Origin: Methanobacteriota archaeon
GTDB taxonomy: Archaea > Halobacteriota > Methanosarcinia > Methanosarcinales > Methanosarcinaceae
DNA: 45,218 nt
Assembly (NCBI GenBank): GCA_016841265.1
Contig: JAENZL010000004.1
Location: forward strand, 4,790-50,007
Reading direction: 5' to 3'
This document shows positions 1 through 45,218 of the stretch, one piece after another. The notes under the pieces are model-generated. The model searched no databases. It saw only the letters and a program-made list of their open reading frames with translations, and had not been told where the DNA came from. The position numbers and the translations under genes are program-made. Within the stretch, counting starts at the first letter, position 1; each line of letters opens with the position of its first letter.

Positions 1-120
1 CTTTGCACTTGCTCTTACCTTTGCACTTGCTCTTACCTTTGCACTTGCTCTTACCTTTGCACTTGCTCTTACCCTTGCTCTTGCTCTTACCCTTGCTCTT
101 GCTCTTACCCTTGCTCTTGC
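1..120. repeat. 18-bp tandem repeat array at the window edge
   Basis: Four exact copies of ctttgcacttgctcttac (1-72) are followed by a variant, ccttgctcttgctcttac, repeated twice and then partially (73-120). The array probably continues to the left of the window. It has no start codon or ribosome site, so I treat it as intergenic, although an 18-bp unit could also be the low-complexity end of a gene outside the window. Confidence 0.9.
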
Positions 121-542
121 AAAGGCTTTGATTTGCCCTCTCCTGTTACCCCTGCTAGGGCCGGGCAATTAGAACCCCTATATATAGTTTTTCTGCAGGA
201 TTTTAGATTTTTTAGCCGATTTTTCGAAAATAATATCTTCCGGTCTTTTTTTGAAGTAAAGTTAGCTTTCCTGAGTTTCCTGACGCAAATAAAACTGAAA
301 TAATCGGGAATATATTATCCCGCTTATTTCCCGAGGAAACGGCAGCATGCGCAGGAAGAGGGTTTTGGGGTAAGTAAGGTAATTTTATCTGGGACTAAAT
401 ACGGCGGCGCATCCCGAAAAACAAATTTAGTTTTTAAACAAATTTATAAGGAATGAGTTTGTTATTTAAATTATTGGCACCTGCGGATGTACGGAGGATG
501 CAAAGTTCCCATATAAGTAAATTTACAGGAGAATAAAACGCT
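121..542. other. intergenic region upstream of the first LSm-like gene
   Basis: This AT-rich stretch holds no credible gene. A TATA-like stretch (aaatttataag, about 440-450) lies roughly 95 bases before the LSm-like gene at 543, and a purine-rich ribosome site (aggag, 527-531) precedes its ATG. Nothing else was recognised. Confidence 0.5.
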
Positions 543-719
543 ATGCAGCCATTTATTGTGGAACATTACCTCACAAAGACCGTAGATGTCTACTGCGGTG
601 GTCCTGATGTATTCAGGGGGACCATAGAAGCCTGCGCAGATAATGTACTTACTCTCAAAAGAGATGAGAAAATTACCCATATAGCCATCGATAAAGTGAT
701 AGCCATATGGGCTCAGTAA
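543..719 (+). CDS. 58-aa LSm-like small protein, copy 1
   Basis: This short gene encodes a 58-residue protein beginning MQPFIVEH. The order of hydrophobic strands, the central GGPDVFRG turn (about residues 19-26), the following ADNVLTL strand and the closing THIAIDKVIAIW segment resemble the five-strand Sm/LSm fold, in which a G-x-x-F/V-x-G turn and a terminal I-x-x-I-x-x-I/V strand are typical. That is an inference from pattern. If right, it would form an oligomeric ring that binds RNA or acts as a scaffold. A purine-rich site lies 11 bases before the ATG. A second gene at 1067 encodes a protein identical at about 40 of 58 positions, so the pair is a tandem duplication. The canonical archaeal SmAP is longer (about 70 aa), so this is not it. 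Confidence 0.7.
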   Translation: MQPFIVEHYLTKTVDVYCGGPDVFRGTIEACADNVLTLKRDEKITHIAIDKVIAIWAQ

Positions 720-1066
720 TTCCTCAAAGTCGCTAGCAAAGGTACAACTCAATACAGAAGGGATTTTACAGATCCCTATGAATATTTACTAATAGTCAAT
801 TTAAGTTTTTCGATTTTCTTTGAGTACATGTTCGGCAGGCAGGCTCAAAGTGTCCTAAAACTGCACAGCCACACCTGAATACAGGAACGCATGAATACCG
901 TCACACTTGAATAAGGCTATTCGGGACAAAGGCATCCTGAAGTTGAAGGATTCTGAACCAGAAGGAAAATGTGCAGCCGGGCAGAGGATTGAAAAACAAA
1001 CGGAAGCGGAATAAATTTTACAACTAAAAAACTTAAAAGTTTAAGAAATATTTGAGGTGAAAAGAA
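720..1066. other. intergenic spacer between the LSm-like twins
   Basis: No coding signal was recognised. The spacer ends with a good ribosome site (gaggtga, 1054-1060) seven bases before the ATG of the second copy. The length suggests the second copy has its own promoter, but I could not identify a convincing TATA box. Confidence 0.4.
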
Positions 1067-1243
1067 ATGCAGTCCTTCATCGTAGAACACCATCTTGGAG
1101 AAGTAATTGATGTCTACTGCGGCGGCCCTGACGTTTTCAGCGGTAAAGTAGAAGCCTGTGCAGACAACGTGCTCACTCTTGTAAAGGGTGACAAGTACAC
1201 CCACATAGCCATCGACAAGATCATTGCCCTCTGGCGCGCATGA
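1067..1243 (+). CDS. 58-aa LSm-like small protein, copy 2
   Basis: This is the tandem paralogue of the gene at 543, also 58 residues, beginning MQSFIVEHHLGEV. The block YCGGPDVFSGKVEACADNV is nearly unchanged between copies, while the charged loop after it (VKGDKY versus KRDEKI) and the last residues vary. The ribosome site gaggtga sits seven bases upstream, stronger than that of copy 1. Conservation of the core with divergence of loops and C-terminus is what one expects of two expressed proteins rather than a recent repeat. The LSm-like fold is inferred from strand pattern only; the molecular role is unknown. Confidence 0.75.
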   Translation: MQSFIVEHHLGEVIDVYCGGPDVFSGKVEACADNVLTLVKGDKYTHIAIDKIIALWRA

Positions 1244-1450
1244 GCCGGACCAGGATTTGCTGAAAAGTAGCTATGTGTAAAACCTGAAGAAAAAATAGGC
1301 AAAATCTCGCAAAGGGATAATAGATCTCCCCAGGAGATAACAGATATATCAAAGAGATAGTGCCTTGAAGTGGAAAAGCCACGAAGTTCAGAGACTTCGT
1401 TCTTTTCCTATCGATTTTAAATTACAATATCTAGATACTGTAGCTTTTGC

Positions 1451-1489
1451 ACTTAACTTTTAGACTTAACTTTTAGACTTAACTTTTAA
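1451..1489. repeat. 13-bp tandem repeat, three copies
   Basis: Three copies of acttaacttttag (the last with one change) lie about 40 bases beyond the 3' end of the agmatinase gene. Confidence 0.85.
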
Positions 1490-1529
1490 ATTTGATTTTA
1501 TTCTGACCTGTGCCTGGACTTTCTTATTA

Positions 1530-2399
1530 TTACCTGTGACTGGCGGCGTGAGCGGCGATAAATTCCCGCATAAGTTTTGCACCCAGCATTGCCGTCTGTC
1601 CGGAATCGTATTCAGGGGCAATTTCCACGATGTCGAAAGCCATTGAGAAAGGGGCAAGAGTCCTTACTGCAGTCCTTACATCCCGGGCACTCAAGCCGAA
1701 AGGTTCCGGAGTTCCGAGCCCTGGGGCGTACGCAGGGTCGAGGGCATCCATGTCCAGGGAAAGATAGAGCAGGGAGCAGTCCAACCATTCCAGGGCTTCT
1801 TTCAGGACTTCGACCATGCCGATTGCTTCCACGTCATCGGCAGTGTAATATTTCAACTTGTTTTCCCTTGCAAAGACCCATTCATCCTCCGGACCACTGC
1901 GGATCCCTATTGATACGAGGTTTTTCGAGACTTCCGAAAGGATGTTCCTTGAAACGCAGGCGTGGTTATGCTTGAAGCCACGGTACTCGTCCCGGAGGTC
2001 GAAGTGGGCATCCAGGACAAGGACCCCGAAGTCGTCCCCTGCGGATTCGGCACATGCCTTTACCGTTGCAAAACTCAGGGAATGCTCACCTCCGAGCATG
2101 ATGGGCAGTTTCCCGTCGGAAAGGAGGTCTTTTGTGTCTTCATAAAGGTCCTGCAGGGTTTCGTCAACGGATGCAGAGGTATCGAGGTTTCCTGCATCGT
2201 GGATGAGCAGGTCCGCAAGATCGAGATCAAAAGTAGGGTTATAGCTTTCAAAGTTCGCGGAAGCCTGGCGCATTGCGTCCGGAGCCCAGCGGCTTCCCGC
2301 CCTGTACGATGATGTGTTGTCAAAGGGTACCCCGAAGATTACGTAGCGTGCGGACTCATAATCTGCAAGGGCGTCCACAAAGGTATTGGGAAAAAACAT
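1530..2399 (-). CDS. speB: agmatinase / ureohydrolase-family enzyme
   Basis: The 289-residue product belongs to the arginase/agmatinase/formiminoglutamase family, which uses a binuclear Mn2+ centre to hydrolyse a guanidino group to urea; in archaea this is usually agmatine to putrescine in polyamine synthesis. The metal ligands are visible: GGEHS (residues 103-107), DAHFD (130-134) and SLDMD (214-218), followed by DPAYAPGLGTPEP. Length fits the family. It lies 116 bases downstream of aIF5A on the same strand. Deoxyhypusine formation on aIF5A needs a polyamine donor, which makes the pairing functionally sensible. The substrate cannot be proved from sequence; a related guanidino compound is possible. 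Confidence 0.88.
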   Translation of the reverse strand: MFFPNTFVDALADYESARYVIFGVPFDNTSSYRAGSRWAPDAMRQASANFESYNPTFDLDLADLLIHDAGNLDTSASVDETLQDLYEDTKDLLSDGKLPIMLGGEHSLSFATVKACAESAGDDFGVLVLDAHFDLRDEYRGFKHNHACVSRNILSEVSKNLVSIGIRSGPEDEWVFARENKLKYYTADDVEAIGMVEVLKEALEWLDCSLLYLSLDMDALDPAYAPGLGTPEPFGLSARDVRTAVRTLAPFSMAFDIVEIAPEYDSGQTAMLGAKLMREFIAAHAASHR

Positions 2400-2454
2400 G
2401 TTCTGATCTACCTTAAATCATAATGATAAAATTATGCCAACAAAATTGCGCTAA

Positions 2455-2490
2455 TAAAAAAAGAGGGACCCAGGTTGATAAAAACCTGAG
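2455..2490 (-). terminator. hairpin and U-run after aIF5A
   Basis: Read on the minus strand, CAGGTT and AACCTG form a six-base-pair stem, followed about eight bases later by a run of seven T (complement of the A-run at 2456-2462). It lies between the aIF5A stop and the agmatinase start, so it may terminate or attenuate the aIF5A transcript. Confidence 0.4.
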
Positions 2491-2515
2491 TTTTTTGCAG
2501 TTATTTTCCGAAATA

Positions 2516-2902
2516 TTATTTCCTGATGTCGAATTTGATCTTACCAAGGGCAGTGATGTAAGAGACTTCCTCCCCTTCATTTATCCTTTCCTTTAAATCC
2601 TCGGGGATTGTGATCTCGAAAGTCGTGAAGTCCCCCATGTCCATGAGCTGGGCGATGTCGCCAGTGATAGAGAGGACCTGGGCGTTCTTCCTTTCCACCA
2701 GGGGCACGTAGATCTTGTTTGCAACGGAACCTATGAAGGAACGCTTCTGGCCGTCAAAGAGTCCGATTGCTTCGACTCTTGCCTTGGCGGACCCGTGTTT
2801 CCCGGGTTTGGACTTGGAAATGCTCTTGATGACGCATGCTTCGTCGTCGATGATTACGTATTTACCTTCCTTGAGGTTCTTAACTTCTACCTGTTCTTTC
2901 AT
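2516..2902 (-). CDS. eif5A: translation initiation factor aIF5A
   Basis: The 128-residue protein is the archaeal homologue of eIF5A/EF-P, which binds the ribosome E site and promotes peptide bond formation at difficult sequences. The deoxyhypusine/hypusine loop reads SKPGKHGSAK, with Lys35 as the expected modification site. An SH3-like N-terminal domain (about 1-70) is followed by an OB-fold C-terminal domain. I chose the ATG at 2902 because a ribosome site (ggaagga) lies six bases upstream and the N-terminus MKEQVEVKNLKEGKY matches family starts; a longer reading to 2926 adds eight unlikely residues. Agmatinase follows on the same strand. Confidence 0.95.
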   Translation of the reverse strand: MKEQVEVKNLKEGKYVIIDDEACVIKSISKSKPGKHGSAKARVEAIGLFDGQKRSFIGSVANKIYVPLVERKNAQVLSITGDIAQLMDMGDFTTFEITIPEDLKERINEGEEVSYITALGKIKFDIRK

Positions 2903-3361
2903 GATGATCCTTCCTTTAAATTTCACGATGTAAGAGTTAAATTGGTTAACGTAAACGCCACTGCAGACCTTTTCAAGGGGAATGCCTGACAGAGGCTTTC
3001 TGTGCAGGGCTTTTTACAGACATGCTGCCCTGGTTTTATCCTTATCTTTATATATTTACATGCCTTTTGTGACAATTTAAATGTAATGTAACGGAAACCC
3101 GGGGCCCATCTAAACCGAAACCGGGTCGAAACTAATACGATTAATTATCCTAGACTATATAATGCTTATGCGAGAGACACCGTTATGAATCCTTCTCCCT
3201 GAAAAATTGCAGGGAATTCAAGGGAAATTACCCCGGATTTTCGGAAAAATCCCGGCATTTTGAGGACAAAAACTGGAATTTTTGAGTAAATGAGCGTTAT
3301 TTCAAGAAATCAGCGGTTCCGAGCCCGGAGAGGGCTCTGTTCATCTCCATGGATGTTCCCA
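2903..3361. other. intergenic region upstream of aIF5A
   Basis: No gene is apparent. The only recognised element is the TATA-like box of aIF5A at 3047-3058. The rest, up to the AOR stop codon, shows nothing recognisable. Confidence 0.5.
3047..3058 (-). promoter_or_regulatory. TATA box for aIF5A
   Basis: On the minus strand this reads AAATATATAAAG, a strong archaeal TATA box. Transcription would start near 3025 and give a leader of about 120 nucleotides before the aIF5A start codon. Confidence 0.55.
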
Positions 3362-5185
3362 TCAACTCCTGAGCCCCAGGTTCTCCAGTTTTCGAGCCAG
3401 AGGTACCCCATCGTCATCCCAGCCTCTGAAATGATAATATTCCAGAAGGGCAGCTTCAAACTCATCCGGAGGTATTCCTTTTCCTTTGCCACCCTCACTT
3501 ACAGTTCCTTCCGAAGCTACATTTCGGTCTCCTTCTTCATCAGCATTTCCTTTACCCCCCCTTTTTGTCCCGAAGATTTCCAGAAGCCTTTCCGGAAGAG
3601 TATCATCTGCCCGCGTAAATCCTGCTTTCAGGTTGAACATCCTCTCGAGGTTCCAGATCCTTTCCCCAATTTTCAGAAGGTCAGCCGGGAAAAGCTGTTT
3701 TCCCGCGGCGGAAAGCAGAAGGTCGGAACATGACCCTTCGTTCAGGGCAAAGACCGAATAAGGACAGAGGGCAAGAGAGTCAAGCACCGCTGTCAGGTTT
3801 TCAAAGACCTGCAGGATACCTGCTTTTCCATTCAGGCTCAGGCGATCAATACCGAGGGGTTTTCCGAGCACTTCGGGACCAACCATAAAGGCTGTCAGGT
3901 AGTCAGCCCCATGCGGAGATGTCGCATAGGCAAGAGCCTGCCCCCTGATTCCCCGAGGGTCAAAGCCAGCCATTTCAAGCCCTTTCACGTCCATGCTGAG
4001 CTCTATTCGACCCCTCGCAGAGAGGTACTCCAGAGCCCCCAAGCCAAATTCACATTCTCCTTCCCCTATTTTGAGAAGGAGGGCTTCGATTTCCCCGGGA
4101 TCAAGGACGCGGGACTCGAGCTCTGCATAAGCCCCGAGGACAGACCCTGCGGATACGGGGTCAAGCCCGTAATCCATACAGATGAGGTTTGCCCTGAGAA
4201 TTGATTTGAAGTCCGGGTTTTCCAGGTTCAACCCGAATGCCCAGAGACTATCATAACCCGGAACCAGCTGTTTTGTAGATTTGATCCTGTGGATGCAGCC
4301 CAGCGGGCAGGCCGGACAGCTTTCTTTATCAAGCTCGAATCCGGTTTTGATGTATTCCCCCGATAGCCTGTCCGCAATCGCTGTGCCCCTCTTTAAAAAG
4401 TTCCTGCAAGGGATGAGGTCCAGGTAATTGAGCAGTTTAACGAGCACCGGGGTCCCGTAGTTTGCCAGCCCTTTGGACAGCACGGGGTTTGCTTCAAAAA
4501 GTTTCAAAACCTTTGATTCCGCCTCTTTGAACCTCTCGGGATCTGCTGGCGTAAGCCCTTTGCCTTCACCTTCCTTACCCTTACTGTCCTTGCCTTTTAC
4601 AACAACTGCTTTTAGCATTTTGGAGCCTGCTACAGCTCCCAGGCCCCCTCGCCCGCTGTGAATGGAATCACATACAAAAGAAGATGTCCTTACAAGTTTT
4701 TCTCCTGCCCTACCTATACAGACAACGCTTCCCTTTCCACCCAGAATTCCGGTACATTCTTCCGTATTTTTCCCCCAGAGTGGTCCTGCATTTTTGATCG
4801 CAACATTTCCTTCCCCTAGCTCAATATAGACCGGCTTTTTAGCCTTTCCTGTGACTACAAGGGCATCAATACCCTCTTTTTTCAGTTCCTGCCCGAAATT
4901 TCCTCCGGCATTCCAGCTGAACACGGTACCGGTGAGAGGGGATTTCGAGGTAAGGACAAAACGCCCTGCCATGGGAGCAAGTCCTGTCAGCGGCCCGGAA
5001 GTAAAAATAAGGGGGTTTTCCGGATCAAGGGGATTAGCCCCGGGATCTGTCAGGTCGAAGAGCAGTTTCACCCCGAGCCCTCTACCACCCAGGAATTTGT
5101 CCTGCAACTCCCCATCTGTCCGGGAAGTGCTTATCGATTCGGAACTCAGGTCAACGTGTATGGTTTTTCCGATCCAGTTTTCCAT
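3362..5185 (-). CDS. tungsten aldehyde:ferredoxin oxidoreductase family enzyme
   Basis: The 607-residue protein matches the aldehyde:ferredoxin oxidoreductase (AOR) family, which oxidises aldehydes to acids with a tungsten bis-pterin cofactor and one [4Fe-4S] cluster. The N-terminal GGRGLGVKLLFDL and the GRGGLGAVAGSK motif (about residue 180) are typical cofactor-domain sequences. Cluster ligands appear as CPACPLGC (about residue 290), with the fourth Cys in ALCPYSVF near residue 495. The C-terminal YYHFRGWDDDGVP also fits. Odd features are a Lys/Gly/Glu-rich loop near residue 205 and a roughly 35-residue Gly/Glu-rich insert just before the C-terminal motif. It stands alone; no ferredoxin or pterin gene adjoins it. 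The in vivo aldehyde cannot be inferred. Confidence 0.92.
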   Translation of the reverse strand: MENWIGKTIHVDLSSESISTSRTDGELQDKFLGGRGLGVKLLFDLTDPGANPLDPENPLIFTSGPLTGLAPMAGRFVLTSKSPLTGTVFSWNAGGNFGQELKKEGIDALVVTGKAKKPVYIELGEGNVAIKNAGPLWGKNTEECTGILGGKGSVVCIGRAGEKLVRTSSFVCDSIHSGRGGLGAVAGSKMLKAVVVKGKDSKGKEGEGKGLTPADPERFKEAESKVLKLFEANPVLSKGLANYGTPVLVKLLNYLDLIPCRNFLKRGTAIADRLSGEYIKTGFELDKESCPACPLGCIHRIKSTKQLVPGYDSLWAFGLNLENPDFKSILRANLICMDYGLDPVSAGSVLGAYAELESRVLDPGEIEALLLKIGEGECEFGLGALEYLSARGRIELSMDVKGLEMAGFDPRGIRGQALAYATSPHGADYLTAFMVGPEVLGKPLGIDRLSLNGKAGILQVFENLTAVLDSLALCPYSVFALNEGSCSDLLLSAAGKQLFPADLLKIGERIWNLERMFNLKAGFTRADDTLPERLLEIFGTKRGGKGNADEEGDRNVASEGTVSEGGKGKGIPPDEFEAALLEYYHFRGWDDDGVPLARKLENLGLRS

Positions 5186-5313
5186 GTCAAATCCCCTGCA
5201 TATTATCCGGCAATACTTTCCTTTCCCCGGATTTTACCCTTCTATGCCACCTCCCATTTTAAATGCTTGTCCTTCCCACCTCTTAAAGAAAAACTTAAAA
5301 AATAAAAATAAAT

Positions 5314-5386
5314 TTGGAAATGATAATAGTAAAGTTGGAAATGATAATAGTAAAGTTGGAAATGAGAATAGTAAATTTGAAATGGG
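5314..5386. repeat. 21-bp tandem repeat, three copies
   Basis: The unit begins ttggaaatgataatagtaaa and repeats at 5314, 5335 and 5356, the last with two changes. It lies between the divergent AOR-family and Nudix genes, within 80 bases of the Nudix start, so it could affect promoter spacing. Confidence 0.85.
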
Positions 5387-5464
5387 TAAAAAATAAATTT
5401 ATAACTAGTATAAGAATATTAAATAGGCCAGCCTTTAAAGTAGGGGAACATTAAATATTAAGGT

Positions 5465-5902
5465 ATGAAACTCAAGAAACCTTACGTCATTTCGGTATAT
5501 GCCCTTGTCCGTAATGAGAAAGGAGAGTATCTGCTGCTCAAGCGTTCAGAAAATTCCCGCACAAACCCTGGGAAATGGGACCTTCCGGGGGGAAAGGTGG
5601 ATCGGGGAGAAACCCTAAAAGAAGCAGTTGCAAGGGAGGTCCAGGAAGAAACCGGGATCTCGATCAATCCGGGGGAAATTGCAGGAGAGGTGACTTTCGA
5701 GCTCCCTGCAAAAAAAGTTATCGCCGTTGTCTATGACGGGGGGTTCAATATGATAGACGTGCAGTTGAGTTATGAACATATGGATTACGCCTGGACCCCC
5801 CTGGAAAAGATCGTAGAAATGGAAGCTCTTCCACACTATTTCAGGACTTTCTTCAAGGAGCATGCCATAGAAAACCTGAAAGCATCAGGGTCTTCCATTT
5901 AA
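5465..5902 (+). CDS. Nudix hydrolase
   Basis: The 145-residue protein has a complete Nudix box (G-x5-E-x7-R-E-V-x-E-E-x-G-I, residues 43-65), which binds the metal ions that activate water to cleave nucleoside diphosphates linked to another group. The N-terminal [25 protein letters not shown] is the usual first strand pair. Family members range from NTP-sanitising enzymes to ADP-ribose hydrolases; the sequence outside the box does not tell which. No strong ribosome site precedes the ATG (only aaggt, directly adjacent), so a short or leaderless transcript is possible. It converges with the metalloprotease gene, and a run of ten C (5924-5933) lies between the two. Confidence 0.9.
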
Positions 5903-5983
5903 CTCTTTTACAGAATTACTTCGCCCCCCCCCCTGCCAGAATTATTTCAGGCAGTTGACTTCCAGAATTTCATTTCAGACATT

Positions 5984-6673
5984 TCATTTCAGGTATTTAT
6001 CTTCAAGTTTCTTTCTATTTTTCCTGCTGGAACGCCAGCTTATACCCAGAAAAAGAATGGCCACAAAGGCTACCAGGGCTCCTGCGCGGAGCAAAGGGCC
6101 ATACTTGCTGAGAAGGAGGGGGTTTACATCGTCCCGCAGTTCGTATTCAGGGTACATTATATCCCGGGGGTCATCGCTGTGCCCGAGCCCAAGCGCATGT
6201 CCGAGTTCGTGCTTTGAGATGGCGAGCATTGTTCCATCCCCGTACTGGCGCCAGCCCCTACCCTGATAGTTTCCGACTTCCAGGACAATGTCCACCCGCG
6301 CGAATCGCCCGTCCACAAGATGCGGCTTTGCATACCCTGCCACTCCTGCAGGTGCTCCCTCGACATTTTCCAGGTTTTCGACCCAGCGGATCCTGATATC
6401 GGAGTTTTCGGAGTCCGTGAACTCAAAAACAGGCGTATAAGCCAGGTTTCCGTTGCCTCCTTCTTCCCAGTACTCCAGGGATTTTTCTACCTGTGTATAA
6501 TAGGTTGGGCTGTAGTGGGAAGGCACGTTTTCATCATCGATAAAAACCGTGATAGGAGAATGGTCCCAGGGTTCATCAAGGATTTTTTCATAGCTATATG
6601 CACAAGCTGCGGGGGTGAGAGATAAAACAAGAAGCAGCAGTAGTGTTATACGCAATAATTTCATTTGAAGCAT
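5984..6673 (-). CDS. membrane-anchored matrixin-like zinc metalloprotease
   Basis: The 229-residue protein carries the extended zinc motif HELGHALGLGH (residues 155-165), and DIMYP (171-175) as the Met-turn, the signature of metzincins of the matrixin type. A hydrophobic N-terminal segment (about 5-25) ending in ACAYS is a likely signal peptide. A second hydrophobic segment (about 194-213) followed by RSSRKNRKK indicates a C-terminal membrane anchor with a cytoplasmic basic tail, so the catalytic domain would face outward. There is no obvious propeptide cysteine switch. The start could be the ATG at 6673 or the in-frame ATG at 6664; neither has a clear ribosome site. Its substrate is unknown; cell-surface protein turnover is plausible. 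Confidence 0.88.
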   Translation of the reverse strand: MLQMKLLRITLLLLLVLSLTPAACAYSYEKILDEPWDHSPITVFIDDENVPSHYSPTYYTQVEKSLEYWEEGGNGNLAYTPVFEFTDSENSDIRIRWVENLENVEGAPAGVAGYAKPHLVDGRFARVDIVLEVGNYQGRGWRQYGDGTMLAISKHELGHALGLGHSDDPRDIMYPEYELRDDVNPLLLSKYGPLLRAGALVAFVAILFLGISWRSSRKNRKKLEDKYLK

Positions 6674-6891
6674 AAGGACTCAATTAATACAGATGGCTCT
6701 TAATAATAAATAAGTGATTGATCAAACTTATTGAATAAGTAAGGATCTAAGGTTAGTTGACTTCTTCTAATTGGTCATTCTCACAAAGTTTGCTCTAACA
6801 CGAGTTATTCGGACCAGGTCGGAAAGGATTTGGGGTTGCCCTGACCAGATTCAAAAAAGAATAATCAGGAAAGAGGTTTCGTCCCTATTAA

Positions 6892-7359
6892 TTAGTCGAG
6901 AGATGCTCCGGAAATATTACAGACTTCACAGTCGGGGTCACAACACCGGTCTTTTTCATTATCCTCGCCTTCTAATTCGGATGCAAGAGCTCTTGTGCTT
7001 TCGGCAAGCACAGCGGCATTCGAGAGGGAAGCCCCTATCATGATCGCAGAAAAGATGTTTTCTTTAGGGATACCTTTTCTTTTTGCGATCCTGATATGCA
7101 TCTTCAGGCAGTGCTCACAGCGAATGGCAGAGGCAACACCTATGGAGATCAGTTCCACGGTTTCGGGGTCGAGGTTCTTGAATTCCCGCATGATTGAATT
7201 GTCATAGAGAGTTTTCGGGATGAAGATTTCCGGCATATCTTTCATGAAATTCATGATATAAGGGACTTCACCGTACTGTTTCTTGACATCATCAAGGAGT
7301 TCGGAGACAGCGTTATCAGGATCCTTTTTTAAGATTTCTACAATATCTTCCAGTTCCAT
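6892..7359 (-). CDS. AhpD / carboxymuconolactone decarboxylase family protein with Cys-rich tail
   Basis: The 155-residue protein contains CEHCLKMH (residues 81-88), the CxxC-x3-H active motif of AhpD-like alkylhydroperoxidases, set in the all-helical CMD fold. Such proteins reduce peroxides or serve as thiol-disulfide relays. After the fold ends there is a tail, DRCCDPDCEVCN (about residues 137-148), with four Cys that the standard family lacks; it could bind a metal or form a second redox pair. A ribosome-like site (ggtggt) precedes the ATG. The gene lies 130 bases downstream of mmp7 on the same strand and might be read through from the mmp operon, but the gap suggests its own control. Confidence 0.85.
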   Translation of the reverse strand: MELEDIVEILKKDPDNAVSELLDDVKKQYGEVPYIMNFMKDMPEIFIPKTLYDNSIMREFKNLDPETVELISIGVASAIRCEHCLKMHIRIAKRKGIPKENIFSAIMIGASLSNAAVLAESTRALASELEGEDNEKDRCCDPDCEVCNISGASLD

Positions 7360-7489
7360 ACGAAACCACCAGCATTCATTAAGATGCTAAAGCCGGATTC
7401 AGACTGTCAATTGAAGCTCCCGGCTTTATGAATTAAAGGATGAGTGAATGCACAAACCCATAAAAAATGTAAAGTGGGCAAAATCCGGG

Positions 7490-8425
7490 TCAAATTGCAA
7501 AACCAACGTCCGATTTAGATTTGATCTTTATCAATATATAATTTTTCATTTTTGACCGGGAAATATTTGCGAGCTCCGAAAGTACGACCCCTTCATCAAA
7601 CTCCAGGTTTTCGAACTTCTCGTGGAATTCGTCGTAGGGCAGTTTGACCCTTAGCCCATTCAGCTGCATGGTAATAGGAGCCGGAGAAAGCACCCTGCTG
7701 ATTGCAGGAACCTGATTCTCGATTTCCTTCATAACCCTGGCCGGCAAAACGGCAAGAGGATCTTTTGCAAGCTGCTTTCGGATCTTGTCTGCGACCTTTC
7801 CGATTTCCTCGTTAAGCGTATCCAGGGCATCGATTTCATTTTTATGTCTGAGTCGGTGAGAAACCCTGCCTATGCCCCCAACGTAAAGGTCTGCTCCGGG
7901 AACTTCTTCGGTCTTCAGTTCCGGACCACCTGTGACCACAATAGGGATCTCGATACCCTCGAATAGTTTAGGTTTCTTATTTATGATGCAGTCACTGAAG
8001 GACCCGAAAGTGAACACCGCAATGTCATGTTCGTTGATCAGCTTTCTCTCGTAGTCCATGGACAGGGAGACTCTTCGCCCCATCCCCCGGGCAAGCCCGA
8101 TCATGTTGGTATTGGCTCCGGGATGACGGAGATACTCTGCCACGTCGCAGGCAGAGTGAGGAAGATGGTGAGAGGCAAGAGTGGGAGAAACGACTGCGAT
8201 TTCAACTCCCGTAAGGGAAGCCACAAGCAGGACTCCGAGCAACTCGTCGGAAAGCTCCTTTACAAGGTGCACGTCCTTCTCGGGAATGAGCATTATAAGG
8301 TTTACTTCGGTCCCGACAACCACTTTCTGGATTATGTAGCCTCCAAGGTCTTCCAGCAGTTCCAGAATAAGCCCGTGCTTATGGACCCCACCGGTGTAAA
8401 GATAGGGGAGGAATATAGATGTCAT
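7490..8425 (-). CDS. mmp7: methanogenesis marker protein 7
   Basis: The 311-residue product matches my recollection of methanogenesis marker 7, a protein found essentially only in methane-metabolising archaea. It contains a Cys in HLPHSACDVAEY (about residue 94) and another in FGSFSDCIINKK (about 150) as candidate cluster or cofactor ligands. Marker 7 has been reported, with marker 17, marker 3, McrC and the A2 ATPase, as part of the ATP-driven complex that activates methyl-coenzyme M reductase and carries complex iron-sulfur clusters related to nitrogenase cofactor precursors. Its start overlaps the stop of mmp17 by four bases (ATGA), with a ribosome site (ggaggg) inside mmp17. It is the last gene of the operon. 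Confidence 0.88.
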   Translation of the reverse strand: MTSIFLPYLYTGGVHKHGLILELLEDLGGYIIQKVVVGTEVNLIMLIPEKDVHLVKELSDELLGVLLVASLTGVEIAVVSPTLASHHLPHSACDVAEYLRHPGANTNMIGLARGMGRRVSLSMDYERKLINEHDIAVFTFGSFSDCIINKKPKLFEGIEIPIVVTGGPELKTEEVPGADLYVGGIGRVSHRLRHKNEIDALDTLNEEIGKVADKIRKQLAKDPLAVLPARVMKEIENQVPAISRVLSPAPITMQLNGLRVKLPYDEFHEKFENLEFDEGVVLSELANISRSKMKNYILIKIKSKSDVGFAI

Positions 8426-9027
8426 TTTGTTTTCCCTCCTGCCAGTAATTCTTCAAGCATTGCGCCTGCTTCTTCGACCCATTCCTTTTGCATGGATTCT
8501 TCGGATGCCACGAAGACAAAACGGTTGCCTTTGAACAGGTGGTAGCGGACTCTGAACCCTTCGGGGGTCGCCCGGATTGCAAAGTCCACAAGGTCTTCGT
8601 GCAGGGTGTGCCTGGGATCGGCCACAATCATCTTTCCGAGAAACTCGGCTTCTTCCTGGGGCTTGTCCGAGTCCACGGCAACGGTCCAGCGGTCAGGCTG
8701 CCTTATATTCGCCTTCCCGTGGCGTTCCCAGAGTTTTTTGAGAAGCTCCGGAATATATCGTTCTTTCTTGATAGAAATAACGACCTCCTGGGAAGCTCCT
8801 GTTTTTGCTTCCACGTCAGCCATATCAAGGGTTGTTACCTTCGTGCCTACGTCCCGGAGAATGATTACCATCTGGAAGAGAGAATCTTCCGGCCGCAAAA
8901 CAACCTTTATCCTCCCTATTGCAGGCCCAAGCTTGAGACTCGAGAGGTTATCCTCGATAATCTGCCTGTAAAAGGCCTTTTCCGAATCAATTGCCGATTC
9001 AACAATAAAGGTCTCAAGCGCGTTCAT
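8422..9027 (-). CDS. mmp17: methanogenesis marker protein 17
   Basis: The 201-residue product corresponds to methanogenesis marker 17, beginning MNALETFIVESAIDSEKAFY. It contains only one obvious repeated theme, alternating beta strands with charged loops, and no enzymatic motif that I can name. Members of the family are reported to pair with marker 7 in the MCR activation complex. The ATG is preceded by a strong ribosome site (ggaggagtgaggtggc) and lies six bases after the mmp15 stop; its own stop overlaps the mmp7 start. Translational coupling of 15-17-7 is therefore likely. Confidence 0.87.
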   Translation of the reverse strand: MNALETFIVESAIDSEKAFYRQIIEDNLSSLKLGPAIGRIKVVLRPEDSLFQMVIILRDVGTKVTTLDMADVEAKTGASQEVVISIKKERYIPELLKKLWERHGKANIRQPDRWTVAVDSDKPQEEAEFLGKMIVADPRHTLHEDLVDFAIRATPEGFRVRYHLFKGNRFVFVASEESMQKEWVEEAGAMLEELLAGGKTK

Positions 9028-9033
9028 GCCACC

Positions 9034-10278
9034 TCACTCCTCCACATAGCCGGAAGCTAGCAAGGCTGCCCCGACTGCTCCTATCAGGTGGGAATTTTTC
9101 GGCACAAGGACGTCGATCTTGAGAAGGTCTCCAAGGGCTTTCGGGACCCCCTCGATCAGGGACGAACCCCCGACCAGAATAAGAGGTTCTTTTACGTCCA
9201 CTTCCTGGAGCTGCTGTTCAAATATCTGCTCGACCACACTGTAACAGGCTGCGGCAGCAACATCTTCCGGGATAGCCCCCTTGGCAAGGGAGTTTACCAG
9301 GGACTGGATCCCGAAGACTATACAGTAACTGTTCATGGTTACGTTTTCCTGCACGCCTTTAACTGCAAGGGCTCCAAGTTCCGTGATGTCCACTCCCAGG
9401 CGTTTTGAGATCATCTCAAAGAAACGCCCCGAAGCTCCGGCACAGATCCCTCCCATGGTAAACATACCGGGGATCCCGTCGTCCACGGAAATCGCCTTGT
9501 TGTCCATCCCACCGATATCAATAACAGTTGCAGGACCTGTCTGGCAGTCTGCAAGATAGACCGCTCCCTTGGAGTTTACCGTGATTTCTTCCTGGATCAA
9601 CTGAGCATTGAAATGTTTTCCGATCAGGAAACGCCCATAGCCCGTGGTTCCAAGAGCCTGAATTTCCTCCCTGGGAACCCCGGCTTCTTTAAGAGCCAGG
9701 GAATACGCTTCTTCGGCACTTTCAAGGACTTTAGTAGTGGGCACCCAGCCCGACCCTATGATCTCGTTATCTCTCATGACCACGGCTTTGGTCGTGGTGG
9801 AACCCGAATCAATGCCTGCGGTCAGGCCTGTCTGGGCTTCCCTTGCCAGAAGGTGTCTTCGACGGGCAACGGTTGTCAGGGCTTCCAGCCGGGTTAGCAA
9901 GGTCCCGGCAGTGGTCCTTTCGGTGAATGAATAACTGATTACGGGGATATTCGAGTGCTTGTGGATGTACCTTCGGACCTCGTTTCGGACAATCGCCCCT
10001 TCAGCACAGCGGAAACAGGTTGTAATAAAGACCCCGTCCACATGGGTTGTGCCTTCTACAACGGCTTTTGCCCTTGCCATCATGAGCCGGAGGTCCCCAC
10101 TGGCCACCTCAAGCCCGAACTCTCTGCCTATGTTGTCCAGGCCTGCAACATCAATTTCGGGGTACACGAACTTTGCGTTTACTTCGGTGGCAGCAGCTTC
10201 AAATTCGGGCTGTACTCCGGAATATTCGGAACCACATGACACCAGCGCAATTTTGACAATTCCGGCCTCTTCACTCAT
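9034..10278 (-). CDS. mmp15: methanogenesis marker protein 15, BadF/BadG-type activase
   Basis: The 414-residue protein has an N-terminal domain (about 1-150) with the Cys-containing segments ALVSCGSEY and [10 protein letters not shown]. An ASKHA-fold ATPase domain follows: phosphate-1 motif [23 protein letters not shown] and the late [22 protein letters not shown] resembles the Cys-containing cluster loop of activators of 2-hydroxyacyl-CoA dehydratases, which use ATP to drive low-potential electron transfer through a bridging [4Fe-4S] cluster. By analogy this protein may supply activated electrons in MCR maturation; that is inference. It overlaps the mmp5 stop by four bases. Confidence 0.9.
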
Positions 10279-10727
10279 TTTTCTTCCTCCCGGGGCAGTG
10301 ATTCCAGAAACGCTTTGATTTTGTACACGAACTCCGGGGCGTTTTCTTCGGAGTCAGGGTACCTGAGCTCAAGGATAGGGATGTCTTTCGATCGGACAAG
10401 GTACCTCATAAGTTCGTTTGTGCGATTGCAGCCCACACATCCGAAGTTCACGGGGGGGGCCTCAACAATTATTGCTGCTTCCGCGTCTTCGATCAGGGGA
10501 CCGATAAGGGACATCCTCCCCCTTACCCCGGCAGGGACCTCAACAGCAGCATAGCGAAGCCCGACTTTCGGGTCTTCGGGGGTGATATTGACAGGGGGCG
10601 AGTCAAGGCTTATGTTCGTAACTTTTTCGCGCACCTGGTTCATTACGGCAAGGGGCTTGTGCCCGAAGCGCTCCACCAGGTCAGCCAGGATAAGACTGTT
10701 TACAGGATAAATGAAAACTTTTGCCAA
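10275..10727 (-). CDS. mmp5: methanogenesis marker protein 5
   Basis: The product (about 150 residues) matches methanogenesis marker 5, with [20 protein letters not shown] at the N-terminus and a conserved [18 protein letters not shown] segment whose CxxC could bind metal. Its biochemical role is unknown to me. I prefer the TTG start at 10727 (MAKVFIYP) because aggtga lies six bases before it, at the end of mmp6. A GTG at 10733 is possible but would overlap that ribosome site. It is sandwiched without gaps between mmp6 and mmp15, so it is surely co-transcribed. Confidence 0.85.
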
Positions 10728-10733
10728 AAACAC

Positions 10734-11177
10734 TCACCTCGCAAGTTCCGCTTCAATGATCCGTTCTAACTCTGATACTTTAAGTTTGTCCTTTTTAGTC
10801 GGGCTTTCTTTCACGGGTCCTTTTGCCTCCAGTTCATCAAGGGCATCTCCTATGGCAGGGAGCATCCGCACTTCTTCCCTGAGAAAATGAAATCCGGGCC
10901 TTGGACCTCCGCCCCGGGATGCACGGCAGCGCCGCTCGTCTCCTGCGGGGAATCCTCTGTCCTTAACAAAAATATGGTTTTTATCGAGTTTCCGGATTTC
11001 TTCCGTCACCATCAGGACATCTTCGGTAGGCCCGGTCACGATCAGCCCGAAACAGGTTTCCTTTACCGTGACTGGAAACTCTGATTCGTAAATCTTCATG
11101 GCTGCATCTACAGGCAACACCTTATCCGAACTGATTACAATGACCTTTGTAATCTCTTCCTGTTTAACGTCTGTCAT
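10734..11177 (-). CDS. mmp6: methanogenesis marker protein 6
   Basis: The 147-residue product carries the family hallmark FVKDRGFPAGDERRCR (about 70-85) followed by a Gly/Arg-rich loop GGGPRPGFHF, as in methanogenesis marker 6. A single Cys (about 84) sits in the motif. The C-terminal helix is rich in Lys and Glu. Function is not established; restriction to methanogens and operon position with AtwA suggest a part in MCR assembly or activation. The gene begins 367 bases downstream of mmp3, after a repeat-filled spacer, so it may depend on read-through or a promoter in the spacer. Confidence 0.87.
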   Translation of the reverse strand: MTDVKQEEITKVIVISSDKVLPVDAAMKIYESEFPVTVKETCFGLIVTGPTEDVLMVTEEIRKLDKNHIFVKDRGFPAGDERRCRASRGGGPRPGFHFLREEVRMLPAIGDALDELEAKGPVKESPTKKDKLKVSELERIIEAELAR

Positions 11178-11544
11178 TTTCCGTCTCTCCTAAGCTTGCG
11201 GGAGACTTTACCTGCGGTGAAATCCACCTGTGATAAAATTCACGCGCGTGAACCTACTCGCAGATATTGTATTCACATAACTAAATTGATAAACGGGTTT
11301 ATTTACGCATAGAAACAATTAATGGATTTTATTTGCGTATAAAACCACTTAATGATGATTATTTACGCATAGAACCACTTAATGGATTTTATTTGTGTAT
11401 AAAACCACTTAATTATGATTATTTACGCATAGAACCACTTAATGGATTTTATTTGTGTATAAAACCACTTAATGATGATTATTTATATATAGATCCACAC
11501 TTTGATGAGCGTTAACTTACGTATAGCTTCACTTACGTATAGCT
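11178..11544. other. repeat-filled spacer inside the mmp operon
   Basis: This is the only long gap inside the otherwise tight mmp cluster. Most of it is the 60-bp repeat array (11301-11490), with the 16-bp repeats at its upper end and a short AT-rich leader before mmp6 at the lower end. No gene is present. Confidence 0.7.
11301..11490. repeat. 60-bp composite tandem repeat (30-bp half units)
   Basis: Three near-exact 60-base units begin at 11301, 11361 and 11421, with a decayed fourth. Each unit consists of two related 30-base halves sharing atttacgcatagaaccactt or atttgtgtataaaaccactt at their start, giving about six and a half half-units. The later units are more alike than the first, which suggests stepwise expansion. 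Short open frames across it are an artefact of the periodicity. Confidence 0.92.
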
Positions 11545-11572
11545 TCACTTACGTATAGCTTCACTTACGTAT
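11515..11572. repeat. 16-bp tandem repeat overlapping the 3' end of mmp3
   Basis: The unit acttacgtatagcttc occurs three times and then partially (to 11572). The mmp3 stop codon lies inside the second unit, and the partial unit reaches into the last codons of the gene. Confidence 0.9.
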
Positions 11573-13143
11573 ATTACATCTCCTTCCTTGATGCCCTTCA
11601 GTTTCTCAGGATCAATAACCCGGCCAATGATATTTGTTGAGGAGAACTTTTCCCCGGTAGGGCCGAAAAGGTCATCATCCACAAGTTTTACCCCGATGTT
11701 TCCCATCCTCTTTGCCGATTGATTTGTGATCCCGAATTCTCCGGCAAGGACTTTGTCCCTGGGGCTGTTTTCGGGCAGGATCTCTTTATACTTAATGGCT
11801 TCTACCTTCTCGGCCCTGAAAAGGTAGGTATTTTCATAGACCATGCTAACAAGTAACTGCCCTACGGTTTTTGTCTTGAGTTCCAGGGAATGGCGGAAAA
11901 AGTCCACTGATTTGGGAGCCTTTTCAGGGTAGAGTTCCACTTTTACGAGTTTTGACCCGGGCACAGCAAAAGCCGTAACCTTGGCTTCCCCCAGGATCTC
12001 AAGAGTGGTCGCAGGTTCCTGCTTCACAATAACCGCGTCTTCTTCTATACACCCTTCTTTAACCAGTTCGACCCCTATGGACGAAAGTACGGGTTCTACT
12101 TCTTCAAAACGGTGACCCAGAAGGACAAGCTGAGGCGGAAGGCACTCTACCGCAAGTTCCTGTCCGTTCTCGGCAAGTTTCACGAGTTCCAGCCCCTTCG
12201 TCACATGCCCTACGACAGAATGTACAAGGCTGGAAGGCCTGTCCTCTCTTGATATGTAGACCTTACCTGTCCCATATCCTGTAGTCCGGACCGAAACGGC
12301 GCCTTCTGTCCGCGGTTCAAAGTTTTCGTAAGGAGCAACTTCTTCCCGAAGGGAATTATCCGAAATAAAAGAACTGGCCACATAGTCAACTTTTAAAACC
12401 CCTTCCCGGACCAGGGCGTAGAAATGCTCCGCACCCAGGGGGGCGTTTCTGGAAAGCTCAACCTCAAAATAAGTGAATATGCTTGCCCCATCTTCAAGAA
12501 GAGTTGAAAGGTCGTCAGTGCAGATTTTGTCTGCAAGTTGTTCCCATTCGATTATCGGTTCTATGTTCAGAATAGAGTCATCTTTTGAAAGCCGATTTAA
12601 TAAGTTTTTTCCACTTATGACTTTTGCAAAAATCCCCTCATCAGGAGTTCCATATTCTGCAGCATGTCTGTTTCTGGAAATGATCAGGTGCGTGTTTCCC
12701 GGATCGAATCCACCGGCTCCGAACACAACATCGAAAGCTTCAAAACTTTTGAGCCCGCGTTTGGGCTTCAATTCGGTTTCAAAAGGTCCGAAAGCCAGAG
12801 CGTCCGGACCTGCCCAATGGACGTTTTTCCCTTCATATTCTTTGAAGTTTTCAGCCCATGATTTACAAGAAGGAGAATCGGAATCTTCAAGTTCGATCCT
12901 GAATTTCCCTTTCGTTGTGTTTATAGCGTATTCAGTGATGACTTCCGATTTCCTTTCAGCGGTCATTTTCAAAATTCCGATCGCTGTACCGGCTCTATAG
13001 GGAGCATTGGAAACTTTCAGGGCATCTCCAAGGGTAGAGCCTTCAGGCAACTCAAATTGCTGCCCGTTCACCTCTACGCTAATCTTTTTACTCGTAATCC
13101 AGCACCTCATCTTAGTATTTACCATACTAAGAGGGGAAACCAC
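11545..13143 (-). CDS. mmp3: methanogenesis marker protein 3
   Basis: This long product (up to 532 residues) corresponds to methanogenesis marker 3. Near the N-terminus, ISVEVNGQQFELPEGSTLGDAL looks like a ubiquitin/ThiS-type beta-grasp segment. The central part contains GTPDEGIFAKVISGKN and VVGHVTKGLELVKLA, reminiscent of cyclophilin-like domains. The family is reported to be part of the MCR activation complex with AtwA. It begins right after atwA. The start is uncertain: GTG at 13143 is the longest, in-frame ATGs lie at 13125 and 13110, and none has a convincing ribosome site; one (gaggtg) lies further in, with only ATT near it. The C-terminal codons lie in a 16-bp repeat array. Confidence 0.88.
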   Translation of the reverse strand: MVSPLSMVNTKMRCWITSKKISVEVNGQQFELPEGSTLGDALKVSNAPYRAGTAIGILKMTAERKSEVITEYAINTTKGKFRIELEDSDSPSCKSWAENFKEYEGKNVHWAGPDALAFGPFETELKPKRGLKSFEAFDVVFGAGGFDPGNTHLIISRNRHAAEYGTPDEGIFAKVISGKNLLNRLSKDDSILNIEPIIEWEQLADKICTDDLSTLLEDGASIFTYFEVELSRNAPLGAEHFYALVREGVLKVDYVASSFISDNSLREEVAPYENFEPRTEGAVSVRTTGYGTGKVYISREDRPSSLVHSVVGHVTKGLELVKLAENGQELAVECLPPQLVLLGHRFEEVEPVLSSIGVELVKEGCIEEDAVIVKQEPATTLEILGEAKVTAFAVPGSKLVKVELYPEKAPKSVDFFRHSLELKTKTVGQLLVSMVYENTYLFRAEKVEAIKYKEILPENSPRDKVLAGEFGITNQSAKRMGNIGVKLVDDDLFGPTGEKFSSTNIIGRVIDPEKLKGIKEGDVIYVSEAIRK

Positions 13144-13145
13144 AT

Positions 13146-14759
13146 TTATAATTCTTCTGCAGCCTTGAGCTTTTCTTCATCCGTAAGTTGAGAAAGTACG
13201 GAATTAGGCACTCCGAGGTCCACGATATTTCCATCGCGCATAAGGGCGACCCGGTCGCAGATTTCATTTACAAAATCCATGTCGTGGGAAACGACGACAA
13301 AAGTCTCTCCGACTTCATCTCTGGCTTTGAGGATTGAGTTTGTGACCGCAACCTTTGTAATCGGGTCCATTGTCCCGGTAGGCTCATCCATGATCACGAT
13401 TCTCGGTTCCTTGATAAGAACCTGAGCAAGTGCAATCCTGTGCCGCTCCCCTTCGCTCAGTTCATCAGTCATCTTGGTTAAAACGGCTTTTGCCTTGTCT
13501 TCATCGAATCCTGCAGCCTTAAGGGTCATAACCGCTTTTCTTACCCCGAGTTCGAAGGGCAGGTCCAGGCTGATAGACTCAGTCAGGTTGTCGACGACGG
13601 AGCTGTGGGTGTAGAGCCCGTATTCCTGGTGCAGGAAGCCCATGTACTTTGTTGCCCTGCCTTTGTTGTCCACGCCCAGCTTGGTCATGTCCACCCATTC
13701 ATCCCCTACACGGACTTCCACTTCTCCTTCGGTGGGGGGTAAAATTCCCATAAGGATCTTGGAGGTGGTTGTCTTGCCTGCCCCGCTAACTCCGACAAGC
13801 CCGAAGATTTCGCCTTCTTTTACGTCAAAGGAGATTTTGTCCACTGCCCTGACAACTCCGCGGTCCACCGAGATGTAGCGCTTTGCGAGGTCTCTTACAC
13901 GGATGATGGGTTCGCCTACTATGGCACTCTTTTCCTGCCTGACAAGGGATGCGCTCTGCATGAAGGTTGCAGAGACTTCAATGGGATCCCCCGTCATGGT
14001 AACCTCTCCATTATCGAGCAGGATCGCTTTATCTGCCAGCTGTTCGATAACTTCGGGCCAGTGGGAAGTCAGTACCATGCTCATATTATAAGTTTCAACG
14101 GCCCGGATGACGGCTTCATGAACCAGTTTTGCGGTCAGGGGGTCAAGGGTCCCTGTAGGTTCGTCTGCCAGCAGGATCAGGGGATTTCTAACAAGCTGCC
14201 TTGCAAGCACTACTCTCTGCTTTTCGCCTCCGGAAAGTTCCCTTGCCACATGCATCATGCGGTGGCTCAGGTTGACCTCTTCCAGGAGTTCAACTGCCTT
14301 TATTATGGCATCATCACCCTGGTACCCGATTTCATTCAGGGAGTTCATGACATTTACAAGAACCCTTTCGTCCCCGTAGAGGGCAAAGGTTCTCTGGAGC
14401 ATAATCGCAATCTTTTTTGCAATATCTTTCCTTAGAGGGTCGTAGAGAGAAAGTTTTACAAAATCCGCTTCAAAAGCCAGGAGTTCCTCGCTGCAGACCG
14501 GGCATTTATGACCTACCTTGCTGGGGCGTTCGATATACCCGCACTTTTCACAGCGGGCAAGGTGGTAGACCACTTCACCGGAAATATTTTCAAACGATTC
14601 GGTTCCACGTAACACGTGCATGAGGATGGTTTTTCCGGATCCGCTTCTCCCCAGAATTCCGACGACTTCTCCTTCATCGATGGTTAGACTTACGTTTTTC
14701 AGGGCCTTGACGCCGTCGAAATCTACGGTCAGGTTTTTGACTTCAATAAATACTGGCAT
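13146..14759 (-). CDS. atwA: methyl-coenzyme M reductase activation ATPase, component A2
   Basis: The 537-residue protein has two ABC ATPase domains and no membrane segments. Domain 1 shows Walker A GRSGSGKT (37-44), signature LSGGEKQRV and Walker B LLADEPTGTLDP. Domain 2 shows GVSGAGKTT, LSEGERHRI and IVIMDEPTGTMDP. Between Walker A and the Q-loop of domain 1 is a Cys4 insert (C70, C73, C86, C89), a probable zinc ribbon. This is component A2, whose ATP hydrolysis drives reduction of the Ni in F430 of MCR to the active state. ATG at 14759 is chosen because ggagg lies seven bases upstream; the longer frame to 14834 lacks family similarity. It heads the mmp operon. Confidence 0.95.
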   Translation of the reverse strand: MPVFIEVKNLTVDFDGVKALKNVSLTIDEGEVVGILGRSGSGKTILMHVLRGTESFENISGEVVYHLARCEKCGYIERPSKVGHKCPVCSEELLAFEADFVKLSLYDPLRKDIAKKIAIMLQRTFALYGDERVLVNVMNSLNEIGYQGDDAIIKAVELLEEVNLSHRMMHVARELSGGEKQRVVLARQLVRNPLILLADEPTGTLDPLTAKLVHEAVIRAVETYNMSMVLTSHWPEVIEQLADKAILLDNGEVTMTGDPIEVSATFMQSASLVRQEKSAIVGEPIIRVRDLAKRYISVDRGVVRAVDKISFDVKEGEIFGLVGVSGAGKTTTSKILMGILPPTEGEVEVRVGDEWVDMTKLGVDNKGRATKYMGFLHQEYGLYTHSSVVDNLTESISLDLPFELGVRKAVMTLKAAGFDEDKAKAVLTKMTDELSEGERHRIALAQVLIKEPRIVIMDEPTGTMDPITKVAVTNSILKARDEVGETFVVVSHDMDFVNEICDRVALMRDGNIVDLGVPNSVLSQLTDEEKLKAAEEL

Positions 14760-14868
14760 GAATTTTCCTCCGTGAATTATGAGCTGGAAATAACTTTTAA
14801 AGGTGGATATTACCGCCTGTCGGTCACGTACCACAGAATATGAATGGGAATTACTCTGATGGGACCGG

Positions 14869-14880
14869 TATATTAACTAA
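14869..14880 (-). promoter_or_regulatory. possible TATA box for the atwA-mmp operon
   Basis: On the minus strand the sequence reads roughly TAGTTAATATAC, an AT-rich TATA-like element about 110 bases before the atwA start codon, within the 250-base gap after the HAD gene. It is weak and could be chance in AT-rich sequence. Confidence 0.3.
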
Positions 14881-15010
14881 ACAATTAATTTCACACATTT
14901 GGGCAACAACTAAATAAGATTGAACATTACATAAACATAACGCATTATTTACTCACTGTTAACTCCCGAAATCAAGAGCATAAGCCTGATTTGCCTGTAT
15001 CCGTCTCCTT

Positions 15011-15811
15011 TTACAGTCCCTGTACCACATCCACAACTTTTATAATGTTGTCAAGCACAAGATCAGCTGCTTCCTTGAGTTTTTCAGGCCTTTTGTCACC
15101 CTGTTGGACCGTCATGATACCTACGTCTGCTGCCCTCAGGGCAAGAATGTCGTTGATGCCGTCCCCTACCATGACCACCTTTTCATATTTGATTTTTAGC
15201 TTACGTACGACTTCTTCCTTCATACTGGTGGTTGCAAGGGCAAAGACCCTTTCGGGGGGAATTCCTATGTATTCTGCTAGCTGAGAGAGGGTCCGCATGC
15301 TGTCCCCTGATGCGATATAAGTGTCTACGTCCATTTTCTGGAGGGTCCGGACGGTCTCCAGGGTGGTATCAAAGACCTGCCCACCCGTACTGAGCACATA
15401 GGGCACGTCCCGGGCCTCCGAGTCTACGATCAGCCCTGCGGCCAGGTAAAAGATGTTCGGACAGCGGGCAGAAACCGCGTGAATAACTTCATGGACGTCC
15501 CCCATCCGGAGTTGCGTTCCTTTTATGATCTCACAGGCAGTTTCCGGGGACAATTCTCCCTTTGAGCAACTAATCCCTATCGGAACCCTGTACTCTTCTA
15601 TGAACTCAAAAAGGAACATGTCTTCCCTGGACCTGAGTATTGTTTCGTTTTCGGTATTCAGGACAACGAGCCCACACCCGTTCTTCTTTGCGACAATTGC
15701 GGTGCTCTCTATGTTTTCAAGAATACGTCCCGTGACAGCTTCTTTTGCAACCCTGTACATGTGGAGAAGGGTCCCGGCACTGTCGAAGACCACGGCGATT
15801 CTTTTGGCCAT
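15011..15811 (-). CDS. HAD-superfamily soluble P-type ATPase-like phosphatase
   Basis: The 266-residue protein (from MAKRIAVVFDS) is a haloacid dehalogenase-like protein. Motif I is FDSAGT, closer to the DKTGT of P-type ATPases than to the DxDGT of typical phosphatases; motif II is ASGD and motif III GDGINDILALRAADVG. It lacks membrane segments, so it resembles the free phosphorylation domain of a heavy-metal ATPase. The substrate is unknown. I chose the ATG at 15811 because it precedes the first motif by nine residues, as usual; the upstream extension to 15880 looks non-coding. The gene lies between the presenilin-type protease and atwA on the same strand, 250 bases before atwA. Confidence 0.85.
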   Translation of the reverse strand: MAKRIAVVFDSAGTLLHMYRVAKEAVTGRILENIESTAIVAKKNGCGLVVLNTENETILRSREDMFLFEFIEEYRVPIGISCSKGELSPETACEIIKGTQLRMGDVHEVIHAVSARCPNIFYLAAGLIVDSEARDVPYVLSTGGQVFDTTLETVRTLQKMDVDTYIASGDSMRTLSQLAEYIGIPPERVFALATTSMKEEVVRKLKIKYEKVVMVGDGINDILALRAADVGIMTVQQGDKRPEKLKEAADLVLDNIIKVVDVVQGL

Positions 15812-15963
15812 AGGAAAGGATAAACCTGTAAAATAAAAAAATCTTTGTGATAACGGAGAAGACAGCAGGAGAAAAATCATAAAAAGAAATTAAATGATGA
15901 GGGTGAAAGTTACATTTCGACATTCACCCAAAAACATCACAAAGCAACATCACAAAGCAACAT

Positions 15964-16860
15964 TCACATTATTGCTGCCCCTGAAACGAAAACTCCCGCG
16001 AAAAAGCCAAGAATAGCCCCGCTGTTCAGGAAAGGAAGCCCGGCCTGGGGTTTACCCTTCATGACAAGGGCGTAGAGGACGAAGTATCCAGCAAGGGTTC
16101 CAAGCATGGCTCCCAGTACCGGATAGGTTGTTGGCCCGCCGTTTTCCATAAAGATACTTGCCGAGACCACCAGCAGGGTAGGCATGACAGCGTCCCCGAG
16201 CCCCATGAAAAAGGCTTCCCTCTTTTCCCCTTCCGCAAAGTTTTCTTTCCGAAAAGAGTAACCGCGCTGTTTGGGGATTACGAAAAGGATTGGAAGTTTC
16301 AGGTCCATTACCCCTTCGGCGAGGGTGACCATATGCTTTGTCTTGTAGACGGAGAGGGCATCATAAATTGCAAGGAGCAGGAGGAGAACGACTACCGGGA
16401 TAACTGACATGGAAATCCCTAGAAGGGCACTGACTCCGCTAGCGATGCAAATTCCCACAATGTCAATAACATACCATTCAGGATATTTGTAAAGCAACAC
16501 TGTCAGCCCTACAGATAGCAGGGTTGAGACCAAAACTTCAAGTCCTTCAAGTGAGGGGAAGAGGGTCAGCAGAGCGAAGAATACATAATAGAGGGTGCTG
16601 AGAACCGCAAAGTATATAAATAAGCTGATGAGCCACTTCATATTATTTTTTAGTGCGATCAGGACAAGCACGGTGAAGGCCAGGATTAGCCCGATGTAGT
16701 AGATAGAATGAGATACCTGTGTAGGGTCCTCAAATGCCTGCATTTCATTAATTTCCATGGGTGTTGCCATGAAAAGCGCCAGGACCTGTACTAAAAGGAT
16801 CAGCCCTGCCATGATAATCATTGGAAAATATGCCGTTAGTGATTGCTTACTGGAAGTCAA
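15964..16860 (-). CDS. presenilin / signal peptide peptidase family intramembrane protease
   Basis: The 298-residue protein is almost entirely hydrophobic, with about nine membrane segments. The two catalytic Asp are evident in IYDAL (D167) and GLGDAV (D223), and the third family motif, PAL-like GLPFLN (274-279), follows. This is the archaeal presenilin homologue (aspartic intramembrane protease, peptidase family A22), which cuts membrane-spanning helices of released signal peptides or substrates. A hydrophilic stretch (about 196-217) between the two Asp fits the cytosolic loop of the family. It is upstream of the HAD gene on the same strand with a gap of about 150 bases. No substrate is suggested by the context. 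Confidence 0.9.
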   Translation of the reverse strand: MTSSKQSLTAYFPMIIMAGLILLVQVLALFMATPMEINEMQAFEDPTQVSHSIYYIGLILAFTVLVLIALKNNMKWLISLFIYFAVLSTLYYVFFALLTLFPSLEGLEVLVSTLLSVGLTVLLYKYPEWYVIDIVGICIASGVSALLGISMSVIPVVVLLLLLAIYDALSVYKTKHMVTLAEGVMDLKLPILFVIPKQRGYSFRKENFAEGEKREAFFMGLGDAVMPTLLVVSASIFMENGGPTTYPVLGAMLGTLAGYFVLYALVMKGKPQAGLPFLNSGAILGFFAGVFVSGAAIM

Positions 16861-17434
16861 GTACCTGTGCTCCTGTGCTCCTTAATTCTTGACACTATGC
16901 CTTTATTGTTCCTTTATAAATTTACTGTATTTTGGACAGATTATTTTAGACAGTTGACCGATAGGTTCACGATCTGATCGGCGGAATGGAGAAGTTTCTC
17001 TGAAAAATGATTATGTATCAGGCATTCCAACCTCTGTAAATGGAGTTTCACCCTAAATCTTCTTGTTAAGATGTGCCGTAACGTATATTTACCTATGCTA
17101 CCAGTGAAAGTGCACAGGAGATAACGTTTTTAAAAAGGCACCCATCTTGTGGTCCAACTTTGAAAAATACCCACGAATCTTTCGAGATATTACAGCACTG
17201 GCACGATTATTAGACATCATACGGGAAAGAGGTAGAAGTTGGGAAAGGAAACATAAATAATTTGTGCAAAAAAATAAATAGCATATCTGTGTAAAAAATA
17301 GAAAAAAATAGAAAAACCGCGAAATATTTCAGCGAAAGTGTTCTCCGCCAAAAAATTTCAGGATATAGGAAATATATTCACGGAAATCGCGGCAGTGCAG
17401 AGAATTTCCATAACGAGTATGTTAGAGGTATACA
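16861..17434. other. intergenic region between divergent genes
   Basis: This AT-rich region separates the minus-strand presenilin gene and the plus-strand membrane protein gene. Apart from a repeated atagaaaaa motif near 17298-17316 I see nothing recognisable in it. Confidence 0.4.
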
Positions 17435-17758
17435 ATGGAAACGAGAGATACCGTATTTTTTGTTGTGATGGTCCTGTCATCTTTCCTTCTATCCTTTGAA
17501 TGGCTTAGAAGGTTCACGTACAAGCCCTCAAACCCCCTTATCATCATTTCGGTGATGATCCTCATCGCGACTTTATCCGCAATGCTGATCTCGATCGATG
17601 CCCGGCTCAGGAGTCTCGAGGAAAAGATGGAATCAAAGGACCGTTCCCTCAGGGCAAACATCCAGAACACGGAAAACAACATCGAAGACAAGATGAATGA
17701 GCTCGTAAGCAAGGTCGACAACGCCATTTACGAATTCAACCGCAGGAAATACCACTAA
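17435..17758 (+). CDS. small membrane protein with C-terminal coiled coil
   Basis: The 107-residue protein has two hydrophobic segments (about residues 8-22 and 34-52) with a short positively charged linker RRFTYKP, followed by a heptad-patterned helix (about 55-100) rich in Glu, Lys, Asn and Leu that should form a coiled coil. This predicts a hairpin membrane anchor with a cytoplasmic or surface coiled-coil tail, perhaps an oligomerising or scaffold protein. No family is recognised. The ATG is preceded by ggta-like purines only. The following 0.8 kb is non-coding, so it is probably a single-gene unit. Confidence 0.65.
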   Translation: METRDTVFFVVMVLSSFLLSFEWLRRFTYKPSNPLIIISVMILIATLSAMLISIDARLRSLEEKMESKDRSLRANIQNTENNIEDKMNELVSKVDNAIYEFNRRKYH

Positions 17759-17913
17759 GCTTTACGGCAATCCTTTTTTAAAAAAGGCAGGCTTTTTGCA
17801 AAATGGGAGCGTTGAGCCCTCAGGGCTGTTTTCCAAGAGCCTCAGCTTTGCAAAAGAACTTATTCAGGCGCTTCAGCATTTCCTTTAAGAGCCACTTTAT
17901 GTAATTCGAAGAG

Positions 17914-18018
17914 TAAGAAATCCAGTAGTAAGAAGTCCAGTAGTAAGAAGTCCAGTAGTAAGAAGTCCAGTAGTAAGAAATCCAGTAGTAAGAAGTCCAG
18001 TAGTAAGAAGTCCAGTAA
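17914..18018. repeat. 15-bp tandem repeat, seven copies
   Basis: Seven units of taagaagtccagtag (some with taagaaa) run without gaps. On the minus strand the unit reads as an open pentapeptide repeat of Tyr, Tyr, Trp, Thr/Ile and Ser, but this arises from the repeat and has no supporting start site. Confidence 0.93.
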
Positions 18019-18149
18019 CGGTCAAGCGGGTTCTTTACTTTGTGTGATATTTTTGAGAACATGATAACTACAAGTGTTAACATTAAGAGAAATTGCAGGA
18101 GACTGAGAGCGGCGTGTACAACATTAGTTCAGATGGTACAGATGACGCA

Positions 18150-18205
18150 TTCCTCCCCCACCTGTCGGCCTGCGGCCTCCTAGGAGGGGGGCTCCTGCTT
18201 CGAGA
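18150..18205. other. GC-rich palindromic island, possible solo end of an IS200/IS605-type element
   Basis: Within AT-rich sequence lies a GC-rich block with nested palindromes: ggcc-tgc-ggcc (18168-18178) and cctcctaggagg (18176-18187), flanked by a C-run (18154-18159) and a G-run (18186-18191), ending in ctcctgcttcgag. Hairpin blocks of this kind mark ends of IS200/IS605 elements in archaea, and solo ends persist as MITE-like remnants. No transposase is near. Identification is tentative. Confidence 0.35.
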
Positions 18206-18554
18206 GCTGAAATCCCCTGTTTTTGTAGCTTTGTTCTAATTTTATTGGGAATCTAAATTACAACCAGAGAGGTAATTTAGAGATATGAATAATAATAATA
18301 ATTAAAAAAAAGATAATGATGAATGTTAAAAATTTGAAAAATCGTAATAATTAGAGATAGAATGTTTTCGTCCAAATTGGAAACCATACCAAAAGATGTA
18401 TATGTCAGATCGGATTTATTACGGCGACCGTCGGAAAAACTGGACAGATATAAATATATATTTAAAGTGATGTTTGATCGTAAGTTATTATTAACCCTAA
18501 ATATGTATAATCTACTTATCCTTTGGTTTAAAGAAGAAAAGAAGGGACGCGGAT

Positions 18555-18857
18555 ATGCACCTTAATCTGGAAGCAATCGGTATTATTAAAAAGGCTGTTA
18601 ATAAATCGGAGATTTTAATTTATTCCGATTTCGAGCAGGTAATACGGAATATAGCTTCAAAAATGGGGGAAGGGGCCGAAGCCGGACAGAAACTTCTGGT
18701 CATTCACAAGAGCGGCAGCAAAAAATCGTCTGACGGGCACCAGGTCAGGGTTACGAAGACAACTTTGCTGGAAAGAAAAGGAAATCTCCTGACCGTATCC
18801 AAGATTGATGCCAATGAAGATTCTGTGATCGACGTTCGTCTCGATGTCATTGCCTGA
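18555..18857 (+). CDS. conserved-looking small protein of unknown function
   Basis: The 100-residue product begins MHLNLEAIGIIKKAVNKSEI. It is soluble, with mixed helix and strand, and has no Cys or recognised motif; a positively charged centre (HKSGSKKSSDGHQVRVTKTT) is followed by an acidic end. A purine-rich site (aaggga, 18542-18547) and a TATA-like region about 95 bases upstream support expression. The clostripain-like gene follows after 121 bases on the same strand, but with no sign of coupling. I do not recognise the family. Confidence 0.6.
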   Translation: MHLNLEAIGIIKKAVNKSEILIYSDFEQVIRNIASKMGEGAEAGQKLLVIHKSGSKKSSDGHQVRVTKTTLLERKGNLLTVSKIDANEDSVIDVRLDVIA

Positions 18858-18978
18858 CCCCCTTTAAAGGTAATTAGACATGGAGGCATAGAATACACTC
18901 AAATTTATGCGTTTTTTTGTCACTAAACCGGAAAACCCGGCTGAAATTTAGGAGAATGCCGGAACCAGGGGACCTGGG

Positions 18979-20874
18979 ATGAAAAGGGTGGGAACCATAG
19001 CAGTTATCCTCATATTTCTCCTGGCCAGCGGTTGCTTTGAGAGCGACGTTGGCCCCAACCCGGGGGAAATGGAGAGAAGCAGACATGTTGCCAACGAGAC
19101 GGGAACAGAGTCCGGAAAGCTTCAGGTTTCTACTCTTATAGTTATCTATATGGTCGGAAGCGACCTCGAGTCTGAAAACGGGTATGCAAGCCAGGACATC
19201 TTTGAAATCCTTGAAGGCGCGCCCCAAAACCCGGAGGACATAGAAGTATTGCTGGCGTACGGAGGGGCTGCTGCAGAAGGCTGGAAAGGCATGACTATTG
19301 CTGACCTGGAAGACCTGAGGCAGGACGCTACCGACGGGGTCATGGGCAATGAGGCATACCACCGAAAAGTATATAACCGGGCAAATATGGGGGACAAAAA
19401 AAGCCTGGGAACCTTTCTTACCTATGTCCGGGACAATTACGAAAGCGAAAAAGTCCTGCTAATTTTCTGGGACCACGGAGACGCCTACAGGGGGCTTTGC
19501 TTTGATGAAAACCACGGCTACGACAAGCTTGGAATTCCCGAACTCGAAAGCGCCCTTGCAGCCTCAGAGCTTCATTTCGACCTCATAGGCTTTGACGCCT
19601 GTCTCATGTCTACCCTCGAACTTGCAAAAGCAATCGGACCGTTTGCCGATTATATGCTAGCCTCCGAAACAATCGAACCTACACACGGCTGGGACTACAC
19701 CGCTTTTGCAGAGTATGCCGCAGAACACCCGGAAGCTCCGCCTGAAGCCGTGGGCAGAGAAATCATTGACAGCTATCTGGAAAACCCCGCACATGTGCGC
19801 CCTCTGACCCTCTCCCTCCTGGACCTTTCCAAAACCGATGCCGTTCTGGAAAGTTTTGATACCCTTGCAGCAGGACTGGAATCCGAAATTACAAATCCCA
19901 GGGCTTACTGCGGACTCGGCGCATCCTTTACCGGAGCCAGGAAGTTCGGGGTCGAACCCCGGCAGGATACCGAAGTCTCGATGGACCTGAAAGGTTTTAC
20001 CCTTGAAGTCAGGGAAGAAGTCCCCTACCTTTCGGAAGATGCCGAAAACCTTCTTGAAACTCTTGACGCTTTCGTGGTCTATACACGGCATGACGGCTCT
20101 GTCCCGGGGGCACACGGCATCTCCGTTTACTCCCCCCATGCCACGGAAAATAATTATTACCAGCAATACCGGGAAGTTACGGTTTCTGACACCTGGTACG
20201 ATTTCCTTGGAGAGTACATGGACAGGGCCTGTGGGGACCTGACAGAACCCGGGATTTCTAAAAGCGGGGATTCTTTTACGGTTGAAGATGATTCGGGAGT
20301 GTCCTCGGTTGAGCAAGTATACTTCATAAACTCAGCCAGGGGAACCGTTCTTCTCGGAAAACTACCGGTTACCTGTTCCGGGGACAGTGTCTACTGCCTC
20401 CCGGAATGGGATGGAAAATGGATCTACTTCCGGGACAATCAATCAGGCGCTTACTCCCTCATATCCGCAATGTATGAAGGGGAAAGCGAGGATAGTATCC
20501 GAATTCTCTCCACTGAACTCGAACTTCGAAGAGATGGGAAGGTCAGAAACTGTCTTGCCTACCTTTACCTGGACCCGGAGAATGGGACCGTGGATACATA
20601 CCTGAACCCCTACAAGATACTGGAAAACGGAGACATTCTTTTTTCGCGGGAGGTGTTGAGCCCGGAAGAGGGGGATGTCCTCACCACATATGCCCCCCTT
20701 TACGGGAAAGACGGAACCCGAAACTGGGCAGTGCTGGAAACGGTTTCAGTGGGAGGAGATGCGGCATTTATCTATGACTACCTGCCGGAAGGGACCTACT
20801 ACACCGCACTCTATGCCAGGGATTTCAGTTCCAACTTCAATATGAGCGAATCGGTGGAAGTGGTTCTGGACTGA
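18979..20874 (+). CDS. clostripain-family (C11) cysteine peptidase, lipoprotein
   Basis: The 631-residue protein has a hydrophobic leader ending in a lipobox (LASGC, Cys19), so it should be lipid-anchored on the outer face of the membrane. The peptidase domain (about 50-430) shows IYMVGSDLES, then FWDHGD with catalytic His166 and GFDACLM with catalytic Cys208, the His-Cys dyad of clan CD family C11. The C-terminal third (about 440-631) is beta-rich with repeated Tyr and Gly, likely a substrate or wall-binding domain. C11 enzymes typically cleave after Arg or Lys. It sits alone, with FEN1 270 bases downstream. No maturation site can be read with confidence. Confidence 0.9.
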   Translation: MKRVGTIAVILIFLLASGCFESDVGPNPGEMERSRHVANETGTESGKLQVSTLIVIYMVGSDLESENGYASQDIFEILEGAPQNPEDIEVLLAYGGAAAEGWKGMTIADLEDLRQDATDGVMGNEAYHRKVYNRANMGDKKSLGTFLTYVRDNYESEKVLLIFWDHGDAYRGLCFDENHGYDKLGIPELESALAASELHFDLIGFDACLMSTLELAKAIGPFADYMLASETIEPTHGWDYTAFAEYAAEHPEAPPEAVGREIIDSYLENPAHVRPLTLSLLDLSKTDAVLESFDTLAAGLESEITNPRAYCGLGASFTGARKFGVEPRQDTEVSMDLKGFTLEVREEVPYLSEDAENLLETLDAFVVYTRHDGSVPGAHGISVYSPHATENNYYQQYREVTVSDTWYDFLGEYMDRACGDLTEPGISKSGDSFTVEDDSGVSSVEQVYFINSARGTVLLGKLPVTCSGDSVYCLPEWDGKWIYFRDNQSGAYSLISAMYEGESEDSIRILSTELELRRDGKVRNCLAYLYLDPENGTVDTYLNPYKILENGDILFSREVLSPEEGDVLTTYAPLYGKDGTRNWAVLETVSVGGDAAFIYDYLPEGTYYTALYARDFSSNFNMSESVEVVLD

Positions 20875-21145
20875 ATTTACACACAGGTTTTTTAGGATTC
20901 ATCCGATTTTTATTCTGTTTTCCCATCATTCTTTATTTCCATTATTTTGTTTTTTTCTATTCCAGGTCTTTTCCTGTTCCATTGAGGCAAACAGATACTT
21001 AACTAAGCAATGATGCGGCAAACATAAAATTTCAGTACACGTAAAGTTATACTATAGACATACACTTAGTACAGAATAAAACACATAGCACAGAGTAAAG
21101 CGCCATATGCGCGGAAGGAAATTCAGAGGAAACACGAGGTAAAAC

Positions 21146-22162
21146 ATGGGTACAGATATCGGCGACCTACTCCAGAAAAGAAAGGTTGAGCTCTCATACC
21201 TTGCAAACCGGGTAGTTGCAATCGACGCGTTCAACACCCTGCATCAGTTTTTAAGCATCATCCGCCAGCGGGACGGAAATCCCCTGCAAGATTCCTCAGG
21301 AAAGGTAACCTCCCACCTTTCAGGCCTGCTCTACCGGACAACAAGCCTGGTGGAAGCCGGGATCAAACCTGTCTTTGTCTTTGACGGCAAACCTCCTGAT
21401 CTGAAAGCGGAAACCCTGAACAAAAGAAAAGAAGTAAGGGAATCGGCCCGGGAAAAGTGGGAGACCGCTAAAGCCACCGGAGACCAGGAAGCTGCCTACA
21501 AATACGCCCAGGCTTCTTCAAAGGTCGACCAGCATATTGTGGAAGACGCCAGGTACCTGCTCAACATTATGGGCATCCCCTGGGTCCAGGCACCCTCCGA
21601 AGGCGAAGCCCAGGCTGCCTATATGGTCCTTAAGAAAGATGCGGATTTCGTTGCATCCCAGGACTACGACTCCTTCCTTTTCGGAGCTCCTGCAGTTATC
21701 CGGAACCTGGCGATTACGGGAAAACGAAAGCTTCCCGGAAAGAACATTTACGTTGACGTAGAACCCGAAATGATCGAACTCGAAGAGACCCTCAAGGCCC
21801 TTGAAATCAACAGGCAGCAGCTAATCGACATTGCAATCTGCGTGGGCACGGACTACAATAAGGGTCTTGAAAAGGTGGGCCCGAAAACCGCCCTGAAACT
21901 GGTAAAGAAGCAGGGAGAGATCCATGCCATACTCAGGGAGAAAAAGGTTGAAATCGAAGCCCTTGACCGGATAAGGGATTTCTTTACCTCTCCCGAGATA
22001 ACGGACGATTACGAGTTGAAGTGGGAAAAACCGGACCATGATAAATTGATTGAATTCCTCTGCAAGGAACATGACTTCTCAGAGGACAGGGTAGAAAAAG
22101 CTTTCGAACGCCTGAAAGCGGCAGCAGGAGGGCGGCAGCAGACCCTGGACCAGTGGTTCTGA
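21146..22162 (+). CDS. fen: flap endonuclease 1
   Basis: The 338-residue protein is archaeal FEN1, which removes 5' flaps during Okazaki fragment maturation and base excision repair. The metal-binding acids are recognisable: AIDAF (N domain), [15 protein letters not shown] (I domain), [10 protein letters not shown] and GTDYNKG, the last leading into the helix-hairpin-helix [11 protein letters not shown]. The protein ends with the PCNA-binding PIP box QTLDQWF (about 332-338). The ATG follows gaggtaaaac, a good ribosome site. Length is as expected for the family. No other replication gene adjoins it. Confidence 0.97.
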
Positions 22163-22312
22163 AGAACTCATAACGTTCCCGGGGTATCAGGGTCGAACCA
22201 AAGCCCTCCGAAGATCAGGAACAGAGATTCTGAAGAATTTATAGCGGTTTCGGGATATCAGGCCTCTTTTTCCGGGAGACCGGCGGGATACGGCGGGACA
22301 TGGTGAGATAAG

Positions 22313-23359
22313 ATGGTAGAGCTGACAGAGCAGGAGTTAGAAGAAGAGAGGGATTACGGGAAACTCCCCCGAGGAGAAGAAACTGGCATCGTAAACCCTC
22401 ATTCTCACACCCATGGCGTGATAGACCCCGAGCTTCTTTCTACGGAGCGGGGGCTCTACGCGGTCAAGTGGTCTTTTGCAGGGCTCATGCTTACTGCGCT
22501 CTTCCAGATTGTCATTGTCTGGCTTTCGGGCAGCGTGGCCCTTCTTGCCGATACAATCCACAACTTTGGGGATGCCGTAACTGCGATCCCCCTGGGTTTT
22601 GCCTTCCTTCTTGCCCGGAGGAAACCCAGCAAGCGCTTCACCTACGGGTACGGGAGGGCAGAAGACCTCGCGGGGCTTATAATTGTTTTTTTAATCTTAT
22701 TCAGTGCCATTGTTGCGGCTTATGAATCCGTGCGAAGGCTGCTTTCCCCCCAGCCTGTGGATTTCCTTGGGGCGGTGGTTGTCGCATCCATAATAGGCTT
22801 TTTAGGCAACGAACTGGTCGCCAAATTCAGGATAGGAATAGGAAAAGAAATAGGAAGTGCCGCCCTGGTGGCTGACGGATATCATGCCCGTGTGGACGGG
22901 TACACAAGCCTTGCCGTGCTGTTCGGGGCGCTAGGGGTCTGGTTTGGTTACCCTCTTGCAGACCCGCTTATCGGACTGCTCATAACCGTTGCAATCCTCC
23001 ACATTGTCCTGGACGCTGGAAAAGCCGTTTTATCCCGCATGCTCGACGGGGTTGATCCCGAAATCGTGGATGAGATCAGGCAGGAACTCGGCAAGGTAAA
23101 GGAAGTGAATGATGTGAGCGAGGTAAGGGTACGCTGGCTCGGGCACAGGCTACATGCCGAGGTGAACATTGCAGTGGACCCGGGACTCTCGGTGGAAGCA
23201 GGCCATGCCGTTGCAGTGGAAGTGCGTCACAGACTGCTGCATGACCTGGGTTACCTCTCAAATGCTGTAGTCCATGTGGACCCCTTTGGTTCCTCAGGCG
23301 AGGAGTTTCACAGGATCCCGGAGCATGAACACGACAGTTTGCCCTCGCATTCCCACTAA
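22313..23359 (+). CDS. cation diffusion facilitator family metal transporter
   Basis: The 348-residue protein is a CDF transporter, exporting divalent metals such as Zn2+, Fe2+ or Mn2+ against a proton gradient. Six membrane segments span about residues 48-250. The metal sites are D80/H83/D87 in LADTIHNFGD and the matching pair in ADGYHARVDG of helix V. The N-terminal HSHTHG (30-35) and C-terminal HEHDSLPSHSH are His-rich extensions that may buffer metal. A cytoplasmic ferredoxin-like domain follows the membrane region (about 255-330). The ribosome-like site ggtgag precedes the ATG. A 15-bp repeat array begins two bases after the stop. Confidence 0.93.
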   Translation: MVELTEQELEEERDYGKLPRGEETGIVNPHSHTHGVIDPELLSTERGLYAVKWSFAGLMLTALFQIVIVWLSGSVALLADTIHNFGDAVTAIPLGFAFLLARRKPSKRFTYGYGRAEDLAGLIIVFLILFSAIVAAYESVRRLLSPQPVDFLGAVVVASIIGFLGNELVAKFRIGIGKEIGSAALVADGYHARVDGYTSLAVLFGALGVWFGYPLADPLIGLLITVAILHIVLDAGKAVLSRMLDGVDPEIVDEIRQELGKVKEVNDVSEVRVRWLGHRLHAEVNIAVDPGLSVEAGHAVAVEVRHRLLHDLGYLSNAVVHVDPFGSSGEEFHRIPEHEHDSLPSHSH

Positions 23360-23360
23360 A

Positions 23361-23465
23361 TTGAGTTACAAAAAGTTGAGTTACAAAAAGTTGAGTTACA
23401 AAAAGTTGAGTTACAAAAAGTTGAGTTACAAAAAGTTGAGTTGCAGAAAGTTGAGTTACAGAAAC
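23361..23465. repeat. 15-bp tandem repeat, seven copies, abutting the CDF stop codon
   Basis: Seven units of ttgagttacaaaaag follow the stop codon after one base; the last two carry substitutions. The array lies in the 3' untranslated region between the CDF gene and the convergent beta-RFAP synthase gene. Confidence 0.93.
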
Positions 23466-23601
23466 GTTTCCTGGAAAACCTGTTTTAGAGTCTCATTTCG
23501 GTTCAAAGCACCCACAACCCCCGTTATTACGAGATAGGGCAGCCAGGTTTCCAGGGCTTCAAAGGTTTGAATATGGAATTTCAAACCTCCGCTTTCCCGA
23601 C

Positions 23602-24558
23602 TCAAATCCGGGAAATCTCCGCTCCGCTGTTTTTGGCTTTTGTCATGAAGACTGTCCCACCGACTGAATCATCGAGCATTTGCTGGACTTCTGCCTGGAG
23701 TTCCTGTCCTTCAGCTTTATTGTCCACCAGGGAATAGACCACCGGCCCGAATGAGCTCACCCCTGCGCCGTAGCTGCGGGTACGCATAAAAGCCGAGACT
23801 TCCTTGACAATATCCGGCCAGACGTAGTGTTCAAGCCTGTTGAAGCCCACGTTCTGGACGTGGTTTACGGCTGCTCCGAAGCTCTCGATGTCTTCTTCCA
23901 TCACGGCAGGCATCATTTGCATGAGCACGACGTGAGCAACTTCCCGGACCTCTTCTATGGGAAGGGGGCAGAATTTCTTGAAAACCGCCACTTCCTCCTC
24001 ATCGTGCATCCCCCTGTCATTCGGAACGGCAACTACCAGGTTCCAGTCCGGGAAATCTTTCCTGAAGAGCACGGGCCCTGGAGGCACCCTGCTGGCAGCC
24101 GAAGGTAAAAAAGCTCCTTTATCCTTGAACCTGTGTCCCCCGTCAACAATGAAACCGCCGTTTTCAAATGCCCCTACACCTATTCCCGAGGTCCCCCCCC
24201 GCTGTACGGTAAACGCGAGGTCCCGGACGCTCATCCCGAGCCCGTAGAGCTCGTTCACAGCCGCAGCAACCGAAAGAGAGGACTGGGTCCCGGAGCCGAA
24301 CCCCACATGGGGGGGAATGAGGGACTCAACATTTATCCTTACACCTTCCCCTTCCGGGAGCACGGCTTCAACGGCCCGTGTCATGCGATCGGTAAACGAC
24401 TCACCGCCTTTGATCCGGATTTCGTCTGCTTTTTCAGCTGTTAGCGTGACGTTGGGAGTAGGAAGTGCAAGGCCTGCCCCTCCATCTACCCTTCCGATCT
24501 CCGCGTTTAAGTCAATAAGAGTCAGATGAAGCCTGCAAGATGTGACTATTTTAATCAT
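23602..24558 (-). CDS. mptG: beta-ribofuranosylaminobenzene 5'-phosphate synthase
   Basis: The 318-residue protein fits beta-RFAP synthase, which joins phosphoribosyl pyrophosphate and 4-hydroxybenzoate or 4-aminobenzoate with loss of CO2, the first committed step of the arylamine part of tetrahydromethanopterin. The GHMP-kinase-like fold is evident: RLHLTLIDLNAEIGRVDGG at the N-terminus and the glycine-rich loop PPHVGFGSGTQSSLS (about 80-95). The C-terminus SYGAGVSSFGPVVYSL is characteristic. Length is as in other archaea. A TATA-like box lies about 35-46 bases before the ATG, suggesting a very short leader. It converges with the CDF gene. Confidence 0.92.
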   Translation of the reverse strand: MIKIVTSCRLHLTLIDLNAEIGRVDGGAGLALPTPNVTLTAEKADEIRIKGGESFTDRMTRAVEAVLPEGEGVRINVESLIPPHVGFGSGTQSSLSVAAAVNELYGLGMSVRDLAFTVQRGGTSGIGVGAFENGGFIVDGGHRFKDKGAFLPSAASRVPPGPVLFRKDFPDWNLVVAVPNDRGMHDEEEVAVFKKFCPLPIEEVREVAHVVLMQMMPAVMEEDIESFGAAVNHVQNVGFNRLEHYVWPDIVKEVSAFMRTRSYGAGVSSFGPVVYSLVDNKAEGQELQAEVQQMLDDSVGGTVFMTKAKNSGAEISRI

Positions 24559-24592
24559 TTTTAGTCCGACCTGGAAATTACCATTTCCTGTG

Positions 24593-24604
24593 ATTTATAA
24601 TATT
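24593..24604 (-). promoter_or_regulatory. TATA box for mptG
   Basis: On the minus strand the sequence reads AATATTATAAAT. Transcription would begin near 24572, leaving a leader of about 14 nucleotides. Confidence 0.45.
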
Positions 24605-24902
24605 TGGGAGATGTGTATTGTCCTTAATTATTGTTTATGATATTTAAGTTTTTAAGAAATTTTTAGAATGGAAGCCACCATGTTATAAAAAATTTTACAC
24701 ATGAGGTTATTTCGGAGGTTTAGAGAAAAGGAATATTTAAACCTGAATTAAATCGAGGAAAGGGTTTAAATCAAAGATCAATTTTTCGAAAAGTATCCCA
24801 CAGAACATCCGACCCTGAAAAAATAAAGTGGAATAAATACAGTAGATTTGATGAAATCTGAAAAATAAGGTTAAAGCAGAATGATGAAATCAGAAAAAAA
24901 GA
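24605..24902. other. intergenic region between mptG and the KaiC-like gene
   Basis: This is AT-rich sequence with a duplicated stretch (aagattaaagcagaatgatg at 24899 and a close relative at 24869). No gene or RNA was recognised. Confidence 0.4.
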
Positions 24903-25601
24903 TTAAAGCAGAATGATGCCACCTGAACCGATTTCAAACCTTATCAACTCCAGTTTGATGCATGTTCTTCGCATTTTCGGGATATGAATATGGCGTTCAA
25001 GGTTGCCGGTATAGGGATTATCACCCAGCACGAGCCTGAGAGAGCCACTGGAGGAATACTCTGCAAGGCCCTGGGTCATTTTGCAGGCGGTTTCGTCCAT
25101 GACAACCATAGCGGTACAGCCTTCTTTTGTACTGAGGATGAAATTAAGGGCATCGAACTGATCCCTGAAGTCCTGAATCGAAAGGCGGAGGGTGAAAACC
25201 CCGAAATTATCAATAACAACTACATCGGTCCCTTCAGGAACATAGTCAGCAAGTGAAGGAAGCTCGATTTCCAGGCCCTCGGGAGTGAAACCGAATTTGG
25301 AGGTCTGGACTTTCTCTGACCGGTTCTGGAATGCCTTTTCTATAACCAGTTGGCCGTTCTCGTAGAACCTTGAAAGTCCTAACCCTAGCATTTCCGACTG
25401 CTTAATGATATCTTCAGGAAGCTCTTCGGTTGCAATCAGCACGCAACGCTTACCATCCATGCAGGTCCTGTAAAGGAAATGGATGCCGAAGATGGTCTTA
25501 CCCGTACCGGTACTCCCGGTAACCATGATTACCCTGCCCTCCGGGTAGCCACCGTTAAGTCTGTCGTCTAGTTCAGGTATGCCCGATGATATGCGATCCA
25601 T
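24903..25601 (-). CDS. KaiC/RadA-like RecA-fold ATPase, single domain
   Basis: The 232-residue protein begins MDRISSGIPELDDRLNGGYP, the typical entry to KaiC-like domains, with Walker A GSTGTGKT (29-36) and Walker B VVVIDNFG (about 137-144). It has only one RecA domain, unlike KaiC itself, and resembles the many archaeal GvpD/RAD55-type ATPases linked to signal transduction or gas vesicle-like regulation. I chose the ATG at 25601 because ggggtg lies about eight bases upstream and the family motif starts there; the longer frame to 25643 is unlikely. The catalytic Glu after Walker B (Asp-Asn here) is not obvious, so ATP may be bound more than turned over. Confidence 0.82.
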   Translation of the reverse strand: MDRISSGIPELDDRLNGGYPEGRVIMVTGSTGTGKTIFGIHFLYRTCMDGKRCVLIATEELPEDIIKQSEMLGLGLSRFYENGQLVIEKAFQNRSEKVQTSKFGFTPEGLEIELPSLADYVPEGTDVVVIDNFGVFTLRLSIQDFRDQFDALNFILSTKEGCTAMVVMDETACKMTQGLAEYSSSGSLRLVLGDNPYTGNLERHIHIPKMRRTCIKLELIRFEIGSGGIILL

Positions 25602-26040
25602 TTTTGCTGCACCCCATTTCCTTCCATCAAACGGTAAATTCACAATAATATAACAAACATATTAAAAAACGCCTGAATTCAAAGTAATTATGCCCTAAAA
25701 ATATTTTATTCTGCTACCAGCCACCTGTCAGCAGCCAGTTTTTGGTGTAGTTTTTTGATGTAGTTATTATTGTAGTTATTATTGAAGTTATTATGATAGT
25801 ATTTATACAAAATTTAAGGGATATTTAGAAGATGTGGGCATAAAGGGCGTTCCCTATAAAAGACTATCTCTACGTAAATTTATAACCATGTACAGTTAAA
25901 GGGCATCACATATAAAAAATTGCACAGTTAGCGAATAATTGAATGAAGAAAGAGGAGAAAGAGAAGAGAAGGAAAAAGGAGAATACTTAGAACAAAAACG
26001 ACGAGAAGACGTACATAAAAAGACAGAAAATAAGGAAAAA
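25602..26040. other. intergenic region between the KaiC-like gene and tRNA-Ser
   Basis: It holds a short repeat based on gtagttattatt (about 25752-25790) and a purine-rich stretch (about 25940-26045). A small open frame across the purine stretch runs into the tRNA gene and is not credible. No other element is apparent. Confidence 0.5.
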
Positions 26041-26125
26041 CGACGAGAGGGGGATTCGAACCCCCGAGATGCGAAGCATCACAGGATTAGCAATCCTGCG
26101 CCATACCGGGCTTGGCTATCTCGTC
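26041..26125 (-). tRNA. trnS: tRNA-Ser (anticodon GCU)
   Basis: Read on the minus strand, GACGAGA pairs with TCTCGTC as a seven-base-pair acceptor stem, followed by G as the discriminator. The anticodon loop carries GCT inside the stem CAGGATTGCTAATCCTG, decoding AGC/AGU. The long variable arm (GATGCTTCGCATC) is the class II feature of serine tRNA, and the T arm GGGGGTTCGAATCCCCC is complete. The CCA end is not encoded. No intron is visible. A TATA-like element lies near 26166-26177. Confidence 0.96.
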
Positions 26126-26292
26126 ATTCAGGTTTTAGAAGACGCGTTTCCCTTAAAGGCATTTCAGATATTTAACCTTTTCCGGGGAAATAACAGTTTA
26201 CAAAAACTGCACATCCACTTCACATTAAGAATTTTACAGACATTTATGTTAGGTTGAAAGGTTTTGAAATTAACCGATTAAAGGTGTTTAGT

Positions 26293-26605
26293 GATAAGCA
26301 CGCCGCAGGTCGATACACCTCGGAGATCCCAGGGGGCTGGCATCTCTTCTCCACCCCGCAACCCCGCAAGCGATGGTTGCCCACAGTAAGTCTGCTCCCT
26401 TCCGGGCCTCGACCGGTTTCCGCGGTAAAGATAGGAAGACCTGTTCTCCAGCAAGCCCTCAAACCAGCAACATCCAAGCAGGACGGGGCTTCTCAGTTGA
26501 GATCCCAGTCTCGAACCTCTTTGATAAACCTTCCATTGGCTTCGTCCCCCGCATATCGGCGATTTCGGGTTACAGGTAACGCCGGGCTACCCGGACTAGC
26601 TCATC
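26293..26605 (-). ncRNA. ffs: signal recognition particle RNA (7S RNA)
   Basis: The minus strand contains the conserved SRP54-binding domain, GGCCCGGAAGGGAGCAGAC (about 26392-26415), with the asymmetric loop and GGAAG tetraloop of helix 8. The 5' end GATGAGC (26605-26599) pairs with the 3' end GCTTATC (26299-26293) to form helix 1, as in archaeal 7S RNA, and the Alu-domain TGTAACCCG motif lies near the 5' end. The predicted length is 313 nt, usual for archaea. This RNA scaffolds SRP19 and SRP54 for co-translational targeting. Ends are inferred from helix 1 pairing and may be off by a few bases. Confidence 0.95.
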
Positions 26606-26624
26606 AACCATACAACACGCTAGT

Positions 26625-26636
26625 AATTTATAAAAG
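26625..26636 (-). promoter_or_regulatory. TATA box for SRP RNA
   Basis: On the minus strand this reads CTTTTATAAATT, centred about 25 bases before the inferred RNA 5' end at 26605, the standard archaeal spacing. This supports the assigned 5' end. Confidence 0.7.
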
Positions 26637-27028
26637 TATCCCTACTGATATGTATTTTTTTCAGATATTCAGACAGGACATCTCATCTCCCCCGGACTTT
26701 TTGAGCAAAATAAAGAGCCTATAAGACCCCTTTTTTAAAATATTCCACTCAAAAACGGCAATTATGAACATAGGACCTCTTAAAATCCCTCTTTACGGGA
26801 AAAGAGACTTAATTGAATTTAGAAATATATATAAACATTTATAATTACCTTTACGTATTTATACATCAATTTGCAAAGTAATGGATATAATTAAAATTTC
26901 AAACGACTACGAACAATTATAAACGACTACAGACGACTATAAATGACTGATAAGTTTCAAACAACTTAGGTGAACTATTTATTTAGCATACCGGAATATT
27001 GGAAAAAGTCAGATAATGGGGGAATTGT
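26637..27028. other. intergenic region between SRP RNA and the RamA gene
   Basis: It contains loosely repeated aaacgactac-like words (about 26896-26948), a TATA-like stretch (tatttattta, about 26976-26985) some 45 bases before the start codon of the next gene, and its ribosome site (gggggaa) about five bases before the ATG. No gene was found. Confidence 0.45.
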
Positions 27029-28648
27029 ATGAGAGTCGGAGTTGCAATAGACCTGGGAACGAGCGGTTATAGAGCTCAGAAAGTAGACCTTGATCAGGAC
27101 GAAATCAAAAGAACAGTAATCACACTGAGGAACCCCCTGCCGGGAGCGAATGTGATGGACCACATGGACTTCGCAATTCACTACGGGCAGGACCTGGCCC
27201 ATGGACTCTCCGTGAATGCGGTAAAGAACCTGCTCCAGGCCCTTGATGTGAAAACAGGGGAACTTGAAAAGATTTCCATTTGCGGAAACCCCATCCAGCT
27301 ATCCATATTCCAGGGGATTACCATTGAAGACCTTGCCTACGCAGGGGAGCGGAAGAAAAAGAAATACCACATCGAAGACCAGAAAAGAGACGCAAGGATA
27401 GTGCCAAGCAGTGAAATCCCGGGGCTTGAGGAATTTAAATGTGAGGTGATGGTGCCCCCGGCAATCAAGCACGAAGTAGGGGCCGATGCCCTTGCCCTGA
27501 TCGTAAAATCCGGGATGCTTGACAAGGATGAAATTTCGATTGCAACGGACTACGGGACGAACGCCGAAATGGCCCTGAAAGTAGGAGATGTTATTTACAC
27601 CGGCTCTGCGGCTGCCGGACCTGCACTGGAAGGGCAGCAGATAAAGCATGGAAACCTTGCATCCCCGTTCACGATCTCCGACATAGAATTCGAAAATGGG
27701 GGACTCCGGAACTATGTTTTGGACGAAGAAATGAAATCAGTCCCCGGAGACCTTGTTGACCCGGCAACAGGAGAAATTCTCGAGGAGGGCCAGATCAAAG
27801 CCAAAGGGATCACGGGTACAGGAGTTATAGCCCTGATCGAAGAAGCGCTGAGTAAAGGCCTTGTCGAGCTTCCGAAAATCAAGACTCCCGAAGGGATCAT
27901 TCACCTCCAGGATAAGATACTTTTCTCGGAGCATGACCTGAAAGAAGCCGGAAAAGCTATCGGGGCAATTCGTGCGGGGCATATAACCCTCTGTGCGACT
28001 GCCGGAATTACAATGGAAGACATCAAGACTGCTTACATGGCAGGAGCCGCAGGAACCTACATGGATGCGGCAAAAGCCCATAAAATAGGACTGATCCCCT
28101 ACGGTACAGGCAAGATCTGCCAGCTCGGGAACACCTCGCTCATCCTGGCAAAGGAAATCCTTGTTTCCGAAGATAGGCTCTGGGAACTGCAGGACATCGC
28201 AAACAAGATCATAGGTACCCACACGATGTTTGCGACTGCCCCGGAATTCAGTAACGCTTACGTCCTCGAACTCGCCTACTGGGAAGAGGGAATGCCCATG
28301 AAAATGTTCAAGAAGTACCTCAAAAAGAAGGGACTTCCCGTCCTGGGCGACCCCCTGGAAAACCCGATAATCGAAAAACGTGTTGAAAGGGACATCCCGG
28401 TACTTGGTGAAGAGGGGCTGCACGTACTCGAAAGGGTGGGAACATACCTCTCAATGCTTGTTGAAGACTGCCCCGAGTGCCAGAAGTGTATAAAAGTCTG
28501 TCCCAATGACGCTATCAGCATTGACGAGAACAACAGGGTCTTGATCAGCACCGACCTCTGTGACGGATCTCACTGCCAGAAATGTATCCGGGCCTGCCCA
28601 GAGGACAAATTCAACTGGGAAAACCTGAAAGTCTTCGAGAATCCTTAA
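27029..28648 (+). CDS. ramA: RamA-type corrinoid protein reductive activase
   Basis: The 539-residue protein matches RamA, the iron-sulfur ATPase that reduces the inactive Co(II) state of methylamine corrinoid proteins to Co(I). It begins MRVGVAIDLGTSGYR, an ASKHA-like phosphate motif, and has a long central domain. Two ferredoxin-like clusters end the protein: CPECQKCIKVC (C-x2-C-x2-C-x3-C) and CDGSHCQKCIRAC (C-x4-C-x2-C-x3-C), both with a fourth Cys followed by Pro, for two [4Fe-4S] centres. Ribosome site and ATG are clear. No methylamine methyltransferase or corrinoid gene adjoins it, so it may be a paralogue serving another methyl-transfer system. Methanosarcina encodes several such activases. 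Confidence 0.85.
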   Translation: MRVGVAIDLGTSGYRAQKVDLDQDEIKRTVITLRNPLPGANVMDHMDFAIHYGQDLAHGLSVNAVKNLLQALDVKTGELEKISICGNPIQLSIFQGITIEDLAYAGERKKKKYHIEDQKRDARIVPSSEIPGLEEFKCEVMVPPAIKHEVGADALALIVKSGMLDKDEISIATDYGTNAEMALKVGDVIYTGSAAAGPALEGQQIKHGNLASPFTISDIEFENGGLRNYVLDEEMKSVPGDLVDPATGEILEEGQIKAKGITGTGVIALIEEALSKGLVELPKIKTPEGIIHLQDKILFSEHDLKEAGKAIGAIRAGHITLCATAGITMEDIKTAYMAGAAGTYMDAAKAHKIGLIPYGTGKICQLGNTSLILAKEILVSEDRLWELQDIANKIIGTHTMFATAPEFSNAYVLELAYWEEGMPMKMFKKYLKKKGLPVLGDPLENPIIEKRVERDIPVLGEEGLHVLERVGTYLSMLVEDCPECQKCIKVCPNDAISIDENNRVLISTDLCDGSHCQKCIRACPEDKFNWENLKVFENP

Positions 28649-28996
28649 TCAGTATTAAAAGTAATAGGAGATGTCCGGAATTCGACAAAAGATTTACTTC
28701 CGGTAACAGGTATCCGGCTGAACCCCGGTGCCCCTCTGAATAGGGCAACCTCCTGGTGCCATCGATATAAAAATGTTACGCTTGAATTATAAGCAAAGCA
28801 AGAAGTGAGTGTGTGTCAGGAGAATGGAGAAGAAAGGGGTATTAAAAAAAATCAGGATCATGGGGCGTAAAAAATGGGAAAACGATAGAAATAGGAGATA
28901 GAAAAGAGAAAGAAAGGAGAAAGAAAGGAATAGAATATCGGTTCAAAACGGAGAATAGAAAAGGATAAATTTAAAGAAATTTAAGGGAAATTGATG
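28649..28996. other. intergenic region downstream of the RamA gene
   Basis: This is AT-rich and purine-rich sequence with no recognised gene. It separates the RamA gene from the first repeat of the candidate small RNA unit. Confidence 0.4.
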
Positions 28997-29036
28997 AGTT
29001 TTGGACGGTAGTGCACATATTCAGCACAAAATATAT
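28997..29036 (+). promoter_or_regulatory. promoter and conserved upstream box of candidate sRNA 1
   Basis: The box agttttggacggtagtgcac (28997-29016) is shared with the second copy at 29771, and a TATA box (aaatatata, 29028-29036) lies about 26-30 bases before the base-paired start of the candidate RNA. Confidence 0.5.
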
Positions 29037-29060
29037 AAACAACTTCATCGTAAGAAATTA

Positions 29061-29170
29061 TTGAGGCATCTAATCCACTTTCACACCGTAAATAATCTAC
29101 CACATTTTGCCCAAACAAACCTTTTAAAGTTACGCAACGCCTTGTTAGGTGCCTCAATATACCCAATTTT
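29061..29170 (+). ncRNA. candidate structured small RNA, copy 1
   Basis: About 110 nucleotides with no coding sense are bounded by the pairing arms TTGAGGCATCTAA (29061-29073) and TTAGGTGCCTCAA (29145-29157), which form a thirteen-pair outer stem with one G-U pair. A T-run follows at 29167-29170 and a second at 29179-29185. A second copy at 29834 keeps the stem but changes its sequence compatibly. The strand is inferred from the TATA box orientation. No known RNA family was recognised. It could also be a mobile palindromic element rather than an expressed RNA. Confidence 0.5.
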
Positions 29171-29199
29171 AAGCAACGTTTTTTTGCAAAGCAATTTAT

Positions 29200-29219
29200 T
29201 ATATACATATATGTATATA
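29200..29219. repeat. 20-bp perfect AT palindrome after sRNA candidate 1
   Basis: The sequence tatatacatatatgtatata is its own reverse complement. It lies 14 bases beyond the T-run of the first candidate RNA. A comparable hairpin follows the second copy. Confidence 0.9.
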
Positions 29220-29770
29220 TTTGGAAAATAAAAATTGAGTGAACCATAGATCCCATTTAAAGCACCACACAAAAATGGCACTCCTGCACGAGAAAAGGCA
29301 TTGAAACCCAGACATATACAAAATAATAACTAACTCAGAAGAGCTAACTAAGTATATTTTTTACGCTGAACCCTTTCGGGCATAAAGCAGGCCATAAGGC
29401 AGACCATAAAACAGGGTACAAAAGACCCCGGGAAAAAACCTGCCCCTTAGCTTGTGAAACAATTTCAATCCTGAAAAATAGATTCAAGCCCTGTAAAATG
29501 TTTTTGGACCCTCATATAAAAGGTAAAAGCAAAGAATTCCCGCAGATTTCAAAGTTCCCCGAAAAAACCCCGATAAAACCCGGAAGAAACTCGAGACAGG
29601 TAACAAAAGGGGAAAGAAAAATAAAAAAATAGAGATAGAGTGGAAACACACCGGATGAATAGTAAAAAATACAGGAAAAACGGCGAAATGTTGACACGGA
29701 AAGAGCATTGATGAGAACAAAAAGCGAATAGTGTGAACATAGGAAGAAGAATAAGAAAAAGAGTGAAAAT

Positions 29771-29811
29771 AGTTTTGGATGGTTGTGCACAGAACGAACA
29801 CAAAATATATA
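29771..29811 (+). promoter_or_regulatory. promoter and conserved upstream box of candidate sRNA 2
   Basis: The box agttttggatggttgtgcac (29771-29790) matches the box of copy 1 with two changes. A TATA box (aaatatata, 29803-29811) sits 27 bases before the outer stem. Confidence 0.5.
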
Positions 29812-29833
29812 TGCAACCTTCACATAGGAATTA

Positions 29834-29943
29834 ATGAGGCATCTAATCCACTTTCACACCGTAATTAATCTACCACATCTAGCCCAAATAGACCTTTTAA
29901 AGTTACGCAACGCCTTTTAAGATGCCTCAATATACCCATTTTT
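29834..29943 (+). ncRNA. candidate structured small RNA, copy 2
   Basis: This diverged copy of the unit at 29061 starts with TGAGGCATCTAA and ends with AGATGCCTCA, still complementary. The internal blocks ccactttcacaccgtaa, taatctaccacat and aagttacgcaacgcctt are almost unchanged between copies. It ends in a run of five T (29939-29943). A ten-base inverted repeat (atttatattt / aaatataaat, 29983-30010) follows. Confidence 0.5.
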
Positions 29944-29982
29944 ATGAAGACCTGATGAGGATAGTGCCCATCACATATAATC

Positions 29983-30010
29983 ATTTATATTTATTTTTGA
30001 AAATATAAAT
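29983..30010. repeat. 10-bp inverted repeat after sRNA candidate 2
   Basis: atttatattt (29983-29992) and aaatataaat (30001-30010) are exact reverse complements around an eight-base loop. It may act as a terminator or processing hairpin, or be chance in AT-rich DNA. Confidence 0.85.
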
Positions 30011-30332
30011 GGCGTAGAGTACACATGCCCAGCATCGGAGGTAGAAAATTGCCGTTGGTGCGTACATAAGTACAGAGAAGCCAGAAAAGATATAGCCGCC
30101 GAAAAGAAAAAGAGAAGAGATAAAAGTAAAGGGCCGCGTAGAAGTTAAAAAGAAGGTAAAGGGGCAAAAAGCTTTTTTTTAGATTGTTTGGAATTGTATA
30201 GAATTGTTCGGAGTTTTTCAGAGTTTTTCAGAGATTTTCAGAGATTTTCAGAGATTTTCAGAGATTTTTGGAATTGTTAGGGATTGTACGGGATTTTTTG
30301 GACTTTGATTGGGGAAAGAAAAGAAAAAAAGA
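30011..30332. other. intergenic stretch before purB, with decamer repeat
   Basis: It holds a 10-bp tandem repeat of gagattttca (30211-30270, about six copies with early variants gagtttttca) and no gene. T-rich sequence beyond the purB stop could terminate purB. Confidence 0.6.
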
Positions 30333-31679
30333 TTAGAGGTCGTAAGCCTCCCGCAGTTTCACGGAAAGGGATTCGACCTGTTCCACAGCAGTTCCGATGT
30401 ATTTGTCAGGGTTTACAAGGTTTTCGATGTCCCCGACACTCAGGTATCTTGAGACTTCTGGAGTTTCCAGAAGCACGTTTTTGAAGTGCTGCCCGGTTTC
30501 GTGGGCTTTCATTGCAGAGGCCCGGACGAGTTCATGGGCTTCCTGGCGACCTACCCCACGTTTTGCAAGTTCTATCATAACAGCTTCCCCCATGTTCAGG
30601 CCCCGGAGAAGTTCAAGGTTCCGACGGATGTTTTCAGGATAGAAGCGCAAATGTTCGATCACGCTGATTCCGAGTTTTATAATATGGTCCGTTAGCACGC
30701 ATGCTTCGGGGAAGACTATCCTTTCACAGGAAGAGTTTGTCAGGTCCCTTTCATCCCAGAGAGTGTTGTTCAGGAGTTCGGGTTCGACCATGGACCGTAC
30801 GATCCTTGAAAGCCCGCAGATCTGTTCGGACTTGATGGGGTTTCGCTTATGCGGCATGGTGGAAGAACCCACCTGCTTTTTCCCAAAACTTTCTTCTACT
30901 TCCGCAATCTCACTGCGCTGGAGAGACCTGATTTCAACGCCGATTTTATCAAGGGTCGTAACCGTGTTTGCCATCCACATCACAAACTCGGCATGTCGGT
31001 CTCTCTGGATAACCTGGTTAGAAACGTCGACCGAACCGATCCCGAGGTGCTGCATGGAAAGTTTCTGGACCATAACCCCCGCAGGCCCAAACGCAGCCTG
31101 GGTCCCGACAGCCCCGGTCATCTGCCCGACAGTAGCTCTCGGAGTCAGTTGAGCCAGGCGCTCCAGATGCCTTGCGACTTCGGAGGCCCATATAGCAAAA
31201 CGGAGCCCGTATGTTGTAGGGACCCCAATCTGGCCGTGAGTCCTCCCGCAGCAAACCATATGCTTGTGAGCTTCCGCTTTATCGAGGAGGACCTTGAGTA
31301 AGATTTTCAGTTTATCATCCAGGAGGTCAATCGCATCTTTTATCTGGAGTGCCGTCGCTGTGTCCAGAATATCATTTGAGGTAGCCCCGAAATGCACCCA
31401 CTTTCCTGCATTGTCCCTGCACTGTTCGGAAATTGCAATGACCACAGCCATCATATCATGGTGGATCTCAGCCTCTATCTCGTTTACTCGCTCAGCCTCC
31501 ACCAGACCAATGCTCTCCGAAATTATCTCAGCAGCCTCGGCAGGGATTAAACCCATGTCTGCCTCGGCCCGGGCAAGGGCAACTTCGGTCTGTAAGATCC
31601 GGGAAAGCCGGTTATCCTGACTCCATACATACTTCATTTCTGCAGTACCGTAACGGTATTCTATCGGATGAATCGCCAC
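30333..31679 (-). CDS. purB: adenylosuccinate lyase
   Basis: The product (about 448 residues) is adenylosuccinate lyase of the fumarase/aspartase superfamily, which cleaves SAICAR to AICAR and adenylosuccinate to AMP in purine synthesis. The superfamily signature GSSTMPHKRNPIKSE contains the flexible catalytic Ser loop; GRTHGQIGVPTTYG carries the catalytic His. I prefer the GTG start at 31679 (MAIHPIEYRYG), as ggtgatt lies five bases before it and the family usually starts this way. An ATG at 31691 would add four residues. It stands alone and is divergent from the L40e gene. Confidence 0.95.
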   Translation of the reverse strand: MAIHPIEYRYGTAEMKYVWSQDNRLSRILQTEVALARAEADMGLIPAEAAEIISESIGLVEAERVNEIEAEIHHDMMAVVIAISEQCRDNAGKWVHFGATSNDILDTATALQIKDAIDLLDDKLKILLKVLLDKAEAHKHMVCCGRTHGQIGVPTTYGLRFAIWASEVARHLERLAQLTPRATVGQMTGAVGTQAAFGPAGVMVQKLSMQHLGIGSVDVSNQVIQRDRHAEFVMWMANTVTTLDKIGVEIRSLQRSEIAEVEESFGKKQVGSSTMPHKRNPIKSEQICGLSRIVRSMVEPELLNNTLWDERDLTNSSCERIVFPEACVLTDHIIKLGISVIEHLRFYPENIRRNLELLRGLNMGEAVMIELAKRGVGRQEAHELVRASAMKAHETGQHFKNVLLETPEVSRYLSVGDIENLVNPDKYIGTAVEQVESLSVKLREAYDL

Positions 31680-31691
31680 AACAATCACCAT

Positions 31692-32322
<631 letters not shown>

Positions 32323-32328
32323 TCCTTT

Positions 32329-33072
32329 TTGAAGGTGGAAGCACACCTCCAGAAAGTTATTGATAAAGACGGGAAAGTTCATCTAACCCTTATTGACCCG
32401 GCGTCCCAGACACCGGAAAAGGCAGCAGCTATCGCCCTTGCCGCAGTGGAAGGGGGAAGCGATGCCATCATGATCGGGGGTTCTACGGGAGCTTCCGGGA
32501 CCCTCCTGGATGAAACCGTCATAAAGATTAAGGAAAAGGTAGATGTACCTACCATCCTTTTCCCGGGCAGTTCAGCCGGGCTTAGTAGCTATGCTGATGC
32601 CGTATTTTTCATGAGCCTGTTGAACTCAAGGGATGCCAGTTATATCATCACTAACCAGGTGCTCGGAGCGCCTCTTGTGTACAGGAGTGAAATCGAGCCA
32701 ATTTCCATGGCTTACCTCGTGGTCGAACCAGGGGGAACCGTGGGCTGGGTAGGGGACGCAAAACTGATCCCCAGACAGAAACCGGAAATTGCCGTTGCCT
32801 ACGCCCTTACAGGCAAATACCTTGGCATGCACTATACCTACCTTGAAGCCGGATCAGGAGCTCACACCCCCGTCAACCCGAAAATGATAGGGGCTGTCAA
32901 GAAAGTGCTCGGAGACAACAAGCTGATTGTGGGAGGCGGAATCCGGGACGGGGAAACCGCAAAACTCTGCGCCGCCGCAGGTGCGGATATGATAGTCACG
33001 GGTACGATTGTCGAGGAAGTAGAAGACGTTGCTGCAAAGGTGGCCGAAATAGTAGCCGCAATTAAGGGATGA
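32329..33072 (+). CDS. geranylgeranylglyceryl phosphate synthase
   Basis: The 247-residue protein is a TIM-barrel prenyltransferase that attaches geranylgeranyl diphosphate to sn-glycerol-1-phosphate, the first ether link in archaeal lipids. The family motifs are present: LTLIDPASQTPEKA at the N-terminus, GGSTGAS, TILFPGSSAGLS, the region YLEAGSGA, and the phosphate-binding VGGGIRDGETA and ADMIVTGTIVEE near the end. The translation start is TTG at 32329; a GTG six bases on is possible. It follows rpl40e after six bases. Downstream is 0.8 kb of non-coding sequence. Confidence 0.93.
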   Translation: MKVEAHLQKVIDKDGKVHLTLIDPASQTPEKAAAIALAAVEGGSDAIMIGGSTGASGTLLDETVIKIKEKVDVPTILFPGSSAGLSSYADAVFFMSLLNSRDASYIITNQVLGAPLVYRSEIEPISMAYLVVEPGGTVGWVGDAKLIPRQKPEIAVAYALTGKYLGMHYTYLEAGSGAHTPVNPKMIGAVKKVLGDNKLIVGGGIRDGETAKLCAAAGADMIVTGTIVEEVEDVAAKVAEIVAAIKG

Positions 33073-33865
33073 GAACCTGGAAGGTTTTCCTGAAACAGAA
33101 AGGTTAGCTACCGGGAAACGGCTCACCTCAATTTTTAAAAACTACATTGCAAGTATTTCCATACACTTTTTTTTAAAGCAGTTTTTCAAAGAGTGGAGAC
33201 GCTCAAAAATCCTGGAAAAACGGAGGTATCGGAGCATACAACCTATATTCGCCAGGTAGACATAAAAAGTGAAACATTTTTCATGATGTCTTTTTTGAAT
33301 TAACGACTTTTAAGTTAAAATTTTTGATAATATTTATATATACTTGAAATCTCGGTTCATATATAGGTAAGAACATGTGTATGAGACCTACACACGCGGG
33401 ATATTAATTTGAAATTATGAAAAAACGTCATCTTGAAAAGTTGTTTAAAAAAATACAAGCCATCAACCGAATGTGGGATACAATAGGCATCCAGTTATAT
33501 AGCAGGCATCCACTTATATAACAGGCATCCAGGGATACAGTAGGCGATTATAATAAATAGTTTTAAAGGTAATACTGAATTCTTATTTTATTATATCAGC
33601 AAAAATCATATCAGGACAGGTCCGCGGTTTATAAGGCACCCGGACAGCCATCGATAATACAATCGAATATCACATGGTATTCGAATATCACAGGATACTA
33701 TAGTCCTCACAGTAAAGATTTATAGTCCTCACAGTAAAGATTAATACTTCCTAAATAAGCGAGATGCATTTAATTGGTGTTTAAAAGTGTGATTAATTCG
33801 TGAGTTTACCATAATCATCGAACATCACCCAGATAAACCCAGGAAACATTCAAAAGGTGAATAAC
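33073..33865. other. 793-base intergenic region with possible orphan promoter
   Basis: No gene is evident. Elements seen are a strong TATA-like box at 33329-33343, a second (tatata) near 33360, a six-base inverted repeat tgtgta/tacaca at 33376-33394, repeats of caggcatcca (33486-33531), of gaatatcaca (33665-33693) and a duplicated ctcacagtaaagatt (33705-33741). The ATPase gene start follows with ggtga six bases before the ATG. Confidence 0.55.
33329..33343 (+). promoter_or_regulatory. strong TATA-like box without an adjacent gene
   Basis: The sequence aatatttatatatac is a near-ideal archaeal TATA box. A transcript would start near 33361 and run through the inverted repeat at 33376-33394. The next gene starts about 500 bases away. 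Confidence 0.4.
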
Positions 33866-35590
33866 ATGCTCAAAATCTCCAATCTGGTAAAGGATTATGA
33901 GGTCAATTCCGAAACCATTAGGGTGCTGGACAATATCGACCTGACGGTACAGGACGGGGAAATCCTCGGGATTACAGGTCGAAGCGGGAGCGGAAAATCA
34001 ACACTTCTGAGAATCATCAGAGGGGTAGAACCCTTCCAGGAAGGCAGTGTGGAAGTGGATGGGGAAACAGTGACCCCCAATTCGGGAAAGGAAGGGGAAA
34101 GGTTCCTGAAGAGGGTAACAGCAATTCATCTCCAGCGGAACTTCGGACTCTGGAACGGCCCCGCCATTGAAAATGTGATAAGGAAACTTTATTACCTGAA
34201 AGTTGGCCACGAAGCGCTCCCGGCCACAGATGCCCCTGAATACGAAGATCTCTATGCAGAAGCGATGGAGTACATTAAACTCGTGGGGCTTGAGCAAAAA
34301 GCTCTTCATTCCACCAACCTCTTAAGCGGGGGAGAAAAACAAAGGGTCGTCATGGCCAGGCAGCTTGCCGCAAAGCCCCGGGTCCTCCTCCTGGACGAAC
34401 CCGTAACAATGACCGGGCCGGACACAAAACAGGAAATCCTCGACGTAATAAAGGGCCTTAGGGAGAAGCTTGACATTGCAATTATCGTGGTCTCCCACCT
34501 TCCGGAAATCCATGCCTACCTTGCCGACAGGCTGATCTTCCTGGAAAACGGGAAGATTGCAGCAGACGGAGAGCCCACCACCGTGCTCAAAAACTTCAGG
34601 AAAGATATGAAGCCCAGGGAAGAACCTGCGACCCTCACATCCCGGGAAGCCTGCATCCGGGCAAAGGACATCTACAAACGCTATTCCCTGATCCGGATGG
34701 GAGAAGTCCTGAACATCAAAGACTTTTCCCTTGAAGTTAACAGAGGAGAAATTTTAGCCTTTGTAGGTCCTTCTGGAGCCGGGAAGACAACCCTCATAAA
34801 GATCATGGAAGGGCTGGTCAAACCGAAGAGCGGGACAGTTGAGTACAGCTGCAACGGGGAATGGGTTGACGTTATCAATTACACCAAGAAGCGCATAGAA
34901 CTCCGCAGGGTAATGAGCATCATGAACCAGGAGTTTTCAATGTCCCCGCACTCCACGGTTAGGGAGCAGATCCGCTTCAGGCTCAGCATGAAAAGGATAG
35001 GAGCTATCGAATATGCCAGGAAAAAGGCTCAGGATATCGGGATATCGGACGAGACCCTGGACAATATATACAGGCTGCCCGATATGTCGACGGAAGAAAG
35101 AGACACTTTCTTTAGAGAAATGAACCTCCCGGAAACGATTTACTCCGAGCTTTTCCCCTATGTCCCTGTAAAGGATGTGGACACATACGCAAAACCGGTC
35201 TTTGAAGCCCTGGACCTGCCAATGGAAGTCCTGGACAAGACCCCCTACCAGATCAGCGGAGGAGAACACGTAAGGGCTTTCATCGCCCTCAGCCTTGCGA
35301 CCTCCCCCGAATACCTGCTCCTTGACGAGCCTTTCGGGGACCTTGACCCTGTAACCCTGAGGGACGTCACCAATTCCCTGAAAAAGATCAATGAAGTTTT
35401 CGGGACCACAATCGTCCTTGTGAGCCATCACATGGACTTCGTCCGGGAAGTCGCCCACAGGGCCGTGCTGATAGAAAACGGGGCACTGGTAATGGACGGG
35501 GAACCTGCCGAAGTCTGCCAGGAACTGATAAACAGGAGCAATGCCCCCTACATGTTGCATAACCTGGGAGATCTTGTTGAAGGCAAATAA
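33866..35590 (+). CDS. AtwA-like tandem ABC ATPase paralogue
   Basis: The 574-residue protein has two ABC ATPase domains without membrane segments, in the same order as AtwA. Domain 1 has Walker A GRSGSGKST (38-46), signature LSGGEKQRV and Walker B LLLDEPVTMTGPD. Domain 2 has GPSGAGKTT, ISGGEHVRA and LLLDEPFGDLDP. At the place of the AtwA Cys4 insert it has a short Lys/Glu-rich stretch with no Cys. Between the two domains sit long helical segments rich in Met, Glu and Arg. It may therefore be a second energy-supplying ATPase for MCR or for a related system. ATG at 33866 is chosen over an upstream GTG because ggtga lies six bases before it. Confidence 0.88.
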   Translation: MLKISNLVKDYEVNSETIRVLDNIDLTVQDGEILGITGRSGSGKSTLLRIIRGVEPFQEGSVEVDGETVTPNSGKEGERFLKRVTAIHLQRNFGLWNGPAIENVIRKLYYLKVGHEALPATDAPEYEDLYAEAMEYIKLVGLEQKALHSTNLLSGGEKQRVVMARQLAAKPRVLLLDEPVTMTGPDTKQEILDVIKGLREKLDIAIIVVSHLPEIHAYLADRLIFLENGKIAADGEPTTVLKNFRKDMKPREEPATLTSREACIRAKDIYKRYSLIRMGEVLNIKDFSLEVNRGEILAFVGPSGAGKTTLIKIMEGLVKPKSGTVEYSCNGEWVDVINYTKKRIELRRVMSIMNQEFSMSPHSTVREQIRFRLSMKRIGAIEYARKKAQDIGISDETLDNIYRLPDMSTEERDTFFREMNLPETIYSELFPYVPVKDVDTYAKPVFEALDLPMEVLDKTPYQISGGEHVRAFIALSLATSPEYLLLDEPFGDLDPVTLRDVTNSLKKINEVFGTTIVLVSHHMDFVREVAHRAVLIENGALVMDGEPAEVCQELINRSNAPYMLHNLGDLVEGK

Positions 35591-35618
35591 AAAGAGAAAT
35601 GAAAGGTTTTGCCTCCCG

Positions 35619-35645
35619 CAAAAACCTTTTTTCTTCTTCTAAAAC
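35619..35645 (+). terminator. T-rich terminator of the AtwA-like gene
   Basis: Twenty-eight bases past the stop, ccttttttcttcttct forms a pyrimidine stretch with a T-run of six, which archaeal RNA polymerase commonly uses for termination; no hairpin is needed. Confidence 0.45.
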
Positions 35646-35716
35646 ATATAATATATTTTAAAACCTTTTTATTTTTCCAGGTCTTTTGTTTTTCCCCGGA
35701 CCTTTTTAAGCCTCAC

Positions 35717-36439
35717 TTAACCATTTTTTTCAATCATACGGTCCATTTCTTCGTTCCCGAATTTTATGTAAAGATAATCAGGGACAATTGGTTTTTCAAG
35801 TTTTTCCCGCAATTCGCCGGAAATTATCTGATTCTCCACAATAGACCGGCCCGCGTCGCGCAGGAGTTTTTTGTACTTTGAGACGAGGGGTTTTACGAGG
35901 AGGTTTTTGACTTTCAGGACTTCCCCCTCCCCTCTATAGATTTCCCCAATTACTTCAGTATGGAGAGTCCTCGCAAACCTCCTGAAAAAAAGGCTCACAA
36001 CCTGGAAATTGGCAAGTCCGGGAAGCCCGGAGTTTGAAAGCACGACGATTTTGGGATACTTTTCAAAGCGTTTGCCGTGCCTGTACCCCCCCTCCTCATC
36101 TTCCACGAAGTGGGGCAAAAGGATAGGAAGCAGGCGATCGATAAAAGTTTTCATAAGTGCCGGGATATTATCAAAGTAAACCGGAAATGCGAACACCACA
36201 ACTTCCGATTCCATAAAGCTCGGGATAAGGTCCTCCATGTCATCATGGAGCGTGCATTTTCCGGAAGTTTTGAGCCAGCAGTCAAAGTCCCCCTTGCAGT
36301 ACCTGATGTTTTTTTCGGCAAGGATGACGTTTTCGACCTCTGCACCTGCCTCCTCTGCACCTTTCAAAAATTCATCCACCATAAGGAGGGTATTGCCTTG
36401 CCCCCCTTTATGACTCCCGCTGAATACCGTAATTTTCAT
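35717..36439 (-). CDS. flavodoxin-fold NAD(P)H-dependent FMN oxidoreductase
   Basis: The 240-residue protein (from MKITVFSGSHKGGQGNT) has the FMN phosphate loop SGSHKGGQGNT at residues 7-17 and the flavodoxin-like core typical of NADPH-dependent FMN reductases and WrbA relatives. A Cys cluster RYCKGDFDCWLKTSGKC (about 49-65) precedes the second FMN-contact region, as in many such flavoproteins; the spacing does not match the compact CxxCxxC motif of iron-sulfur flavoprotein. A long C-terminal extension (about 170-240) is helical. The ATG at 36439 follows ggggattg; the longer frame to 36499 is unlikely. It is 291 bases downstream of a second flavin-linked gene. Confidence 0.82.
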   Translation of the reverse strand: MKITVFSGSHKGGQGNTLLMVDEFLKGAEEAGAEVENVILAEKNIRYCKGDFDCWLKTSGKCTLHDDMEDLIPSFMESEVVVFAFPVYFDNIPALMKTFIDRLLPILLPHFVEDEEGGYRHGKRFEKYPKIVVLSNSGLPGLANFQVVSLFFRRFARTLHTEVIGEIYRGEGEVLKVKNLLVKPLVSKYKKLLRDAGRSIVENQIISGELREKLEKPIVPDYLYIKFGNEEMDRMIEKNG

Positions 36440-36523
36440 GTGATCAATCCCCTTCTCCCCCAGGCAAACGAAACTATGTAAACGGAAATTGCCCGACAAA
36501 ACTGTAACTGAATATTATGTACC

Positions 36524-36598
36524 TTAAACGAATCTAAATTAAACGAATCTAAATTAAACGAATCTAAATTAAACGAATCTACATTAAACGAATCTACA
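36524..36598. repeat. 15-bp tandem repeat, five copies
   Basis: Five copies of ttaaacgaatctaaa (the last two ending taca) lie in the gap between the two flavoprotein genes. Confidence 0.92.
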
Positions 36599-36648
36599 TT
36601 AAAGCAGTCAAAAATCCATTTTTAATCAATATTATCTGAAGAGAGGAA

Positions 36649-36672
36649 TCCTGAGCTCAGGAATGCTTTTTT
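36649..36672. terminator. 14-bp palindrome and T-run between flavoprotein genes
   Basis: tcctgagctcagga (36649-36662) is a perfect palindrome followed by a T-run (36667-36672) on the plus strand. It lies downstream of the flavin reductase-like gene on its non-coding strand, so the orientation of a terminator is ambiguous. Confidence 0.35.
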
Positions 36673-36730
36673 CTTTACCCTCCGGTCCCGTTATTATTCT
36701 ATAGCTATCTTCGCTATAGTTATCTTCCAG

Positions 36731-37333
36731 CTACTCGTCTTTTCTTACAGTATTCCCGTTTTCGCTGAAGTTCTTTCCTATGGACCAGGCTTTTCCCAGA
36801 TGGCCGCCTATTCCCCAGTAGTTATTGTCGTACATCGAAAAAACGATGGGTTCAATCTTTTCAATATCAGGAACCCCATTGCAGAGGTAACATTCCTCGG
36901 AGTAGCTTTCCACAACCTCTCCGATGAAAACCTCGTTTGTCCCTCCGAAATCCAGGGTATCCACAAGTTTGCACTCCATGTTAACAGGACATTCCAGAAT
37001 CATGGGAGCGTTTTCCAGTTTCCCGTAGAAGGTTTCGAAAAGCCTGGACTTATCCGCTTTTTTTCCGGAAACAATCCCGCAGTAATCCGTAACTTCCACC
37101 ATGTGCCTGGAAGGGATGTTCACACTAAAGCAGCCGTTTTCCTTAATTCCCTCGTTTGTATAGTGCATTTTTCCCAGGGTGACCGCAATCATGGGAGGGA
37201 TTGCCTGCACGACCCCACAAAAAGCGATGGTCAGGTAATTAGGCTTCCCCTTTACATTTGCACCCACCAGGGTTGTTGGCATCGGGTACAGGAAATTCCT
37301 GGCTCCGAGATTCTGTTTATCCATGCGGTTCAT
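36731..37333 (-). CDS. flavin reductase-like (FMN-binding split barrel) protein
   Basis: The 200-residue protein fits the flavin reductase / DIM6-NTAB family, whose FMN-binding split-barrel core binds flavin and often NAD(P)H. NFLYPMPTTLVGANVKGKPN near the start and CFSVNIPSRHMVEVTDYCG in the middle are characteristic family strands, with the later FGGTNEVFIGEVVESY strand. Cys are scattered (for example CNGVP, ECYLC). I chose the ATG at 37333 because ggaggg lies seven bases upstream; the ATG at 37348 would sit before that site. Both this and the downstream WrbA-like gene are on the minus strand and may form a redox pair, but a repeat array separates them. Confidence 0.82.
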   Translation of the reverse strand: MNRMDKQNLGARNFLYPMPTTLVGANVKGKPNYLTIAFCGVVQAIPPMIAVTLGKMHYTNEGIKENGCFSVNIPSRHMVEVTDYCGIVSGKKADKSRLFETFYGKLENAPMILECPVNMECKLVDTLDFGGTNEVFIGEVVESYSEECYLCNGVPDIEKIEPIVFSMYDNNYWGIGGHLGKAWSIGKNFSENGNTVRKDE

Positions 37334-37372
37334 CAGTACTCCCTCCATCGTGATCCAAACTGAAATATTTAG

Positions 37373-37441
37373 ATTGAAATCAGAGTCTGAATTGGATTGA
37401 AATCAGAGTCTGAATTGGATTGAAATCAAAGTCTGAAGAGT
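37373..37441. repeat. 23-bp tandem repeat, three copies
   Basis: The unit starts attgaaatcagagtctgaat and repeats three times, the last with changes. It lies just upstream of the flavin reductase-like start codon. Confidence 0.88.
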
Positions 37442-37613
37442 TGTGATTTTGTAAAAGCTAACAAGATGAAATTTCACTATATTCAATATGCCCACCGGGA
37501 TCTAATTAGTATTCCGGTTTTGTGTAATATATAGTGTATGATATAATAAAGGAGGATATAAAGTTTTAAATAAGTTCAGAAATACAAAAATGTAACATAG
37601 AAAAGAAAAAAAC

Positions 37614-37703
37614 CAGTACAGGAGACATCAGTACAGGAGACATCAGTACAGGAGACACCAGTACAGGAGACACCAGTACAGGAGACACCAGTACAGGAGA
37701 ACA
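37614..37703. repeat. 15-bp tandem repeat, six copies
   Basis: Six units of cagtacaggagacat or cagtacaggagacac follow each other. They lie downstream of the permease gene at 37787, in its 3' flank. On the minus strand the unit reads as a short Ser-Cys-Thr-Gly-Val peptide repeat with no supporting start. Confidence 0.93.
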
Positions 37704-37786
37704 GAAACCTCAGAGCAGGTCTTCGATTTTCGAGAATCCGAAACGTAGACATCTCAATCATTCCAGGAATAAAAGTATCCTGAAGC

Positions 37787-39001
37787 TCACTCATACCTCA
37801 AAGCATCCACGGGGTTCATTTTTGCAGCCTTGTTTGCAGGATACGCCCCGGCGACGACTCCTACTATAAGGGCCACCCCTAACCCGATCTCCAGTATATA
37901 ATGCGGAGAAATGAAGGGCAGGTCCAGGAAGTATGTAACTGCATAAGCGCCTGCCAGTCCTACACCCAGCCCCATAATACCACCTAAAAGGCTCAGGATC
38001 ATGGCTTCCACGATGAAGAGCAGGAGGACATCGGTGCTCGAATAACCCAGAGCCTTCATAATCCCGATTTCCCGGGTGCGCTCCGTGACAGTAACAAGCA
38101 TGATATTCATGATCCCGATGGAGCCCACGAGCAGGGAGATAAGGGCAACTGCAACAAGGAAAGCTCCCAGGGAATCCGAGAGCTGGTTGACCTGCTCCAG
38201 GACATCGGCCTGGTTGAAGATCGTGTAAGGTTTTGCGTCCTCGTCGTCCAGGTCCCTGGAAGAAACCCCGAAATTCCTTGCCAGGCGCTCGTCCACTTCA
38301 TCCGAAACTTCTTCCACGTCTTCAAGGCTTTCGGACATGATAAAAAACGCCCCGAAATCCTCTTCCTCAAGCATCTCGTTGATTGTGGAGACAGGGACAA
38401 ATATACTAACGTCCCGGTCAATCCCCCCTTCGGCAAATGAGGTTCCCGGGCTTTCGATGATGCCCTTTACCTTAAAAGTCTGCGTCACAGATTCCCCTCC
38501 TTCAAGGCGGAAGGTAACGTCAATAGAACTCCTGGAAGAGATATTCCGGTCGAACTTTTCGTCCGCCACGTCGGAACCTAGAACCGCTGAGAACTTGTCC
38601 TGGTCAGTTATGAAACTGCCTTCTTCCATAATGATATTGGCCGTATCCTCGTAGTCATCGGAAACTCCAACAACATTAATATTTTTAGATTGTGAGAGAT
38701 AAGTGACCTCTCCAAGTTGCTGTTTTATTGGCGAGACCCCCATCACCCCGGGGGTTTTATCAATTATGTCCAGTTCGTCCGTATAGAAAAGGTTAGGTTC
38801 CTGACTGAAAACGATTATAAAATTGGAACCTAGAGCATTGATTTCGTCTTTGAAAAAGAGGTTGAAACTCCCCCCCAGGGAGACGTTTGCAACTACTGCC
38901 GCAATACCTATGATAATGCCCAGGGTCGTCAGGCCCGAGCGAAGCTTTGCGCTCCCCACGCTCCCGATGGAAATTTTGATAGCTTGCCTGAAATTAAGCA
39001 C
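37787..39001 (-). CDS. MacB/FtsX-type ABC transporter permease, copy 1
   Basis: The 404-residue protein has one N-terminal membrane helix (about 20-45), a large external domain (about 46-270) of the MacB periplasmic core type, and three C-terminal helices (about 275-400), the FtsX-like layout. The coupling segment TERTREIGIMKALGYSS is conserved with permeases of the LolCDE/MacB group. The GTG at 39001 is preferred as start since ggtggggtccg precedes it and gives the same length and N-terminal match as the paralogue at 42526; the upstream part to 39049 is not shared. No ABC ATPase gene accompanies it. Confidence 0.88.
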   Translation of the reverse strand: MLNFRQAIKISIGSVGSAKLRSGLTTLGIIIGIAAVVANVSLGGSFNLFFKDEINALGSNFIIVFSQEPNLFYTDELDIIDKTPGVMGVSPIKQQLGEVTYLSQSKNINVVGVSDDYEDTANIIMEEGSFITDQDKFSAVLGSDVADEKFDRNISSRSSIDVTFRLEGGESVTQTFKVKGIIESPGTSFAEGGIDRDVSIFVPVSTINEMLEEEDFGAFFIMSESLEDVEEVSDEVDERLARNFGVSSRDLDDEDAKPYTIFNQADVLEQVNQLSDSLGAFLVAVALISLLVGSIGIMNIMLVTVTERTREIGIMKALGYSSTDVLLLFIVEAMILSLLGGIMGLGVGLAGAYAVTYFLDLPFISPHYILEIGLGVALIVGVVAGAYPANKAAKMNPVDALRYE

Positions 39002-39844
39002 CGGACCCCACCTTAAATTCTGAAAGAAGACTTTAAATGATCCTTTCAAGACTTAAAATTCCGGAAACAAGCCTGAAAAACAGGCCTGAACTTATGGAAA
39101 AGCAATTAACCGAAAAACTACACAAATCCGTAAAGCCCTATGTCCCCAATACTCCATTGATGTGCACATTATTAAATTGTATGCATTATTAGATTATATG
39201 CCACAACTACATAAGCAGGTTGTACAAACAGAGAGAGGGGAAACTGATAAAACAAAAGGCAGTTTTAAAAGGGGTAGTTCTACAAGGGATAGTTTTAAAA
39301 GGGCCAGTTCTACAAGGGGCAGTTCTACAAGGGACAGTTCTACAAGGGACAGTTCTACAAGGGACAGTTCTACAAGGGGCAGTTCTACAAGGAACCCGCA
39401 AACCCATATTATAAACACCGCAGTCAACTAACCGATGGCAAAAAGCAAGAAAGGAAAGAGAAGGGAAGAAGAAAAACCAGGAAACGAGAAACATTGCCAC
39501 CCCAGCACATTGCAAATTGCCACATTTCTTATATATGTTTGAGATATATCATATGAAGAATGTAATTATAGATGTTCTGCATATTTAGATGTTCTGCGCA
39601 TTAAAACAAAATAAATATACTATGTATTGAGACAAAAGAAAGAAAAAATCGTACTCAATGCAGGCTTTGCAAAAAAGCCATTATCAGCCCTGATCAAAAC
39701 ACATATTTTACTTATTAAGAAGATGAACCTCAAATATCCGGAGGGGGAAAAATTCAGACAAAAAATAAAAACACAGATACCGATTTCTCTCAAACCGTAC
39801 CATGCAGCCCCCAGACAACCGCACTATATAGAAACCCTGAAGAA
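39002..39844. other. 843-base intergenic region upstream of the permease and kinase
   Basis: It contains the 15-bp array at 39261-39395, AT-rich sequence with TATA-like elements near 39531-39545 and 39612-39618, and an open frame (39723-39851) that ends inside the kinase gene in another frame. No other gene was recognised. Confidence 0.5.
39261..39395. repeat. 15-bp tandem repeat, nine copies
   Basis: Nine units run head to tail: early ones mix agttttaaaaggggt with agttctacaagggat, later ones are agttctacaagggac or ...ggggc. Because the unit lacks stop codons in most frames, several overlapping open frames span it; none is credible. Confidence 0.93.
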
Positions 39845-41866
39845 GTGCTAGAGTTACTTGCTCTTTATTTTAAAGAGGGGATCGAGAAGGGAGAACGCTG
39901 TGTATGGATAAGCTCCAAACAGGGGGAGGCTGAAAACGCAAAAATGGCGCTGGAAAATGCGGGAGTGGATTTTGAGCGCTGTCTTCGGTCAGACCAGCTG
40001 GAAATAATACCGGCCAGGGAGTTTAAGGAAAATACAGCTTTGCCTGCCCCCACAGCAGTGGAAATGCTGGAAAATACATCTGAAAAAGCCCTCTCAGAAG
40101 GGTTTTCAGGGCTCCGGACAAACCTGGAAGTTAAAAAAGCAGAAGGTTTCCTACCATCCTGTTTTGAGAACTGCAGGGAAACCCTTGAAAAAGTAAACAG
40201 GGGAGAAAATCTCACACTTCTTTTAACCTGCCCCCTTGAAGAACTTTCAGCTTTGGAACTTCTCAACCTGATGGGAGAGCAGGTGGACCTGATAATGAAG
40301 CAGGAAGGAAAATGGGAATATGTCGGGAGTGAGAAAACCGGCAATAAAGGGAAGACTTTCAACGATTTCAAAGAACAGGCAGTTAAAGACCTGAAAGATT
40401 CCGAACAGAAATTCAAGAACATTTTCGATAATTCAAATGACGCTATCGTAATCTTTGACCTGGAAAGCAATGTCCTTGAGGTCAATGATGTCACCTGTAA
40501 AGCCCTTGGATACACTCGGGAAGAAATCAGCCGGATGCCTGTCTGGAAATTAAAAACCCCCGAGTACCAGAAAAAACTTGAGGAACACAGGGAACTTATC
40601 TGCAAGTCCGGACATGCCGTATTCGAAGTCGAATGCCTCCGGAAGGACGGGACCGTCGTACCCTGTGAGGTCAGCAACCGCCTGATAGAGTATGAAGGAA
40701 AAACGGCTATACTCTCCTTTGCCAGGGACATTTCCGAAAGGAAAAAGACAGAAGAAGCTTTGCGGGATTCGGAAGAAAAATACCGTATGATCTTTGAAGA
40801 ATCTCCTATAGGGATCATCCACTTTGACAGCAAAGGAGTAGTCGAGCTCTGTAACGAAGGTTTCTTGAAAATTGTAGGAAGTTGCCGGGAAAAAGTAATC
40901 GGGTTGGAGGATCTTCACGCCCTGCAGAAAGAGGATATGAAAAAAGCTGTCGAAGCAGTATTGTCCGGGCAGCCCGGGTACTTTGAAGGAGAGTACGTTT
41001 CAACCACAAAAAATCGGCCGATGCAAGCCAAAGTGACGTTTAAACCCCTTATTTCTAAAGAAAAAATTTTGAAGGGGGGCATCGGGATTGTAGAAGACAT
41101 CACCGAACGTAATGAACTGGAAAAAAGCCTTCTCAAGGCGAAAAAAGCAGCAGAAGCTGCCAACAGGACAAAAAGCGGGTTCATCGCAAACATGAGCCAT
41201 GAACTGCGGACCCCCCTTAATTCCGTAATAGGATTTTCGGACCTCCTGCTTGAAGGGGCTTTCGGGACGCTCAATGGGAAGCAGGCCAAATACGTAAACA
41301 ATATCCTGAACAGCGGGAAGCACCTGCTGGAAATCATCAACAACCTGCTGGACATCTCAATACTCGAAACCGGGGAGAGTTCTCTTGACTATGAAGAACT
41401 GGACCTTGCTCCCTTCATAGAAGAAGTGAAAAACTCCATCCACCCCCTGGCTTCAAGCAAAAATGTTGCCATTGAAACTGACTTTGACCCTGGCCTCGGA
41501 AACATCCGGGCCGACCGGGCAAAATTAAAACAGATCCTTTACAACCTCCTGAGTAACGCCATAAAGTTTGCACCCAGAGGGGGAAAAGTCAGCTTAGACA
41601 CACGTAAAAAGGACGGAGTTGCAGAGATCAGGGTCACTGACAACGGCATAGGAATCCCCTTAGAAAGCCACAGGAAAATATTCCAGCCTTTTGTACAGGG
41701 AGATTCATCCTCCGCAAAAGAATACAAAGGAGTTGGGCTCGGGCTTTATATTGTTAAAAATTTTGTAGAACTTCATGGAGGCGAAGTATGGGTGAACTCA
41801 GAACCCGGAAAAGGGAGCACTTTCACCTTTACACTACCCCTGGAGCGGAGAGTGGCGAGCAGCTGA
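39845..41866 (+). CDS. sensor histidine kinase with MEDS and two PAS domains
   Basis: The 673-residue protein starts with a MEDS-like sensory domain (about 1-155), followed by two PAS domains (about 183-300 and 307-420). The kinase core has the H box MSHELRTPLN (His452), N box NLLSNAIKF, G1 box DNGIGIP, F box FQPF and G2 box GVGLGLYI. It has no membrane segments, so it should sense a cytoplasmic ligand, perhaps a methyl or redox cue. The GTG at 39845 cuts the MEDS domain short: in-frame codons read TALYRNPEE just before it, without a usable start, so the true N-terminus may depend on a frameshift near 39805-39825. Its response regulator is not in the window. Confidence 0.88.
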   Translation: MLELLALYFKEGIEKGERCVWISSKQGEAENAKMALENAGVDFERCLRSDQLEIIPAREFKENTALPAPTAVEMLENTSEKALSEGFSGLRTNLEVKKAEGFLPSCFENCRETLEKVNRGENLTLLLTCPLEELSALELLNLMGEQVDLIMKQEGKWEYVGSEKTGNKGKTFNDFKEQAVKDLKDSEQKFKNIFDNSNDAIVIFDLESNVLEVNDVTCKALGYTREEISRMPVWKLKTPEYQKKLEEHRELICKSGHAVFEVECLRKDGTVVPCEVSNRLIEYEGKTAILSFARDISERKKTEEALRDSEEKYRMIFEESPIGIIHFDSKGVVELCNEGFLKIVGSCREKVIGLEDLHALQKEDMKKAVEAVLSGQPGYFEGEYVSTTKNRPMQAKVTFKPLISKEKILKGGIGIVEDITERNELEKSLLKAKKAAEAANRTKSGFIANMSHELRTPLNSVIGFSDLLLEGAFGTLNGKQAKYVNNILNSGKHLLEIINNLLDISILETGESSLDYEELDLAPFIEEVKNSIHPLASSKNVAIETDFDPGLGNIRADRAKLKQILYNLLSNAIKFAPRGGKVSLDTRKKDGVAEIRVTDNGIGIPLESHRKIFQPFVQGDSSSAKEYKGVGLGLYIVKNFVELHGGEVWVNSEPGKGSTFTFTLPLERRVASS

Positions 41867-42525
41867 AGCCACTTTCCTTAAAGATATTTACGTAAAGATT
41901 GGAGAGCATTTTGTGTAAAATAGTAAGGGATTTAGGTATTTATTCCTAAATCCACTCGGAACGGCACTTCAGATTTTCCGTTTTTCTATAAGATTCCTGT
42001 TTTTAGTTTAGACCCCCACGGTTTTAAAGCAAGGTACCGAAACATTGCTTTTTACTTTCCCCAACCCGCGGGATTTGTGCCGTTTCCTGATAAATTCCCC
42101 ACTTCCAAGTCATTACTGACTTTCTTCATTGTGAGTTCTGCACTTTTTTGTCCTGTGATCTTGTATTCTGTCTGTCGCTTTGCTTGTAGCCCTCATGCTA
42201 CAGTCTGAAATTGTTTTCTTAGATGTTATATTTATTTGAGTGTAATGTTTAGACAGAGCTATAAAATAATACGACCTGGTAACGATTATATTATTTATTC
42301 AAGGTTAGTTCAATGCTATAATCCGGAGGTGGAGAATAGTTTATATGAGGCACAATTCTTAGATAACCCGAAATAAATCCCCCTCCGAAAAAAGAAAGAA
42401 ATTGGGAAGATAGTCATGCAGTATGGGCCTTTTCGGCGGCAAAAAATCCTGAAATACCTGTTAAAAATTAAAGGGAAAATCCACCTTCAAAAAACGGTCA
42501 GGGCAACAGCCCAGACCGGAAATAT
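41867..42525. other. 659-base gene-free region between convergent genes
   Basis: Between the kinase and the second permease lies a hairpin terminator (41928-41953) and otherwise AT-rich sequence in which I see no gene or repeat array. Confidence 0.5.
41928..41953 (+). terminator. hairpin downstream of the histidine kinase
   Basis: ggatttagg (41928-41936) and cctaaatcc (41945-41953) are exact complements around an eight-base AT loop, 61 bases past the kinase stop. It lacks a clear T-run after it, so it may serve mRNA 3' stability as well as termination. Confidence 0.45.
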
Positions 42526-43740
42526 TCATTCATAACGTAGAGCTTCCACAGGGTTCATTTTTGCCGCTTTCCTTGCGGGATAAACTCCCGCCACCACTCC
42601 TACCATAACCGAGACAAAGAATCCTATCTCGATCAAAGTGAAAGGGAAAACAGTGGGGAGCTTAAGGACAGTTTCCAGGGCAAAAGCTCCGAGACCCCCT
42701 ATCAGGGTTCCAAGGATGCCGCCGAAAAGGCTGACCAGAACAGATTCCAGAAGGAAGAGGGAAAGGATTCCGGAATTTGTGTAGCCCAGGGATTTCATGA
42801 TCCCGATTTCCCGGGTACGTTCCGTGACGGTTACAAGCATGATGTTCATTATCCCGATGGAGCCCACAATAAGGGAGATCAGCGCCACTGCAAGCAGGAA
42901 AGAACCAAGGGCATCCCCAATCTGCCCGGTCTGTTCGAGGATCTCGGCCTGGTCAACAATCCCATAGGGTTTTGCGTCCTCGTCCTCACGGTCCCGTTTG
43001 GGAACCCCGAAGTTCCGGGCCAGCCGGTCATCCACCTCATCAGAGATATCCCCGACATTATCCAGGCTGTTTGCCATGGCAAAGAAAGCCCCGTAGTCCT
43101 TTTCCCCGAGCATTTCGTTCATGGTTGAGATAGGAACAAAAATCATCGTGTCCGTATCCCCATTCCCTCCAATGACAGTTTCCTTCGATTCCTGAAGAAT
43201 TCCTTTTACTTTGAACGTTTTTCTTACAATGCTCCCGTCTTCAAGCCTGAAAGCAATGTCTACGGTGCTCCGATGGGATATTTTCCGATCAAACTCCTCG
43301 TTTGCCATATCATACCCCAGCACCACGGCATAGCCGTCCTTATCCGAGAGGAAACTTCCCTCGTCCAGCTGGAGGCTCTGGATTTCCTGGAAGTCTTCAC
43401 TGACCCCTGAAATGTCCACATTTTTGGTTTCGGAAAGATAACTGAGTTCTCCACTCATCCGTTTGCGGGGAGAAACCCCGGTAATTCCCGGAGTGTTCTT
43501 GATAAGCTCATACTCGTTATCAAAGAAGAGGTTTGGCTGCTTGCTGTATGCGATTACGAAATTTGAGCCTACGGAGGCGACTTCATCTTCGAAAAACTGG
43601 TTGAAACTGGCCCCCAGGGATACGTTGGTTATCACCGCCGCAACCCCGATCACGATTCCCAGAGTTGTAAGAGCAGAGCGTAATTTGGCACTGCCTATAC
43701 TGCTTGCAGCAATCCTCAGGGCCTGTTTGAACTGGACCAT
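42526..43740 (-). CDS. MacB/FtsX-type ABC transporter permease, copy 2
   Basis: This 404-residue protein is a clear paralogue of the permease at 37787, sharing the N-terminal SIGSAKLRSALTTLG, the external core domain and the C-terminal NIMLVTVTERTREIGIMKSLGY. The membrane layout is one plus three helices with a large external domain, as in MacB and LolC/E. The ATG at 43740 is at the natural N-terminus, but the ribosome site is only ggagg about nine bases upstream (43748-43752 complement). The gene lies 84 bases downstream of the CARDB-like surface protein, on the same strand, so the two are probably co-transcribed. Confidence 0.9.
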   Translation of the reverse strand: MVQFKQALRIAASSIGSAKLRSALTTLGIVIGVAAVITNVSLGASFNQFFEDEVASVGSNFVIAYSKQPNLFFDNEYELIKNTPGITGVSPRKRMSGELSYLSETKNVDISGVSEDFQEIQSLQLDEGSFLSDKDGYAVVLGYDMANEEFDRKISHRSTVDIAFRLEDGSIVRKTFKVKGILQESKETVIGGNGDTDTMIFVPISTMNEMLGEKDYGAFFAMANSLDNVGDISDEVDDRLARNFGVPKRDREDEDAKPYGIVDQAEILEQTGQIGDALGSFLLAVALISLIVGSIGIMNIMLVTVTERTREIGIMKSLGYTNSGILSLFLLESVLVSLFGGILGTLIGGLGAFALETVLKLPTVFPFTLIEIGFFVSVMVGVVAGVYPARKAAKMNPVEALRYE

Positions 43741-43823
43741 AGTTAGGACCTCCTGGCAAACCTGTCTTCCAGGCAGAGATTCACATTCATGACCTGTTAT
43801 TTACGGGTGCATTCCTGCCCCAT

Positions 43824-45080
43824 TCATTCCTTGTTCTGCTTTTTCTTCCTGTAGACCAGTACCCCCACGGCAACCAGGACTACGAGCACCACGGCTCCTA
43901 TAATGGATTGCGAACTGCTGCCCGTATTTTCCGTGGTAAGCCTGACCTGAAGATTGATGACCTCGTTTTCATGCAGGTTGACACCGTTGCTGTAACTTGC
44001 TATGAGAGCCAGGTTTACAGGTTCCGACCCATCAGGAGCCGGACCTTCCAGACCTTCCGAATCCTCCGCCACGGCATCAAACTCGATTGTAAAGAGCTCA
44101 TCCGGGTCCATGGGCCCTATGAAATACTCCGCCGGATAGAAAACAACTCCTTCAGCCGTAGGTTTTATACTCACGGAACTGAACTCGTTGGGATGGGTAT
44201 TTGCCACATCAAACTCAAGGGTTGCCTCCCCGTTCACCAGCTTGAGGGGCTTGGAAGGGATCACCCTCACATTGGAAGAATCAACCTCAAGGGGAATATT
44301 CTTCCGGCTGTTATAGTCAAAGGAATTGCCCTCGATTACAAGTACAAGGTTGTGAGTCCCGTCCCTGACATCTTCACCCACCTCCACATTAAAGGTCAGG
44401 TCGATGCTGTCCCCGGACCCCAGCAGGCCCATATCAACGTAAGGGCCACTGAAAACCGTTACCCCATCAGTCGAAGTTTCCAGAACTGCGGACTGGATCC
44501 GGGCATTGGTATCGAAATCTTCCCCGCCTATGGAAACCGTAGGTGTTGTTGCCCTGTTAATGAGAGTAACAGTTACGGTACCCCTATCTCCCGGCATAAA
44601 AACCTCGGGGTCAAAGGTGATTGTTTCGAGTTCCACAGTGCCTTTGCTGTCAAAGGTTTCGGTACCTACCCTGATATCAAAAGTCTCTTCACTCCACGGA
44701 CTATCCTTATCAATTCTCGTCCGGATGTCTATAGATTGGGTGCCCTTCTGGGCATTCTTGTCCACAAAAAGGTGAAACTCCCTGGTAGATACTTTTTCAG
44801 GGGCAAGAGCCCCGATATTTTGCACCGCATTTAGAGGGGAATCCAGAGAGAAGGGATATTCCGGAACCACCTGTATGGAAGCGTCGTCCGCCCGGTCCCG
44901 TCCTACATTTTCCACCTGCACGGTCAGATCCACGTACTGTCCTATCTGGGCAGGATAGGGGCTGATTTCAATAATCGTAACCTTCAAATTTGCACTCCCG
45001 ACACTGGCAGAAGCCGGAGCCGCAAAAATCGAGGTTATTAAAAGCAAAGACAACACAAGAGGAACGATTCGAGTATTCAT
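43824..45080 (-). CDS. secreted, membrane-anchored CARDB/COG1361-like surface protein
   Basis: The 418-residue protein begins MNTRIVPLVLSLLLITSIFA, a signal peptide cut near APASAS, and ends with a hydrophobic segment (about 392-411) followed by YRKKKQNKE, an anchor with a cytoplasmic basic tail. The body is beta-rich, with repeats such as IGQYVDLTVQVENVG and PGDRGTVTVTLINRA, the pattern of CARDB or NEW-type adhesion domains in the COG1361 group. It may dock substrates on the cell surface for the adjacent permease. ATG at 45080 is preferred; the frame continues to a GTG at 45098. The gene lies 84 bases upstream of a permease. Confidence 0.82.
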   Translation of the reverse strand: MNTRIVPLVLSLLLITSIFAAPASASVGSANLKVTIIEISPYPAQIGQYVDLTVQVENVGRDRADDASIQVVPEYPFSLDSPLNAVQNIGALAPEKVSTREFHLFVDKNAQKGTQSIDIRTRIDKDSPWSEETFDIRVGTETFDSKGTVELETITFDPEVFMPGDRGTVTVTLINRATTPTVSIGGEDFDTNARIQSAVLETSTDGVTVFSGPYVDMGLLGSGDSIDLTFNVEVGEDVRDGTHNLVLVIEGNSFDYNSRKNIPLEVDSSNVRVIPSKPLKLVNGEATLEFDVANTHPNEFSSVSIKPTAEGVVFYPAEYFIGPMDPDELFTIEFDAVAEDSEGLEGPAPDGSEPVNLALIASYSNGVNLHENEVINLQVRLTTENTGSSSQSIIGAVVLVVLVAVGVLVYRKKKQNKE

Positions 45081-45130
45081 TTTTGTCACTTTCTCCACCC
45101 TGATTGGCCTAGAAATGGCAACTAATCTGG

Positions 45131-45218
45131 TTCTGAATTATCCTGGTTCTGAATTATCCTGACTCTGAATTATCCTGATTCTGAATTATCCTGACTCTGA
45201 ATTATCCTGATTCTGAAT
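45131..45218. repeat. 16-bp tandem repeat at the window edge
   Basis: Five full units of ttctgaattatcctga, in which the first base alternates between t and c, and a partial sixth run off the right edge. They lie just upstream of the surface protein gene. Confidence 0.92.

Follow-up and report, generated by a model that had tools for sequence, protein, structure and literature searches.

The window, by which we mean the whole 45,218-nt stretch of DNA analysed here, contains a gene-free gap of ∼1.7 kb between the end of a gene for a RACo/RamA-like protein (ramA) at 28648 and the end of purB at 30333. Two copies of a repeated unit, copy a and copy b, lie in this gap, with purB convergent to copy b. 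Repeat analysis aligns 119 nt of the two copies at 91% identity (29053–29171 and 29826–29944), together with an upstream stretch of 65 nt at 74% identity (28997–29061 and 29771–29835). Searched with copy a, the window's own genome yields these two places and no others, with E values of 1e-111 for copy a itself and 1e-51 for copy b, which excludes chance as an explanation for the pair. The initial annotation, which described two diverged promoter-plus-RNA units in a gene-free region of about 1.7 kb, is thus borne out. The gap also holds ∼14 head-to-tail 10-nt units of the TTTTCAGAGA and TTTTTGGAAT types, located in the stretch that separates copy b from the 3' end of purB (30177–30316).

Table 1. 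Features of the two repeat copies, in window coordinates.
Feature	Position	Strand	Description
Copy a upstream element	28998–29031	+	GTTTTGGACGG and inverted half-sites TAGTG-N11-CACAA (consensus TTGTG-N11-CACAA); abuts the TATA box
Copy a TATA box	29031–29039	+	ATATATAAA, seen in the sequence; relatives keep TTATATAAATAAC
Copy a RNA body	29057–29162	+	Closing stem 29059–29073 / 29145–29159, with a G-poor loop inside
AT palindrome 3' of copy a	29200–29219		TATATACATATATGTATATA; kept as ATATAAA-NN-TTTATAT in most relatives
Copy b upstream element	29772–29803	+	GTTTTGGATGG and TTGTG-N11-CACAA; precedes copy b in the window's genus only
Copy b TATA box	29805–29812	+	ATATATAT, seen in the sequence
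Copy b RNA body	29830–29935	+	Closing stem 29832–29844 / 29920–29932
AT-rich inverted repeat 3' of copy b	29973–30011		Hairpin 29982–30011

Both copies share the same layout, much as first described. The TATA boxes start ∼27–28 nt before the first stem arms, and the arms are complementary (93% in copy a, the exception being a U-G pair where copy b has U-A). An AT palindrome or hairpin follows each copy, and is kept in most relatives. The terminal T-run that had been claimed is present in the window's genus (29179–29185 and 29939–29943 in the window) but not in the tails of Methanosarcina copies, which carry an AT inverted repeat 40–60 nt past the stem. In downstream sequences such as those of L049 and L050 the arms of ATATAAA-NN-TTTATAT are kept while its centre varies. 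The palindrome after copy a is probably a terminator hairpin or a protein site. The AT inverted repeat in general could be either of these or a pair of outward-facing TATA boxes, in which case transcription from one of the boxes would run antisense to the RNA tail.

Similarity searches identify the element in 16 of the 186 genomes of the order Methanosarcinales, comprising all four genomes of the window's genus, ten of the 31 from Methanosarcina and two from a third genus. Carriers in the first two genera always have two copies, on one strand and 400–900 bp apart; in the third, which is represented by draft genomes, G081 has one copy and G082 has two on separate contigs. The covariance search that the initial annotation had proposed, with a model built from 30 copies, re-found the known loci and the second G082 copy, near the start of its contig, and gave nothing convincing beyond them; G078 and position 2.17 Mb of G148 gave low-scoring matches that appear fortuitous. 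A phylum-wide sample of 393 genomes yielded no additional genus with the RNA, and no viral contig contained the core pattern exactly. As a possible third copy, a 33-nt match at G000:C21:53806 (found in G003 too) was considered and rejected, as it sits in unrelated sequence.

Several carriers are named as Methanosarcina (KYL-1, DH2, 2.H.T.1A.6 and UBA10923) or as Methanosarcinaceae. We take carrier G148 to be M. acetivorans C2A, its two CdhC genes being at the positions expected for that genome. The family is probably conserved in M. mazei too, and the 248 RNA-seq candidates of that species may well include the pair. No Rfam 15 family matches at its gathering threshold (the best relaxed match has E = 1.5 and 16.5 bits, where the threshold is 80). 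A search of the literature, one that did not extend to the sRNA list for M. mazei from 2009 or to the sRNA154 and sRNA41 papers, found no description of the locus.

Alignment of the Methanosarcina intergenic regions resolves distinct conserved islands, each copy having one that spans upstream DNA, TATA box and body and a smaller one at its AT repeat. The 400–900 bp spacers have drifted and are not conserved. This pattern bears on whether the repeat is a mobile DNA element (MITE) or dispersed repeat, as two copies with inverted-repeat ends ∼100 bp apart might suggest. Each genome has two copies at one orthologous site, no others occur in the 186 Methanosarcinales genomes, the 393 phylum-wide genomes or the viral contigs, and the body, the promoter and the spacer each form an island that evolves separately. 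Since the covariance model matches these loci only, and given the copy number and site conservation, we reject this explanation and regard its chance of being correct as negligible.

The upstream regions of the two copies differ more than their bodies. Copy a is preceded in all three genera by GTTTTGGRYGG-TTGTG-N11-CACAA, placed before the TATA box and weakened in G173, whereas copy b in Methanosarcina and G082 retains the CACAA half alone, the full element being missing. Among the matches listed in RNA-bearing genomes, exact copies of the upstream box TTTTGGRYGGTTGTG occur only at the RNA loci. A regulon search with this box, allowing two mismatches, gave counts similar to those of the reversed control. 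The block CACCCAATTTGGATGAAACTTTTGAT, directly after the stem, is kept in copies b alone in Methanosarcina (for example in the tail of G157b), which may give the mature RNA b a 3' domain of its own. In G170 each copy has the other as its nearest relative by body sequence, ahead of the counterparts in all other genomes, and in G168 a private variant is common to both. These small distances and the private variant suggest that the bodies are kept similar by gene conversion, with the promoters remaining different.

Folding distinguishes the two strands. On the + strand, copies a and b fold better than their dinucleotide shuffles (z = −4.4 and −4.6, with none of 200 shuffles as good), whereas on the − strand z is only −0.5 and −2.2. 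The predicted closing stem comprises 10–12 base pairs around a loop of ∼70 nt, and is paired in 96.8% of cells across the alignment. Eight cells are G-U and only two are A-C; the latter would be G-U on the opposite strand. At one stem position U-A gives way to U-G in copy a of the window's genus and to C-G in copy b of G082. In the covariation test suggested initially, the overall signal is not above that of shuffled alignments because the stem hardly varies. Support for the stem consequently comes more from conservation and folding than from covariation.

The loop has an unusual composition, with 8.4% G and 30% C, whereas the intergenic DNA around it has 20.5% G and 15.7% C. It contains a series of conserved blocks, UCCACUUUCACACC, AUCUACCAC, CUACCACAU, GCCCAAA and CGCAACGCC, that are mostly unpaired as judged by ensemble mean unpaired probability. 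Of the two internal blocks that had been described as conserved, aagttacgcaacgcctt and tccactttcacacc, both are so, but aagttacgcaacgcctt less than tccactttcacacc; the former is mostly missing in the second copy of the third genus. A mini-hairpin displaying GCCCAAA is partly supported, with 79% of its cells paired and two pairs changed on both sides, the signal again being not above shuffles. An internal CGUAA/UUACG stem in the predicted fold was rejected, as it is not kept in most Methanosarcina copies a.

Whether the RNA encodes a peptide was addressed through a potential leaderless ORF of 20–30 codons (M/L-RHLIHFHTVNHLPHLAQIDF) that begins at the foot of the stem, where an ATG or TTG occupies the same place in 27 of 31 sequences and opens a frame of ∼21 codons in many of them. 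A precedent for such a small mRNA or dual-function RNA is the leaderless 20-residue ORF described on sRNA154 (PMC11456600). Indels of a single base nevertheless disrupt the frame in G157b, in G156 and in the third genus, copy b of G154 has no start, the stops are not conserved, and the synonymous fraction of codon variants is 0.21, compared with 0.22 expected without selection. The combination of conserved start, frame and stop with a synonymous excess that a small mRNA should display is thus not seen in these sequences, and we consider a coding role improbable. Still less probable is a cis-regulatory leader or riboswitch of a downstream gene. The element is structured and promoter-proximal, as such leaders are, but no conserved + strand ORF follows either copy, copy a being followed by copy b and copy b by the convergent purB, and the 400–900 bp spacers are not conserved.

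Each copy therefore combines its own promoter with a conserved non-coding body that has no coding signal, as an sRNA gene should. The conserved islands in three genera, the + strand fold, the lack of a coding signal and the restriction of matches to these loci together support a pair of RNA genes on the + strand. To this extent the initial proposal of a new pair of promoter-driven, structured small RNAs is supported; its suggestion of a link with ramA and methylamine metabolism is not.

The order ramA, copy a, copy b, convergent purB is found in 13 genomes. In three others (G173, G081 and G082) the RNA has no adjacent ramA and lies beside tRNA-Ser and SRP RNA genes. Conversely, 14 genomes that group together in a single clade (M. 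barkeri/M. thermophila-type), well supported in the purB tree, all lack the RNA while their ramA–purB arrangement is intact, and in seven of them only 85–235 bp separate the two genes. As RNA and ramA come and go independently, the methylamine argument falls; pairing of the RNA with the ramA start region was also not seen. The purB tree requires two changes, one for the RNA-less clade and one for G172. With the RNA present at the same site in the outgroup genera, loss is the more economical interpretation. In two genomes without the RNA, IS66-like sequences adjoin purB, a transposase in the gap of G178 (L195, 8511–10340) and a transposase fragment in G172 (L188, after 1734), which suggests that the site tolerates insertions. 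In the window, genes for SRP RNA (26292–26606) and tRNA-Ser(GCT) (26040–26126) lie on the − strand between 26040 and 26606, upstream of ramA. The same two genes lie close to the small-RNA locus in each of the eight related genomes checked, and they seem to represent its ancestral neighbourhood.

Neighbouring, near-identical sRNA genes that each have their own promoter are known in bacteria, the tandem PrrF1 and PrrF2 genes of Pseudomonas being an example. They resemble the present pair in these respects, although the upstream elements of copies a and b are unlike in most species, and to our knowledge there is no sequence relation between the two systems.

Within Methanosarcina, a close parallel is the M. 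mazei pair sRNA162 and sRNA171, homologous, constitutively transcribed intergenic RNAs of 191 nt with three stem-loops that act in trans, and also in cis, on mRNAs (PMC3510493). They come from the same archaeal family as the present RNAs and likewise combine structured with single-stranded domains. Their genes, however, lie between MM2441 and MM2442 and between MM2448 and MM2449, beside an ArsR-family regulator gene, and homologues are reported in M. barkeri (PMC3510493), whereas the present RNA is flanked by ramA and purB and missing in the M. barkeri-type clade; neither MM2441/MM2442-type flanks nor presence in M. barkeri was found for it. M. mazei sRNA154 is an intergenic sRNA of ∼130 nt whose loops bind mRNAs, one loop masking a ribosome-binding site (PMC3177094, PMC11549558), and is encoded by a single gene between MM3337 and MM3338 with the NrpR operator GGTA-N6-TACC (PMC3177094). 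The likeness is that of an intergenic archaeal sRNA with loops; inspection of the aligned promoters of the present RNA found no GGTA-N6-TACC. Flanks, operator and distribution thus set the present RNA apart from both systems. The intergenic sRNA41 of M. mazei masks several ribosome-binding sites and targets the ACDS operons, according to a citing paper (PMC5867862). The C-rich loops seen here would suit that mode, but the present RNA shows no preference for ACDS start regions and is probably distinct from sRNA41. Pairing sRNAs that mask or stabilise mRNAs accordingly have precedent in the genus (PMC3510493, PMC5867862).

With moderate confidence we propose that the locus encodes paralogous trans-acting sRNAs, expressed from two promoters, that pair with mRNAs through their C-rich loops. 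A trans-acting antisense mode is judged most likely because the genus uses such sRNAs, the loop is open and poor in G, and neither copy precedes a gene that a leader could control. For transcription, start and end points, antisense mode, targets and signals we infer the following scheme. Both copies would be transcribed from the + strand, each from its own TATA promoter, with starts at the stem foot (∼29057–29062 for copy a and ∼29830–29835 for copy b). The transcripts would end either just past the stem or where the AT inverted repeat lies, at a length of ∼105–170 nt. The 5' and 3' ends of the body would pair to close, and presumably protect, a G-poor, C-rich and mostly unpaired ring of ∼70 nt. 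On the model of sRNA162, sRNA154 and sRNA41, the blocks UCCACUUUCACACC, AUCUACCAC, GCCCAAA (in the mini-hairpin) and CGCAACGCC would then act in trans by pairing with purine-rich stretches of mRNAs, which are probably ribosome-binding sites. With the same body behind different upstream elements, the two genes could feed two signals into one regulon.

The main rival to an antisense mode is that the structured pair acts chiefly through protein binding, as a sponge, scaffold or RNP component, which we regard as a real possibility though an unlikely one. There is room for it because the loop is near-invariant over most of its ∼70 nt, more than antisense seeds usually need. A conserved mRNA complement was, moreover, not found: the complements of loop 1 and loop 3 occur at chance level, with the exact matches examined lying inside coding frames, the start regions of purB and ACDS show no preferential pairing with the RNA, and ramA gave none. 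The ACDS operons were accordingly rejected as targets of the sRNA41 type. The ancestral SRP RNA and tRNA-Ser neighbourhood is also in keeping with a protein-binding role, but may be accidental. Against such a role, the loops are mainly unstructured and C-rich, as antisense seed regions usually are, inspection by eye recognised no kink-turn, C/D or H/ACA boxes, and there is no Rfam similarity.

A bolder form of our preferred reading, that of trans-acting sRNAs, would make this RNA the founder of a class of archaeal riboregulators. Its distinguishing features would be a stem-closed ring with a long, near-invariant, G-poor loop of several blocks, a tandem pair with alike bodies, and one promoter with a dedicated operator found nowhere else in the genome. 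A single RNA hub would thus receive two signals, and a whole Methanosarcina clade would have discarded it. We consider this doubtful. The family nonetheless adds one that is absent from Rfam 15, in a domain in which few small RNAs have known targets. With tractable hosts, a natural duplicate and a clean absence in the sister clade, its role should be testable by double deletion or by transfer.
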